64,000 bases of DNA from Paramecium tetraurelia. Lineage: Eukaryota > Ciliophora > Oligohymenophorea > Peniculida > Parameciidae. The translations under genes and the position numbers were made by a program. Location of the stretch: contig NW_001799044.1 of assembly GCF_000165425.1 (NCBI RefSeq), positions 309,205-373,204 on the forward strand. Direction: 5' to 3'. The first letter of the stretch is position 1; each line of letters starts with the position of its first letter. The notes beneath the pieces are model-generated. The model saw only the letters and a program-made list of their open reading frames with translations, had not been told where the DNA came from and ran no database searches. Shown here piece by piece: positions 1 through 64,000 of this stretch.

Positions 1-486
1 ATCGCATGTCAAGTAGAGAATTCTTTTTGTAACTAAGACCATATGATTCATCGTAAACCTAATTTCTGCCATATAAATTCAAGTATCTTACATGTTATAG
101 CCAAGATCAGCAAAAATTATATCAAAATTTTTGGTATCACTCAATGTTTTGTGCTTATAAAAATTAATAAAATTATCCTATTTAGCAGTGATATTCTGTG
201 GTAAATTTTTTATCATCCTTTCATCAATGTCCAATCCTAATCTAGATATGATTATTTCTTACATTTTTAGATTTTTAACATGTTCTAATAAAATCTGACT
301 ATGTGCCCCTGTCCCTATTGTGCAATCCACCATATCGATATTATTTTTAAGCGTCTTTTTTTAAAAAGCCAAAACCCTTTCTAATATTTCCTTGTGCATA
401 ACTGGGTAATGTTTCTTTAGTATTGGATTGTCTTCTTAAAGAATATCAAGGCTCTTTAAAAACTTAAGCCTGCTAAATTTAAACAT
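1..486 (-). CDS. RsmH/METTL15-type rRNA (cytosine-N4) methyltransferase, 5' part
   Basis: This gene runs off the left edge, so only about the first 150 codons are present. The protein starts MFKFSRLKF, and around residue 50 has the S-adenosylmethionine-binding motif VDCTIGTGAHSQ, then GLDIDERMI, DIIFADLGYN and GLSYKKNSLLDMR. These match the RsmH/MraW family, which methylates N4 of a small-subunit rRNA cytosine. In eukaryotes the member is METTL15 and acts in mitochondria, so a mitochondrial role is likely here. A 26-nt intron at 66-91 is required: unspliced, the frame hits TGA, while removing it leads in frame into the conserved LDMR segment. Its start codon lies only 19 bp from the start of the next, divergently read gene. 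The family call is secure; the substrate is inferred. Confidence 0.85.
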
Positions 487-505
487 ATTATTATATTTAA
501 TAAAG

Positions 506-1377
506 ATGGATGACAAATCAAGAATAACTCCTTAATTTTAAGATACACCAGATGAACAATCTCAAGAAATCTTATCGTAACTGTAGAACGACGGCCTGAA
601 TCCAGATGTCTTTGAATAAATAAAAAATGATCCTCTCTTTTAACAACTCAATAACTCTCTCCAGGGACTTCCCTCTACAGATTAAGAAATATAAAAGTTG
701 AACGACGAAGAAAGATTGACTTTTGAGATGTGCATCAAGAAATCAATCTAAAACCACAAAAGGGTGGAAGAGAAACAAAAATTCATTTTCAAGAAGGGCT
801 TCAAGTTTGTCGAGCACAGGTTCTATTAAAATTAAATGAAGACACACAAAAAAATGAAGTAAAATCAGTAATAAATTGATTTCTATGAGATCCATTTCAA
901 AGAGCTCTCTTTGAAAATGAATAAGCATTTAACCTATTTTATCCATCCTCAAAAGTAAGTTTCAATTATTAATAGAGAAAAATGTAAATAGGGAAGTTGA
1001 ATTATTAATCTGGTTTTAAATCATTCAACTAACCTTATATCAGAACTTTATTGAAATCTAAATCATTTCGCTAAGAGATCAAAGACTACATTCTCAATCA
1101 TTTCATCTAAGAAGTTCAAGAAGAAATGGGTTTAAAGTTACAAAAATTTATAAAATATTGTTCTAGAATGTATGAAGAGGCTCTAAGAGAATTTTATATG
1201 TATAGCGCTAAAAACGATGATGAAGAATATTTTAGAAATTATATAAGATTGAAAATGGAGTAGTCAATAGTCAAAAATTCCAAATGCAAAATCCCATGGT
1301 CATTTTAAGAAGTAATTGATGCCTAAAAATTTGCCCTAAATTTGATTGAGTAGGAAATGGATGTGGAAAATGAATGA
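506..1377 (+). CDS. hypothetical protein, 282 aa
   Basis: I do not recognise this protein. The frame opens at MDDKSRITP and ends at TGA. One 23-nt intron at 955-977 is needed to avoid an in-frame TGA, and the spliced length is then exactly 283 codons including the stop. The protein is charged, rich in Lys, Glu and Gln, with no signal peptide or membrane segment. The C-terminal half, including QKFIKYCSRMYEEALREFY, looks helical. It is read away from the methyltransferase gene across a 19-bp AT-only gap, so both must use the same tiny promoter. Codon use with frequent TAA/TAG glutamine is like the neighbours. A ciliate-specific protein is the best description. Confidence 0.7.
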
Positions 1378-1569
1378 AATATATAATCGATATAATTTAT
1401 ATTATGATCTTTAATAAAACAAAAGGGCACTCTGAATTTAAATTGATTGATCTTTATTATATTATAAATAAAAATTCTATTACCTTAATGATAATACGAA
1501 TTGATTTTTTACAACAAATTGAATATAGTTAATAAATTTTAAATGATTTAGAGTTACATATATGATTGA

Positions 1570-2717
1570 TCAAACTTCTAAAAGTGCTTCTAATTATTAT
1601 TCGTAAACTGCTTGTTATTATTATTGTTATTATTGTTATTATTGTTACTATTGTTACTATTGTTATTATTATTACTATTATTATTGTTATTACTATTATT
1701 AATTATTTTCAAATAGTTCTCCATTCAATTAAAGAGGAAGAAATTGATTTTGATTTTATTATGGAATTTATTAGGTTTACATTTATTCCATATTAGGTTA
1801 AATCACTGTAAATGATGATTATTCCAATTAGTATTTTTTAATCTGTTCTAAAATAGTCTCTTTTGGGATGAGTTCACCTAAAAATGGATAAAGAATAATA
1901 TTTTAAGGTTCATTGAGATTTTTATTTTCGTTATTCTATTAATTTATTTGCTTATAATCCTCTTCAGACATCATAAATCTTTTTTTGGATTCCATTAACT
2001 TTGTTTTCATCACTTATGTAGATGGGAATAATTCAGATTAAGTGTCTTATCCTTAAAATTCTTATGAAATTCTTCTGACTTCGTAATCAAAATCATCAGG
2101 TCCATTTGAAGAAGATGATGAGCTGCCAACACCATTAAAATTATTCAATCTTATTTATTATAATGTGGGTACTTTAATGGTTTTTCTAGTGGAATGAAAA
2201 CTTCGCAATCATTTCTATGTTTCTCAATCCACAATATTCTTTCTTTAATTGGTCCTTCCATAATCTCCTTTGGCACAACAAACACAACAGGAATATCATC
2301 TATGCTGGTGTCTTCAGGTATGTTTTGCTCTAATTGCTATTGCTACTCAATTTGAGGTTGTTATTCTTCAGGAGAATTATGAAATGTAGAGTGTAATTTA
2401 TTGAGCAATTCCTTAGCTCCCCATTTAAAAAATGATGGGATTTACAAGACGGCGTTCTTTGTGTTCTAGAGTATTTTTATGAAATTAAACTTCAACTGCT
2501 GTCTAGCCTACTTGTTGAAGTGGCTTGACAATGCATTTTTGTAAGACACTTGGTCCTTCTACATTCAATTTTTAAACGACAAGAAAATTATAATTCTTAG
2601 ATTGAGGTGCTTCATTCTATTGGTGAAAATGTTCCAATGGTCTACTCGTTGAAATATCTAAAATAAAATATTTATTCTCGTACCTTCATCAAATTTATCA
2701 AATCCATCCTTATTCAT
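1570..2717 (-). CDS. polyglutamine-containing hypothetical protein, 357 aa
   Basis: Three introns, at 2658-2683 (26 nt), 2466-2490 (25 nt) and 2150-2172 (23 nt), restore an open frame of exactly 358 codons. The N-terminal third contains the readable stretch QIPSFFKWGAKELLNKLHS; the middle has a run of serines (GSSSSSNG) and the acidic segment DDFDYEVRRI. The C-terminal third is glutamine-rich and holds an uninterrupted tract of 30 glutamines, followed by AVYEQQLEALLEV and TGA. I see no known domain, signal peptide or membrane helix. Short open frames on the opposite strand here are an antisense reading of the repeat. Function unknown; a low-complexity assembly or RNA-associated protein is possible but unsupported. 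Confidence 0.7.
1612..1701. repeat. trinucleotide microsatellite encoding 30 glutamines
   Basis: Ninety bases made only of TTA, TTG and CTA triplets on the plus strand. Read on the minus strand in the frame of the surrounding gene they are TAA, CAA and TAG, all glutamine in this genetic code, giving Q30. Under the standard code the tract would be full of stops. Confidence 0.9.
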
Positions 2718-2777
2718 TTAATTTTTAATATATTAATGGGAGCTTAATGCTGTAATAATTACTAATACCCAGAAGAT

Positions 2778-3690
2778 ATGGAACCGTGTGAAGATGCAGA
2801 AATGAAACGTCTCGACCCTCGATAAATCAATATAAAGTACAATTACAAGAAGAAGTAAAAAGTCATGAATTCCAGTCAAACTACAAAAACTCAAGAGAGA
2901 ACTAAGCAGTCGGCTGTGACTCTCAAGAGCGGAGGGGTGTACTAAGGTGATTGGATAGGGAATAAGAGGGAAGGCTATGGAATTTTGAAATGGCCTGATG
3001 GTTCTGAATATTAGGGTGAGTGGAAAAATAACAAAGCAAACGGATAGGGCAAATTTATATATGCTGATGGCGATTTTTATGAAGGACAATGGGAGAATGA
3101 TAAATAAAATGGCTAGGGGATATTCTAATCTCAAAATGGGGGGAAGTACGAGGGTTAATGGAAAGATGATCTATAATAAGGACTCGGAATCGAGACATGG
3201 GAGGATGGGAGTCGATATGAGGGATATTTCTATGAGGGTATAAAATAAGGATAGGGTACTTACATATGGAATGATGGCTCTCAGTATACTGGATTATGGA
3301 TAGATAACAAGCGACATGGTTAGGGAGTATAAGTTTGGAAGAATGGGAAGGAGTATCAGGGAGAGTGGTTTGAGGATTTTATGTGTGGATAAGGATCAAT
3401 GAAATGGGCTTAATGGATGTATCTATATAGGGTTGTTCAATAAAGATGCTCCAAATGGGTATGGAATATTTCAAGTGGGGAAGTATTAGATTCAAGATAT
3501 ATTAGATGGAAAGGAGCTACGAGGGTAGTTTTAAGTTATCCAAGCCTAATGGGAAAGGGAAGGTTATTTTTAGAAAAATGGATAAACAAGGTTCGGTGAA
3601 TGGCAGGAAGGGAAACTAATGAAATGGTATGATAATTAATAGGAAGTGTAAAAGGAGAACTTCGATGTACTCAATTTGGAAGATTTATGA
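2778..3690 (+). pseudogene. MORN-repeat protein gene with apparent frameshifts
   Basis: After an N-terminal leader (MEPCEDAEM...) the frame encodes about ten MORN repeats of the form Y-x-G-x-W-x(5)-G-x-G, for example SEYQGEWKNNKANGQG and DFYEGQWENDKQNGQG. MORN proteins bind membranes or act as ciliary and cortical scaffolds. The frame is open to about 3405; at 3405-3414 it must shift by one base for the next repeat (CIYIGLFNKDAPNGYG) to be read. A second shift is suggested at the A-run 3574-3578, before NGQTRFGEWQEGK. A third apparent break is a 31-nt intron at 3475-3505 and is not damage. Either this is a recent pseudogene, perhaps a spare copy from genome duplication, or there are indel errors in the sequence. 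The stop lies 3 bp from that of the convergent surface-antigen gene. Confidence 0.7.
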
Positions 3691-3693
3691 AAT

Positions 3694-6600
3694 TCATATA
3701 TATATACTAATAATCATTATGATGGATGTAAATAATGTAAGCGATTTGTCGCTTACATCGGTTTAATTAGTTTAGTTGTCAGAATTGTTAGTATGATTAT
3801 TAGAATTGTTTGTAAAAGTTGATCCGCATTTTAAGCATTTAGAATTAGCAGAATCCCAGGTATAGGTATAGGCTGTGGCTGAAAAGCAATTGGGTTCTAT
3901 TAATGACGGAAATTCCATGGAAATACATTATGGAACTTGTTAAGGCACACAATTCGTAGTTCTTTTCATCGAAATCTAATATAGGTTGACATACTCCTGT
4001 TTCTTTATATTTGGTACATTGAGCAAGTGTGTTAAGCACAAGCAGTTTGAGTTGATGTTTCAGTCCATTAACAATTCCATGATTTGTATGCACAAACGGA
4101 ACTTCTTTGGCTGGGATGAGCCATCAGAACAGGATGTCATTAATTTACAAGCTCCTTCTCCGTTGTTTAAATACCATACACAGAATCCATCAGTTCCTCC
4201 TTGCTTACATGCAATTTCAGTTTCATATTTACTGCAATTTGCTTTATTGACACAGCCTAGACCACCATTGTCAATACAATTTGTAATTTAAGAGCAGTTA
4301 CTCTTCAATTCTGTGCAGGATGCTAGACGACATTTTTTAAGACTTGGATCAAACAAACATTTGCCATCAGTTCCTAATGAGGTTTTGCATTATTCTGTAG
4401 AATATGTTTCACACTTATCCATACTAACACATTTGGTACTATCTGAAGTGCAAGTGGATAATTGATTATTGCATTCTTCATGAGTTGTATAAGTTAAATA
4501 CTTGCATTCTAATAGAACACATTTCTTTTCTTTATCATCATAAAAGCATTTATTCTTCTTTTAATCTATGTTACAAGTACTTTATTTTGTATAAGAAGTG
4601 CAATCTTATAATTCAATACAACTGGCTTCATCAGTTGTGCATGTAGGATCAACAAGTTAACATTATACATGAGTATTGAAAAAGGCAGATTTGCATCCAT
4701 CATACACTTTGCATTTACTCTACCCATTCAAAGCATCAGGAGAATAGACACACCTTCCATCTGTGCCTTGATGACAACTTTACTCAGTTAGATTGGCACA
4801 TTTGTCAATAGCAATGCATGATACTCCATCAGTTGTGCATTCATTACTGAAAGAATAACAGGAAGTGTGATCACTAAATGCAAGTGATTAACATGATGTA
4901 TAAGTCTAACATGCATTGTTAATCCATAAACATGGTCCATCACTTCCATAGAAACATCCATTCTTTGATTTTTAGACTGCAATTTTATTAATTGACACAT
5001 TTGGTTCCATTCTGTAGTACATGTACTTTTGGCTGCTTAACATTCTTTATGAGTTGTAAAAGTGTAATCACTGCAAACCTTATCTCTACATCCAGCAGTA
5101 GAAAATTCACATTCATTGCCATCCTTATCAGTTGTACATGCTGCCTATATTTTAGCATCTTTGCAAGTTCCCTTTTCAATGCATCCACCTGATTGGTTTA
5201 CTGTACAACCTAACTTATACAGTTTGCATTCCTTCTCTGTAACATATTTACTTGGAGCACTGCTGCATCCATAATTTACACATTTATTATTGATCCATGC
5301 ACACTAATTATTTGTTGAATCTGTAATACAAGCCTCTTCGATGTATGCATCTGTACAAGTTGTTCTAAGAACACAGCCACTTCCATTTGTAGTGCATTCC
5401 TTTTTGAAATTTCTGCAATCTTAGTCTGTTGAATATGATTAGGGAGCATCTGAACACTATAATACATTGCAACTAGGTTGAAATGCACAATTGTTATTAT
5501 TCTTATCTATTACACATCCAGATTTTAAAGTATAAGAAGTACATATATCAGTGTTTATGCAACCTTTTCCATTAGTTGTGCATTTATTGCTGTATGATTA
5601 ACAATCCTCATGAGTTGTGAATGTTTTATCTGCTTTATCACAAGTTTTATCTGTACATGCATTATTGTACCATAAACATTCTGCTCCTGTTAAATTTTTG
5701 ATACAATTAATTTAACTTGTAAATGAGGAACATTTATCGTATCTCTCTATGCAACCAGTCTTAGCAACATTTACTGTGCAAGTATTAAGATGACTATTAC
5801 AAGCTACATCAGTTGATGTTTAATCTGAATTAGCACAACTTCTCACTTAACATGCATTAGGAGATGCCTTTTTATTCCAAATGCATCTGCCTTCTGCTAA
5901 ACTATCTATACAATTCTATTCATATTGATAATCAGAACACTATTATTATTTACTAGTACATCCATCAAAGTTTGTACCTGTGTAACTAACTGTACATGAT
6001 GATAAGAATGTTGTGCAAGCCCTATAAGTATTATATTTGGCTTATGTACATATCCTATCTAAACATTAGGTTCCATCCCAATAACATAACTAACCTGAAG
6101 TTGTGAAAGTGCATTAAAATTATAGCAAATCACTACACTTGGTTTTTCTGGCAACACAACCAGCTTGATTATTGTTTATCATACATCCTCCTAAATAAGT
6201 ATTGCATTCCTCATCAGTTGATATTAATGTACTAGCAGTAATACATGTCTTTTATACACATTTATCATCAATCCACAAACATTAAATGGTATTATTATTA
6301 GCCATATAACATTATTCTTGTTTCAAATAATTAGTACATGTTAATTCCTAGGTCTAACAACCAATTAAACCTTTCTACACTGTGCAAATATTCAACCAAG
6401 ACTGACATTCACTATGAGTATTGTATTCATCACCTGCATTTTGACATGTCCTTACAACACAAGATCCACTCCAAACACATTATTGATTTTAATAATCTAT
6501 ACTGCATAGCTTCTCTGTTTGGTATGTGTTACAAGTTCTGACTCCACATTTATCATTGATTAATGTGCATGTGGGCATAAATCTATTACAATTAGATTCA

Positions 6601-7724
6601 TTATAAGTCGTTAAAACAGCATTGGCACAACTCATATTAACACAACCTGTACCATTCCAATAGCATCTCTAAGATTCATCCAATGTTTTTATACATTAAT
6701 GTTATGTTTTATACAAATTACAAGCGGTTGCTCTTTTAACACACCCAGTTTTTGTTTCATTCACTGTACATTCACTCTTAAATTACGAGCATAATAAATC
6801 TGTATTAGACGTGCTCAATGCATTTTCACATGACCAACCCTTACATCCTGAACTTGCAGTACAATTTTACTATCCTTCAGTACAAGTTATTGAAAACCAA
6901 AAACAGATTTATCCATTCACAGAAATACATTAACCTTCTTTGGTGTAATTCTCACATGATGAAGGACTCTCTATACAACCTGCCATATTCTCATTGACTG
7001 AGCATGTATTCATATATTGTTGACATTATGCTTAAGTAGTATAAGTTGTTGGAGCATTGACACATGTTTTCTCTTTGCATGCAGCATTATCCCAAAAACA
7101 TTGATTACCTAAAGAATTTACAACACAACCCTTTTCTGTGTGTTTAGTACAATCATCTTCTATGTTGATACAACCACCTGTTTCTTTTGCTGTGCACTTA
7201 ATTGATTTAAGTAATCCCATGGATTAACATTTTTGATGGGAGTCGTAAGTGGTTGGGAACTAATCACATGCTGCTATCTCTTAGCATTTACTATTCTAAC
7301 TATCCCAAAAACAAGGATACTGTTAAGTATTAATTTGACAAGCTATTTAAACAAGATAATCATCACAAGTTGTGCTTACATTGATGCATTTTTCTCCATT
7401 ACTTGTACATAAGGGCGAGATAGCCTGACAATCGGCATGTGTTGTAGCTATATAAACTGTACAACCACTAAATGGTTTACACTTTTTATTATAGAATGCA
7501 CAACCTGCAATAGGACAAGTAGTGCTCTGAGAACAGTAGGATTCAATATCAGTTGACTTACGTGCTTCACAAGCAGCAGATACGCTGTTCCATTGACAAT
7601 CATCTTACGTTGCACAATCCAATTAACTCAAAATTTGTTTGCAAACGCATGCATCAGATTTTGTTAGAGTTCCAGCAGAAACCAAGGAGATAAAAACCAA
7701 AAGTATGACCCCACTAATTTTCAT
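3694..7724 (-). CDS. Paramecium surface antigen-like, cysteine-rich GPI-anchored protein
   Basis: The protein begins with a signal peptide (MKISGVILLVFISLVSAG) and continues as about 1,300 residues of cysteine-rich repeats with regularly spaced Cys and many Thr/Asn, for example CVNAPTTYTTQAQC and CTTNGSGCVLRTTC. This is the pattern of the Paramecium surface antigen domain of immobilisation antigens. The tail is an Asn/Thr/Ser spacer followed by hydrophobic SLTLFTSIIMIISIYI and TGA, a typical GPI-anchor signal. Full-size serotype antigens are longer, so this is a smaller family member. Very short introns are implied at 3976-3994 (19 nt) and 4977-4996 (20 nt), because the Cys pattern continues only in a shifted frame; at least one more must exist. 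Role: coat of the cell and cilia surface. Such genes are usually expressed exclusively and can be silenced by small RNAs; nothing here shows whether this one is active. Confidence 0.88.
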
Positions 7725-7945
7725 TAATATAAATAATATAAGTTTTTTTAAAATTGTATGATGCCACATATATATATCTGATTATTGATTCGGATTTATT
7801 ACTCACTCTTGTTGGGAATAATGGTTACTGAAGTAATCATCATCATGATACTAAGAGTTTGAACTTATGGTTGAGGCATATCATATATATAAAAATCTTA
7901 TATATCTAATGAAGAAATTAAGAATCTATCCAAAACTATTATTTA

Positions 7946-8928
7946 TCATTTCAATAGTTTTAAATTATTAGCATTAAGATCCCCATAAAAGCAGTAAGAA
8001 CGTAGCCATATCTTCCCAAGGAATCTCTAGCAAAACTCAAATATAATTATGTACATCTCTCCAGCAAAATCGTTAATCAATTTAATTTCAGTCACAAACG
8101 AAGGTATATTGGCTTAGACAATCAAATCATAGATGAGTTCATTAAATTTATCGGCATCTGCATTCTTATACTCCTAAGTCAATTTTTGAGCCACATCATC
8201 TAAGATTTGTAGTTTCTCTCTTGGAGATCGTTTATTAACCATATTCTATAGAATGGATAATAATTTATCCTATTTCTTTTGCGATCTTTCAATCTTTTGT
8301 ATATTGGTTCTATAGGCAATTATCCTACTGTGTAATCCCTTGTCATATTATTGTTTGACAAAGTTATAAAACCCTTCATTTGCAAACAATTCGTCCAAAA
8401 CGAGCATCTTTATCTCATCAATCAACAAAGATGCTTTGTAAAATTTTTGGATCAGATTAGCAAAGTAGTTTATGAATTGATTGATCTCCAATTTCAAATC
8501 AATATGACTACATCATAGAGATGATAATTTACAAATCAGTTGCCTTGATGAAACTCATAGCCAATTGTGATTGTTAACTGTTATCTGCAATAATGATGGA
8601 TTTTTAAACTAAGGAAATCTTCATTTGAGAGGGAAACATCAAATCCTTGTGATTCAGGACAAAACTATTGAAAATGTCACTTATCATTTGTTATCTGATA
8701 CGCAGATGCTACTGAATGGTTTTAATAGTGGGTTAGACTCTGAATTCGTTTTATAATGGCATATGATTGTAGCCATCACTATTAATGATCCGTTCAACTC
8801 GAGGATACCAACTGCAGGAGTGGAATAGCTTCACTAATATCTGGATTTGTTGTTATACATTCTGAACCAATGGTTTATTATTATTTCTATTACTCCTCCT
8901 GAGTACAACACATATTATTATTTCCCAT
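7946..8928 (-). CDS. VPS9-domain-like protein, 307 aa
   Basis: Two introns, 8779-8812 (34 nt) and 8508-8532 (25 nt), give an exact 308-codon frame from MGNNNMCCTQ to TGA. The N-terminal Gly and nearby Cys pair could be lipid-modified. The C-terminal half contains SPREKLQILDDVAQKLTQEY followed by DADKFNELIYDLIVQANIP and FVTEIKLINDFAGE, which resembles the VPS9 core (conserved Asp, then hydrophobic helix, N/P turn and I-x-x-F). VPS9 proteins are exchange factors for Rab5-type GTPases at endosomes. The family match is by eye on these helices, so the assignment is probable rather than certain. The start codon is only 16 bp from that of the divergent kinase gene. Confidence 0.6.
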
Positions 8929-8944
8929 TAATTAATTAACGAAC

Positions 8945-10317
8945 ATGAATAATCTTCAATGTCTAAATCACAACACTTCCAACCCACTTGATAATTACAT
9001 CATAGGTGCATAAACTAAACTATATAGAGCAGTCCATTGGCAAGGGAACCTTTGGCAAAGTCTATAGAGGTCTTCATAAACCTACTCAATAATTTGTAGC
9101 CATCAAGATTCTCGAGAAGAGCAGAATCGAACAGCCTGCAGATTTCACTAGAATCTAAAGAGAAATCCACATTCTTCGCAAACTCCGCCATCCCAATATT
9201 GTTTAATTATATGAAATCCTTGAATCAGACACTAAAATTTATCTCATCATGGAGTTTGTAAGTGGAGGTGAACTATTCCAACACATCGTAAAAAACAAGC
9301 GTCTCTCTGAAAATGAAGCCGCAGCCCTCTTTTCCTAAATCATTGAAGCCATAGAATATTTGCACTCTCTCAAAATTGCACATCGAGATCTTAAACCTGA
9401 AAACCTACTCCTAGAAAATAACAACCTCAAAGTAGTTGACTTTGGTCTCAGCAACATCTATACCGATCTACTTTCAACACCCTGTGGCTCTCCCTGTTAC
9501 GCAGCTCCAGAAATGGTCTCAGGAATCCAATATTCAGGCATCAAGACTGACATCTGGGCTAGTGGCATAATTCTATATGCCATGCTTTGTGGGTACGTAC
9601 CTTTTGAAGATTCAAATACACGAAAACTGTATGAGAAGATCAAGTATTCTGACTTCCAAAGACCTTCCCACTTGAGTCCTCAAGTGATCGACTTATTATA
9701 AGGATTATTGAATAAGAATCCTTTAAGTCGGTTGAGCATAGCCAAAATTAAGATGCATCCCTTTGTTAGGTAATCAGCTCTTTAATTTTATAAGCAAATA
9801 CTCCTATTCAGTACAAATTCATCGCACCTTGGCAATCAATTCAAACATAGTCAAATAGTTACAAGCAATTGGAATTGATAGTTAAAAATGCAGAGAAATG
9901 ATCATCAATAACAAACACAATCCAATTACTACTACTTATCACCTTTTGAATAAATATCAAAAACCAGCCTTGCCATCTTAAAGAGTAAGAACTCATTAGA
10001 GTATTAAATCCGTTGTTGATAAACCCAGTAGTTCAAATGATCGTAGACCTAATTCAAGTGTCTATCATAACAAAACTAAATCATATGAAAATAATTATAC
10101 TACAGCTATGATTATGAACAGAGGATATGATAATCGCATTTCAGAGAGGCCTAAGTCTACTGAAAGAAGGATATGTACAGAGAATGACAGATGGGAACGT
10201 ATCAAAACTTAGTATGAGACAAAAGAAAATTCTTAAAGGAAAACTCACATGTCGAAACCAAGTAAATCCCCTGTTATGTATGCGGAATATAAATTGAAAA
10301 CAGCAAGAATTATGTGA
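8945..10317 (+). CDS. AMPK/SNF1-like Ser/Thr protein kinase (CAMKL group), 441 aa
   Basis: Introns at 9006-9027 (22 nt) and 9770-9794 (25 nt) give an exact 442-codon frame. The kinase domain fills the N-terminal 270 residues: Gly loop SIGKGTFGKVYRG, Lys in VAIKILEK, HRDLKPENL, DFG in VVDFGLSN, an activation loop with STPCGSPCYAAPEM, and DIWASGIILYAMLCGYVPFE. These are hallmarks of AMPK, MARK and SNF1 relatives. After the domain, NKHNPITTTYHLLNKYQK resembles the UBA/autoinhibitory segment that follows the catalytic domain in this group. The basic, Ser-rich C-terminus has no domain I recognise. Expected role: energy or stress signalling, with activation by phosphorylation of the loop threonine. 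All catalytic residues are present. Confidence 0.93.
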
Positions 10318-10335
10318 TTAATATATATATTATAA

Positions 10336-10984
10336 ATGAAGAATTAAATTTCTAGTTTTATACTCAAGACCTACAACATTTTAGAAGTATCCCAGATCAC
10401 TAATATAGAACAATATGTATGAAGATATAGTTAGTTGGAATGAAGATGGGCTATCTTTCACAGTCAAAAATATAAGTCAATTCTCATCGATTGTTCTACC
10501 CATCCACTTCAAGCATTAAAATTTCTCTTCCTTTATTAGATAGGTAGTTCTTATTAATTCATTAAGTTAAACATGTACGATTTTCATAAAACAAGAGGAG
10601 GAAGTGTCAATGAGTTCAAAAATGAATATTTCCAAAAAGGCAGAAAGTATTAACATAATTAATTAGGGATCTGCTCCATTAAATTAAACGTAAAGCACAT
10701 AATGAACTTGTACCTATAAATTAGCCTGTACAACAAGATTCCTCAGATTAACTAAATCAAGTAACAACTATAAATTTATGATTAAATTCTAGCTCTTCCA
10801 AAAATGTGATTACTTACACAATCTATGCTCCTCACTGCTGGAAAGAAATCATAAGGTTATCAAAGACAACAAAACTCTTTAGAAGGTTCTAACTAGCAAT
10901 AACAAACTCTATCTACAGGATGAATTCTAGTAGCCAGAATAATTGTGTATAACAAATTATGAACTTACCAATAATGTTTAATGA
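10336..10984 (+). CDS. HSF: heat shock transcription factor, 183 aa
   Basis: Four introns, 10387-10408, 10544-10566, 10647-10666 and 10761-10792 (22, 23, 20 and 32 nt), give an exact 184-codon frame. The HSF DNA-binding domain covers roughly residues 8-100: SFILKTYNILE, VSWNEDGLSFTVKNISQF, VLPIHFKHQNFSSFIRQ, LNMYDFHKTRGG, EFKNEYFQKGRKDLLHQIKRK. The second intron falls between FIRQ and LNMYDFHK, so recognition of this motif confirms the splice. The C-terminal 60 residues are short and weakly helical and may supply a reduced trimerisation region; no activation domain is evident. It binds nGAAn heat-shock elements. It starts only 18 bp after the kinase stop codon on the same strand, so its promoter must be tiny or lie inside the kinase 3' end. 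Confidence 0.93.
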
Positions 10985-11718
10985 GATGACTATGTTATTT
11001 ATTATTTTTAAATGTATAAATATGGAAATTACACTTTCAAATTGTATTACATCCATAATACTTTTTTCAAGATTTTACTAAAAGATTAAAGATTTTTATA
11101 AATTATCAAATTAAAGAAATCAAAAAAGTAATTCTGCATATAAATATTTTTACAACTCTTATTTTTTAAATTTAATTTTTTTTATATTTAAAAGATACAA
11201 AGCAAAATTATCATAGAACACATAAGAAATATTGAATAATTAAAATATATCAGCCTACTTCTAGAAATAATCAATTAAATACTTATACCAACTTTATTAT
11301 AATAGTGTCCTTATTTTTGTAATCCTAGCTGTTAATCAAATGAAAATCAATCTAGTATTGTGGGATATATATAATTTCTAATGGCTAAATTAATTAATCT
11401 AAATACACCTTTAAAATTGGTTAAAGAATATTTAATTTCTTTATAAGATTCTCAAACATTATTTATATTTTAAAACCCAATTAAAATTTATTATTGAATA
11501 CCAAACAATCTTAAATATATTGAGATTGATTGGCACACTGATATGTTTTTTTGATAATTTGATTAAATTGGATCTAGGAACAGCATTTAACTCATCATTC
11601 TATTCTGGGATAAGAAATGGGAATAGTATACGCTGCTGCCTATAAACTTGATTTTAACTAAAATGAATTTAATCCATTTTCTTGTTATAATATTAATATA
11701 ATATAGTGATTTGATTAT
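10985..11718. other. AT-rich intergenic region, no gene seen
   Basis: About 730 bases of very AT-rich sequence with no open frame of convincing composition on either strand and no structured RNA gene I can recognise. It holds the promoter of the following gene and the 3' region of HSF. Confidence 0.6.
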
Positions 11719-12708
11719 ATGCATTCTGAGTCAGTAAGACAAAAGGCAATCAGATATATAAACGAACTGCAGACTGAAGAGGATGATAAATTTCTTCCGT
11801 ATAAATAAGAAAGGGATCATGTTGGATTACTATTGAATACCAAGGGAAAATCTAAATCGACTAACTAATTGATACCTGGAGCTCGAATCAAACATGTTTA
11901 TAGTTTGGCATCGATCACCAAATAATAACCATCTTAATCAATGAAATAGAATGCTCTCTAGAAACACAAAAAAGAACGCAGTACTCATAATTTAGACTTG
12001 TCTGTTCTTGTGAACTTATAGCCTCCGTCTCCAGAAGAACAGGTCAAAGCTAAGTAATACAAGGAGATGATGGAAAAGAAAGCTCTTTTGGAAATGTATG
12101 AAAGGAAAAAAGATACTAAAGTCATGAGTCCTGTCTTAGAATAGATGATTGAAAAACTCAATTCAAGCATCACTCAAGACAAGTTTATTTGGAAGATGAG
12201 CAATGTAGACAAGGGTAAAAACCTGGGTTATTTGTTTCATGAATCTAAATTAAGAAGGCACAATCGCAAAGTTTAGAAATTGCAGCCTTCTCTCCCTAAT
12301 TATGAACCTAATTACTAAGCAATCCTCCCTAAATCGATATCAATTCTCATTAAACCTAGTGAGAAACCTTCCTATTCTCAACAAATCTAAGAATTCATAA
12401 GAAAAAATCAGTTAGACAAGGATTTAGGCAAACAAGCTCAGAGTACAGTTTCTAAGAAGGATAATACTCTTGAGAAAATGTATAGTATCATCTAGAATCA
12501 AATTACAAGGGAAGTTAATTAGTCCCTTATATCCAACCCTCAATCGATGAATCCATTGGAGGAGTTCAGTGCCAAGCCTATTGAGGACACTTATATCTAG
12601 CAATTTCATCTATAGGTGAAGTAAAAGATGAAGGAAACCAATAGGGCTAGAAAGAATATACAAAATAAAATATAAGAGTTTGATTCTTATTTATAGAAAC
12701 ATAATTGA
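11719..12708 (+). CDS. hypothetical basic protein, 329 aa
   Basis: An uninterrupted frame of exactly 330 codons from MHSESVRQKAIRYINELQ to TGA, with no intron needed. The protein is rich in Lys, Gln, Ser and Pro, with helical charged stretches such as KQYKEMMEKKALLEMYERKK, and shorter Ser/Pro-rich linkers. I see no signal peptide, membrane segment or known motif. It is followed on the same strand by the CXC-domain gene after 129 bp. Probably a ciliate-specific cytoskeletal or nuclear protein, but function is unknown. Confidence 0.75.
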
Positions 12709-12837
12709 TTGAATTGAGGGTTCTTAGGTGTCACTGATCAATTAACAGATTGACAGAGCTTATATTATTAAGTTCTAACCATTTTCAAATTATTGTGTCT
12801 TAAATATCAATTTTATACATATAATTTATTAAGTAGA

Positions 12838-13523
12838 ATGTTAGAGGAGGAATCTGATTAAGTTTTTGAGGAGGGACCATCAAAGAAATGCAATTGTAAA
12901 AACTCGAAATGTATAAAACTCTATTGTGAATGCTATCAGAACAAAGTATTTTGTGATAATAATTGTCATTGCCATAATTGCTTCAATAATTCCTCCAATG
13001 CTGTATCATTCAAATTATAAAATAGAAATAAAGATAAAAGGCCATGTAATACACGTTAGAAAAAAACCCTAGTGCCTTTCAGCCTAAGATAACTACTTCT
13101 GATTCAAAACCAGATCCATTAAATTTTGGAAAGCACAACAAAGGTTGTCAATGTAAAAAGAGTGGCTGTATGAAGAAATACTGCGAATGCTTCCAAGCCA
13201 AAGTACCTTGCTCAGATTAATGCAAATGCATAGAATGCAGAAATTATGGATTTTTAACTAAAGAGCATTTTATAAGAGCCACAAGAGGAGATGAGGACGA
13301 TTTTTTATGTAACAAAACTTAAGTATGGTTAGATCAATTGTTATTGACAAAGGACTAAGATCATTTATAATCGGTGCTTTCATATAAAAAACCTTTATTT
13401 GAATAAAAAGAAATAGAAGATGTTAGTAATTAAATAAAAAAAATAATCTCCAATAATGAATCAGGTCCTATTGATCCGATACTTGAAGTTTTTATCAAAT
13501 TACTAAAAAACGCCTCTGATTGA
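12838..13523 (+). CDS. LIN54/TSO1-like CXC-domain protein, 220 aa
   Basis: One 23-nt intron at 13003-13025 gives an exact 221-codon frame. Two cysteine-rich CXC (CRC) repeats are clear: [17 protein letters not shown] with CHCHNCFNN, and [17 protein letters not shown] with [10 protein letters not shown]. They are joined by the signature linker NPSAFQPKI. This arrangement is diagnostic of the tesmin/TSO1/LIN54 family, in which a tyrosine in each CXC reads the minor groove of TTYGAA-type cell-cycle promoter elements (CHR); both tyrosines (LYC, KYC) are present. In animals LIN54 is the DNA-binding part of MuvB/DREAM. The remaining C-terminal 80 residues are acidic and unrecognised. Nuclear regulator of cell-cycle genes is the expected role. 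Confidence 0.93.
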
Positions 13524-13672
13524 AATACATTAGTATATCTAAAGAGTTTTCATATTTATATTAATTGTTTTATTAATTCATCTAATAGAATCACAATAAA
13601 CTATTATTCAATTTAAAACAATTACATTGCATCAAATTATAAAATTGTTTATAAGAACTATTAATTAAAATA

Positions 13673-15915
13673 TCATTATTCCTAAAACCTAAGGGAAACG
13701 ATCTCCGTTGGGTGTATTCTGACTGTACCTTTAGAACTCTTAATAATATAACTATCAATACATATTCTTATTTTAATTCCCTATACAATTTTAATTGAAG
13801 TTGTGCATAGAACTTCTCTTATCTTGAATATCTGTAAAATTATTAGATTTCTTCCTAATTTTATTCAAACTGATGGTTCATAATTGGATTATGTCTTGAA
13901 TAATTTTCATAGTATTTGAGTGATTCTTAAAGTAACTTTTCATCATAATTTCTATGGATTCTTTTTTTAATAATACATTCTTTTTTTGTTATAATTACAT
14001 AAGTTAGGAACATATATTATAAAGCATATATGTAGTTGGTAGCACTTTTATAATCAAATTGCCAAAATGCTATGTGAAAAATCTATTTTGAAAGTAATTC
14101 AAATAATAAAAATGCTAATAAATTGTATCTTGAGATGTGAAATTTAACTGAAGCTTTAGAGCTTACTCCATTCCTTACGAAATTATATTTCTCCATCCAA
14201 TAGATAACAATGAGAGCGATGATGGTGATAAAATAGCAGATTGGATAAATATACCCATAATAACAACATATAGAAACCAGTTAAGTTATTGATAGTCTCT
14301 TTTTCTAATAATCAAGTTGACGTTCATATAATTAATCTGCCTCTATTTAAGTTAAATCTGAATCCTTATTAATTCTTCTAAACCAGTATCTTTTTATTAA
14401 TTACAATGCATAAGTCTCATCTATTATGCTGAAGATGATTGGAAAGATTGCATTTAATAATTAGATGAATAATAAATCTTCACTTAATCCTCCTGCTCTC
14501 CAAAGTTTTTGTTGCCGAGTTCCACTTCCTGAATACACTCCAACAAAGATTGGAGGAATTAAATAAAAATATTAAATTACAATTGTTTCATAAAACAGTA
14601 CAAAGACTCTCCTCTTCTGTCGATTAGAATTAAAGTCTTTTAAATTAAAGAATTATTGTATTGACTTTTCACAAAATTTAGTTAAAAGGTATAATAGCAA
14701 AGAAACAGTAAAACTTAGTAAGGTGTTTTGATATGATGTATTACCATTTTCTGCAAGATAATTTTATTTTGCCACTTAAATTCCGATTATAGGAAGCCAA
14801 CCAAAACATATGAACAATAATTTTATATATTCTAAATTTGAAAATGTGGATTCATTATGCCAAATTACATCTGATGGTCTAGGAGGAGATTCAAATTTGA
14901 ATGTATTAGGTATAAAGACCCATCTAAAATATCTTACAAATTTTATTAAATCAGCCTATTTTAATGTAAAAGTAAATAAGTACTTGATTAGAAAATGTAA
15001 TAAATGCTGAACCGTCAAACTTTAATAATTTTTGATCTAAAATAACACTTTGAATGTTAACTGTTTTGCATATTACCTCTTTTAGGGATCTATTTCTAAT
15101 TAGAAATATACGTGCTTTAATTTTATATTGTGAATTATTATCTGATCTTATCTTTTAATTAATATTCTAATTAGTATTGATCATATATCAAACATATATC
15201 CAAAATATTATATGTTATTGGTTTTTTTTCCCACATTCCTTTACTAAAAAACTCTTGAATCTTTTCCCTATTCCAATTGATTGGTATTTGGGACACTTTA
15301 ACCGAACAATACTTTATGACTTTCTCTAAATCTTATTCATTATCCACATTTAGACAATGGTTTTTATAATAAGTAATGTATCCAATAAAACAAATTTAAA
15401 CTAATACTGCTATAAAATACAAGACATCTAGATAGATATCTTGAAACCTGATAAATCTTATATAATTATATACTCATCACCATCCATTCTATTTAGAAGA
15501 GAAAAATAATTATTTAAATTCTTCTTGCAATCTTGATGTTGCTAACATTAATCTCCTTTGATATTCTCTTGAACATTATATATTCCAAAAATAAGGCTAT
15601 TTATAAGTAATATCATACAATCCTAGGACCAATAATATAAAGTTTAATTTGATATAGTTAAAATATTTGTATGAATAGCCATGTTGATTAAATACTTTTA
15701 AGCTGCATGTAACTGAGTATGGAACAGTTTGGATTGGATTATTGCAACAAACACATCTTTCAGTGTCTTAAACAATGCTTTGATAAATTGTTTATGATTT
15801 CTTATCATTATAACACTTATTAAAATACCCCATGCTTTTAGGCTTGTTCGAAATCTGCAGGAGATTTCAAATTGTAATTTTGAGATTTTAGACATTCATC
15901 TAACTGACCTTCCAT
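13673..15915 (-). CDS. OSCA/TMEM63-like mechanosensitive channel
   Basis: The protein (about 700 residues) has several hydrophobic helices. After the first of them comes a cytosolic segment with CSVKVSQIPINWNREKIQEFF, matching the conserved V-x-x-(I/L)-P-x-x-W start of the OSCA/CSC1/TMEM63 intracellular loop. Later FKFESPPRPSDVIWHN matches the family motif A-P-x-P-x-D-(I/V)-x-W-x-N, directly followed by the pore-region helices (LLSFTVSLLLYLLTKF and more). The N-terminus also has a Cys cluster (CVCCNNP) I cannot place. Introns at 15801-15828, 15457-15480 and 13739-13761 restore the frame; one or more others around 15030 are required but not fixed. OSCA/TMEM63 proteins are stretch- or osmolarity-gated cation channels. 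The C-terminal end depends on the last intron. Confidence 0.72.
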
Positions 15916-17153
15916 AAAGATTCCCAATAATAAATTGATTTTAAATGTATTTTAATTTCTTTAGGTGGTATTAATTTAAATATGATTAAATCCGACAGTT
16001 TTCTTAAGATGATATTATGTAACATTTGAAAAAAATGCAATATAAAAACAGGTTTTCATATTTTCTAATTTTTCAATAAACTATATAACTTTATTACATC
16101 TTTAATTATGATTATTTATTTCTGGTTGCTAAATATATTTAACATATATTTAGAGTAATTCTGAATTCTTATATATTAAAATTTTACTAATTTAATTCAA
16201 ATAAGATAACTTTTCATTAGTATATCAATCAGAAAATAATAAATTTAGTGTATTAGGCTTATTAGTATTCAACAAAAACATATTTTATTTCAGGTTGGGA
16301 TTTAAAATTAAACTTGAACTTATTTATGAATTTTCACATTTCCAATTTTAGAGTTTCAAAGTTTCTCATATAGATTAGCAGTTCCAGCAGAATGGAATTT
16401 TGTTTATAAAATTTGTGGTTAAATTGATGAAAATCCCGATTAATATATTATTTATTTAAAAAGTAAAAATACTTAATTTTATTGATTATAAAAAATCTAA
16501 TAGTAGTCGATTCAAAATACGTAAAGAATTTGTAAAACATTTATACTAGTTCAATTTAAGAGTGTAAATCCAGTATAGAATTAATAGAGGTTTGGAAGTA
16601 TAGGTTCTTAGTATATGTTTAAATGAAAAATCTAAGGAATCTATAAGTACATCTTAAAAGCAATATTAGATCAATTTTATTGATGATAATGATAATAATA
16701 CAAGAAATAACACAAGCATTCTGTAATTATTGAATGTGATATGAGAGTTTAGGTAGGTACATGAGATGATGATTCAAGAAGTTCATGATACTAAAATACT
16801 TTCGTTGTTTCAAAATAGAAGTAAGATCCTAATTTGTAAATTTGAGCTTATTGAATTCAATTCATTTACAGAGTATAAAACTTAAAATTAAACTCTTAAT
16901 TAATAAAATGAACACTTTTATTAATAAATAAATTCCATAATAAATATTAGTTTCTTAAAAAGATTGTTTTGATATTCAAAGCAATACTTAATATTAAGTA
17001 TTATTTCACACATTCATAATAATGATGCTCAATTTATACATTGATTTATATTCAATCATATAATAAAATTTTACGAAGTACATTTATCTTTGAGTCCACC
17101 TTATGAATTTGTTTAAATGTTACAAATGAATTATTGATAAATATATTATTGAA
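15916..17153. other. AT-rich spacer with a decayed coding remnant
   Basis: About 1.2 kb with no intact gene. On the plus strand around 16340-16470 a short frame reads RLAVPAEWNFVYKICGQ and DENPDQYIIYLKSKN, with amino-acid use typical of real protein, and another stretch near 16570-16740 is similar. The pieces lie in different frames with TGA stops between and no start codon. The rest is AT-rich filler plus the promoter of the Cache gene. Confidence 0.4.
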
Positions 17154-18788
17154 ATGAAAATTAAAAGAGATTGCTGCATTAACACAAATATTTGGAAAAT
17201 TTGTGATTGGAGATTACGATCATAAATATTTATGGTATAGATTTGCTTTTTAATTTTGATTACTACGATAGTAGGGTGTAGCATATTGGCCATATAATAT
17301 AAAATTATTTATGCTATAGCAAATGATTCAATTGATGTTTTACAACAAAAGATCATGAGTCGACAATCTTCAATTTATTAATCATTGTTTATAGAACAGT
17401 TAAAAAATGGGTTCTTCTCAGGAGAGTAGTCTATTAATTCGATAAATGATTTATACTAATATGCTGTTGAATTGGATGTAAGTTTTTAAGAAAATTTGGA
17501 TGATTGTTCTGTTTTTGATGAAAATGGGTCTGAGACTTTGTAATAAATTGGAAACTCCTTTTGTTTTTGTTTTGGAGAACCAATTTAATCTGCACAGTAG
17601 GAATAATATCATGATAAATTAGTTTTATCTAATTTTCTTAGTTAAACTGCTTCGATGCAAAGATCCCATTATCAACTGTATTATGCAGCAACAAGTGACG
17701 ATTAATTCTACTCAATTGACCCTTGTCAACCTATACCAAAAGAGTGGATACCAAAAGAGCGACCATGGTATACATCTCATAACCAATCCTCACGAAGCCT
17801 TTAAATAACTGATATGTATTTGGAAATAGATATTGGAGTTTGCTTTACCTAAACGAAGAGTCTCTTCAATAAGGAGAATCATCCAATTGCAATAATGGCA
17901 AATGACTTGACGATGAATTAGTTCACACAATATGATCAAATACTTCCTGTTAAGTTCATGCTAATCGATTTGACAGGACAGATTCTATTGAATCACATTT
18001 ATTTGGAGGAGTAAAAGGAGATATATTATTTTTAAAATGTATCTAAAACAGGTTTCAATGAGAGTGACTTTGAAAACCTTTTGCATTTTCTGAATGGAGA
18101 GATCTATGAAGATTAATGTCCAATAAGTATTGATAATACATTTTGTTTGTTTAATAAATAGGAATAAAAAATAAAATTTATAAGTTTATTTAGCTTAACA
18201 AAATTGAGTTATGTGTTAATTTCAGAATTTGACCCAGATTTATATATAGAAGACATCAACATTTTGGTGCTTGAAATAGAGAATAAGAAGAGATTATCAC
18301 TTGTTATATTTTTTGGTGTGATTGGATTTTCAATTTCATTATTTTTTGTATCCTTTTTGATTAATACTTTAATACTACAGCAGCCTTTATAAAATTTACT
18401 TTATCACACAAATTTACTTCAAAAAAATACTAAAAGCATAAAGCAGAAGAAGATAAACTTCTCAGATTCAAACACTATTGGGAGACTGAATCTGGCATTT
18501 TAGAGTTTATTGAATCAATAAAATCAAGGGAGACAAGAGAACAAGGAATTAGTAAGATTAAGATTTGAGATGATTTCTGAATATCAGAAAAAGTAAAAAG
18601 AGTTTGATTAACTGAATCTGAGAAATATTATTACTAGATCTAATTTATTGGTATGATAATATAAATGATTTAAGGACTTAGAACTTTCATAACAATTAAA
18701 AAGCAATCCAGATCAAAAGGTGATCAAATAACTAATTTAAGTGAAGAAAATCACATTGTCAACTTTCTAAGAAATCAATTCAAGCTGA
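17154..18788 (+). CDS. two-TM Cache-domain receptor-like protein, 536 aa
   Basis: One 24-nt intron at 18651-18674 gives an exact 537-codon frame. An N-terminal membrane helix (IFMVQICFLILITTIVGCSI, about residues 27-48) is followed by about 330 extracellular residues and a second helix (SLVIFFGVIGFSISLFFVSF, about residues 380-405). The outer part contains a Cache fold signature: FYSIDPCQPIPKEW, KERPWYTSHNQSS, ITDMYLEIDIGVCFTQTK and PIAIMANDLTMN. Cache domains bind small extracellular ligands in bacterial chemoreceptors, histidine kinases and voltage-gated calcium channel alpha2-delta subunits. The inner tail of about 130 residues looks coiled-coil and has no kinase, HAMP or cyclase domain, so any signal must pass through a partner protein. 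The upstream ATG was chosen because it includes the first membrane helix in frame. Confidence 0.8.
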
Positions 18789-18834
18789 AAATTACTAATT
18801 TAATTTAATTGTTTTGTGTTTTTAATGTATAACA

Positions 18835-20129
18835 TCACAATTTTGGTTATTCCTTTTCTAATTTTTCAAGGATGTCAGGATTAGATGTTTGATCCTTCCT
18901 GGGTCTTCCTGATTTTGTATTGTATTTCTTATAGAGAGCAACAATGCAAGCCCCTCCCAAGCCAATGTTATGTTATAAAGCATATTACAATCCAGGAACC
19001 TATCTTTCCTCAGCCATTCCTCTTAATTGCCAGCATAACTCTGCACATTAAGCTAACCCAGTTGCACCTAGTGGATGTCCTTTCGATATCAGTCCCCCAG
19101 AAGGCTTAAACAATTAGATTACATATTTACATTCACAACTACACGTCCACCATAAGTGTTGTATCCTTTATCTATAAAATCTCCAGCCTTCCCTTCCTCA
19201 CATAGACCTAAGGCTTCATATGTAATCAACTCATTTGCAGAGAAACAATCATGCAATTCACAAACTCCAACCTAAGATGGCTTAACTCCAGTTTATTGAT
19301 AGATTTGTTGGGCAGCTCTTTTGCTCATTTCATATCCAGCCAAATTCATCAAACTTTAATCAGTGAATGTCTTTTCACTATCTGTAGTCATAGTAATTCC
19401 TAAGATTTATACAGCTTAATCTTGTAAATTATGTTGAAGCACGAACTTTTCGGTACAAACAATAGCTGCAGCTGCTCCATCAGATGTTGGACAACATTGA
19501 AGTTTAGTTAAGGGACCATGTATCTTCGGTGATGTAATGATTTCTTAGAGAGTGTATTTGTCTCTGAATTAACTATATGGGTTTCGAGTTGAATGAAGAT
19601 GGTTTTTATAAGCAATCAGGGCAAAATGTTCTGGTTTTGTACCATATTTTTTCATGTGTTCAATTCCTGCATTTCCAAAGATTTAGGGTGCAAACGGGGC
19701 TGAGCTTTGTTCTCCCACTTCCATTGTCTTCAGAACTATCTTATCGAGTGGTTAAGTTCTATCTGGGAATTTCATATTCAATGATCCTTTCTCCATCTTT
19801 TCAAATCCAAGTGCCAATGCACAATCATAAAGTCCGCCCTTTAGTAGTTAAGACACCATATGTAAGGCACTGGACCCTGTTGAACAATTGTTATTGACAT
19901 TGTATACGGGAATTCCACTCATTCCCACTTCATATAATGCTCTCTGTCCACATGTTGAGTCGCCATATACGTAGCCTATTGAAGCTACTTAGACGGAGGA
20001 GTAAGGAATATTGGCATCTCTTAGAGCTCTTCTAGTAGCTTAGGCTGCCATTTCTGGATAATCAGGGTTTCCATCTCGACCAGGTTTTATAAACTTCGTC
20101 ATTCCAACACCAACTACGTAAACATTCAT
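18835..20129 (-). CDS. SCPx-type thiolase (3-ketoacyl-CoA thiolase), 422 aa
   Basis: One 26-nt intron at 19105-19130 gives an exact 423-codon frame. The order of motifs is that of sterol carrier protein X thiolase: [11 protein letters not shown] at the start, [18 protein letters not shown], the nucleophilic cysteine in [39 protein letters not shown], and [15 protein letters not shown] near the end. The enzyme cleaves 3-ketoacyl-CoA, in animals mainly branched-chain substrates in peroxisomes. The thiolase domain is complete, but there is no C-terminal SCP2 lipid-carrier domain; the chain ends EKEQPKL. PKL is only a weak match to a peroxisomal PTS1 tripeptide. The stop lies 46 bp from that of the convergent Cache gene. 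Confidence 0.93.
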
Positions 20130-20299
20130 TGATTTTAATATTAAATATAAATAATTGTTAAAAGACTCGAATTTTTAAGTTACTATCCTGCTGTATAATA
20201 GGAGATTACATATTAATTTGTCATTTCCTTATTAAACAGGTAGATTTACATTGAAAACATATATACCATTTTAATTAATAGATTCAATATTAATTATTC

Positions 20300-23200
20300 T
20301 CACAATTTATTATTTCTTCTAATAAATTTACTAAAATTTTGTTATATTCTCTATTCTCTACATTTTAAGCATTCAATCCCAATTTTAATAATTAAATAAG
20401 CCATTTGCTAACTATCTTCCATTGTAAATTGGCCTTCAAGATAGGAAATACACTTTCCATAAATAAAATTTAAGACATGCTTATTATAGTTTAGGATTCA
20501 GAATATCTTCGTTGTTCTAAACTGCCATTCAAAGTTTCAGGTTTATGTACAGGTTACTAAAATCCATTGTAAGCATCACTGAATCTTTGAATTAACTGTT
20601 CAATAAATTCTAGGGGATTGGCTGTTAGTTGAATTATAACTGTTGCTGAAATAAATTCTTGATTGATAAAACTCAATTGTTTAGTAGCATTCTAATTATC
20701 AGATAGATCATCGAAATCTTCTGGCCCATTGTTTACTTTATTCCATTACATAGCCCACTATTCTAAAAAATATCGCATGTATAAATGAGTGTTAAATATC
20801 TTGCATTTTTAATATTACTCACTGAAAATTGCTAAAATTTATAGTCGATGTTATTCAGATATTTATTTATTAAATTGAATAGCCTACACCTCTAGAATCT
20901 CCAAACATTTCTATTGTATGGATTATTTTGAAGTGCATTCATAAGCATTAATCTTAAAACTAAACTTTTTTGGTCGTATTTCCTCCTTCAAAAGTTCATT
21001 CAAAGGCTTCTGAAAATCCTCATCCAAGTTATAAGCCTCAAATAATTCATTAGGAGAGCATTACTACAAAAGATGTTATATTTATTGAATCACAACAGTC
21101 CAGTTTTCTTCTGTAAATGATTACCCGCCTTGTTTAACTATAGTTTTAAGTGAGTCTAGGCATAAAGTTGAAAGAAACTAAAATAAAAATTAAATGTATT
21201 ACATCTTAAGTTTACAACACCAGCTAAATGTATATATCAATTAAATCATTTAAGCATGGTTGCATTTGTTAGATATAGAGAACCACTAGATCTGTGAATA
21301 GATAAAAGGTCATCTTACAATTTTGGATTACCTATTACTTACTCTGTGACTACTTTGCAAATTGCAATTTAGAGATCTAAATCTCATCAAATAATGGTCT
21401 TATCACTCCTCTCAAAATTATCTTCCAAAATTCATTAGATTATTATTCCCCATGCACTTTTAATAATTCAAATAAGGTGTTGACACTTTATTGTTGTACA
21501 ACTCCTCTTTCATCACTATATAAAACTGATAGAGCTGACAAGACAGGAATCCATAACTAATCTAAATATTTGTTGTCATCTCTTTTGATCTAAACTATAT
21601 GATCAACCAAAATTTTCAATTATTTTATTGAATTAGAAACTATGTTGACATCCTTATTCTTGGTCAATTTAATTAAAGCTTAAGTAAGCTCCATGTATAT
21701 TTCAGAATAGACTTGTTGATTACTCACATCTTCCATTATTTTGTCGGTTATCTAAACACATAATCTAACCAATTACTACTAGTCATCCTACAGAGCTTGG
21801 TTGACAATACTCATAATGATCTTCCATCCACTTTTAATTGAGTTGAAACAAATATTTGTAATCATACACATGCAAGATAATAAGAATTCCCTCAATTATA
21901 TCTTATTTTACTATTAAGCTTGAGTGTGACTGAATATTTGTTCAAATGGCAGTAGGAATTCCTTCTGAAAATAATAATTTGTCAATTCAGGTTACTACAA
22001 GAATTTGCAACTTAATTATTTTAGTTAATCAATAGCATAGATTGCAACATCTACATTCTTGAGACATCCAACTTCAAGGAAGTGTTCCCTCATTATTTCC
22101 CACATTCTAGACCAAATAATTTTAATTCTATTCATATTAAATTCAGCAACGTCAATCACTCTACTCAATAAGAATAGTCTATTGTATTTAATCTCCTCCT
22201 TCGACAACTCACATAAGGCCCTTATAAATTCCAAAATAGAGTTGGAATCCAGATTGATTGAACTATTAAATATTTTATCAATCTGATCGTATTGTATTTA
22301 TTAAAACAATCTCTCAATACTAATGATGTCTTCTTAATTATAATTCTCTTTGTAGGGTGAGTCTACTTTGATTTTCTTAACTACCTGATGTAATTATTCC
22401 AATCTTGATATTAATTGCAAAGCTACCTTCCAACTTTTACGCAAATATTACCCAGATTATAGAATAACCTTAATCAAAGTTTGTACTCCCAATATTTATT
22501 TATAATTGCTCGGTATATTTGTACAATATCTATATAGAAAACTGATAAATGTATCCTTCTCTTCATCTAAATCGAATCTGCCCATCAATTAAATAAATGC
22601 TTGAATTGTTTCAAAACACAATAGTATCTATTATTAATCTTCACTCTATTCCAGAAATACACTTATTGATGCAAATATCACACTCCAGGTTTATTGTAAT
22701 AAAGACTTCATATGTTCTATCGAATTGACATAACAGAATGCATCTGAATTTGGATGTTCTTTAAACCACTTTTTTAGTGAATCTTCTGCCTCTTTAGCCA
22801 ACATCGCATGTCTCTTTCTTTAATCAACTTAATTTGCTTATTCCAATGCTCGTCTAGCCTATTCTTTTGCATGCAAAGCCAAAGGTGTTTTTTAAATTCT
22901 TAAATAGAATCCTTACAACATTTCTTAAGGAAGATTTTCTCCATCATTGATTCCCTTAGCCAAATTGGTGAACTAAGCTAGAGTCATTTTATCTAAGTTT
23001 TTCTCATTGTGTAAATCAGTTTGTAACATCATCAGCAAGTATGATAGTGTATATGCAGCTGATGCTGATTAATAAATTCCAGGGTTGTCGATGCAAAACT
23101 TTGATGCAAATTTTTCCATTATCCTATCTATTTGTTAGGATTCTCCTGGCAAAGTAAAGAATTCTAACATATATCTCAATCCCTCGTCTACTTACAATCC

Positions 23201-25229
23201 TTTGAAATTCATGAAATCTACATACAATGAAAATACTTTCTAATCGAATTCGTTGGAACCACCAAACAATTCTCCTAATTTATCTTTATTTAAATCTCTA
23301 TTTTCCCAAAGAAATTAAGCAAATAACTTGGGATCTCTATTCTCCATATATTAAACAGCAATTAAATGCTTTACACAATGCTCAGGTTTAAAATTAAATT
23401 TCTAAACAGCCTTATTCATTTCTAATTTCATCTGTTTCTATTTCTCAAGTGGATCCTATGACAATTACTGTTACTATATAATAGCATCTTCCTATTCATC
23501 AAAAGATTAGATTTAAACTACAGTCTGAGAATCTTCGTATTACTCACAATATTCCTTTAAACTTCTAACATATCCACAATAATTATCCAAGCATAAAGAT
23601 TTTAGATATATCTCTTGATTCTAAGATATCGAAGCCTAAAATTCTTATTTGCTATATCTTCCTTAAATAATCCGACACTGCATATCTAGGATTTTCTTAA
23701 GTAAATTATTCTATCCAACTGAGCAATCATAATTTACAAATATTTCAATTACAACTTTTGGACGAGTAAGAATTTTATTGAAAACCTTCAAAGTGTATTG
23801 CTTATGATCAAAGGAACTGTTGCTGCTCTCTAGAAATTTAAAATACACATTTTCTATCAGAGCTTCCAATTCCTTTTTGAGATGACTTCTTACTCTCCAG
23901 ATCAATTAAATGAAAATATTTAATGTCAATATCAATAATTGTTTCTCAGCTGAAAGAGAATTCTTAAGCAATGATTCTAACAACTATTCTTTCAATATTG
24001 ATATTAATTTAGGTTTATGTTACAATATAGTTGTGTCACTTTGAGCCAAAGCCTCATAGATTAATTCCAAGGAGAGAACCTTACACTTGATAATCATTTA
24101 GGCTAATTAAGGATTCTAAGGATCTCTCTAACTCAATTAACAAAGCATTTCTAAAATTTCATATGCATCCTTTACATACTATTCACTAAAAGTAGAATGT
24201 GAATGAGATTAAGAGAAGTTAAACATCTGATTTAAATGAATAAATTTGCATTCCTTACTACAGATTGGTACCTTCGTATCTTTACAATATTACGATGCTT
24301 ATCTTCTACAAACAGTACACCAACCAAACTTACCATTTTTGATATTCAATTCATTGATAATGTTAATTTATATTTAATTGTTATCCATGGTTACATTTCG
24401 TAAACTAGGTTCATGTAAAGTGATATCAATCACCTTTGATTTATTTGAATCTTCTAATTGCTTCTCATAAATTTAGCATCTTTCATAATAAATTTAAACC
24501 TCATCAACCATAGATGTCATTAATGATTTCATATACTATTCTGCATTAACTAAAGCTTTGCATTTTCCCAAAACTAATTATCCAGAATTACCTTATTATT
24601 AAATGGCTAATTGATATTCATCTTCAGCAAGTATGCCATAATCTTCAAGTCTTGCAAAATAAGTACTAACGATCTTTTGGCAGGCCTCCTTGCTAGCATT
24701 TATTATTGCAACAATCTTAGATACTAATTAATCTAATCATAACAATTACCTGAATGCAGATTTATTAAAAGTGAAAATACTCTGGTCACAGACTCACCAT
24801 AAATGTGATGCTTCTTATTAGTCATTATCGCTTAAATTGCTTTTATCATGTGTATTTAAACTGTCTCCTCCTTCTCCAATTGAGTTTACATCACCAAGTC
24901 CAAGGCTATCTCAATTGCTCTCTTTTCTCCTATGATTTGCTCTCCTGCCAGATAACCCTAATCTACAATATTCTAAAATATTATAGAGATTTACTTTGAT
25001 ATCAAATAAAGCCAACTCTATCAATTTAGCTTATTTCGATTCAATACACTATTAATACACCTTGAGCAAGTGATTTGCATCATAGAAATCCTTGATCTCT
25101 TTCTAAATTGTAAATATAATTACATAGAGTTTCATCTATAAGCTATTTCAATTCAAACTATTTTTTTGTGATGCCCTTTTTGATCTTGTCTAATGACTGA
25201 TTGATCAAATCACTTAAACTTAATGACAT
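20300..25229 (-). CDS. BIG-type Arf GTPase exchange factor (Sec7 domain)
   Basis: A long multi-exon gene of roughly 1,600 codons. Around 22700-23400 the Sec7 catalytic domain is clear: FKGLQVDEGLRYMLEFFTLPGE, with the catalytic glutamate in LPGESQQIDRIMEKFASKF, then NPGIYQSASAAYTLSYLL and MMLQTDLHNE. N-terminal helical segments such as AIEIALDLVMQ and KEETVQIHMIKAIQAI match the DCB region of BIG1/BIG2/Sec7p, and a long HEAT-like C-terminal part follows the catalytic domain. Such proteins load Arf with GTP at the trans-Golgi and drive vesicle budding. One certain intron is 24973-24994 (22 nt); several others are needed. The first exon is doubtful, because the frame from MSLSLSDLINQSLDK does not join the next exon through an intron of usual size, so the true start may differ by a few dozen codons. 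Confidence 0.87.
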
Positions 25230-25324
25230 TATATAAATAAAATTTATAATTTTATATTATTAATTACTCCCTCATGATGATTTCGATTGAATTTTTTACA
25301 ATAAGATTTATAATGTAATGATTA

Positions 25325-26625
25325 TCAAAAATTATTAAACTATGTGTTCTGTTTATCACTAAAATTATCCATTTCATATCCAGAAAATTAAGCTATTTTA
25401 GACTCAAAGATATACATTATATCGAATTTCTCCTTAGCATTATTGAATGCTATTGAATAAGCTCATTGTTTTCATCATCCTCAATCGAAATTTATCTAGC
25501 ATCAAAATTATCCTCATTTTACTAAATTATTTTAAGCATAATACATTGGGGATATAAGGAGATTTCAATTCCTTATTCATTAATTTCTACCATGGAAAAT
25601 TCTTAAACCAGGAGTGTTGTCTCAGTTCATGAGGACCATTAAATCCTAATCGATTTGCAGGCTTTCGTTATATTAGCTATTAAATGTATCATGAATTATA
25701 CTCTATTTATAAAATCTGCAGATTCTAATGACCAATTATCAGGAATCTCAGATCTTTTTATTTGGACCTATTTGGCCAGAATCTAATCTCTAATTTCCTT
25801 TCGTGATCTTCCAGTGTAAGGTCTCTAAGTTTGATAATGACATAATAATTACTCTTCCTAACATAAACTCATAACCAATGACTCCCAAAGCAAAGTAATC
25901 TACAGCAAAAGAATGGTTCTATCTACACATGACTTCAGGTGCTAACGAATTCAACTAAAAATATACCCATGTATCCTGGAGTTCCTGAAGTGTCTTATGA
26001 ATTATCAGGCCTTAAAATTCTGGCTATCCCAAGATCAGTTATTCTAATATAACCTAAATGATATTTTGATGTATTACCATTTTTATCAAGCACCAAGTTT
26101 TCAGGCTTGATATCCCTATGAAGACTATTCTTAGAATGCATGTATTCTAATCCTAAAAATATGCAAGCCATAAAAAATCCTACGCATTCAAATAGATTCT
26201 TACTTGTTTGATCCTCCGAGAATCTTCTCATTTTTCCAATATGATATCTCAGATCTCCCCCCTGCATATAATCCAACACCAAGAAAAGGTTTTCCCGGTC
26301 TTAAAATGCATAATATATATTAACTAAAAATCTATATTTGATTAAATAATTACGGATGCTTTAGATTACTTAGAATGTTTCTTTCATTCATAACTGAATT
26401 AACACTTTTTTTCGCTATAATCCTACAATATAAACACATAACATACAAAGCTTTTGACATTTCCTTCATCGCATAGATCTAACCAGTCTTCTTATACTCC
26501 ACCTTCCAAACCTTGCCAAATCCACCAATCCCAATTACAAATTAAAAATTAAACATGTTCTTTTATACTAAAGGCTCATTAATATCTAAATATAAACAAT
26601 AGAGCTTAACTTTCTTTTTCTTCAT
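25325..26625 (-). CDS. STK32/YANK-like AGC Ser/Thr kinase, 360 aa
   Basis: Nine short introns (22-28 nt, 218 nt in all) restore a frame of exactly 361 codons, which makes the model strong. Kinase motifs in order: FVIGIGGFGKVWKVEY, IYAMKEMSKA, LVLDYMQGGDLRYHIGKM, LHRDIKPENLVLDKNG, IRITDLGIARI, GTPGYMAPEVM and FALGVMGYEFMLGRRPY. The domain is followed by an AGC-type tail, PYIPN then EDNFDARQ, as in STK32 kinases. The magnesium-binding DFG is DLG here; the catalytic Asp and Lys are present, so it should be active. The C-terminus ends QFSGYEMDNFSDKQNTQFNNF. STK32 kinases are poorly understood signalling kinases. A Q/S-rich open frame just upstream might be part of this gene or a separate small one. 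Confidence 0.9.
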
Positions 26626-26953
26626 CTTGTATTATTTAGGATTTATCCTTAAGAATCAAGTAGTTAAGAAAACCAATTTATTTTGGTTACTATTATTTTG
26701 AAATCGAAGACTTCTTCGAATGATTTGCTGATGATTATTAGCTAGATGGTACTGCAAATTTTTGCAAACCATGTACCATTGGAGCAGGTGATCTATCACA
26801 ATTCTATTCATTTGAGCGGCTTTTGATTTACATACTTCATTACTTATTCAACACATTAATCACTTATTAGCCTTAAGGTAATTATGATCTAGCTATATTC
26901 ATTTATCCAGAATCTTGCCTTGAATGAGGAAATCGGTAATTTAAACTTTTCAT
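26576..26953 (-). CDS. possible small gene or upstream exon, Ser/Gln-rich
   Basis: Upstream of and slightly overlapping the kinase start is a frame beginning MKSLNYRFPHSRQDSGQ and, after a presumed intron of about 18 nt near 26845, reading CDRSPAPMVHGLQKFAV and SSQQSSANHSKKSSISKQQQ. The composition is like real Paramecium low-complexity protein, not chance. It could be a separate gene of about 120 residues or an N-terminal extension of the kinase joined by an intron I could not place. No function can be proposed. Confidence 0.35.
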
Positions 26954-27574
26954 AACAGTAATAATATAATATAAATTTATTAGAATAATTAATTCCAAAT
27001 AACATATATAAAAAACTCAACAAAATATTAAGCCAAACTTTATAGTTACTTCACTTTTTGATACATTCACTCATTTCTCATAACTGCAAAACATCAAAGT
27101 AAATTAACAAATAATAAAAAGCTCATTAAAATATTTTATTAAATTATTGAGATAGATTTCTAAATTCAAACAATTAAATTCATTAGATTTAAAATTAAAT
27201 TATTGTACTTATTCAATTTTAAGATATAATTCAATAACAAGTAACTATTAGAATTTTTCTTATGTACATAATAATTAAAAAATTATCAAATATTCTTGAA
27301 ATCACAATTTTCTTAATTATAAAGTAAATATTTCATTAAAAAATAGTAATAATAATTCTATCTCAATGGTTTATCTAAATTATCTTTTAACTTCTCTCTA
27401 ATTAACAATTATAAACCTTAATAGTTTGGTTCAAAACTTATGAAAATATGATTTTTAAGACAATTAATAGTATATTTAAAAACTAGAATATTACCTATGA
27501 TCTTCTGCTTTAAAATTTGTTATCTTTTTAATTATATTAGGTATTATGTATTTTATTTAATAATCAATGCATCT
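26954..27574. other. AT-rich intergenic region, no gene seen
   Basis: About 620 bases, extremely AT-rich, with no frame of credible composition on either strand. It separates the tail of the CX9C gene from the STK32-like gene. Confidence 0.6.
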
Positions 27575-28024
27575 TCAACTATATTTGTCAAAATGTCCTC
27601 TGTAGTTAAAGAAATCAAATTATAAGGCTTCTTTCTATTTATCAGTTGAAAGCTAGTTTGATTGATTATTTTAATTACAGATAAGAAATCTTAATATTTT
27701 TCTTAATCCATTTAACAATCAACAAATTACTGTGCTTCCTTTTTACAATTAAAGATATTGCCATCTGCCTTAAAAACACATTCCCTTACATCATTAAATG
27801 GTGCCAAGCATAGAGGATGCATCCTTTCGCTAATTTTATTTTACCAATTTTTACGCCTCTTTGTAACATCCCACCAATTCTTTCGCCTTTTCTTTACACA
27901 ACCTTGGATCTTTTGGAATAGGTGATGTGGTTTGTCTGCAATCTTCATATTTATGTACTTCTGATCTGCATTTATGGAAAGCAAACTATGAGTGAATCAA
28001 TACTTCAAAAGACTTTGTATTCAT
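27575..28024 (-). CDS. CHCH (twin CX9C) mitochondrial protein, 132 aa
   Basis: Introns at 27830-27854 (25 nt) and 27653-27678 (26 nt) give an exact 133-codon frame. The protein has cysteine pairs spaced for helix-hairpin folds: CRSEVHKYEDC and CKEKAKELVGC (each C-x9-C), then PLCLAPFNDVREC and CKKEAQQFVDC. Twin CX9C proteins are imported and oxidised by Mia40 in the mitochondrial intermembrane space. Having about four CX9C pairs recalls complex I subunit NDUFA8, but other assembly factors have similar layouts, so I do not name it. The chain ends YRGHFDKYS, with no presequence, as expected for this import route. Confidence 0.78.
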
Positions 28025-28202
28025 ATTTTTTACAATAAAATAAATATTTGGTTTTTAATATATTGAATAATTGATGTAAATTTAGCCAATAATGGCAATC
28101 AATATTATTATAAAAATGTAAACTGAAAATTAAAAGAACAAGAAATATTATATGAATGCTTGATTTCAATAAATATCATATTATTAAGATAAACTCACTT
28201 CC

Positions 28203-31149
28203 TCATCTTAGTTCTTAAATTTTACGTTCAAGTTTCTCTATATAAGCTGTTTATTCCTGTATTTTCTAAGACAAGCTTGTTAATTAATCCTATTTAACTT
28301 TAAGTATAATTTCAAGGTCTTTATTCCTTTTGAAGTTATCATCGCTCATTTAAGCTTTTGATCTCAACTCCTGTATTTATAGATACATTTCATCCTAATT
28401 ATTCGATAATTCAGTCACTTATTCTAAATATTTCTTTTCTAATCTTTCTTTTTAAATTCTGTTTTGATTCTCCTTTTCTTAATACTTTTTTATCTCTAGG
28501 TGCAAGTTCTTGATCTCAGCTTTTTCCTTTTCAGATATTTGACTCTCTGGAATTGAATGCCCAAGATTTTAAATTTGTTCTTTAAGTTCTTTTATTTGTT
28601 ATTGATAATTCTTTTCATCCACCTCTAATTAGCGAATTTTACGATTTTACTATTCTATTTTCTCTTAAAGTGATGCAATTTATGAGTCTTTTTATTCAAA
28701 TTAAGCAACCTTTTAAGCTTTACCCATTTATTATTAATCGCTTTCGGCTTACTCATTTTGATTTTATAGAGATTTAAGACGATTCATATATTCAAGTTTC
28801 CTAGCCTCATTGTCTACTTTTCCTTATTTCAAAGATTGATTTTCTTTTTACAGTTTGTCAAGTTCAGTTTTGAGCTAGTTTAAATTTTATTTCAATTAAT
28901 ATATTTCTTTGTCTTAATCTTATTTTTACATATTTAACTAATCATTAAGATTTATCAAATTTTTAATTTCTAACTTTTATTTATCGTTTAATTTAATTTA
29001 TTAATCCTAATAGTCCTTATGATTTTATGCTAATACCATGAGGTAGAATGATTTTTGACTATCTAATTCCTATTATGATTATTTTTTTTATTTATTAAAA
29101 TCATTTCTTTCTATTTCAAATTTTTATTGCAGCTATTATACTAATAGTTATTATTATAATTCTTATTTATTATTATTATGATTAGTATTAGTATTATGAT
29201 GTAGGATTGATAATTATATTTTAGAGATCATCACTTTATATTTATAATTTCTATTTTTCTTCTTTTAAATTAGCCACACTTAATTATTCATTTTATATTT
29301 AAGCTTAATATTAAGATAATAATTATTTATTTTAATTATCTTCTAGTTTTAATTTATCTAATTACATATTTAATTGAGCAATCTCTTATTTATAGAAAAG
29401 TATCTTTGAGGATGTGTTTTATATCATACTATTTGACTCTTCAAAATGTTTTCTCCATTCATCTCTCTCCAAAATCTATTATTGCTATTCTCTGATTTGA
29501 ATGTCATCTTTTTATGAAATTTAATCCTAATATTTTATCTTTGTGTATAGCTATTGAAGCATGTTCTTTAGGTTATCAATAACATTTTAGTCTTCTAAAT
29601 TTTGAGTCTTCTTCTCATTTTATGTCTGCTATTCAGATTCAACTTTTGAATTACTAAATTACTAAATATTCTTACTTCTACTTTTCAAGTTATTCAATTT
29701 ATTTTTTTTGTCTCTAAATTGTCATTTTCTATTTATTAATTTACTCTTCCAATTCTTTACATTTATTTTAATCAGAAATCCCGAGCTAATTTTCTTTTTA
29801 ATTTTTTAATTGTTCAACCAATTAAATTTATTATTCTAGTTATTGATTTATTTAAAGATTCTCTTTATTATAACTTTCAATGATATTAATGATATCTATC
29901 AGCTAATTAGAATGTTATTCTTGAATTTATATGGCTTTTATTTCTATTTCTGCATTAGCCTATTATAACAAACCTTCATATTTTCTTAATTTTATTTTAC
30001 ACTCTTTTAATGTGGACTCTCCATCCAAATTCTTACTATCAGCCATTTTTTCTAATTGTTTTTTATAGTTTTCCTTTTCTTCAAGCGTTGATTATAACGT
30101 TTTTTATAATTAAAGAACCTAATCTTCCTTCACTAAGTTTGTCTTTGCATAATTTTCAATTTAAATTCTTTATTGAGTAATTTATTTTTCATATGTGTTT
30201 TTGGCAATGTCAAGTTATTGCTTAGCTGCTTACAAATCTAATTTAATCTATATATATGCTTGAAATTACCTCTTGTCAATTAAAGGTTTTTTTCTCTTAA
30301 ACTCAATTCATCTATATTCATTTAATTAACCCCGCTTTCAACTCCTATATTTTCTTTCGCAGCTCTCAATTCCTCCTACAGAGTTGCATTTTCTTTACAA
30401 TGTATAAGTTATATTTATACATTATTTTTCAAATTCAATTGCCTTTTCTAGTTTAGAAATTTGCAATGAGATTTTTTTATCTACAGACTTCATTCCATTG
30501 ATTTAATACTCCAGTTCTGATATTTTCTGTTCGAGCTCTATTTTTAATTTTTCTAAATCTACTATTTTTTATTCTTATTCCATAACAATCTAAGCATTTA
30601 CAATTCGATTTTATGATGACAAGCTATCTTATTTCTAAAATATTTTTGATTGTTTATCTATTACCTCTTGAATATTTGTTTTCTCTGTTTGGTCAGACAT
30701 TACTTACTCGACTTAAATCTAACTTTTTAACTATTACATCTAATCCATTAGATCATATTTTTTCTAATTTCTCGATTTCGTTTAATCCTAATCTAGATCT
30801 ATCAATTTTACTTATAATTGTGAGATATCCAACTTAAATTATTCTTATTGTGACATTAGCTGTCGATTTTATTTTTCTAAATCTCCATATCGCAAATTTT
30901 TATTATACAGAAATTCTACAATGATTTTGAATGTGCTTACTTAATATTGGAATTATTTGCTTATTTAATTATTCCTTTGCTCTGATTGCTTATTATAATA
31001 TAATCAACTCTAAATTTTTTCAATATAGAATTACAGTTTTATCCTTATGATTCTTTTTGATTCATAATCTAATCTAGAATAGATGTCTAGTTTTCATCCT
31101 GAAATTTCCCTACAAATATACGGATATCATCATCATTAAAATCTTCCAT
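28203..31149 (-). CDS. long coiled-coil protein, about 900-960 aa
   Basis: The frame opens MEDFNDDDIRIFVGKFQDEN and ends EKLERKIQELR then TGA at 28203. Almost all of it is glutamine-, lysine- and glutamate-rich heptad-like sequence with few prolines, such as KVKQDQLTSLSQKIQEQ, interrupted by Gln/Asn-rich stretches around 29080-29220 that come from short AT-only repeats. At least one intron near 31030 is needed; I did not fix the others. No head domain, signal or membrane segment is visible. Proteins of this sort in ciliates are often basal-body, ciliary rootlet or Golgi tethers, but nothing here chooses among them. Confidence 0.72.
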
Positions 31150-31338
31150 AAAAAATAAAATAAAAATATAATTAGGATTTAAGACACTAAATTTAAGCAT
31201 CAAACTAGAAGCTTGGCAAAAATTTGTAAATAAATTTTTAATTAATAAATTAAATAATAGAAATTCTAAATAATAGAATTTTAGATTTACATATAGTTTT
31301 GTTAACTGGAATAATAGTATAATTTTTAAAAAGCAACT

Positions 31339-32178
31339 ATGAAAAGGAAGCAGAAGGTCGACTAATTAGAATAGACTGTTATTCAAAAAAAAATCAAGAA
31401 GGATGTTGGAAAACCAATTGGGTTGTTGAAAATTAATATAAAACTTCCAGATATTTGGTCTGTTTCAAATAAAGAGGTTCAATTAATTACCTTTTTAGTC
31501 AATTAAGGAAGGCATGTTTGCCTACACTCAGCAGTATTAAACAAGGACTTAAATAAAAAAAAAGTAAATTCTATTGAAAAAGACAGTAATGCTCACTTCT
31601 CAATAGATGAAAAGGAATTGTATGATAAAATCGAGGTTGCAGCTAAATTTTTATTTGAGTGGAATTGCTCGAAAAGGAATGTTGTGTATTTCTTTAGGAA
31701 TGATAATCACTTCAAAATTAAGTATAAAAAATCAACTCTTAAAAATGAATAATGGACTAAATTGTTAAAGCATATTAAATTTTTACTAAATGAGAAATTT
31801 TATGAGGAATTGCATATGATTTTAGAATAATTTGAAAATAACGTCACAGATGAGGAGATTGGAGATTTTTTGATTTCTAAATCATTAATTGGATAATTAT
31901 CTGAAGTTCCATAATTGGTTTAGAATTGCTTCATTTTATTGATTAAACAAAATAAAATATCCATCTAATAATCATAAATAACTGCAAAATTCTTAGAATA
32001 ATTAAAGAGTACATTCTTGATTTCGATATAATAAAATAGACATCTTCTTTTTTAAAGTATAGGAAGCATAAGAAATATTATGTATGACAATTGTTAATCT
32101 GAATCATACATTAGTGATTCCAACTCTGTAGATTATGATTTGAATCAAGAAATATTTTTTAATTCAACATCCTATTGA
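31339..32178 (+). CDS. hypothetical protein, 279 aa
   Basis: A single uninterrupted frame of exactly 280 codons from MKRKQKVDQLEQTVIQ to TGA. The N-terminus is strongly basic and could serve nuclear targeting. A central part (VAAKFLFEWNCSKRNVVYFF) looks folded, and the C-terminal part is Leu/Gln-rich and helical. No known family recognised. The upstream gap of 189 bp to the divergent coiled-coil gene is AT-rich. Confidence 0.72.
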
Positions 32179-32624
32179 GTATAAAGAAATAAGAGCAAAA
32201 GCAAAAATTAAATTTATAAATTTTTATCAAATATGAATATAAATTTATTTAAATAAATTTAATATAAGTAGTTATGATTTGCAGATATTTAATAAAAAGA
32301 ATATTTTAGATCTGCAAAATAGTAAATAAACTCCCCTACATTTCCATTTGTTCTTAATTTTATTAATGAAATATGATTATATTATTAAAATACAAAACAT
32401 TAAAAATATAAGTGTAAAAATTTAAAAAGCCCTGTGAATTCAAAAAAAAATTACAAATTTGATAAATAAAAGAACAAATATCAAAAATACTAAGTGATTA
32501 AACATACATTTTGGTTGGTTAATTTAATTATATACAATATTATCATAATACAGTGATTCTTATGTTTCTAACATTTAAAAATGCAATAACAAGTATTATA
32601 TTATTTTTAATATTAATAATTTGA
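32179..32624. other. AT-rich intergenic region, no gene seen
   Basis: About 450 bases of AT-rich sequence between two same-strand genes, with no open frame worth reporting. Confidence 0.6.
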
Positions 32625-33002
32625 ATGGGTAACAGCACATCATAAAATGAATTCAATGCTCAACACTATTAACAAAATTCAGGTTTATCTCTAAAAGAAG
32701 TCGAAGGAATTAAAAATGTTTTTGATTCTTTGGATCCAAAAGTATTTATCAAAAATTCAAAATGTTAGGATGGCTTAATACAGACAGGAACCCTTCGAAA
32801 ACTTTACAGAGACTCATATGATGCACCATAGTTAAATAACAAGATTGGGGATAGAGAAACATTAACATTTGATCAATTTTTTGAGTTGATGAAAACAGAT
32901 ATGTTAGAGAAAAAACGACAATTTCCAGGGGTAGATTTTGATGATGGTATAAATGAAAATGTTTAATGCTTCTTTTGCCATCCTCAAAGACAACAGAGTT
33001 GA
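32625..33002 (+). CDS. small EF-hand-like, probably myristoylated protein, 125 aa
   Basis: An intron-free frame of 126 codons. It begins MGNSTSQNEF, an N-myristoylation consensus (Gly2, Ser5/6). It then reads LSLKEVEGIKNVFDSLDPK and, later, LTFDQFFELMKTDMLEKKRQF, resembling the helices around EF-hand loops; the calcium loops themselves are degenerate, lacking the full D-x-D-x-D pattern. It ends with CFFCHPQRQQS. A membrane-attached calcium-sensor-like regulator is a reasonable guess; calcium binding itself is not supported. A longer open frame on the opposite strand is only its shadow. Confidence 0.6.
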
Positions 33003-33298
33003 ATTTATATATATACATTAAATCGAATTCTTTGTTTAAATAAATACTAATTAAATAGCATATAAATAAATGAGATGGTAAATCCATTTCAATATTTTTT
33101 AAATGATACGACATCACAATTGGGACTTCATTTTCTATCAGGAATAAATTCTAAATCTCTATTTAAAAGATAATTTTAAGAATTTTATTTCAAAATTTTT
33201 AGTTGTTTTAATTAAAAGAATGTTATCTATCCTATTTCCTAAATTAAGTTATAAAATAAAATTAAAGAAGATATATATATATTGTATTGATATATGAA

Positions 33299-35301
33299 TC
33301 ATTATGTTATGTGAGCACCCCTCATTTTTTTTTTCAACATATCCTCAACTCTATTGGCAACCAATGGATGGTATGACCATTTATCTTAAGCAAACCAGGC
33401 ATCAGCTTCGTTTCTATGATAAATTTATTATTTACGGATAATTTGGGATCAGTACTTCATATGTACCAACAACATAGGATCTCACTCCTAAACTTTATAA
33501 AAATCCATGAACTGCTTCAAGTCCAGGATCATATTTGGAAAGAATGACAGTCTTATACCACTTAAAGGCTATTTTTGGACCAGATTTGGTTCCTGATAAC
33601 TTATAATAGTCATCTAATTCTTTAAGTCTTTGGTGGTTTAATTTAGTGTAGTTATCTAAGATTTGTTGCATGAAGATCATTTTTTGATTGGGCATATAAT
33701 TGATGTAGTCATCTGCATTTGCTGGTTTCCCTTGGTTAATCCATTTATTGGCCAAAGCTACAGCTTCATCATACTTTGGAGTTTTGAATTCGATAGTTTT
33801 TGGAGGCAATCCTTAGACTTAAATAAGAAAATACCTTATTAATAAACCCAAGGTTTGTAGACAGCGACGATATCATCTATTATTTTTTAAGTATTGACTT
33901 TCACATTTGACCTAACCCAATCTAATAAGAATTTATAGAAATCATCTTCATCAATGCTCTAAAACTTAAAATGATCTAAATATTGCCTTAACATAAATTT
34001 AAAGTTTTCTTCTCCAATCAATTATTCTAAGTAATACAATAGTTGATATCCTCTTTCATAAGGGACTGAGGAAGTGGAATCATCAGGGTTCTTCCAACTT
34101 GTGATGGGATGCAATGTTTAATATGATTTTTCATCAGGATCAGTTAAACCTTGAATGGCTGATATTAAATTAAAGTTTCCATTGATGGCTTCAATGATGT
34201 CATAATCTTGGGGTCTCACATACTTGTATGTTTTCCTTTCTAAAAAGACACAAAATCCTTCCATGATCCACATATTGGACCAATTGTTTCCTGTGACTGT
34301 ATTACCCATCCAAGAATGAGCTATCTCATGAACAGCAGTGCCAACTCCACTTTTATCACCAACAATAATGACTGGACTTGCGAAGGTTAATAATGGGTGT
34401 TCCATTCCACCAAAAGGAAATGATTAAGGCAATATGACTATTTTATAATCTCCCCAAATATAAGGACCTATGTAATCTGTCATTTTTTCAATAAAGAATG
34501 GCAATTCATCTAATTCTTTTGCATAATCATCCAAATAAAAAGGCTCTGAAATCACATAGCAATTAGCTCCAATATGTTTCTATTCGATCTCTCCTGCCAC
34601 TATACCTATCAAATATGCTGGGATTGGAATATTCAATTAAAATGAATATGTATAAAATGTGGATTCCAATCCGTATTGTCCGATTAAAGGCAATGATGCA
34701 ATTTATTCTCCTGTCATAAATGCCTTGATTAAAGGATTGGTGCTTATCACCGTTGCAGTGAAAGTAAATTTGACACTGGGAGTATCTTGTAGAGGTATGA
34801 TTGAACGGCAATTGTTGGTTTCGCATTGAGTAAACATGTATGGAACTTTCTTGCTGTGAGTTTATTCTTTAGTAAGGAAACCAACTGCTCTGGCTCTTTC
34901 ATCATATGCATATTTAATTTTTAATATTATGTTTTCTAAAGGGTTGTAATCTCTATCCAACACTATATGCAATCTATCGCCTTGAATTAAAGATTATTCT
35001 TTGACGACTTGGATTTCATGTTTAAGTGTATTTCCATTGACTAAGTACACATTTAAGATGCTCAGTTGATATACATCCAAATCAATCTAGATTCTAAATT
35101 ATATCATACATAATTGGTGTGTTTTAGAAACTTGAAGGAAATTTAGGCTGTGCCATTAACAATTTTTTTGTCAAGGTCCAACAGCCACTCCACATGTAGA
35201 TGATTCATTCTCACATCCAAATAATTACTGAATGTATTGGGATCAATATCAACAGTCAAGCATTAATGCATTAAGAAGGCAAAAATTATTAGTTTAATCA
35301 T
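33299..35301 (-). CDS. secreted M1-family zinc aminopeptidase, LTA4H/aminopeptidase B type
   Basis: The protein (about 640 residues) starts with a signal peptide, MIKLIIFAFLMHQCLTVDI. Exon 1 ends in FKFLKHTNY and a 23-nt intron lies at 35087-35109. The catalytic centre is complete: substrate-binding PFGGMEHPLLTF, zinc-binding HEIAHSWMGN, and the third ligand in NMWIMEGFCVFLE, 18-19 residues downstream. The C-terminal ARM-like domain ends WSYHPLVANRVEDMLKKK. These are features of the leukotriene A4 hydrolase/aminopeptidase B branch of family M1, which removes N-terminal residues from peptides. Human LTA4H is cytosolic; the signal peptide here suggests release into food vacuoles or outside the cell. 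Several more short introns are needed near 33815 and elsewhere. Confidence 0.9.
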
Positions 35302-35568
35302 TCTTATTGATAATAAAAAGTTTATTTTTTATTCTAATATTTATATAGTTAATTTTTACCTCATGATCGAATGAATGACTTCAAAACTTACTGCTTAACT
35401 AGTATTAAATAAAAAAAAAATTAGAAATAAGTATAATATTATGATTGGTAGTTTTTGTATTTTTATTAATTTAATTTATTATGTTGCACATATTCAGAAG
35501 AAGTAAGAAAAAATTAAGGTTTAGGTCTACATAAAATAGATATTTTTGGATAAAACATTACATTAAAT

Positions 35569-37530
35569 ATGAATCAGGAAGCTTAGTACACAACAGAATT
35601 TGGAGGAATTTCATCTTTGTTAATTATTGTTATAGTAATTTTGTTCTTCTTTTCTAACATTTTGGACTTTTTTGCTAAGTCTCAGGTATTTACAGATGAT
35701 GAAACCTTAATTTCAAGTGATCCACAATTGCTAGAACTTAATTCAGACAATTATATGTTAGCTGTCTCCATAGAGTAGACTAATTATTCTTAGAATCCTT
35801 TCTTTAATATTTCAATAGAGTAAAGGTAACCGGTTTATTTATTCAAGATAATATGACAGAGATGCAAATGGAGAATTGAAGAAGACAATAACATATATTT
35901 AACTTTAAGAATGTAGATTTGATTAATTTGATAAAGTGTTCTCAAAACAAGGAATTAATTTTACGGAATAATTCAATACTCTCGGACTAAAAAATTGGTT
36001 ATGCCCTAAGTAATAATGAAAATTTGTACTTTAGAGATGATTTCAAGATCCTGCTCAAAGGAACTTATTCGAGTGATTAATTTTCATTTATTAAACTTGT
36101 TGTAAAAGAGTGTGAAAATTCAAATTCACAAAATTAATCCTGGAATCCAATCTGTGCTAACGAATAAGTTAAACAGCAATATCTAAATAAAGAAGGACAA
36201 TTTAAACTCTAACTTTACTAGATTAATACAATAATCAACTTGAACAAACCTCAAAACTACCTAACCCAATTTTTAGACAGTGACATGTATTTTACTTTCG
36301 TTCCAAAAAAACTTTCGAGATAAGCTAATATTTACTTCAGGGAATCTAAAATTATCAATGATAATAGTCTTTTACCTTACAAGTAACAATGATAATTATC
36401 ACCAAGAGACTAAACAGAAACAAATGCTATTGTTAGAAAGAACGAGGATTTTCGTGATTTAACAGAATTAGGAAGAGACGCAGATGATCAATACGCAATT
36501 ATATATATGAGAAGAAGTTAATTCACTCAAATAGTATATAGGAAGTTTCTAAAATTAGGAGAATTATTATCTTATCTTGGAGGAGTAGTATAGATAATGA
36601 GATTGTTATTTGGTATTGTTATAGTGTTTTGCAATAGATAATTAAGTATAGTATTCATCTTACTTAGTGTTAATTGAACTGTCTAACAAACTGTATGATT
36701 TTAAAGAAATCAAACAAAAAAGATCTGAACAACTCTCTCCTCCCTAAATCACAGGGAGTATACCATAAGATACTGCAAGGTCTAAATATATTGAAGATTA
36801 ATTGAATTCTCCAGACCCAGATGTTATTTTAGATGTTAGAAATGATGTATCCTTATGTCCAAGTACAACTAATATCAAAAATGCTATCGATAAAATCTTA
36901 GATGAATCTAATCCTATCAGATTTTCATTTAAATTGTTTCTAAACAAACTTACATGTGGCTTCATGTTCAAAGATAGGAATGCCATCCTTCTAGAAAAAG
37001 CGATCGATAGAATGAATTAGGATTTAGATCTGCATAGTATCTTATATAGAATCCAAGAAATAAGCAAGATTAAGAAGTTACTGTTCAATGAATAACAAAT
37101 GATCTTATTTAATTTTACACCAAAACCACTGATATCTCTAAATAGCAATAGTAGAGTACCTTCTCGCTTGTTGATACATGATTCAAAAATCAGTAGATTA
37201 AAGAGATTAAATAATTTAGACATCAAAGAATAAGATCAAATTTCCTGTATGCTTTTGAATGTACTATTTATAGTTAAATAGGCTTATGTTTTAGTTAAGG
37301 ATGAAATCCCAACAGAATTATAGAGTAATTGCTCGTTGAAAATCAATCAAAAGTTAATTGAATTGATGATTCAAGAAACGAAGGATGCTGACGTTTCTTA
37401 TAAGCATTTGACGTAGACTCCGAAAAAACCTTTCATTTCCTTTAAGTTTTAGATGAATGATCAATAGAATGATTAGGAATAGATAAATGAAAACAATGTA
37501 GACAACCCAATCATAAATGGATAATAATGA
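35569..37530 (+). CDS. two-TM ciliate membrane protein, 622 aa
   Basis: Four introns, 35826-35847, 36010-36034, 36383-36406 and 36646-36667 (22, 25, 24, 22 nt), give an exact 623-codon frame. A first membrane helix (SLLIIVIVILFFFSNILDFF) lies near residues 17-36, and a second (LLSYLGGVVQIMRLLFGIVI) near residue 310. Between them is an extracytosolic or lumenal domain, and after the second helix about 290 cytosolic residues including DLDLHSILYRIQEISKIKK and LLFNEQQMILFNF. I cannot name the domain; the layout (N-terminal helix, outer domain, second helix, long tail) matches large families of unnamed transmembrane proteins in Paramecium and Tetrahymena. No enzyme motif seen. Confidence 0.78.
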
Positions 37531-37613
37531 ATCCTTTTAATTTAGTATAAAGTGTGATATCATAATATTTTTATCTTCTAAATATTTTTAATAATTTAAT
37601 TAATTTATATTCA

Positions 37614-38213
37614 ATGAGAAAGAAGGTCTACACTTAAGCATATTTCTTGATCCAAAACAACCAAAACTACAGCCATTCATTTGGAGTAAGAATGAAGTAC
37701 GTTGGATTAAACACATTGATTGGAGTCTATGCAGTTGCTAGATATTATTTCAATGCATTAAGATTGAAAGTACTTATCTTTTCTAATGCAATTAGTCAGC
37801 TAATGGAGAAACTACTTTCGATTGATTGGTTGATAAATTATGAAATATTATAATAAATATCATAAGGACAATATTATATATCTAGAAAATTAATGTTATG
37901 CTCAATCATTGCTTTTTTAAACTTATTAGGATATGCAGAAGCATTTCCATTGCATTCCATAAGCATCCAACTCTAAGAAATCAAATTTTTATTTAAGTTA
38001 ATTACTCAAAATTAATAATTCAATTGTTATTCATAATTATTATTGTACAATTAGACATTTGGCAAATCTTTGTTATTCAGACCCTTTCCTTAAAGTATTT
38101 TGGGTTCCTCAGGAGCAGAAGAGAATTAGATCCTTTTGCAAACATCACTAAAGTTGGGACTGAATTATTTGTTTAGTAATCCAATTGCTGTGTCATCATT
38201 ATCATCTACTTGA
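37614..38213 (+). CDS. membrane-protein-like ORF with uncertain 3' end
   Basis: A frame of 200 codons opens MRKKVYTQAYFLIQNNQNY and reads GVYAVARYYFNALRLKVLIF and KLMLCSIIAFLNLLGYAEA, hydrophobic helical segments that look like real protein. The first TGA in frame is at 38211, which would make the last 208 bp overlap the end of the opposite-strand Q/N-rich gene. That neighbour is well supported, so either the two genes really overlap tail to tail, or this gene ends earlier through an intron I could not find. The layout is loosely reminiscent of PEX11-like peroxisomal membrane proteins, but no motif confirms it. Confidence 0.5.
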
Positions 38214-40398
38214 ATTTCAGCTTCTATCTTATCAAACTGTTATTAATCACTTCCTACGAAACCAGAATTATCTGCAAAAGAATTCTATTCAGTTTTTTGA
38301 GTATGATTTAAATAATTTCTATTTAAAACATTAAAAAGTTGATATCTTTTCTAGCAATACTAATTTTATTGTTAAATTTCCAATTAATTTTGTATCTAAA
38401 TATTATAAAAATAAAATACTCTCTCTAAATTCAAAGTAACTGGCAATAAATTTTTTCGTATGATTTCATTGCACACTCTATTCCAAGAGGCCATTATTGC
38501 TTCTTCTTCTTAATTCTTCTATCGGAAAGTCTTATACCCTTGCACTTAGTTCAAGATTTAATCGATATCCTCGAAATTCACCAAAGTTTAATTAATTAAA
38601 GTGCTATTTGGACGATCATAGGAATCTGAGGATTATAATTCTTCCCTAATGTGTTAGGTGTTGGGAGTTTTCATAGATATCTTGTTCCCTTCACTAATAG
38701 TAAAGTGTTTTCGATCAGATCTGTAGTCCATATTTTGATGTTCACTCTCTCCAAAGTTAGGTACTGATTAAATTGTATCAAGACATCCACTAGATTCCAA
38801 TAATGATTTATCTGGAGTATAATAATCATTTGATTATTCCTCTATGATATCTAAAAAATATTTAATATTTTTTGGAATTCTAGATCTTTTTCTTCTTTTC
38901 ATTTTCTTTTTCTAAACTGAATTACTTTGCTTTTTCTCACTTTCCTATGTTTTTTAACAAGGTTCACAAAATTCTTGATATGATTTTTTATCGCTCTATT
39001 AATTAATTGTACCACTATTATTTATACTTAAATTGTCTTTCTCTAGTTTCTTACTAATGTTAAGATTAGGTGTTTAATTTTCTATTGATTATTACTCTTA
39101 GTATTCATCATCAGAATTTTGAGAGAAGTTGAACTATTTCTAAGCAATGTCATAGAAATTTTAACTAATTTGATTGTAATTTGGATTATTTTGGAAACTA
39201 TCATAATCAACATGGAAATTATCATCAAATTCATCTATTTCATGCTATTTGCTTTTTTTACTAAAAACAGATTCTCTGTTACTATTATTATTTGAGTTTC
39301 GGTGACTAGAAAACTGCTACAATTAATTACTATATTCATCTTTATTTGATGAATGTTATTATTAATTTGGATTTTATTGGGCATTGTAATTAATTTATTG
39401 TTAACTAGTTCTTGTATTTTAAATTTATTTGGATGATTTGGTATTACTATTACTATAACTATTCTGTCTTGTATTGTTTTTAGTGTATTCTTCAGAATTC
39501 CTCTATGATTTTTATTAATTTTTTTAGATTGATGAATTAGTATTGAAATTAGAATTATAATTAGTATTGTTTGAATTATAATTTTATATGTTAGGTTAAT
39601 AGTTTGCTTTAGGTATTTACTATTAATATTTCTGTGGTTCATTTTCATTATTAGCTTTCTAGCTTTATTTATTTACATAGTTGGAGGATTAAAGTTATTT
39701 TTAACTATTTTGCTTATGAAATAATTTGAATCCGTCTTTTAGATTATCAGCTTTGGGATCTCTTGGTTGTTAATTAATTTTTTATTCGCTTAACTGTCGT
39801 TTTTATTTTTAATCACTGGGAATAAATTAGGCACTTCCATTTGTATTTGAACTATTTTCAGTAAATTTGATGATATCATTTGCCATTTTCATAATATCAT
39901 CAGCAACATTAGCCTATAAATCTTACAAAATTTCTTGTATTTTACTTGGACCTCTAGTATGAGTAGGTTTGCGATCATCAACTGTATATTCTGTTTCATC
40001 AGTAAGAGTAAATAATCTACCTCCGAATCCTTTATTTTAATTTTAAAAATGCTGAGTAAATGTTTACAAAGGTGATCTTAAATACTGAGATTGCTAAGAT
40101 TTTTGAGTACTCTATTAGGAGAGACAAGCTTCCTAACAAGGAACAGGAATATAATCAGATTCATAATCATTTTCTTCATCTTCAACTTCTTGTAATTGCA
40201 TACTAGTTCTAAGGATTTCAAATACTGAATATTATTGACAATAATTTACCTTTTTGTTTCTTTTCCATTTCCTATTCAGATTATTCTTCTATTATACTAG
40301 TTTAAAATAATACCCTCCTCATTATTAATAAATGATAGGACTTTAACTAACATATTGCAATTTTGTGGAATCATTTGTATGGTCTTTTGGTTCAACAT
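38006..40398 (-). CDS. Gln/Asn-rich low-complexity protein, 780 aa
   Basis: Two 25-nt introns, 40289-40313 and 40225-40249, give an exact 781-codon frame from MLNQKTIQMIPQNCNMLVKV to TGA. The first 200 residues include GFGGRLFTLTDETEYTVDD and QANVADDIMKMANDI. The centre is a long Asn/Gln/Ser-rich region of prion-like composition (about codons 300-500). The C-terminal third includes a basic patch (QKKKMKRRKRSRIPKN) that could be a nuclear signal, and ends EQQLNYQF. No folded domain is recognised. Such proteins often form condensates; that is inference from composition only. Its last 208 bp overlap an open frame on the other strand. Confidence 0.75.
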
Positions 40399-42046
40399 TT
40401 CTGCTTCCAAAGTATCCGTTAATAATAAATATATTTATATATTTTTAATAAATTTGTACGTAACTTTTAAAGTAAACAATAAAATAATGTAAAAGACTCA
40501 AACAAATAATCTCTAAAAATTAATATATAATTAAAAATATCAGTATTCATTAATCTATTACCATTATATATAGTTCTAATGTATTTATTAGGTAACTAAG
40601 ATGTGATACACTTCTAATATATAAACAAGAAATTGATGCATTTAAGAACAATAATTATACTTAATTTATGTTAAAGCTAATATTATATTAATACAATAAT
40701 AATTTGTTAAGACTAAGAATTATTATATAATACAGAATTTGATTATTGCATGAGGTCAAGGCTTTGTCACTGTGGATTACATCTAAGCCTCAATAAACTT
40801 CTACAAATCTCTCTTTACCAATCTATGTGGAGACTAGTTTTACTTGTATAATAGTAATTGAAATCGGATAAATATCCATAATAGGGATATTCTACAATAT
40901 ATTAGAGATGATAGTATATAAACTAAAACCTGTTTTGAATAATTTTTTTATTAAAGCAGATTATGGCATAATGAAAAGAAGAAAGTGATTTACATATGAA
41001 TTGTAATAAAATTGCTCTTTTTTGAAAATTTGAAATAATAATTGACATAATAGGTAACTCTATATTTTTGGATTATGATATTAAGATGATAATTTTAAGC
41101 CTGTTGATATTTTTATAGAGTGCATCAAGGATTTGTAGAGCAACTTGAGTACATTTGTCTTCAATGTATTTTCGATTTAAAAGGTACGAATTGAGCAATT
41201 CAGAAATGTTAGACTTGACATTTGGTAGAATAATACCAAATTGATTTCTAAATTAAAAAAGAAAACAATTTTATTTTTTTTAAGCATTTAAAGAAAATGA
41301 GTTTAACCATTCGATTAAAATTATTCAAAATTCTCTGGATGGATCTAAGCTTTACCATTTAAATATCAAAGTTTAAATAGTGTCAAAAAATTAAAATGAA
41401 TCAAATTGAAGGTTTGCTTAATACTCACTGAATAAATCAGTTGATAATATTTAAGGTAGATATAATCCTAACTTACTGAAATTGGCGAATTTTGCTGATA
41501 AATTTAACAAAAAATATCAGTAAAATTATAAAAATATAAGCAAACTGAAAAGAGACTTCATAATTAATCAAACCTTAAGAATTTTCTTATTTATAATGTA
41601 TTCATGTACTTGAGTTTGTAAAACTCTAAAGTTAAGAACAGAATAACTCAGTAATTGAGAATTTAATTACATAATTTATTAACACATTTTAACCCTTCTA
41701 TTTTTAATTTTATTATTTGATTTCTTTCTTGGAGGCGTTTTTCATCTATATAAATTAACCTTTTAGTTACTCTAAATGTAAAAAAAATCTAATTTTCGAT
41801 TTTTCAAACATCAAAAGCCATTATCATTATAATTCTATGATGAAAAGCAATAATTTCTAATCTTTTCATATTATAAATATTAATCTCTACCTTCATTATA
41901 TAAATACCAATTTGAACAAACTGTGTTTAATTAATGGATCTTAAGATTGATTTTAAAAGTTACAAATTTAAAATATATTTATTTATATTTGTTTTATTTC
42001 AATTAAATTGATTATTTATTAATTTTTATTATTAAGCCAGGAAATA
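40399..42046. other. 1.6-kb AT-rich spacer with gene remnants
   Basis: No complete gene could be built. The minus strand holds a start-like exon at about 41745 (MKNASKKEIKQQNQKQKGQ) and a dynein light chain-like segment listed separately. The plus strand has a short readable stretch near 41290-41400 (FKENEFNHSIKIIQNSL). TGA stops in every frame break these up, and joining introns could not be placed. The rest is AT-rich. Confidence 0.4.
41080..41245 (-). pseudogene. possible Tctex1-type dynein light chain fragment
   Basis: The frame reads FGIILPNVKSNISELLNSYL, then LNRKYIEDKCTQVALQILDA and LYKNINRLKIIILIS. The spacing of hydrophobic residues and the final R-(Y/L)-K-hydrophobic strand match the helix-helix-strand start of Tctex1-family dynein light chains. 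Further on, in another frame, FYYNSYVNHFLLFIMP resembles the family's last strand. I could not link the pieces into one open reading frame, so this is either a degraded copy or a gene with introns I missed. Confidence 0.3.
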
Positions 42047-42934
42047 ATGTAATATCATTACCCTTAAGCTCAATATTATCCTTAGCAAAATTATGTATCC
42101 CCTATGTAAATGGATGTAATAATAATAAATACACTTAGGCTGGCTTTAATTCTGGCTTAGATGCATTATCAAGATGCCCAAGTGTCTTTATAAAATAACG
42201 TCCTGATTATTTAGAGACATTAGGGGTTTGTGAAAAAAAAAATGCCTATTTCGTTTATCAATCTGACTCGATGGGAAATAAACCAGATTTCAAGCAATAG
42301 GCTCCAATTTTTAAATGCAAGGAGGAGAGCAGCTGTTGGCAAAGGAATTGCCTTCCTGGAGCATGTAGAGCATTTGATTTGAAAGTTAAATAATATAATG
42401 AACGATAAGATACTAACACAGTATTTAGGATGAGTAGAGAATTCAGATGTACCTGTCTTTGTTTTGAGAGGTAATTAGTTTTGAGAATATAATTTGTTAG
42501 ACCTGAGATGGAAGTTCAATTGTCGAATGGAGTAAAGATAGGAACTATTAATTATCCATTTATGTTTTGTGATAAAGGTGTGGATATTTTGGATGAGAAC
42601 AATCAAATAGTCTATACTATAAGAGGAAGCTGTTGTTAATGGCCATTTTTAGTCAATCTGCCTTGTGAAACATGTTAAAGGGCTAGATTTGATATTATGG
42701 ATTCTTAAGGATAAGTAAGAAGAGATCAATATGATTTAGAAAATATCTGAATTGTGGAAAGAATCTGCAGGATTTTGTAATGCATTATGCGATGTTGATG
42801 CTACTAATTTTAGACTTTTATTTCCGATGCAAGCGTCTAGTAGATAAAAAGCTTTGTTGTTAGCTGCTGCTTTATTTATTGATTTTAATTATTTCGAAGA
42901 GTCCCCTTAGGATAAATAAAATAATTAATTTTGA
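42047..42934 (+). CDS. phospholipid scramblase, 269 aa
   Basis: Introns at 42116-42138 (23 nt), 42471-42500 (30 nt) and 42715-42739 (25 nt) give an exact 270-codon frame. A short Gln/Tyr/Pro-rich head (MQYHYPQAQYYPQQNYVSP) precedes the twelve-stranded barrel domain: CKEESSCWQRNCLPGACRAF, EFRCTCLCFERPEMEV, VKIGTINYPF, DILDENNQIVYTIRGSCC, LPCETCQRARFDI. The closing hydrophobic helix is KALLLAAALFIDFNYFEE. Cysteine clusters are likely palmitoylation sites. Scramblases move phospholipids between membrane leaflets in response to calcium, and all core elements are present. The 30-nt intron contains no in-frame TGA, so an unspliced transcript could still be translated with ten extra residues. Confidence 0.93.
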
Positions 42935-42982
42935 TAGCATATGCATGATTATTTATGATAAATAAAATTATTATCCTTTTTA

Positions 42983-45350
42983 TCATAGGTTAATTAATTA
43001 TTCAGACAAATCCTTAATTTTATCAACACTCTTAGTGATTTCTATTTCGAAGTGTAGAATTTTGTAGATTACATAAATTATCTACGGATTTTTTGTATTA
43101 AGTAACTTATTTTAAATTAAATCGTCTATCTCTTCTTAATCTTTATCATTCAATTCTTCTTAAGACTAATGAATTATTATAGTAAATTTACATTTAATTT
43201 TGTCCTTAAGAAATTGATGACTTCTTCAAATAACTTTTATCCTAGATCCTGAATGCATTCTTTTCGTTTGATTAACAAGAATTACTCTAACTCCATCTTT
43301 CTTTGTTCAGCTTCCAACAGTTACTTATTGAGATCCATCTTCTTATTGTCAATGCATAATTCAATAAACTGATGACATTGATTTGTTTCTTCAAAAGCTT
43401 CTTCTTGAATAGTATGAATATCTCTATTTTAAATGGGCTGTTCATCTCCATAATCAGCAGTGTCATCCCTACCTTCCTCATCATTTTCACCATCTCCATC
43501 CTCAGGATCTGTGTAAGCCTACAAATGTAAATAATCATAATATACCCCTTTGTCTGAATCTTATTAATATTCACCATTATTTTAACTATCCTACTAAGCT
43601 GCTGTTTTTGGTTCAGATCTAAATTGTACTTAAACATAATGATTAGATTCCATGTCACTTTGAGATTCAACTATAGTTGTGGGTATCTCATCAGCAAATG
43701 AACTTATATCTATGATTTCTCTTTCTGGCTTTATCACTTTAATGTTACTGTCTTCTTTAGCAACAAAGTCAGGTAAATTCAATACCATATCCACTTCCTC
43801 TTATGAGCAGGTTTATTGTTTTATGCTCTTAGTTTTGTTTTATTTAGGTGTTTCTTTAATTTATTCAATCTTATCAGCCTTTCTCAGAGGTTCTTTAACT
43901 TACCTTGCAGGTTCTTTCGGGGCACCTTTTCGAATTCTCTTTTTATCAATTTCTTCTATATTAGGATTTGAAACCTTCGCTTTTACCTATAAAACTGGTT
44001 TTTTTGTAGGTTATACCTGTTAACTTGAGAAAATGTTTTATTATTAATTAGATTGATTATTATTTGATTAAGATGAAATAATAGGAATTTAATTTGGCTG
44101 AAATTCTGCCTTTAATAATTCAGGTCTAGACACAATTATCCGATCGTCTTATTTTTACTTTTGCAATTCAGAAACCTTATCTCTCCAATCCTTATAAAAA
44201 TCATCCATTTTTTAATTTTAATTTTGAACTTGATTCGGAGCAGAGGTAGGTGGAACTTACACAATTTTCTTTTAAACAATTGGAGTATCTCTAACAGGTT
44301 CCTGCTTTCCTTTTACTTCTAATTGCAAATTTTGGGAAGATGTAGATACTTTAGCTTTCAATGGTTTTCCTTATGGAGTACTTTTGACAGAAACAGCAAC
44401 AGGGGTGGCTAAGGACTGCTGAATTTCTTTAGGTTTGCTGATAACTGGAGTTTGAATGGGTTAAATTTATGAGGTCTGTTTTGAATTAGGATGAGGTTAA
44501 TTTAAATTTAATTGCATTCTCAAGTTCTATGCCTATTAAATCAGACCTGTCTAATGTGACATTTATAATTACTTGCTTATTGTAATAATTAGAATGCATC
44601 AGGTCTTTGTCGATAATCCTTTTACAAACACTAATCAATCAATTATCCTAAAGCTGAGGAATACATTTATCCAATTGGTTCATACCTTCCTCTTATTATT
44701 TTGAGTACCAGAGCTCCTTAACTATTAGCTTCGAATGGATGTTTAAAAGTGCATAGTTCATATATAACACAACCTAAGGCCCAAATATCGCTTTTCTCGT
44801 TGTAGGGTTTCTCCTCACACATTTCAGGTGATAAGTAATAAGGAGTTCCTACCATAGTCCTTGCAAAGTTGTTTTGATCATTTAATAATTTAGCCACTCC
44901 AAGGTCTCCAATGCGAACTTGATCTTTGGAGAGAAATATATTCATAGACTTAATGTCTCTATGTAAAACTTTATTCTTATGAAGGAATGCCAATCCTAAT
45001 GTTATTTGGATGAGGAATCTCCACACTTAGTTTTCTGGCAACGGTCTCCCCATTTGCATTTTTAATAGTTTGTGCAAATCCCCCCCCTCACAAAATTCCA
45101 TTACTATACATAACAATTACTTATCTATAAAGGATTCATAATATTTCACAATATATGAACTATCCAATTTAGCTAAGATACTTGCTTCGTTTAAAGCTTC
45201 ATTTTTCATTCTAGCATTCATTTTTGAAATGTTGATTTGCTTCATCACATAAGTTTGCTTATCAGCTTTGCGTCTCACTTTGTACACCTATCCGAAGCTA
45301 CCCTCACCTAACTTATTCAAAATTTCAAATTCATTAAGTTTCGATTCCAT
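42983..45350 (-). CDS. NEK-family kinase with long C-terminal tail, about 770 aa
   Basis: The N-terminal 260 residues form a NIMA-related kinase domain: [88 protein letters not shown] and [20 protein letters not shown]. The DFG is DLG, which is common among NEK kinases. A 26-nt intron at 44547-44572 joins the domain to a tail rich in Pro, Gln and Lys with an acidic patch ([16 protein letters not shown]) and a C-terminal coiled coil ([17 protein letters not shown]). A second intron near 43155 is 26 or 32 nt; both keep the frame, giving 771 or 769 residues. NEKs control cilia length, basal bodies and mitosis. Confidence 0.93.
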
Positions 45351-45432
45351 TAATTTAATAATTTAACAAATAATACCTTGCCAAAATCAATTTCAAAGAG
45401 GAATCCTTCAAATAATATTTCATTATTTAATT

Positions 45433-46635
45433 ATGTAAAAGAAAGAACCCTCAAGCAAACTATATGTCATATATCATGACCCTTGTTTGGATGGGATTTA
45501 CTCCTTGACAGGACTTATATTGCCCATTCTAGTTAAAATCAGAAAGGATAACTGGACTATCCAATAATACTTAGAATTACTCAGGTCAGAACTCCCTAAA
45601 ATATCCAAAGAAATCCAAAAACCCCAAGAGTATAAGCAAGAAATTATATATCAAGATGAGCCAATTGAAAATCAAAATATGGGCTTCTTCTATCCAACTA
45701 TATAGGACCTGTGTTATATGCCCATTAGATTGAGTGAAGATAATAATGAAGTTTAGAAAATAATCAAATTTTTAAATGATGATTCTAAATCCTCAATTTT
45801 GATTATTGTAGACTATTTCGGAAGAACTTGGGATAATTTGATACTGCTAACCAAGAGGTTTCAATATGTGATAGTTGTTGATCACCACTAAACATGTGTA
45901 AATGCTATTCCAGATTTCAAAAGAGAGAAATATTAAGCCCTGAATAAAGTGTCAGGAGTAGACAATCTATTCATGCTAGTAAGCATAGACAAGGCTGCAT
46001 GTCTCTTAGTGCAAGACTTTCAAGAATAAATCTTTTAAACTAAATATACCTCATTGCTTCCTCCAAATATTGGAACCAAATTTACATTATTTACCAAATA
46101 CATTTCAGATAATGACTTATTTGTGTTATAATATCCTGAAACAGAACCTTTGTAAATGGCTATAATGAGAAGAAGGTTGTAATTTGATGTTCGGTAGAAT
46201 CCAGCAATCTTTTATAAATTACTAGAATTCGACTTCGATTTTTTAATTAAGGAAGGATAACAACTAGCCATCTAAAGAAATAAGAAAGTTGAAAATTTAG
46301 TTAAGAATCGTAAAACAGTAGTATTTGGGAAGGATGCAGTAGGCTATGCACTCTATTGTGATGACTTAAGCATTATGAATCCCTTAGGCAACGCCTTAGG
46401 CATTTTGGCCATGAGGTCAGGTGATCAAAATTTAGGTGCGGTTTACCATGATGATAAAAGCAATTCTACTTAGTATAAAATTCATTTGAGGTCAGCTCAT
46501 CATGACGAAAATGGGGTTCTGCTCAATAGATTTAGATGCGATGTTTTAGCTGAATCCTTTGGTGGAGGAGGTCATGTTGGTGCAGCATCTCTGTACATGA
46601 AAAAAAAGGAATGGAAAAAATTAATGTTTGAATGA
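45433..46635 (+). CDS. DHH-superfamily phosphoesterase, 400 aa
   Basis: An uninterrupted frame of exactly 401 codons. The metal-binding motifs are present in order: YHDPCLDGIYS (H-x-D-x-D-G-like) near residue 20, VDYFGRTWDN near 135, and the name-giving VDHHQTC near 155. Near the C-terminus FGGGGHVGAAS is the GGGH motif of the DHHA1 substrate-binding domain. Enzymes of this group hydrolyse phosphodiester bonds in nano-RNA, pAp or cyclic dinucleotides (NrnA/GdpP type in bacteria) or pyrophosphate. Which substrate applies here cannot be told from sequence. No targeting signal is obvious. It is read divergently from the NEK gene across 82 bp. Confidence 0.85.
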
Positions 46636-47382
46636 AAATTATTTATGATAAATATTATTGTAGAAATTTTGTTGAATTATATTAGTAATTATTTATTAAA
46701 AATTTGCTAATCTCATTTTTTACTTGTCATTGTTTATTAACTACCAATATCATTCCCAGCCGAAGTTGATATCATATAAGACTATACAGATAAATTGGAT
46801 ACATTAGATTCATGAATCAACATATAAGGATTGAGATATATAAAATTATGGACGAATTTTCTCTAAAAGTTTACCTGAAATTGTTATACTTCGATTTAAA
46901 GGTTGAAATATTAGATTTTCGGAGAATAGTGTCATTATTATAGGATATTAGAAATAGAATGAAAATTTTATAAATTTTGAATTAGAGAATATCAAATAAA
47001 AATATATGAGATTTATTATAAAGGGGAAAATTAAGACAATCAGTAAAGAATCAATTTTAAAATTCTTCTAGATTACACTTCCTTTGGATTAGAAGGTAAT
47101 CAAAAAATACTTTTTAAATAATTCAAAGGATTAATAGATAACCACTTATAATTCGAAGGATTCTTTATTAAATCTATATATACATATATATGTAAATTTA
47201 GTTATATCAATGAATAAGGTGAGGATAAAACTGTCTCTTTAAATATTAATTATAATTTTACCATAGACAAGTAATTATAAGAAATTCTAAAGTTAAGAAA
47301 TAAATTGGAAATCAGTTAAAATTAACGAAGTGTTTTAAATAAATAACTTTATTTAATAGATCAGATTTATTTGGTATTTGGG
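46636..47382 (+). pseudogene. decayed or unresolved coding region
   Basis: From about 46750 the plus strand reads LPISFPAEVDIIQDYTDKLD then TGA, next SKSLPEIVILRFKG then TGA, and from about 46905 a frame with no TGA for 160 codons that includes NSVIIIGYQKQNENFINFE and SKESILKFFQITLPLDQKV. The pieces have the composition of real protein but lie in different frames, with no start codon linking them and no introns that clearly join them. Best read as remains of a gene of unknown family. The convergent Myb gene ends at its right side. Confidence 0.35.
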
Positions 47383-48436
47383 TTCACTTCATTGAAAATA
47401 TTACAATGGAAATCCTATATTTGGTTAAAACATGTAGAAGGGATAGAAGAGTTATATTGGTTAAACGCTTGGGAGAATTGGAGATATAAGATGCTGCTCG
47501 TTAAAGGTGTTGAGGCTTTCATTTAAAGGACTTAAATTTGTTTAAACTTTTTCTATCTGACTTGCTAATTCGTCAGGATCACAAGTATTATATTTTTTGA
47601 TTAACTTTAAGATTTTCTTCTCTGTTTGAGAATTTAATTTATTCTAAGATATTTTAAAAATATACTAAATGCATTTTTTTTGCAATTTTTTTCATAATCG
47701 AATTATAGCAGTTCTTAATTTTATTATCAGTCCGCCCTTGCATCTTTTTGGCAATACCAGACCAATTTTTGTTCAATTCATTAGCGTGAAGCATAAGTGC
47801 ATATTTTTCTTAATAGGTGAAAGGCTTTCTATTGAATATTAATCAGATTTACTTATTGATTTTGGAATTAATCACATTATTATACCGTTCACGTATCTAC
47901 TTTTAATATCTTAAATTTTTTGTTAAGTAAATAAATTCCTCTGCTATTACAGTCCAATTGTTGCTTGGATATTTCCTTCGTTGATATTTATAAATACTAT
48001 CTTAATTGGATCAATATTTTGTCTTCCTCTGGGGTCCATGGCAGTTATTTCAAGCTTTGTTTTAATAGACTCATCCATTTTACTAAAAGAAATTACTCTG
48101 GAACATCTAATACTTTTGCCAGATATTCGAAGACTCCTTTATGATGCTAGACATAAGCTTTTTAAATACCAATTCATAGAATTTTAAGTTCCTCTTCTCG
48201 GCTAATTTAGCAACACACCATATAAACAAGTATTTATCCTTTTGATGCCATTTGCTTCGATTGCTTTATTGGTTAAAATGCACCTTAAATTCATTGCTTA
48301 AATAATGTTCTAATTATTAATATGTCATTTTCTGATTTGGGAACTTGACAATTTACTTAAGTTGTTCCTCATTTAAGTCTACGTCTTTAGAATCTCCTAT
48401 TTCTTACAGGAATTCAGTCCATTTTAAAGATTTCAT
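47383..48436 (-). CDS. Myb-like DNA-binding protein, 320 aa
   Basis: Four introns, 48147-48169, 47976-47997, 47829-47852 and 47644-47665 (23, 22, 24, 22 nt), give an exact 321-codon frame. Two Myb repeats are adjacent in the middle: LPWTPEEDKILIQLRQ with NNWTVIAEEF, then KKPFTYQEKYALMLHANEL with NWSGIAKKMQGRTDNKIKN. The second carries the strongest signature, I-A-K-x-(M/L)-x-G-R-T-D-N-x-(I/V)-K-N, as in R2R3 Myb recognition helices. The N-terminal 150 residues are helical and unrecognised; the C-terminal part ends with an aromatic-rich stretch (YPFYMFQPNIGFPLQ). Likely a nuclear transcription factor. Confidence 0.88.
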
Positions 48437-48593
48437 TTAATTTAAAATTAATAATCTTATATTCTTCTTAGCCCCCTATTAAACTAAGGATATTAAGATT
48501 TAAATTTTTGACTCTATAAGTAGCGCTCAGATTTCCTTTCTAAAATATGGAATATTTTGTTATAATCAAGGATTATTTATCTTTATCAATTTA

Positions 48594-48848
48594 TCAATCG
48601 TTTTAATTATTAATTTTTAATTAATTTGTCAATGATAGTTTAATTCTCAATATTAAAGTTATTTGATTACACTCAAATTGCTATAAGGCTGAATCGTCAA
48701 ATACAACTATGTAATTTTACAAGTATTGCTAACGTGTAGATGTTGATAAATCACTAAATCTTCCAAATCCTTATTATTTATTGTGTAGACTAAGTTACTA
48801 TAATATTCTGAACAATCTCCTCACTATATAAAATGATTAATTAGACAT
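48594..48848 (-). CDS. possible small gene, 84 aa
   Basis: A frame of 85 codons from MSNQSFYIVRR to TGA, with readable segments NKQQGFGRFSDLSTSTRQQY and LQNYIVVFDDSALQQFECN. A GT...AG stretch of 27 nt starting after MSNQSFYI could be an intron; its removal keeps the frame. The composition favours a real protein but there is no family match. Confidence 0.35.
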
Positions 48849-49085
48849 CCAGCTGATGATTATAAAGATTTCTAATTTCAATAATTATTAGGATTTTAAT
48901 AATTATATAAATATATTTAATTAAATTCTAAAAATTAATCAAAATTTTTTGGAAAACTCACAAAATTTTTTGATACAATCCCCAAAATATAAATTTACCA
49001 CAAGCTGAATGAATGATGGATTGAAATTCAAGATTAAATTTTGTAATTATTTAATTATATGTATTATATATTGATTTTAAATGTA

Positions 49086-49642
49086 TCAAGCACTTTGATT
49101 TGGACTAACAATTAATTATTTCTTGCTTTAAAATGCTTCTCTTGCATCAAAGATTTCTCTGTCATCCACTCCTAACATTTTAAGAGTTTGATCTAAAAGA
49201 TTTACAATTACGCTAAATTGAAGTTCTGTTATATTTAGTTTGCAATGATCTGAAAAATTTTATTATGCCGGCGGTTTTCCTCCAAATAAATATAAAACTA
49301 TAGCATTAAAATGCTATGAAACTTTCTAAATTATTATATTAAAATAATATACACTCTTTTCAACATTCTAGAAAAGGGACTTTAAATCCTTATTATTAGA
49401 AATACGATCGAATAATAATGATATCATGGGTTAAATTGCTTACTCTCCTCCCAGTCTCTCAATTAAGGGGACTTTCTATATACTTGCATCCAAGATCTTA
49501 GCTAATAAATCAAAAAACTATTACCACTCCCTCTATTATCTGAATTCAATACTTTTATACCAACAATACCAATAGCAGCAGCAACAGCTACAATTGCAAC
49601 AGCTGCTTTATTGTTTTCTATAAAGTTTTGAATTTTTTGCAT
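49086..49642 (-). CDS. membrane-anchored truncated haemoglobin, 169 aa
   Basis: Introns at 49533-49552 (20 nt) and 49326-49352 (27 nt) give an exact 170-codon frame. The N-terminus (MQKIQNFIENNK) runs into a hydrophobic helix (AAVAIVAVAAAIGIVGIK, about residues 13-30). The rest is a truncated (2/2) globin: IERLGGEQAIQPMISLLFDRI (A and B helices), LKSLFQNVE, VSQHFNAIVLYLFGGKPP (E helix and the GG turn), then DHCKLNITELQFSVIVNLL with the proximal F8 histidine, and LKMLGVDDREIFDA. The usual B10 tyrosine of FY appears as Phe. Known Paramecium haemoglobins are soluble single domains, so the anchor is unusual. Possible roles are oxygen or nitric oxide chemistry at a membrane, perhaps mitochondrial. 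Start codons of this gene and of bL19m are 22 bp apart. Confidence 0.85.
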
Positions 49643-49664
49643 AAATATAATTTAATATAAATAT
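49643..49664. promoter_or_regulatory. 22-bp bidirectional promoter between globin and bL19m
   Basis: The start codons of two divergent, well-supported genes are separated by only 22 bases of pure A/T-type sequence. Both transcripts must initiate within this gap or within each other's coding region. No defined motif is recognisable. Confidence 0.5.
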
Positions 49665-50479
49665 ATGATTGGAATTTACAGATCATTAGTAAACACCATT
49701 CCTAGATTCAACATAGTTTATGGCTATGTACCAAAGAGGTCACCCTTTGATAAGACTCATTACATTGAGAATTACATACCCAGATAAATTGCTTACCCCA
49801 AATCAAGAAGACCTAGATTACCGTAATGGGATGATGAATAAACAATTTGGCCAGTCATCCCTCCATCACCCATTTTGCCAAGAAAAAAGTTGTTATAATA
49901 ATTAGAAAATGAAGAATATGAAAGACTACAAATTATCAAAGTAATTCCATTCAATAATTAAAGCCTATGACATTCCCTGATTTTAGAGTGGGAGATGTAA
50001 TTCAAGTGAAATGGATTCACAATATGAGTGAACCTACTATGAATACTTACTAAGGTTTATGCGTTGGAAAAAGAAGATCAAACTCATTAGATGCTTCATT
50101 CAAATTTATTTTCAGATATTGTGGTGTGGAAGTTTTCATGAATGTCAAACAAAATTCGCCTTATTTAAAAGAAGTTACTATTCTTAAGAAGGGCACAGGT
50201 AATATTAGAAATAAAATGTCCATATTTAAAAAGAAGTTGTCTAAACAGCAATTAATTACTCCTCTCATGAAAAAAGGAAAACCTGTTAGAAGAAGGGATG
50301 ATCCAATTCGTAAGAGAAGTTCAAGATCAAGAACCTCTATTTCGATGCTAAAATTAATAGATGATCCATTATTGGTGGAAAAACCTGTTGAGAAAAAAAC
50401 AAAAATAATACATAAAAAGAAATAAGCAGAACAAGAAGCAATTGTAGAGCCAAATGATAACACTAATAAATAATAATGA
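49665..50479 (+). CDS. MRPL19: mitochondrial ribosomal protein bL19m, 263 aa
   Basis: One 23-nt intron at 49941-49963 gives an exact 264-codon frame. A basic N-terminal extension (MIGIYRSLVNTIPRFNIVYG) is suited to mitochondrial import. From about residue 105 the bL19 core follows: FRVGDVIQVKWIHNMSE, YQGLCVGKRRSNSLDASFKF, IFRYCGVEVFMNVKQNSPYL, and KEVTILKKGTGNIRNKM. bL19 sits at the interface of large and small subunits. Bacterial bL19 is about 115 residues; the extra N- and C-terminal parts, the latter very basic (KKGKPVRRRDDPIRKRSSRS), are typical of enlarged ciliate mitoribosome proteins. An open frame on the opposite strand is its shadow. Confidence 0.88.
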
Positions 50480-50509
50480 GTTTTTAAGTATACGTATAAA
50501 TGTTGAGCA

Positions 50510-50860
50510 TCATAATTATTATTTTTATTATAATTTATACTCTCGTTTTGATTTCATAAAAGTTTCGAATTGTTTGCTTAAGTTTTAAGAATTAATATTC
50601 ATAACTTTTGCCTTTGGAGATTTTGACTTTACATCGATAACTGCTTAATTATATTGATGAATCTTTAAAACATCAGGAGATTTGGATTTAATATTTGGAA
50701 ATGGAATTTTTGTGTTTCCCTTCATATTGATTGAGTAAACACTTGAGGCAGGTTCCAATGCTTTGTTATTTTTTTCCCGTTCTGCTACTGATTAAAATTA
50801 AGAGAAATCGATTTCTCCATAGTTTCGATTTCCTTTCTCAGCTAATTTGTTTTTCCACAT
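50510..50860 (-). CDS. small hypothetical protein, 116 aa
   Basis: An intron-free frame of exactly 117 codons: MWKNKLAEKGNRNYGEIDF to TGA. Repeated short Lys/Ser/Pro elements are visible (KSKSPDVLK, KSKSPKAKV). Basic, probably unstructured, no known domain. It converges on bL19m with a 30-bp gap between stops. Confidence 0.6.
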
Positions 50861-51179
50861 TGCAATAAGCTATATTAAATAAATTTTATTATGTTTTTTA
50901 ATACAAAAATTAGTAATATTTATTTTTACTAGTGATAATCATGTATTAAAGGGAGATATTGGGTGGATAGTTTCATTATTGAATCTTTTAAATTGGATTT
51001 CCTTTAAAATTCTAATTAGAAGTCAATTATAAGTGATTTCTAAATATAAAATAAATAAGTCTTATTATATCCTCTTATTATATACTTCAACCTTTAGTCC
51101 AGATCATTCTAAAGTAAGAAATCTATCAAGTTTTAATATTTTATTATTTAAGTGTTATTGATTTATTAAATTAATATAC
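50861..51179. other. AT-rich intergenic region
   Basis: About 320 bases with no credible open frame on either strand; it lies between the 3' end of ZMYND10 and the start of the small hypothetical gene. Confidence 0.55.
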
Positions 51180-52625
51180 TCAATCAATTTGATCCAATAA
51201 TTTATCTGATTACTTCTCTACTTACTTAGAGTCTTCTTATTTTGATGTCGTAGTTGCCTTACAATTGACCTTATGTTTTGGCCAATCACCAACTTAGCAA
51301 TCTTTGCTACAATACCACACTTATTTGCAACGAGAACATCTCTTTGTAGCTTCCTTTGTACATTTCTCACATTTAAATCCATCAATAATACCTTCAAACA
51401 CTGTATTTGAATATAGTTCAGCCATTCTTTTGATATCTATTAAATTAATAATATTGAATACCTTCTTTTATACTTGGATCATCAATTTGGAAATACTCTT
51501 CTTTTTATTTTTAAGCAATAGAGCTCCAATTCTTATCTTTGCATATTGCTAAACGTAATTCTGGCAATTATTGAACTACAATAGTATTTTTACTCTAAGT
51601 TTGTACTTACATAAGGGATAACTCTTCCAAAGACCTCAACATATCCACAAGTTGGGGGATCTAATCCAATAACAATTCATTCATAAATTTCCTTAATCTT
51701 AATAAATTACTCTTTTTAAAATCATTCAATTCATATTTCCTTCTGCTTTCTGGGTCCATGAATAAATTATATATTGTAATCCACAATTAGGCTTCAATTT
51801 TAGGTAGTTTACTATAATCTTCCTTATTTAAAGTAACCCACTTTGATTATTCAAATACTTCTCTTTCATTATTAGGATTAATTCTTAACCAAGGCTTCTC
51901 TTCAATCAAGGGGATTAGTAAAAAGAAAAAGTCATTTTCAACAATAATTTGGTGTAGGATATTAATTGGCAAATGCTTTATATGATCAGTTATGAATCTT
52001 ATAATGCTCAGACACATCATTTGAATTTAAAACTCAACATTCTAAAATTGCTCATCCATTTCAGCTTCTTTCGTTCTATTCTTATAATAATCAATGCTTT
52101 TTTTCTCAATCTTTTTTGCAGGTGGCCTAAATCTTTTTTACAATTCAGTACTTCTATAGTAAAGCTGTTAATTTTCGATAGCAATAATCCACTATCTCAA
52201 GAATATAACCTTCTGATGCTTCTATCGAAGTTCTGTGAAATAAGCAAATTTACAATAAATTGCAGACAATAGCTTCGTGTTAAAGTACTGTGTAAGATCT
52301 AATTGATGACAATTCAGTAAAATGAGATTTCAAATAAGGGAACACATATTGCTTCCACATCTCAGTCATTATTAAATCATAGATTAATGGTTTGATTTTA
52401 TCAAAGGTACAGAAGGCTTCCATAATGAATTCGTCAGATCTAGTTATGGCATTTATGTGTGCTTAGAAATTAAGTTTTTATAAAACCTCATCTTATGCGA
52501 ACCACCTATATATTAAGATATTCTTACTTTTTGCATCCTAATTCAGTAATCTCAAATATTTGAAGACCTTCAATATAATGCTCAGCCTCATATGCTGTCA
52601 ATATATCAGTCAATTAAATATTCAT
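51180..52625 (-). CDS. ZMYND10: ZMYND10, axonemal dynein preassembly factor
   Basis: The N-terminus matches ZMYND10 (BLU) closely in layout: EAEHYIEGLQIFEITELGC, a 22-nt intron at 52506-52527, then KWFAQDEVLQKLNFQAHINA, FDKIKPLIYDLIMTEMW and KQYVFPYLKSHF. The C-terminus is a MYND zinc finger, CEKCTKEATKRCSRCKQVWY, CSKDCQVGDWPKHKVNC, ending KLLDQID. Total length, about 450 residues, equals that of animal ZMYND10. The protein works in the cytoplasm with chaperones and LRRC6 to assemble outer and inner dynein arms before transport into cilia; loss causes ciliary dyskinesia in humans. Its presence fits a heavily ciliated cell. Remaining introns in the middle were not all placed. Confidence 0.9.
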
Positions 52626-52858
52626 TTATATTATTAATAATTTGATCAGAAACTTATTTTAAAGAAAATCAGAATTTCTAACAATCGTATTTAACATAGT
52701 CTTAGTATTATAATTATTGTTTGTTAATTTGTCTTACAATTACTTACTAAATTATAGGAAAGTAGATAGTCTATCATAAGAAGAGTAATTTGCTTAAAAT
52801 AAATTCAAAAGATAGATTTACATATTGAATAAAAGTGTTAATAAATTTGATAAATAAT

Positions 52859-53266
52859 ATGTCAAAAAGTGAAGCACAACTTCAATTCAACATGCCTAAA
52901 AAGAAAAGGATCTATGAAGAATTGTACTATAAGATTATATTTTTGCATATATTTTCTAAAATTAAAAGATCTTATGATTTATTATTTAGACATATTTTAA
53001 ATACTCAAATTATAAATATAGATCCTATATGTATATAAAAAAAATTATTAAGCTTACAAATTAAAGAGCCATCAAATTTTCAATATGAATATTTAATAAA
53101 TTTCTTGAAAGATTAAAGTAACAACAAGTTAAAATAAGGGTATAATAGATTTAAGGTAGAAAAGTAATTCCAGTACAGTTATGGTCTATCATAGAAGTGT
53201 AAACAAAAAGAATGGACTTAGGACATTTTTATCAAAAACGTAATCGGAGAATTTCTACTTCTATGA
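52859..53266 (+). CDS. hypothetical protein, 135 aa
   Basis: A frame of exactly 136 codons: MSKSEAQLQFNMPKKKRIYE to TGA, reading IIFLHIFSKIKRSYDLLFRH and YEYLINFLKDQSNNK. Basic and Gln/Asn-rich. It overlaps the start of the next small frame by 55 bp, so one of the two models is probably wrong, or they are joined through an unplaced intron. Confidence 0.4.
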
Positions 53267-53430
53267 ATAGAGTATTACACCCAAGAATTCGAGAATTCTA
53301 AGAGAAATCTCAATACATCAGAGTGATCGATAAAATGGTGTTAAGGGAAGAAGGAAACAAAGCATATGGCAATTTATAACAAATTTAACCTAAATGTATG
53401 TCAGTTATTATAAATTCAATATTCATCTGA
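53212..53430 (+). CDS. hypothetical protein, 72 aa
   Basis: A frame of 73 codons from MDLGHFYQKRNRRISTSMNR to TGA, continuing VLHPRIREFQEKSQYIRVID and KMVLREEGNKAYGNLQ. The composition is convincing for a real small basic protein. It overlaps the preceding frame in another phase. No family recognised. Confidence 0.4.
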
Positions 53431-53520
53431 GAGTTAAAAGTTCAACAAGTTATTTTTTTAAATTCTTAAGAAGAAAAAGGAATAAAATTGAAATAAATAC
53501 ATTTATTTAATTTATTTAAT

Positions 53521-54418
53521 ATGGCAACGAAAACTGATGATGCTGTGCAATATAATGGTGAAGATTTAAAATCTTTTTATTTCCCAAATAAATTTGATCA
53601 TCGATAAAGTGCTGTTCCAGGAAATCCTTGTTATAACTTTAGATTCAGAATTTTTATTTTTTTTACTTACATTGTTGTTACACAGCTAGGGGAAATTTTT
53701 GGTACTCCAAGTGATAACATTAATGGTGTATGGGATTGGGGACACTTAATGACAACACCAGTCAATAAATTATATTAAGAACACAGATGGTATTAAACTT
53801 TGAATTATTTTAGGTTCTCTGCAATGATGCAAATATCGTCTGCCCTTATTTTAGATTTCGCATTCTTTTATGTGTCACTCTATTGGGTTTTATACGAAAG
53901 AAATTTTAGATTGTTTGCAGTTCTTATCTTATTCTATGCAATAAGGGCGGTTCACTTGAATATATTCAAATTGGAGTATTCACCCAACTACTATTGGGAA
54001 GACCCATTGGTGCCAAGCTTAGTTGTAAAATACGGAAAATATTCAGATTTTTTTTATTCAGTACATTCATTCAAATTATCTTAGGGACATGTTGGCTTTT
54101 TAACTATTTGTGCTCTTGAAATGAGAAAAGTAGGAAAAAGTTATATGGCACTCTTTTTTTTCATTTGTTCGATATTTTAGGCCTTTATTGTAATTTCCTT
54201 CGCGATCCATTATACTATTGATGTAATTTATCATCTATATCAAAAAGGTACCAGGAGGGTATATTTTTTCGCATTACTTTTTCAATATGGTTTGCTATTG
54301 GGAAGCAAAGATTGATTTCATCCTCAAAAGAATAGCAAATTGTTTCTCTAGAACAAATAAAACAATTAGAATTGCTTACGAAAATGACCCAGAAAAATAA
54401 TAACCAACTGCAATTTGA
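53521..54418 (+). CDS. PAP2/sphingomyelin synthase-like membrane phosphatase, 290 aa
   Basis: A 25-nt intron at 54223-54247 gives an exact 291-codon frame. At least five hydrophobic helices are visible (FRIFIFFTYIVVTQLGEIF, ALILDFAFFYVSLYWVLY, FAVLILFYAI, MALFFFICSIFQAFIVISFA). The catalytic histidine motifs lie near the C-terminus: HSFKLSQGHVGFLT and, across the splice, HYTIDVPGGYIFSHYFF. They match the PAP2_C domain of sphingomyelin and ceramide phosphoethanolamine synthases, which move a phospho-head group between lipids. The splice is supported because the H-Y-T-x-D motif continues in frame only when it is removed. Paramecium cilia are rich in phosphono-sphingolipids, which fits, but the exact donor and acceptor are unknown. 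Confidence 0.82.
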
Positions 54419-54938
54419 ACATTCACAATGTTTATATAATATATTATTAAATAATTTCCTCCATCAAATAATAATACATAGAGATTTAAAACTATAAAAC
54501 TAAATTTTGAATATTTTCTAATTTTCTAAATGTTTGGATAATTTAAAAAGGAATTTATTTAATAAAATTAACAAAAAGCATCCTATGGAGAATAAATATG
54601 TGGAGCTACGATTAATTGGATTGTTTAATAATTGCTATTTTCATATTTTTAAATTTTGATTTATTTGATTAATTAATATTTTTATAACTGTAATCCTAAT
54701 TTATTAAATAATATGAAGAAACTAGAAATTAATTGTATATTTTTGTTCAAAACTAATTGGTCATTATCTATTTCTGGTTTTCCTTGATGTATGATATAAA
54801 CATCTATCTTAAGAAAACTTATAAAGAAATTAAAAAATAGACAAATTGTAAAATCTACTTAAATCTTGCTTTTTTATGATTATACTATTAAAACAATAAA
54901 TAAATAATTGTATTGAATAATTATTATATCAGAAATTA
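54419..54938. other. AT-rich intergenic region
   Basis: About 520 bases between two convergent genes, with no credible open frame and no recognisable RNA gene. Confidence 0.6.
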
Positions 54939-56419
54939 TCATAAATTTTTATAAGCTTAGTTTGTAATTTTTGATTTTGTCATACCGGAAGGTGCTTTTT
55001 GAGACTAATCTAATTGAGTGTTTGTAGGTAATAAGATATTGGCTGTTTACAAAGCTTAATAAGTAGGTTGAACCTAGTATGTTGTTGTTTGTTAAGGCTA
55101 ATAAATTTGTTATTATGGTAATTAGGTTGTTGTCAGATTGATATATGAAGGTTATGCATGACTAATGACTATTTCTTTTGGACCTTTTGATTTGTTTGCT
55201 TTTTTTTTTTTTTGTGATTCATACTGCTCAGTAATTTTGTATAATGGCTATGGAGAAGTGTCTTAGACTTTTGATTTCCTCTTTTTTTCTTTAGATACAC
55301 TTTTCATCTAATAGGCTTCATTATCATTATCAGGATAGTAATCATATTATTATTGTCTTCCTCTATTTCTTCGCTGCCAATAAGCATCATCATAATCATC
55401 TGGATATTCATTTTCTCTAATTAAACTATCCCTAAATACAGGCTCCCTGATAACAATGGGATCTCTATAAATAACTTATTCCATTGGGGGATATGGATCA
55501 TAATATCTGGGTGGAGGTGGGAGATCATAAACAGGGATTTGTTCAACTATTCTTGGAGGAGGAAAGACTTCTGGTTCCATAGGTGGATGATTAAAAAATG
55601 CATATCTTTCTAGAACCCATAAAAATCTAGGGAGAAATGATGGATCAACAAACAGTTGAGGAATATCAACTCCATATTATCTATATTGAGGTGTTGTAGT
55701 TTCTAATAGTTTGATCAATTTTTCAGCTTCATTCAAAATTGTATCGTTTTTTTTCCTTAATTCCTCTTCACAGTATTCAATAACTTTTTCAATAGCTGCT
55801 GCTGGGTTATTGATTGACTCTAAATCTTTGATGTTTTATTCCCATCTGAACTTCATATCCTTTATGGCAGGTTTGACATTTATTTCAGGCAATGGTTCTT
55901 CAATTTAAGTGAGAAGATAAGTCTTCAGAGTCTCAAAATAATTATTGACAATGGCAATAACTTAATCCCTTGCAGATTCTATCAATTTGGTTGGATTTGT
56001 TTATAATGATTGTTTTCCAACTAATTTATCAGATGTTGCTCTTTCTGACAACTACTGAATTTTATTGATTTAATCACACATTTCATTGCAATCTGCTGCT
56101 AAATTCTAGTAGATTTCTGAAAGTATGGTTTCAAATGGTACAATATTACCTAAAGAATATTTAATTTAAATTTACTTTAACTTTATGTGTGGTATTAATT
56201 CAAATGCTATTGAACACACTTATCGCATAATGGCATTAAGCATTCTGGTTGTCTACAAAAGTATTTGATGTAATTATTTGGACTGTCCTAATGGTAATAA
56301 CACTGAATCTTAGGCATATTATTGGAATCAAATCGATAATGTGGCTAAATTTTCTAAACCGATATTGTTGGCTCATAGATAGAAGCTTAAGGAAGTTGGG
56401 GTATTGATGGGTTATTCAT
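54939..56419 (-). CDS. B-box zinc-finger protein with Pro/Tyr-rich tail, 484 aa
   Basis: One 26-nt intron at 56150-56175 gives an exact 485-codon frame. Near residue 40 is a B-box-type zinc site: CYYHQDSPNNYIKYFC, then CLMPLCDKCVQQHLNQYH. It is followed by coiled-coil sequence (EICQNLAADCNEMCDQINKI and onwards), the order seen in TRIM-like proteins, but there is no RING finger. The C-terminal third is Pro/Tyr/Arg-rich (PPPPRYYDPYPPMEQVIYRD), then basic, then Gln/Thr-rich. A run of 14 A on the coding strand (55200-55213 on the plus strand) encodes lysines, and its length keeps the frame exactly. Many ciliates have RING-less B-box proteins of unknown function. Confidence 0.8.
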
Positions 56420-57037
56420 TTTTAATATTTATTATTTCAGTTAATTTAAAAACTGTTAGAAATATAAATTCAATATTCTAATTCTTCTACTTTAGATTAA
56501 TGAGGATGTTAGTTCTAATCTAATTACTATTAACTCCCTTTAATAATATAATTGATTATTCCTCAGTCACTCAAATTTTGTAATTTTCACTTTACTTATA
56601 TAATCCATTTACCATTACTTTCTCATACTTCTACTTGTTGTTCTATATGATCACTAATAAATTTAAATGTTAAAATAGTAGATTTAATTAATTATGACTA
56701 ATTAAATTTTAGTTGCTTTTTCGTAGATCTTCAAAACTTATCACAAGATATAATTATTATTTATAATGTTTTATAAAATAATACCATCTAAGTAATAATG
56801 CTTTCTTTCTTTATATTCTCTGATTGATTTTGTTATTTAAAGTATAATAAAAATTGATTGTTAATTTATTTTGGAAATAAATAAGATTATAATTGTTTTT
56901 TCAACTACACACATTTCCCTTAATAAATACTTCTGTATTGGAATAAAGTTTAAAACTGATTTTGCATAATTGCTTAAGCAATTATGAACTTGAGATATAT
57001 TTAAATTTTCATTTGGAGGATAAAATATATAAAAAAT
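56420..57037. other. AT-rich intergenic region
   Basis: About 620 bases without a credible open frame, lying between two divergent genes. Very AT-rich with scattered short T and A runs. Confidence 0.55.
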
Positions 57038-57528
57038 ATGTTTTTAGTGGTTATATTTAATAATTCTTTAGATGATTCGCTCTTTCATACATGTCATTTA
57101 TTTAAATAGGTTTTATTATTATTATAGGACAATAAAAATGTCGAATTCCTAAATATGTATCAAAATTATTTATTTTATAATTTTATTCAGATCTTAAAAC
57201 CAGATTTGAAATACTTTATTATAAGAGATGATGTTTAAATTTATATTTTCTTAAAACCAGAAATTTAACAAATGGATAATATTAAATTGAGTTTAACAAT
57301 ATAAGATAGCAATATTATTATCTCATAAATATTTAGAGATATACGTGTTGACATCATCAATAGCTTTGTAAAAGTTAGTATAATAATTTACTGGATTGGC
57401 TAAAAATAAGAATAATACATTAAATAAACAAGATTAATGGGTAAATTCCTTAACACTCTCCATTATTGAGAGCAATTTTCAAAAATCAGTACTTAAGTTT
57501 TTAAGATTTTAATTAATGTGTCTTTTGA
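57038..57528 (+). CDS. hypothetical protein, about 153 aa
   Basis: A frame opens MFLVVIFNNSLDDSLFHT and reads FIQILKPDLKYFIIRDDVQI, YIFLKPEIQQMDNIKLSL and DSNIIISQIFRDIRVDIINS. It reaches TGA at 57467-57469, or, if a 32-nt intron after RLM is removed, continues AIFKNQYLSFQDFNQCVF to TGA at 57526, an exact 153-codon frame. No known family. It may instead be a fragment of a degraded gene, because similar-looking sequence continues to about 57800 in other frames. Confidence 0.4.
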
Positions 57529-57820
57529 ATTGTTGGGGATAATATTTAAGTTAAACATTGTTAGAATCCTTTGCATTCCAATAATCTAATTAATGTTGTA
57601 GCTGGAGATGCCCCAATTTACTTTAGGTTTTTTTTGATATTTAATAAATACCAAAAATAATATAGAGTAATTAATCTACAATTAGTAATAATGATGAAAT
57701 CAATGATTTTAGTAAATTTGGAGATAATACTTGGAGTATTGGTCAAAATAATGAAAAAAACAATAAAAGCCTTTATCGTAACGATCATTTAATAATATTA
57801 AAATAAATTTGAAATTTAAA

Positions 57821-60800
57821 ATGAGAGGAAGATCTATTCATAATTCACAGCCTTTTTAGATGAGGTCTCCACAAAGGGCTATATCCCCTGTTATACAAAT
57901 TGTTCCATCAGTCCCTTAATCAATGAATTTGGATAATATTATAAACCTGAAAATGGAAAAAGTCTTAATGAGTTTTGAAATACAAAGATTAAATTCTGTT
58001 TTATTAGATATAGAAAAAAAAAGAATTGCAATGAAAAACTAGAAGTATATTAAAAATATGAGATTTAAGTTAAAAACTGCAAGAGAGAGAGCAAATTCTG
58101 CTACTTGAGATATAAAATCAGAAATAATAAATAAACGATATATAACAAAAAGAAAAAAATAGCAGGGATTAATTAAATTAACTTTAAAGAACTTTCAGCA
58201 AATAAGAAAATCAAATAAGAGTAAATTTTGCATTAATTTTCAGGATCAGTTAATGAGCGATGAGATAAAAAAATTACAAGAAGAAAATATATTGCTAGAA
58301 TAAAAACTATCCTACCTACTAGAGGTTAATCAATAACAAATTAAAAATGATAACGTGTTATTTTAAAAATCAGGAGGATAGTTAAAAGGAAAAGAGAATG
58401 TACTACCATATAGTTTACAAACTGGATTTGAGAATTTGCAAAATAACATTATGTAGTTTAGAAAGGGCAATTTGTTACAAAATAAATATGCAAATGCCTT
58501 AACGATGTTGTCTGAATTAATGAGTTCTCATCATAGATTGATTAAAAAATATGAGAATAACGATGATAACAATGAAGTTGAAATACAATAAATTTAAATT
58601 TATTTAACCTCATTAAATTAGGATGTAGAAGCACTAAAATAATATGAAACACCAAAAGCTGTGAGAAGAATATTAAATAATGAAAGCCCCACAAAAGGAA
58701 GGTCTTTGTCTCCTTCAATGAGTGCAGGGGAAGTTTTTGCAAAAATAATGAGTCACATAGAGCATCTGTAATTAGATGGTAATAATATTCCTGCCATCAT
58801 AAAATAAATTTCTTTATTAAATTCTTTAGTAAGGTTGAAGAATCAAGATTTAAAACTAATTGGAACTAATAATAAATTGAGATCTTCACCTATCAGATAC
58901 TCTGCTGAAAGATTAAATGCTAGTGTGAGAGTGTTGACTCCGGTAAAGTATGTCAGTCCAATAAGAATTTCTCCAATTAGAAGCCATACATTTCATACAA
59001 CAGTTGGCATTCCTTAAAAGATATCAATAATTCACTCTAGCAAATAGGATTCAAGTCATAATTTACATAGGTAAGGGTTTATTGAAACAAAGAGAGATGA
59101 TTTAAAAAATATTTTAAGTAAAGTTAGAAAAGTACAAGAGAACACTAATAGATTAGAAAATGAAAAATAAATCAATTAGGAGGAATAATTTTGGAAATAA
59201 AAATATGAGGAAGAAATTGAGAAATAAAAAAGAGGGTATTCATTAGACAGTGCAGAATATTAGTTATTGGAATAAATTAAAGAAAATTAAGAACTGTTAT
59301 CTCAAATTAACTTAATGAAAAATGATTTCCTTTAATAAGAATTATATAATGAAATGGAATTAAAAAAGAAATAGGCTGAGAATAATAAGTTGATGGAAAT
59401 GTAGGATTAATAGGAACAATAATAATCATTCTTAAATTTCTAAATTAAAGATCTTTAATAGAAAAATTTAGAAAATGAAAAAGTTAAATAGGACCTATTA
59501 ATTAAATTACAATAAAATGATAAGGAAATGTAGAGATTAAAAAATACAATAAACTAATCAAATTTAAAACCTTAGCAATAGGATAATTATTAAATTTAAC
59601 TTTGTGAACCTCTTTTAATTGAAAAAAATAAGAAGTAATTAGAAAGTGAAGATTAATTAAAAGATAAAAATTTGGAACTTCAAGAAAAAATTATCGAACT
59701 CTAAGATGAATTGAATAAAATTTATTCAGAATCAACTAAAACAAGAAGAAATTTTACATAAAAAGAGATTGTTGATCCAGAAAAAGCCATTAGAATTAGT
59801 TAGTTAGAATAAGAAAATTAAAAATTGTAGGCATAAATAAAAGAAAAAGAATTATAGAGAAAGGATGATCTTAAAGAATTCTAAGAGATGATAGGAAATG
59901 GGATCACGTAATAAAAGGTTGTAGATCTTATTGCAGAAAAGTAGAAACTTCAAGAGCATTTTAGAGTTTTGTAGAACAAGGTCGATGCATTATAATAAAA
60001 TTAAATTAGGTTATAAAGTGAATTATAGAGTAAGAATAAAGAATTAAAAGAATTAGAACAATTTTAGGGTGAATAAAATCAACCTTATATATAAGGTTAA
60101 ATAAATTTAAATGATTAAATTAATAATTTGGAAGCCTAATTAATTTTGGCTAAAAAATAATATTAAGAGCTATTAGAAACTTCATAACAAAACTCAAGTC
60201 CAAATGGATTGAAAGAAAAAATATTATAATAATAGGCCTTGATTCATGATTACGAAAATTAAATTAATAACTTATCCAATAAAATAGAGTAGGAAATTCC
60301 TATTTTGGAAGGACAATTAGCCACTGCAAATTAGTAGATATAGGTTGCTGAGAATGATATTCTTAATTAGGAAAAGAGATATAATGAATTATTAAATAAT
60401 AAGTAATATCTTTAGAATCCAGATACATAAATTCCTAGTGATGATTTGAAAAAGCTTACTGAGAAAAATTAAGAACTTAATCTATAATTGTAATAAAATA
60501 ATAGAAAATTGGAAGTTCAATTAGATATAGAAGAAAAGTTGAAAGAAGAGATTAGTGAAAAAGATAGAGAATATAACTTGGCATAATAAATACAACAAAT
60601 TCAATAGGATTAGATAAAGGATTAGTAATAAAAAATTAATAAAATGATAGACAAAGAACAATAATTAATGTAAGAAATAGCAAATTTATCAAGTAAGATT
60701 AATCAACAAAGAGATATAAATGTTGACAATACAAAACAAGATAATTAAAATAATAAAGATGATATCATTTAAATATAAGAAGATGATTCTGCTCTTAAAA

Positions 60801-63800
60801 TTAAATAGTTATAAGAGGAATTAAATAAAGTGATTAATGAGAATGTTTTGAAAAACAATGAATGCCAAGTTCTATAGAAATTAAAACCTGAAAATGAAGA
60901 ATTGAGAGCACAATAAACCTAATTATATTATCAGATTGTTCAATTATAAAATTAAATTCACAATTTAGAATCTTTTAAACCATCAAAATAACAGGATAAT
61001 GATCAATAATTAACTTTTGAGACTGACCCAGAAAAAACATTAGCTATAAGTTAATTACAATAGCAAATTTAATAATTGAGAAATCAATTGTAAGAGATTT
61101 AAAATTAACGCGCTGAGGATTTATAAAAATTCAAAGAAATAAATGAGAATGGAGCAGATCAATAACATATAATTGAACTCTTCTAATCTAAATAAAATTT
61201 AGAATAATAATTGAGAAATCTATAAAATTAGTTAGATAATGCATTATAAGAATAGATTTTGATTTAAGGGTAATTAATATAAAAAAATAAGTAATTCTCT
61301 GAATTTTGCTCAAATTATAATGAGGAAGATTTCAAAAAATAATTGGAAAATTTAAACTAAATAATTTAAGAACAATAAGAGAAGCTCTTATAATCCAAGT
61401 AATAATACCAAGAACTTTTGGAGTTAACCTCTTAAAATTTAACTCCTAATGGACAAAAAGAAAAGTTATTATAATAAGCTAACTAAATACATGAATAATA
61501 ATAGGAAATTTAATTGATGCATCAGTAATTGGATAATGAAGTTCCAAAATTGCAAGGAGCTTTAGCAGAATATAAATAAAAATATAATGATTCATAAACA
61601 GAAATCCATTTACTAATGGAAAGATATCAAAACCTATTAAATCAAAGATCCAAATAAGATTAAAGTAATGATAAAAGTTTTTCAACAAAAAATAATAATT
61701 TATAAGATACAAATTTATCTGCTTAAAAATATGATGATAAGAATGATTAAACCAATATATCTGATTTTTAAGATGACATAAATCGGAAAAATATTTTACA
61801 AGAATAAGAAATTGCATTAATGCATAAATAATAAGAAAAATTCTCATCAGAATTAGAGGATTTACATAAATAGATAAGTTTAAAAGATTAGGAAATTTTG
61901 ATCCTTAAAAACAAACTTGCTGAAGGGAACACTGAGTTTTGGAAAGAAGAGTATACAAAGTTAGCAACCCAAAATAAGGGAAGCATTAAAACCTAAATTT
62001 AAGATTCTCCAGAATAATACTTGATTGTTGATCTCCAATAACAAAGTTAGAAATTAATTAATTAAATCGCTGAGATTGAAGCCGAAAGATAAGAAGATTT
62101 AAGAAAGTTTCAAAAGATTTTAGAGAATGATGGTACTAAGGATAATTCGGTTGTTTAATTATTTTCTGAAAATCAACAACTTCAATAATCTAAGAGATAG
62201 ATGTAAAATTAAATAGATGATCTATTGTAGTAATTAAAAGATCAAAAAGATCTTTAAGATAGCAAGATGATATAAAATTTAGCCAATCAAATATTAGAGT
62301 TAGAGAATTAAAATTAACTCTTATCGAAATAGTTATAGCAATCAAAGGAACAATATCAATAACTTTAAGAATAATTATAAGCTAATTTAACTCCTAATGG
62401 CTTATAAGAAAAACTTTTGCAAAATACCTAAATTATTCATTAGCAACAAGAACAAATATTAGCATTACAGAATCAAATTTAAACTGATATACCCGAGGTT
62501 ACACAATAATTACAAGTAGCAGATTAAAATTAAAAAAAAGCACTAGAGGAAGCTCGAAATTGGAAAGAAAAATATTTGAATTTATTAGAGATTAAATAGG
62601 AAATCCCTAAAATATAAATTGATGATAATATTATAAAATAGATGAATTTAGAAGAATCCTAAGATTATATATAAACATTAGTTAAGAATTACTAAAAAGC
62701 TAATGAGTAAGAGTAACAAGCTAAAATTCTAATAAATGAATAAAAGAAATTAATTAATTAATATGAAAATTAAATAGAAGCATAACATTCATAAAATTCA
62801 GATATCATAAAAGAAAACGCCATCCTAAATAAATTAACAGAAACTTAAAACAGTTAAATTGAAAGATTAAGTAAATCTAATCAAGCATAATCTTAAGAAA
62901 TGATTGATTTGAAGAATTAATAAAGATAGGAATAATATTGGAAAAATGAATACTAAAAATTAGCTCTAAAGTATGGAGAAGATGTATCAAATAAGTCTCC
63001 AAACTAAGAGGATCTAATAAATTAAATAGATGAAAATATCTAAGTAGAGAGTATTAATGAACTTAAAAATTAAAATGATTTATTACAGTAATAATTAATT
63101 GATTAAATCGAAGAACTAAAACTCACAAAGATTAAATTTTAAGAATAACTGCTTTAGGCTCAAAGATAAATAAATGATTTATTAAACAATTAAATTCCTT
63201 AGCCTACTTAATCATAAGAATCCATTCAATTTTAAAATGATCCTTAGAAAGCCTTATAATTAAGTTAATTAAAATAATAAAATTAGTCTTTAAATAAATA
63301 AATTGAAGAATTAGAATAAATTAGAAAGAAAGATCTTCAAAAGTTCCAAGACATGATTGAGAATGGAATCAATGAAAATTAAATTTTAAGCTTACAAAAG
63401 GAAAAACAAGAATTGCAATCAGAATTAAGAGTTTCAAAGAATAAAGTTGATAACCTTTAATAAGAATAGTTAATTTTGCAAAGTTAATTGACTTAGAAAA
63501 CAAAATAATTAATTGATATTCATGATTAGATTTAATTAGATGAAGCTAAAAATGTATAATTATAACTATAGAATGAAAATGATCTTCTAAAGAAATAATT
63601 GCATAAAATTAAAGAATAATATCAAGAATTACTATAATTATAATCTGAAAATTTAACACCAAATGGCTTATAAGAGAAGATATTATAGTAAACTTAATAC
63701 ATTCATGATTTAGAGGAATAGGTTTAAAGTCTATAGCATTAAGTTGAAACTCAAATTCCTTAGCTTTCTGGAGAAATAGTAGAATTGAAATTAAAGTTAA

Positions 63801-64000
63801 AAGATGCTATAACAGATGCTTAATTATGGAATAATAAATATAACGAAGTAATACAAATTTAATAAGAAAGATCTGAAAACTAATTATAAAAACTACAATT
63901 GCAGATAGCTGAAAAGGATGAAAAAATTGAATAATAAAAACTAAAATTTGATCAATTATTTTAAGAATAGATAAGTTAATTATCTCCATCATCAGCAAAA
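57821..64000 (+). CDS. giant coiled-coil protein built of long repeats, 5' part
   Basis: Runs off the right edge with over 2,000 codons in hand. The frame opens MRGRSIHNSQPFQMRSPQRA; introns at 58045-58069 (25 nt) and 58221-58243 (23 nt) join the head, after which the frame is open with no TGA for nearly 6 kb. A head of about 430 residues has Arg/Ser/Pro patches (LTPVKYVSPIRISPIRSH). The rest is Gln/Glu/Lys/Asn heptad sequence organised in at least four copies of a module: a DL-x-(K/E)-F-Q-x-(M/I)-x-E-N-G element, about 110 residues, then a (T/S)-P-N-G-L-x-E-K-(L/I)-L-Q element and I-P-x-L. Coiled-coil giants in ciliates commonly belong to basal bodies, rootlets or cortex. Paralogues are expected, but none can be named from sequence alone. 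Confidence 0.87.
59860..63720 (+). repeat. four long-period protein modules within the giant gene
   Basis: DL-x-F-Q type elements begin near 59867, 61112, 62093 and 63329; the P-N-G elements follow near 60202, 61444, 62391 and 63657. Element-to-element distance is 335, 332, 298 and 328 bases, so the modules are similar in length inside but separated by spacers of unequal size (module period about 1245, 981 and 1236 bases). Confidence 0.75.

Follow-up and report, generated by a model that had tools for sequence, protein, structure and literature searches.

Does Paramecium tetraurelia possess a truncated globin that is held at a membrane by a helix of its own, and what kind of haem chemistry might such a protein carry out there? 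The question is raised by a short gene in a window of 64,000 nucleotides (the whole stretch of DNA analysed, which lies on contig C91 of the searched genome of 69 Mb and 231 contigs). A preliminary description of the locus had proposed that a hydrophobic helix at the N-terminus precedes a truncated globin, with a proximal His, an unusual Phe at position B10 and a gap of 22 bp to the start codon of the mitochondrial ribosomal protein bL19m. Here we follow up these claims; the published papers cited are drawn on in excerpt.

Gene model and N-terminal helix

First, the locus can be read as a single chain in which helix and globin are joined (Table 1). The frames used in the window are open when TAA and TAG are read as Gln, that is, in the ciliate code, and the globin gene extends on the minus strand from a start ATG at 49642 to a stop TGA at 49088-49086. 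Both introns have GTA...TAG ends and their removal leads to an uninterrupted protein. Intron 2 is a multiple of three and stop-free, both in the window copy and in the duplicate of the gene described below; introns of this type are said to be rare in Paramecium, and a retained intron 2 would add nine residues immediately before the E helix. A coding role for this segment was rejected, with the spliced protein scoring 22.1 bits against the Pfam family Bac_globin (PF01152), just over the cut-off of 21, compared to 14.6 bits for an unspliced reading that was also without exon 1. We read intron 2 as a real intron because splicing gives the usual CD-E length as well as the better Pfam score.

Table 1. 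Positions in the window of the globin gene, its parts, its haem-pocket residues and its divergent neighbour
Feature	Position	Strand	Remark
Truncated globin gene, whole	49086..49642	-	168 aa from 3 exons, read in the ciliate code (table 6)
Exon 1 (residues 1-39), with the start codon, a short polar N-terminal stretch and the hydrophobic helix	49525..49642	-	
Hydrophobic helix, residues 13-29 (Ala/Val/Ile/Gly), then Lys30	49556..49606	-	Kyte-Doolittle 19-mer 2.57
Intron 1 (23 nt, GTAATAG...TTAG), separating the helix exon from the globin	49502..49524	-	Required for frame
Exon 2, from the linker through A helix, Gly-Gly and B helix to the CD region	49353..49501	-	
Intron 2, 27 nt	49326..49352	-	
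Exon 3: E helix through C-terminus and stop	49086..49325	-	
Phe70 at B10, where most truncated globins have Tyr	49410..49412	-	Alignment
His94, position E10, candidate distal haem ligand	49311..49313	-	Alignment
His116, position F8, proximal haem ligand	49245..49247	-	Invariant in 8/8 and 27/27 rows (alignments)
Spacer of 22 bp between divergent start codons, possible shared promoter	49643..49664	.	
Mitochondrial ribosomal protein bL19m gene, head-to-head with globin	49665..50479	+	PF01245, E 2.7e-6

The start of the protein is constrained by the distribution of Met codons. After residue 1 the next in-frame Met is Met65, which lies within the B helix of the globin fold; a transcript beginning downstream of the helix would therefore be without a start codon for an intact globin. 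Further in-frame ATGs are found upstream of 49642, at 49699 and 49714, both of which overlap the bL19m gene, and their use would extend the N-terminus and retain the helix. The preliminary description had named transcription starting past the helix as an outcome that would speak against a tether, and judged from the letters of the DNA this was not borne out.

The most hydrophobic 19-mer of the helix spans residues 14-32 and has a Kyte-Doolittle value of 2.57, with a maximum of 2.45 in the duplicate. A value of 2.44 is reached by 31 of 1807 open, ATG-started frames of 39 codons (1.7%), a background that consists of overlapping frames from both strands of the window and of five pieces of the duplicate's contig, C171, and that includes both globin copies. 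Since 1.7% of frames are equally hydrophobic, the helix by itself is unremarkable and it is its conservation, considered below, that is remarkable. We also considered that the helix was borrowed from another protein; however, a search of the genome with the exon 1 peptide, at E up to 10, returned no match besides the two copies and thus no donor protein was seen. Helix and globin together are predicted to form a single-pass membrane protein with an N-terminal signal-anchor, although the anchor helix could be cleaved off.

A conserved duplicate and the bL19m neighbour

Second, the genome contains another copy of this gene in which the same architecture is found. The copy on contig C171 retains the helix, both introns at equal lengths, and the His residues at F8 and E10, and is also arranged head-to-head with bL19m. 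It is part of a larger region of similarity, in which 32.6-56.5 kb of the window is collinear, in inverted orientation, with 224.6-192 kb of C171 (8 blocks longer than 150 bp, 73-92% identity), a pattern consistent with whole-genome duplication. Intron 1 has the same place and length in both copies, with 19 of its 23 bases identical, and 20 of the 27 bases of intron 2 are shared. Relatives lacking both the helix and the His of the F region had been named beforehand as evidence against the tethered globin, and within this genome the relative that we find has the helix as well as the proximal His.

The two copies have diverged in a markedly uneven manner. Exon 1 carries about 11 synonymous and about 3 non-synonymous changes (dN/dS 0.058, Nei-Gojobori), compared to about 17 and about 32 in residues 40-168 (dN/dS 0.465, Nei-Gojobori), a contrast with a Fisher p of 0.005 that is drawn from two sequences only and with an uneven dS (0.59 in exon 1, 0.25 in the rest). 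About 1 non-synonymous change falls in residues 12-32 and about 3 in residues 1-39, the flanks of the core being as conserved as the core itself. In this two-copy comparison no part of the globin gene is as constrained as the helix exon, which argues that the helix is no neutral appendage. The proposed order, an N-terminal hydrophobic helix followed by a truncated globin, is thus supported, with a core at residues 13-29 that is retained in the duplicate and under strong purifying selection. At the other end of the protein, the last 60 residues (109-168) differ by about 5 synonymous and about 25 non-synonymous changes (dN/dS about 1.5), which argues for weak or changing constraint on the C-terminal third. 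This could reflect a loosened haem pocket, but the retention of both haem-side His residues speaks the other way.

The assignment of the neighbour as bL19m also held up, on the basis of its PF01245 match and of a pairing that is retained on C171, and so did the reported start-to-start gap of 22 bp, which is preserved in the duplicate. All 22 bases of this spacer are identical between the copies, whereas the two introns together match at 39 of 50 bases (p 0.015), and this identity suggests a shared promoter of globin and bL19m. A sigma-70 scan of the spacer gave nothing, although such a model is unsuited to eukaryotic DNA. Elsewhere in the window we noted a weak match to the DHH family at 45010-46635 on the plus strand (18.5 bits, cut-off 28.1), weak Myb-like matches below the cut-off at 47889-48074 on the minus strand (about 17 bits) and a MYND finger at 51180-51581 on the minus strand (50.2 bits).

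Globin fold, relatives and distal haem pocket

Third, the alignments indicate that the part of the protein that follows the linker, of about 20 residues, is a 2/2 truncated globin of group I (N). The spliced duplicate reaches 28.8 bits against PF01152, and the best match in the PDB is the group-1 truncated haemoglobin of Tetrahymena, 3aq7 (E 3.3e-9); there was no match for the window copy in NCBIfam and none in PHROGs. The features that define group I are present, namely the F8 His, a Phe at CD1 and two Gly-Gly turns, one behind the A helix and the other at the E-F corner; the proximal His that had been read from the sequence is confirmed by alignment as His116. The loop before the F helix is short, with 10 residues in the window copy and 8 in the duplicate, compared to 12 in four soluble rows that share the Gly-Gly turn of the pair or are closest to it, and the Tyr/Trp-x-Gly motif, which like Tyr B10 is common but not defining in group I, is absent. 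In the phylogeny, the two copies group together with full support, their stem is 3.51 changes per column long, and the tree links them to no particular soluble family among the group-I globins. Given a score just over the cut-off, the long stem, the short pre-F loop and the fast C-terminus, haem binding by the domain is inferred and not secure.

Besides the pair, we identified 22 globin loci in this genome, 21 from a whole-genome search with PF01152 and one weak locus from a protein search. This count is a lower bound because the family search, which works exon by exon, did not list the divergent pair itself, and further divergent globins may be missing. No comparable helix is present in the readings of the 22 loci, in which the highest 19-mer is 1.44. 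A Met is found at most 15 residues from the A-helix Gly-Gly turn in 17 of them; in five (L019, L027, L033, L035 and L036) the start is unclear or the globin lies inside a longer reading. The script behind the locus models selects for the highest similarity to Tetrahymena globin, so upstream exons may be missed, chiefly in the five unclear cases.

Several of these loci are of interest in their own right. L027 (C50:100629-100970) and L035 (C174:285291-285605) have a divergent truncated-globin-like domain with an aligned proximal His inside a larger protein; their long readings matched truncated globins plus weak unrelated chains, and by eye the flanks may hold additional decayed globin repeats. 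Two further paralogues, L029 (C45:102036-102200) and L033 (C175:199830-199979), have readings that look broken; L029 has almost the same sequence as the intact L030, which lies on a 10.9-kb contig, and is perhaps an assembly or allelic copy. Another altered distal pocket, with Leu at both B10 and E7, is seen in the pair L032 and L036 (C204 and C193), in which, by eye, an upstream exon also adds a polar stretch at the N-terminus. Outside this genome, a viral contig collection that was searched with the spliced protein and with a bacterial relative yielded no relative, and in a non-ciliate genome contig collection, with a soluble paralogue as query, 338 pattern matches included five bacterial truncated globins and none from a ciliate. 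A short contig of a Gammaproteobacteria MAG (L037) carries three tandem group-I truncated globin domains in a single open frame.

The residues of the pocket were compared in a MAFFT alignment of 27 rows, which includes 19 of the 22 other loci (L020, L029 and L033 were dropped for broken or unresolved models). In this alignment the pair has Phe at B10, Val (window copy) or Ala (duplicate) at E7, His at E10 and Phe at E11. The combination of Tyr B10, Gln E7 and a polar E11 is absent from the pair; in usual group-I globins, hydrogen bonds from these three positions stabilise haem-bound ligands (PMC7082302). Among the 19 other rows of this genome, 17 carry Tyr at B10 and 2 carry Leu, the F8 His is present in every row and the E10 His in none, such that the latter occurs in 2 of 21 rows, those of the pair. 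The placement of the E10 His was also obtained with HMMER, which pairs residues 52-107 of the duplicate with residues 4-59 of 1s69, in stretches of equal length, and thereby sets residue 94 on His46 of the Synechocystis cyanoglobin GlbN. HMMER sets the same residue on the Lys of THB1 as well, and MAFFT puts both the THB1 Lys and the GlbN His in the E10 column. The Phe at B10 singled out in the preliminary description is residue 70, is found in both copies and is indeed unusual; however, that account of the pocket was incomplete in leaving out the E10 His and the altered E7 and E11, and it is these that weigh more for the mechanism than Phe B10 alone.

The E10 residue may act as an iron ligand and may promote electron transfer (PMC11904497), and Lys E10 is a ligand in THB1, THB2 and THB4 (PMC7082302). 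Truncated globins with E10-ligated hexacoordinate haem, such as GlbN and THB1, combine His or Lys at E10 with His at F8, and the pair has this combination. His or Lys at E10 nevertheless calls for caution over hexacoordination (PMC4720485): Chlamydomonas THB11 has Lys E10 yet is five-coordinate when reduced (PMC7082302), so a basic E10 residue alone is insufficient for ligation. With these reservations, the pocket of the pair would hold a bis-His haem with poor stabilisation of oxygen.

Several known systems resemble the pair in part. The group-1 truncated haemoglobin of Tetrahymena pyriformis (3aq5-3aq9) shares the group-I layout, the proximal His and the CD1 Phe, but has no helix and, in the 3aq5 row, Tyr B10 and Gln at E7, E10 and E11; in the alignment 3aq7 itself has Phe at B10, and we take it to be the Tyr-to-Phe B10 mutant. 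GlbN (1s69, 1rtx) resembles the pair in having His at E10 and F8, with E10 as its sixth haem ligand, but is bacterial and has no helix. Membrane globins are also known outside the truncated family: fish globin X and the membrane globin of the crab Carcinus are 3/3 globins, and a nematode globin with seven helices is likewise not a truncated globin. Globin X is membrane-bound and hexacoordinate, and both it and the Carcinus protein are, like the pair, attached to the membrane N-terminally, but they are held by acyl groups rather than by a helix (PMC3176823). The protein of the pair starts MQKIQ and lacks an N-terminal Met-Gly acylation site; by analogy it may work like the acylated membrane globins without being one. 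The nematode protein joins a globin and seven putative transmembrane helices in one chain (PMC1457004), with a receptor-like N-terminal part in place of the single helix found here. Finally, a truncated haemoglobin of cable bacteria belongs to a larger electron-transfer protein outside the cytosol, but is fused to a pentahaem cytochrome (PMC11976967) and not to a lone helix.

Candidate function, location and competing readings

Taken on the sequence evidence, the protein is probably a membrane-bound haem protein that handles redox chemistry or nitric oxide rather than an oxygen store. For the more precise reading, a single-pass signal-anchor protein with a bis-His b-type haem and electron-transfer chemistry at the membrane, we see about an even chance. 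The signal-anchor helix would place the globin, via its linker, at one membrane, where His E10 would bind the iron distally when no gas is bound and give a bis-His b-type haem as in GlbN. This haem would work by electron transfer, being reduced by a membrane reductase, and its role at the membrane would be the turnover of NO, nitrite or peroxide and not the storage of oxygen; the chemistry would thus be that of an NO dioxygenase or a nitrite or peroxide reaction coupled to the reductase. A review notes that reduction by membrane-bound reductases may be easier for a protein associated with the membrane (PMC3820574). The membrane-tethered bis-His reading is supported because helix and globin share one frame without an intervening start codon, because the duplicate retains the helix, the introns and both His residues, because dN/dS in exon 1 is far lower than in the rest, and because helix and E10 His are confined to the pair among the globins of this genome that were compared. 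Against it stand the insecure haem binding and an E7 residue that differs between the copies.

Another reading, which we consider unlikely, treats the helix as a signal or sorting peptide that is cut off and leaves a soluble mature globin in a lumen, either of the secretory pathway or of the mitochondrial intermembrane space. The N-terminal position and, judged by eye, the mildly positive N-region and small residues that could allow cleavage after the helix agree with such a peptide; however, the core is uninterrupted over 17 residues, which is long for a cleavable signal, and is directly followed by a positive residue (Lys30), which is a feature of signal-anchors. In addition, a cleavable signal does not sit well with a sequence that is as conserved outside the core as within it.

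Somewhat less likely still, the domain could be a structural globin-like module without haem in a membrane complex, comparable to COXTT2 of Tetrahymena complex IV, which is reported to have an N-terminal globin-like domain at the interface of complexes I and IV (PMC10060162) and is an example of a globin fold in a mitochondrial membrane complex of a ciliate. The shortened pre-F loop and the fast-evolving C-terminal third would fit a module of this kind, but the F8 and E10 His residues are retained while neighbouring residues change. The architecture differs as well: COXTT2 carries its globin-like domain at the N-terminus of a larger subunit (PMC10060162), whereas in the pair a helix precedes the globin and the chain stops behind it. 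Moreover, at E up to 10 none of the matches listed (in one list the best 60 of 63) was a chain named for a respiratory complex of Tetrahymena, complex IV included, and no sequence kinship with COXTT2 was seen among these matches. That we are dealing with an ordinary soluble oxygen-storage truncated globin, its helix an annotation error from a downstream start or an exon of something else, is very improbable: solved ciliate truncated globins are soluble domains and comparably hydrophobic frames do occur in the background, but no Met lies between the helix and the B helix, the helix exon is conserved despite many synonymous changes, and the usual B10/E7/E11 set is absent.

For the tethered haem protein, the mitochondrial membrane is a first guess as the site of the anchor, which rests on the bL19m neighbour and on weak anchor features; a mildly hydrophobic anchor with a Lys directly after it fits a mitochondrial signal anchor. 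Secretory or peroxisomal membranes are possible alternatives. A fuller scenario, in which a soluble group-I truncated globin has become, in a ciliate lineage, a membrane-anchored bis-His b-type cytochrome that is co-expressed with mitochondrial translation from a shared 22-bp promoter and serves NO detoxification or electron shuttling by the respiratory chain on a mitochondrial membrane, seems to us rather doubtful as a whole.

Among the matches listed in the open PMC literature, taken as titles and abstract starts and with subscription papers mostly outside, there is no report of a ciliate truncated globin with its own transmembrane helix, which is not proof of absence; the membrane-bound globins met there are acylated animal proteins, membrane-associating bacterial ones and the seven-helix nematode protein, none of them a truncated globin with a single helix. 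In Paramecium, the helix and the rebuilt distal pocket coincide in one paralogue pair and neither is seen in the other globin rows of the genome that were compared; this confinement makes the purpose of membrane attachment testable within one organism. Paramecium is amenable to RNAi and tagging, which opens a direct experimental route to where the protein sits and what it does. If the fuller scenario is true, a transmembrane helix would be a further independent eukaryotic route, beside acylation, to the combination of membrane attachment and hexacoordination.
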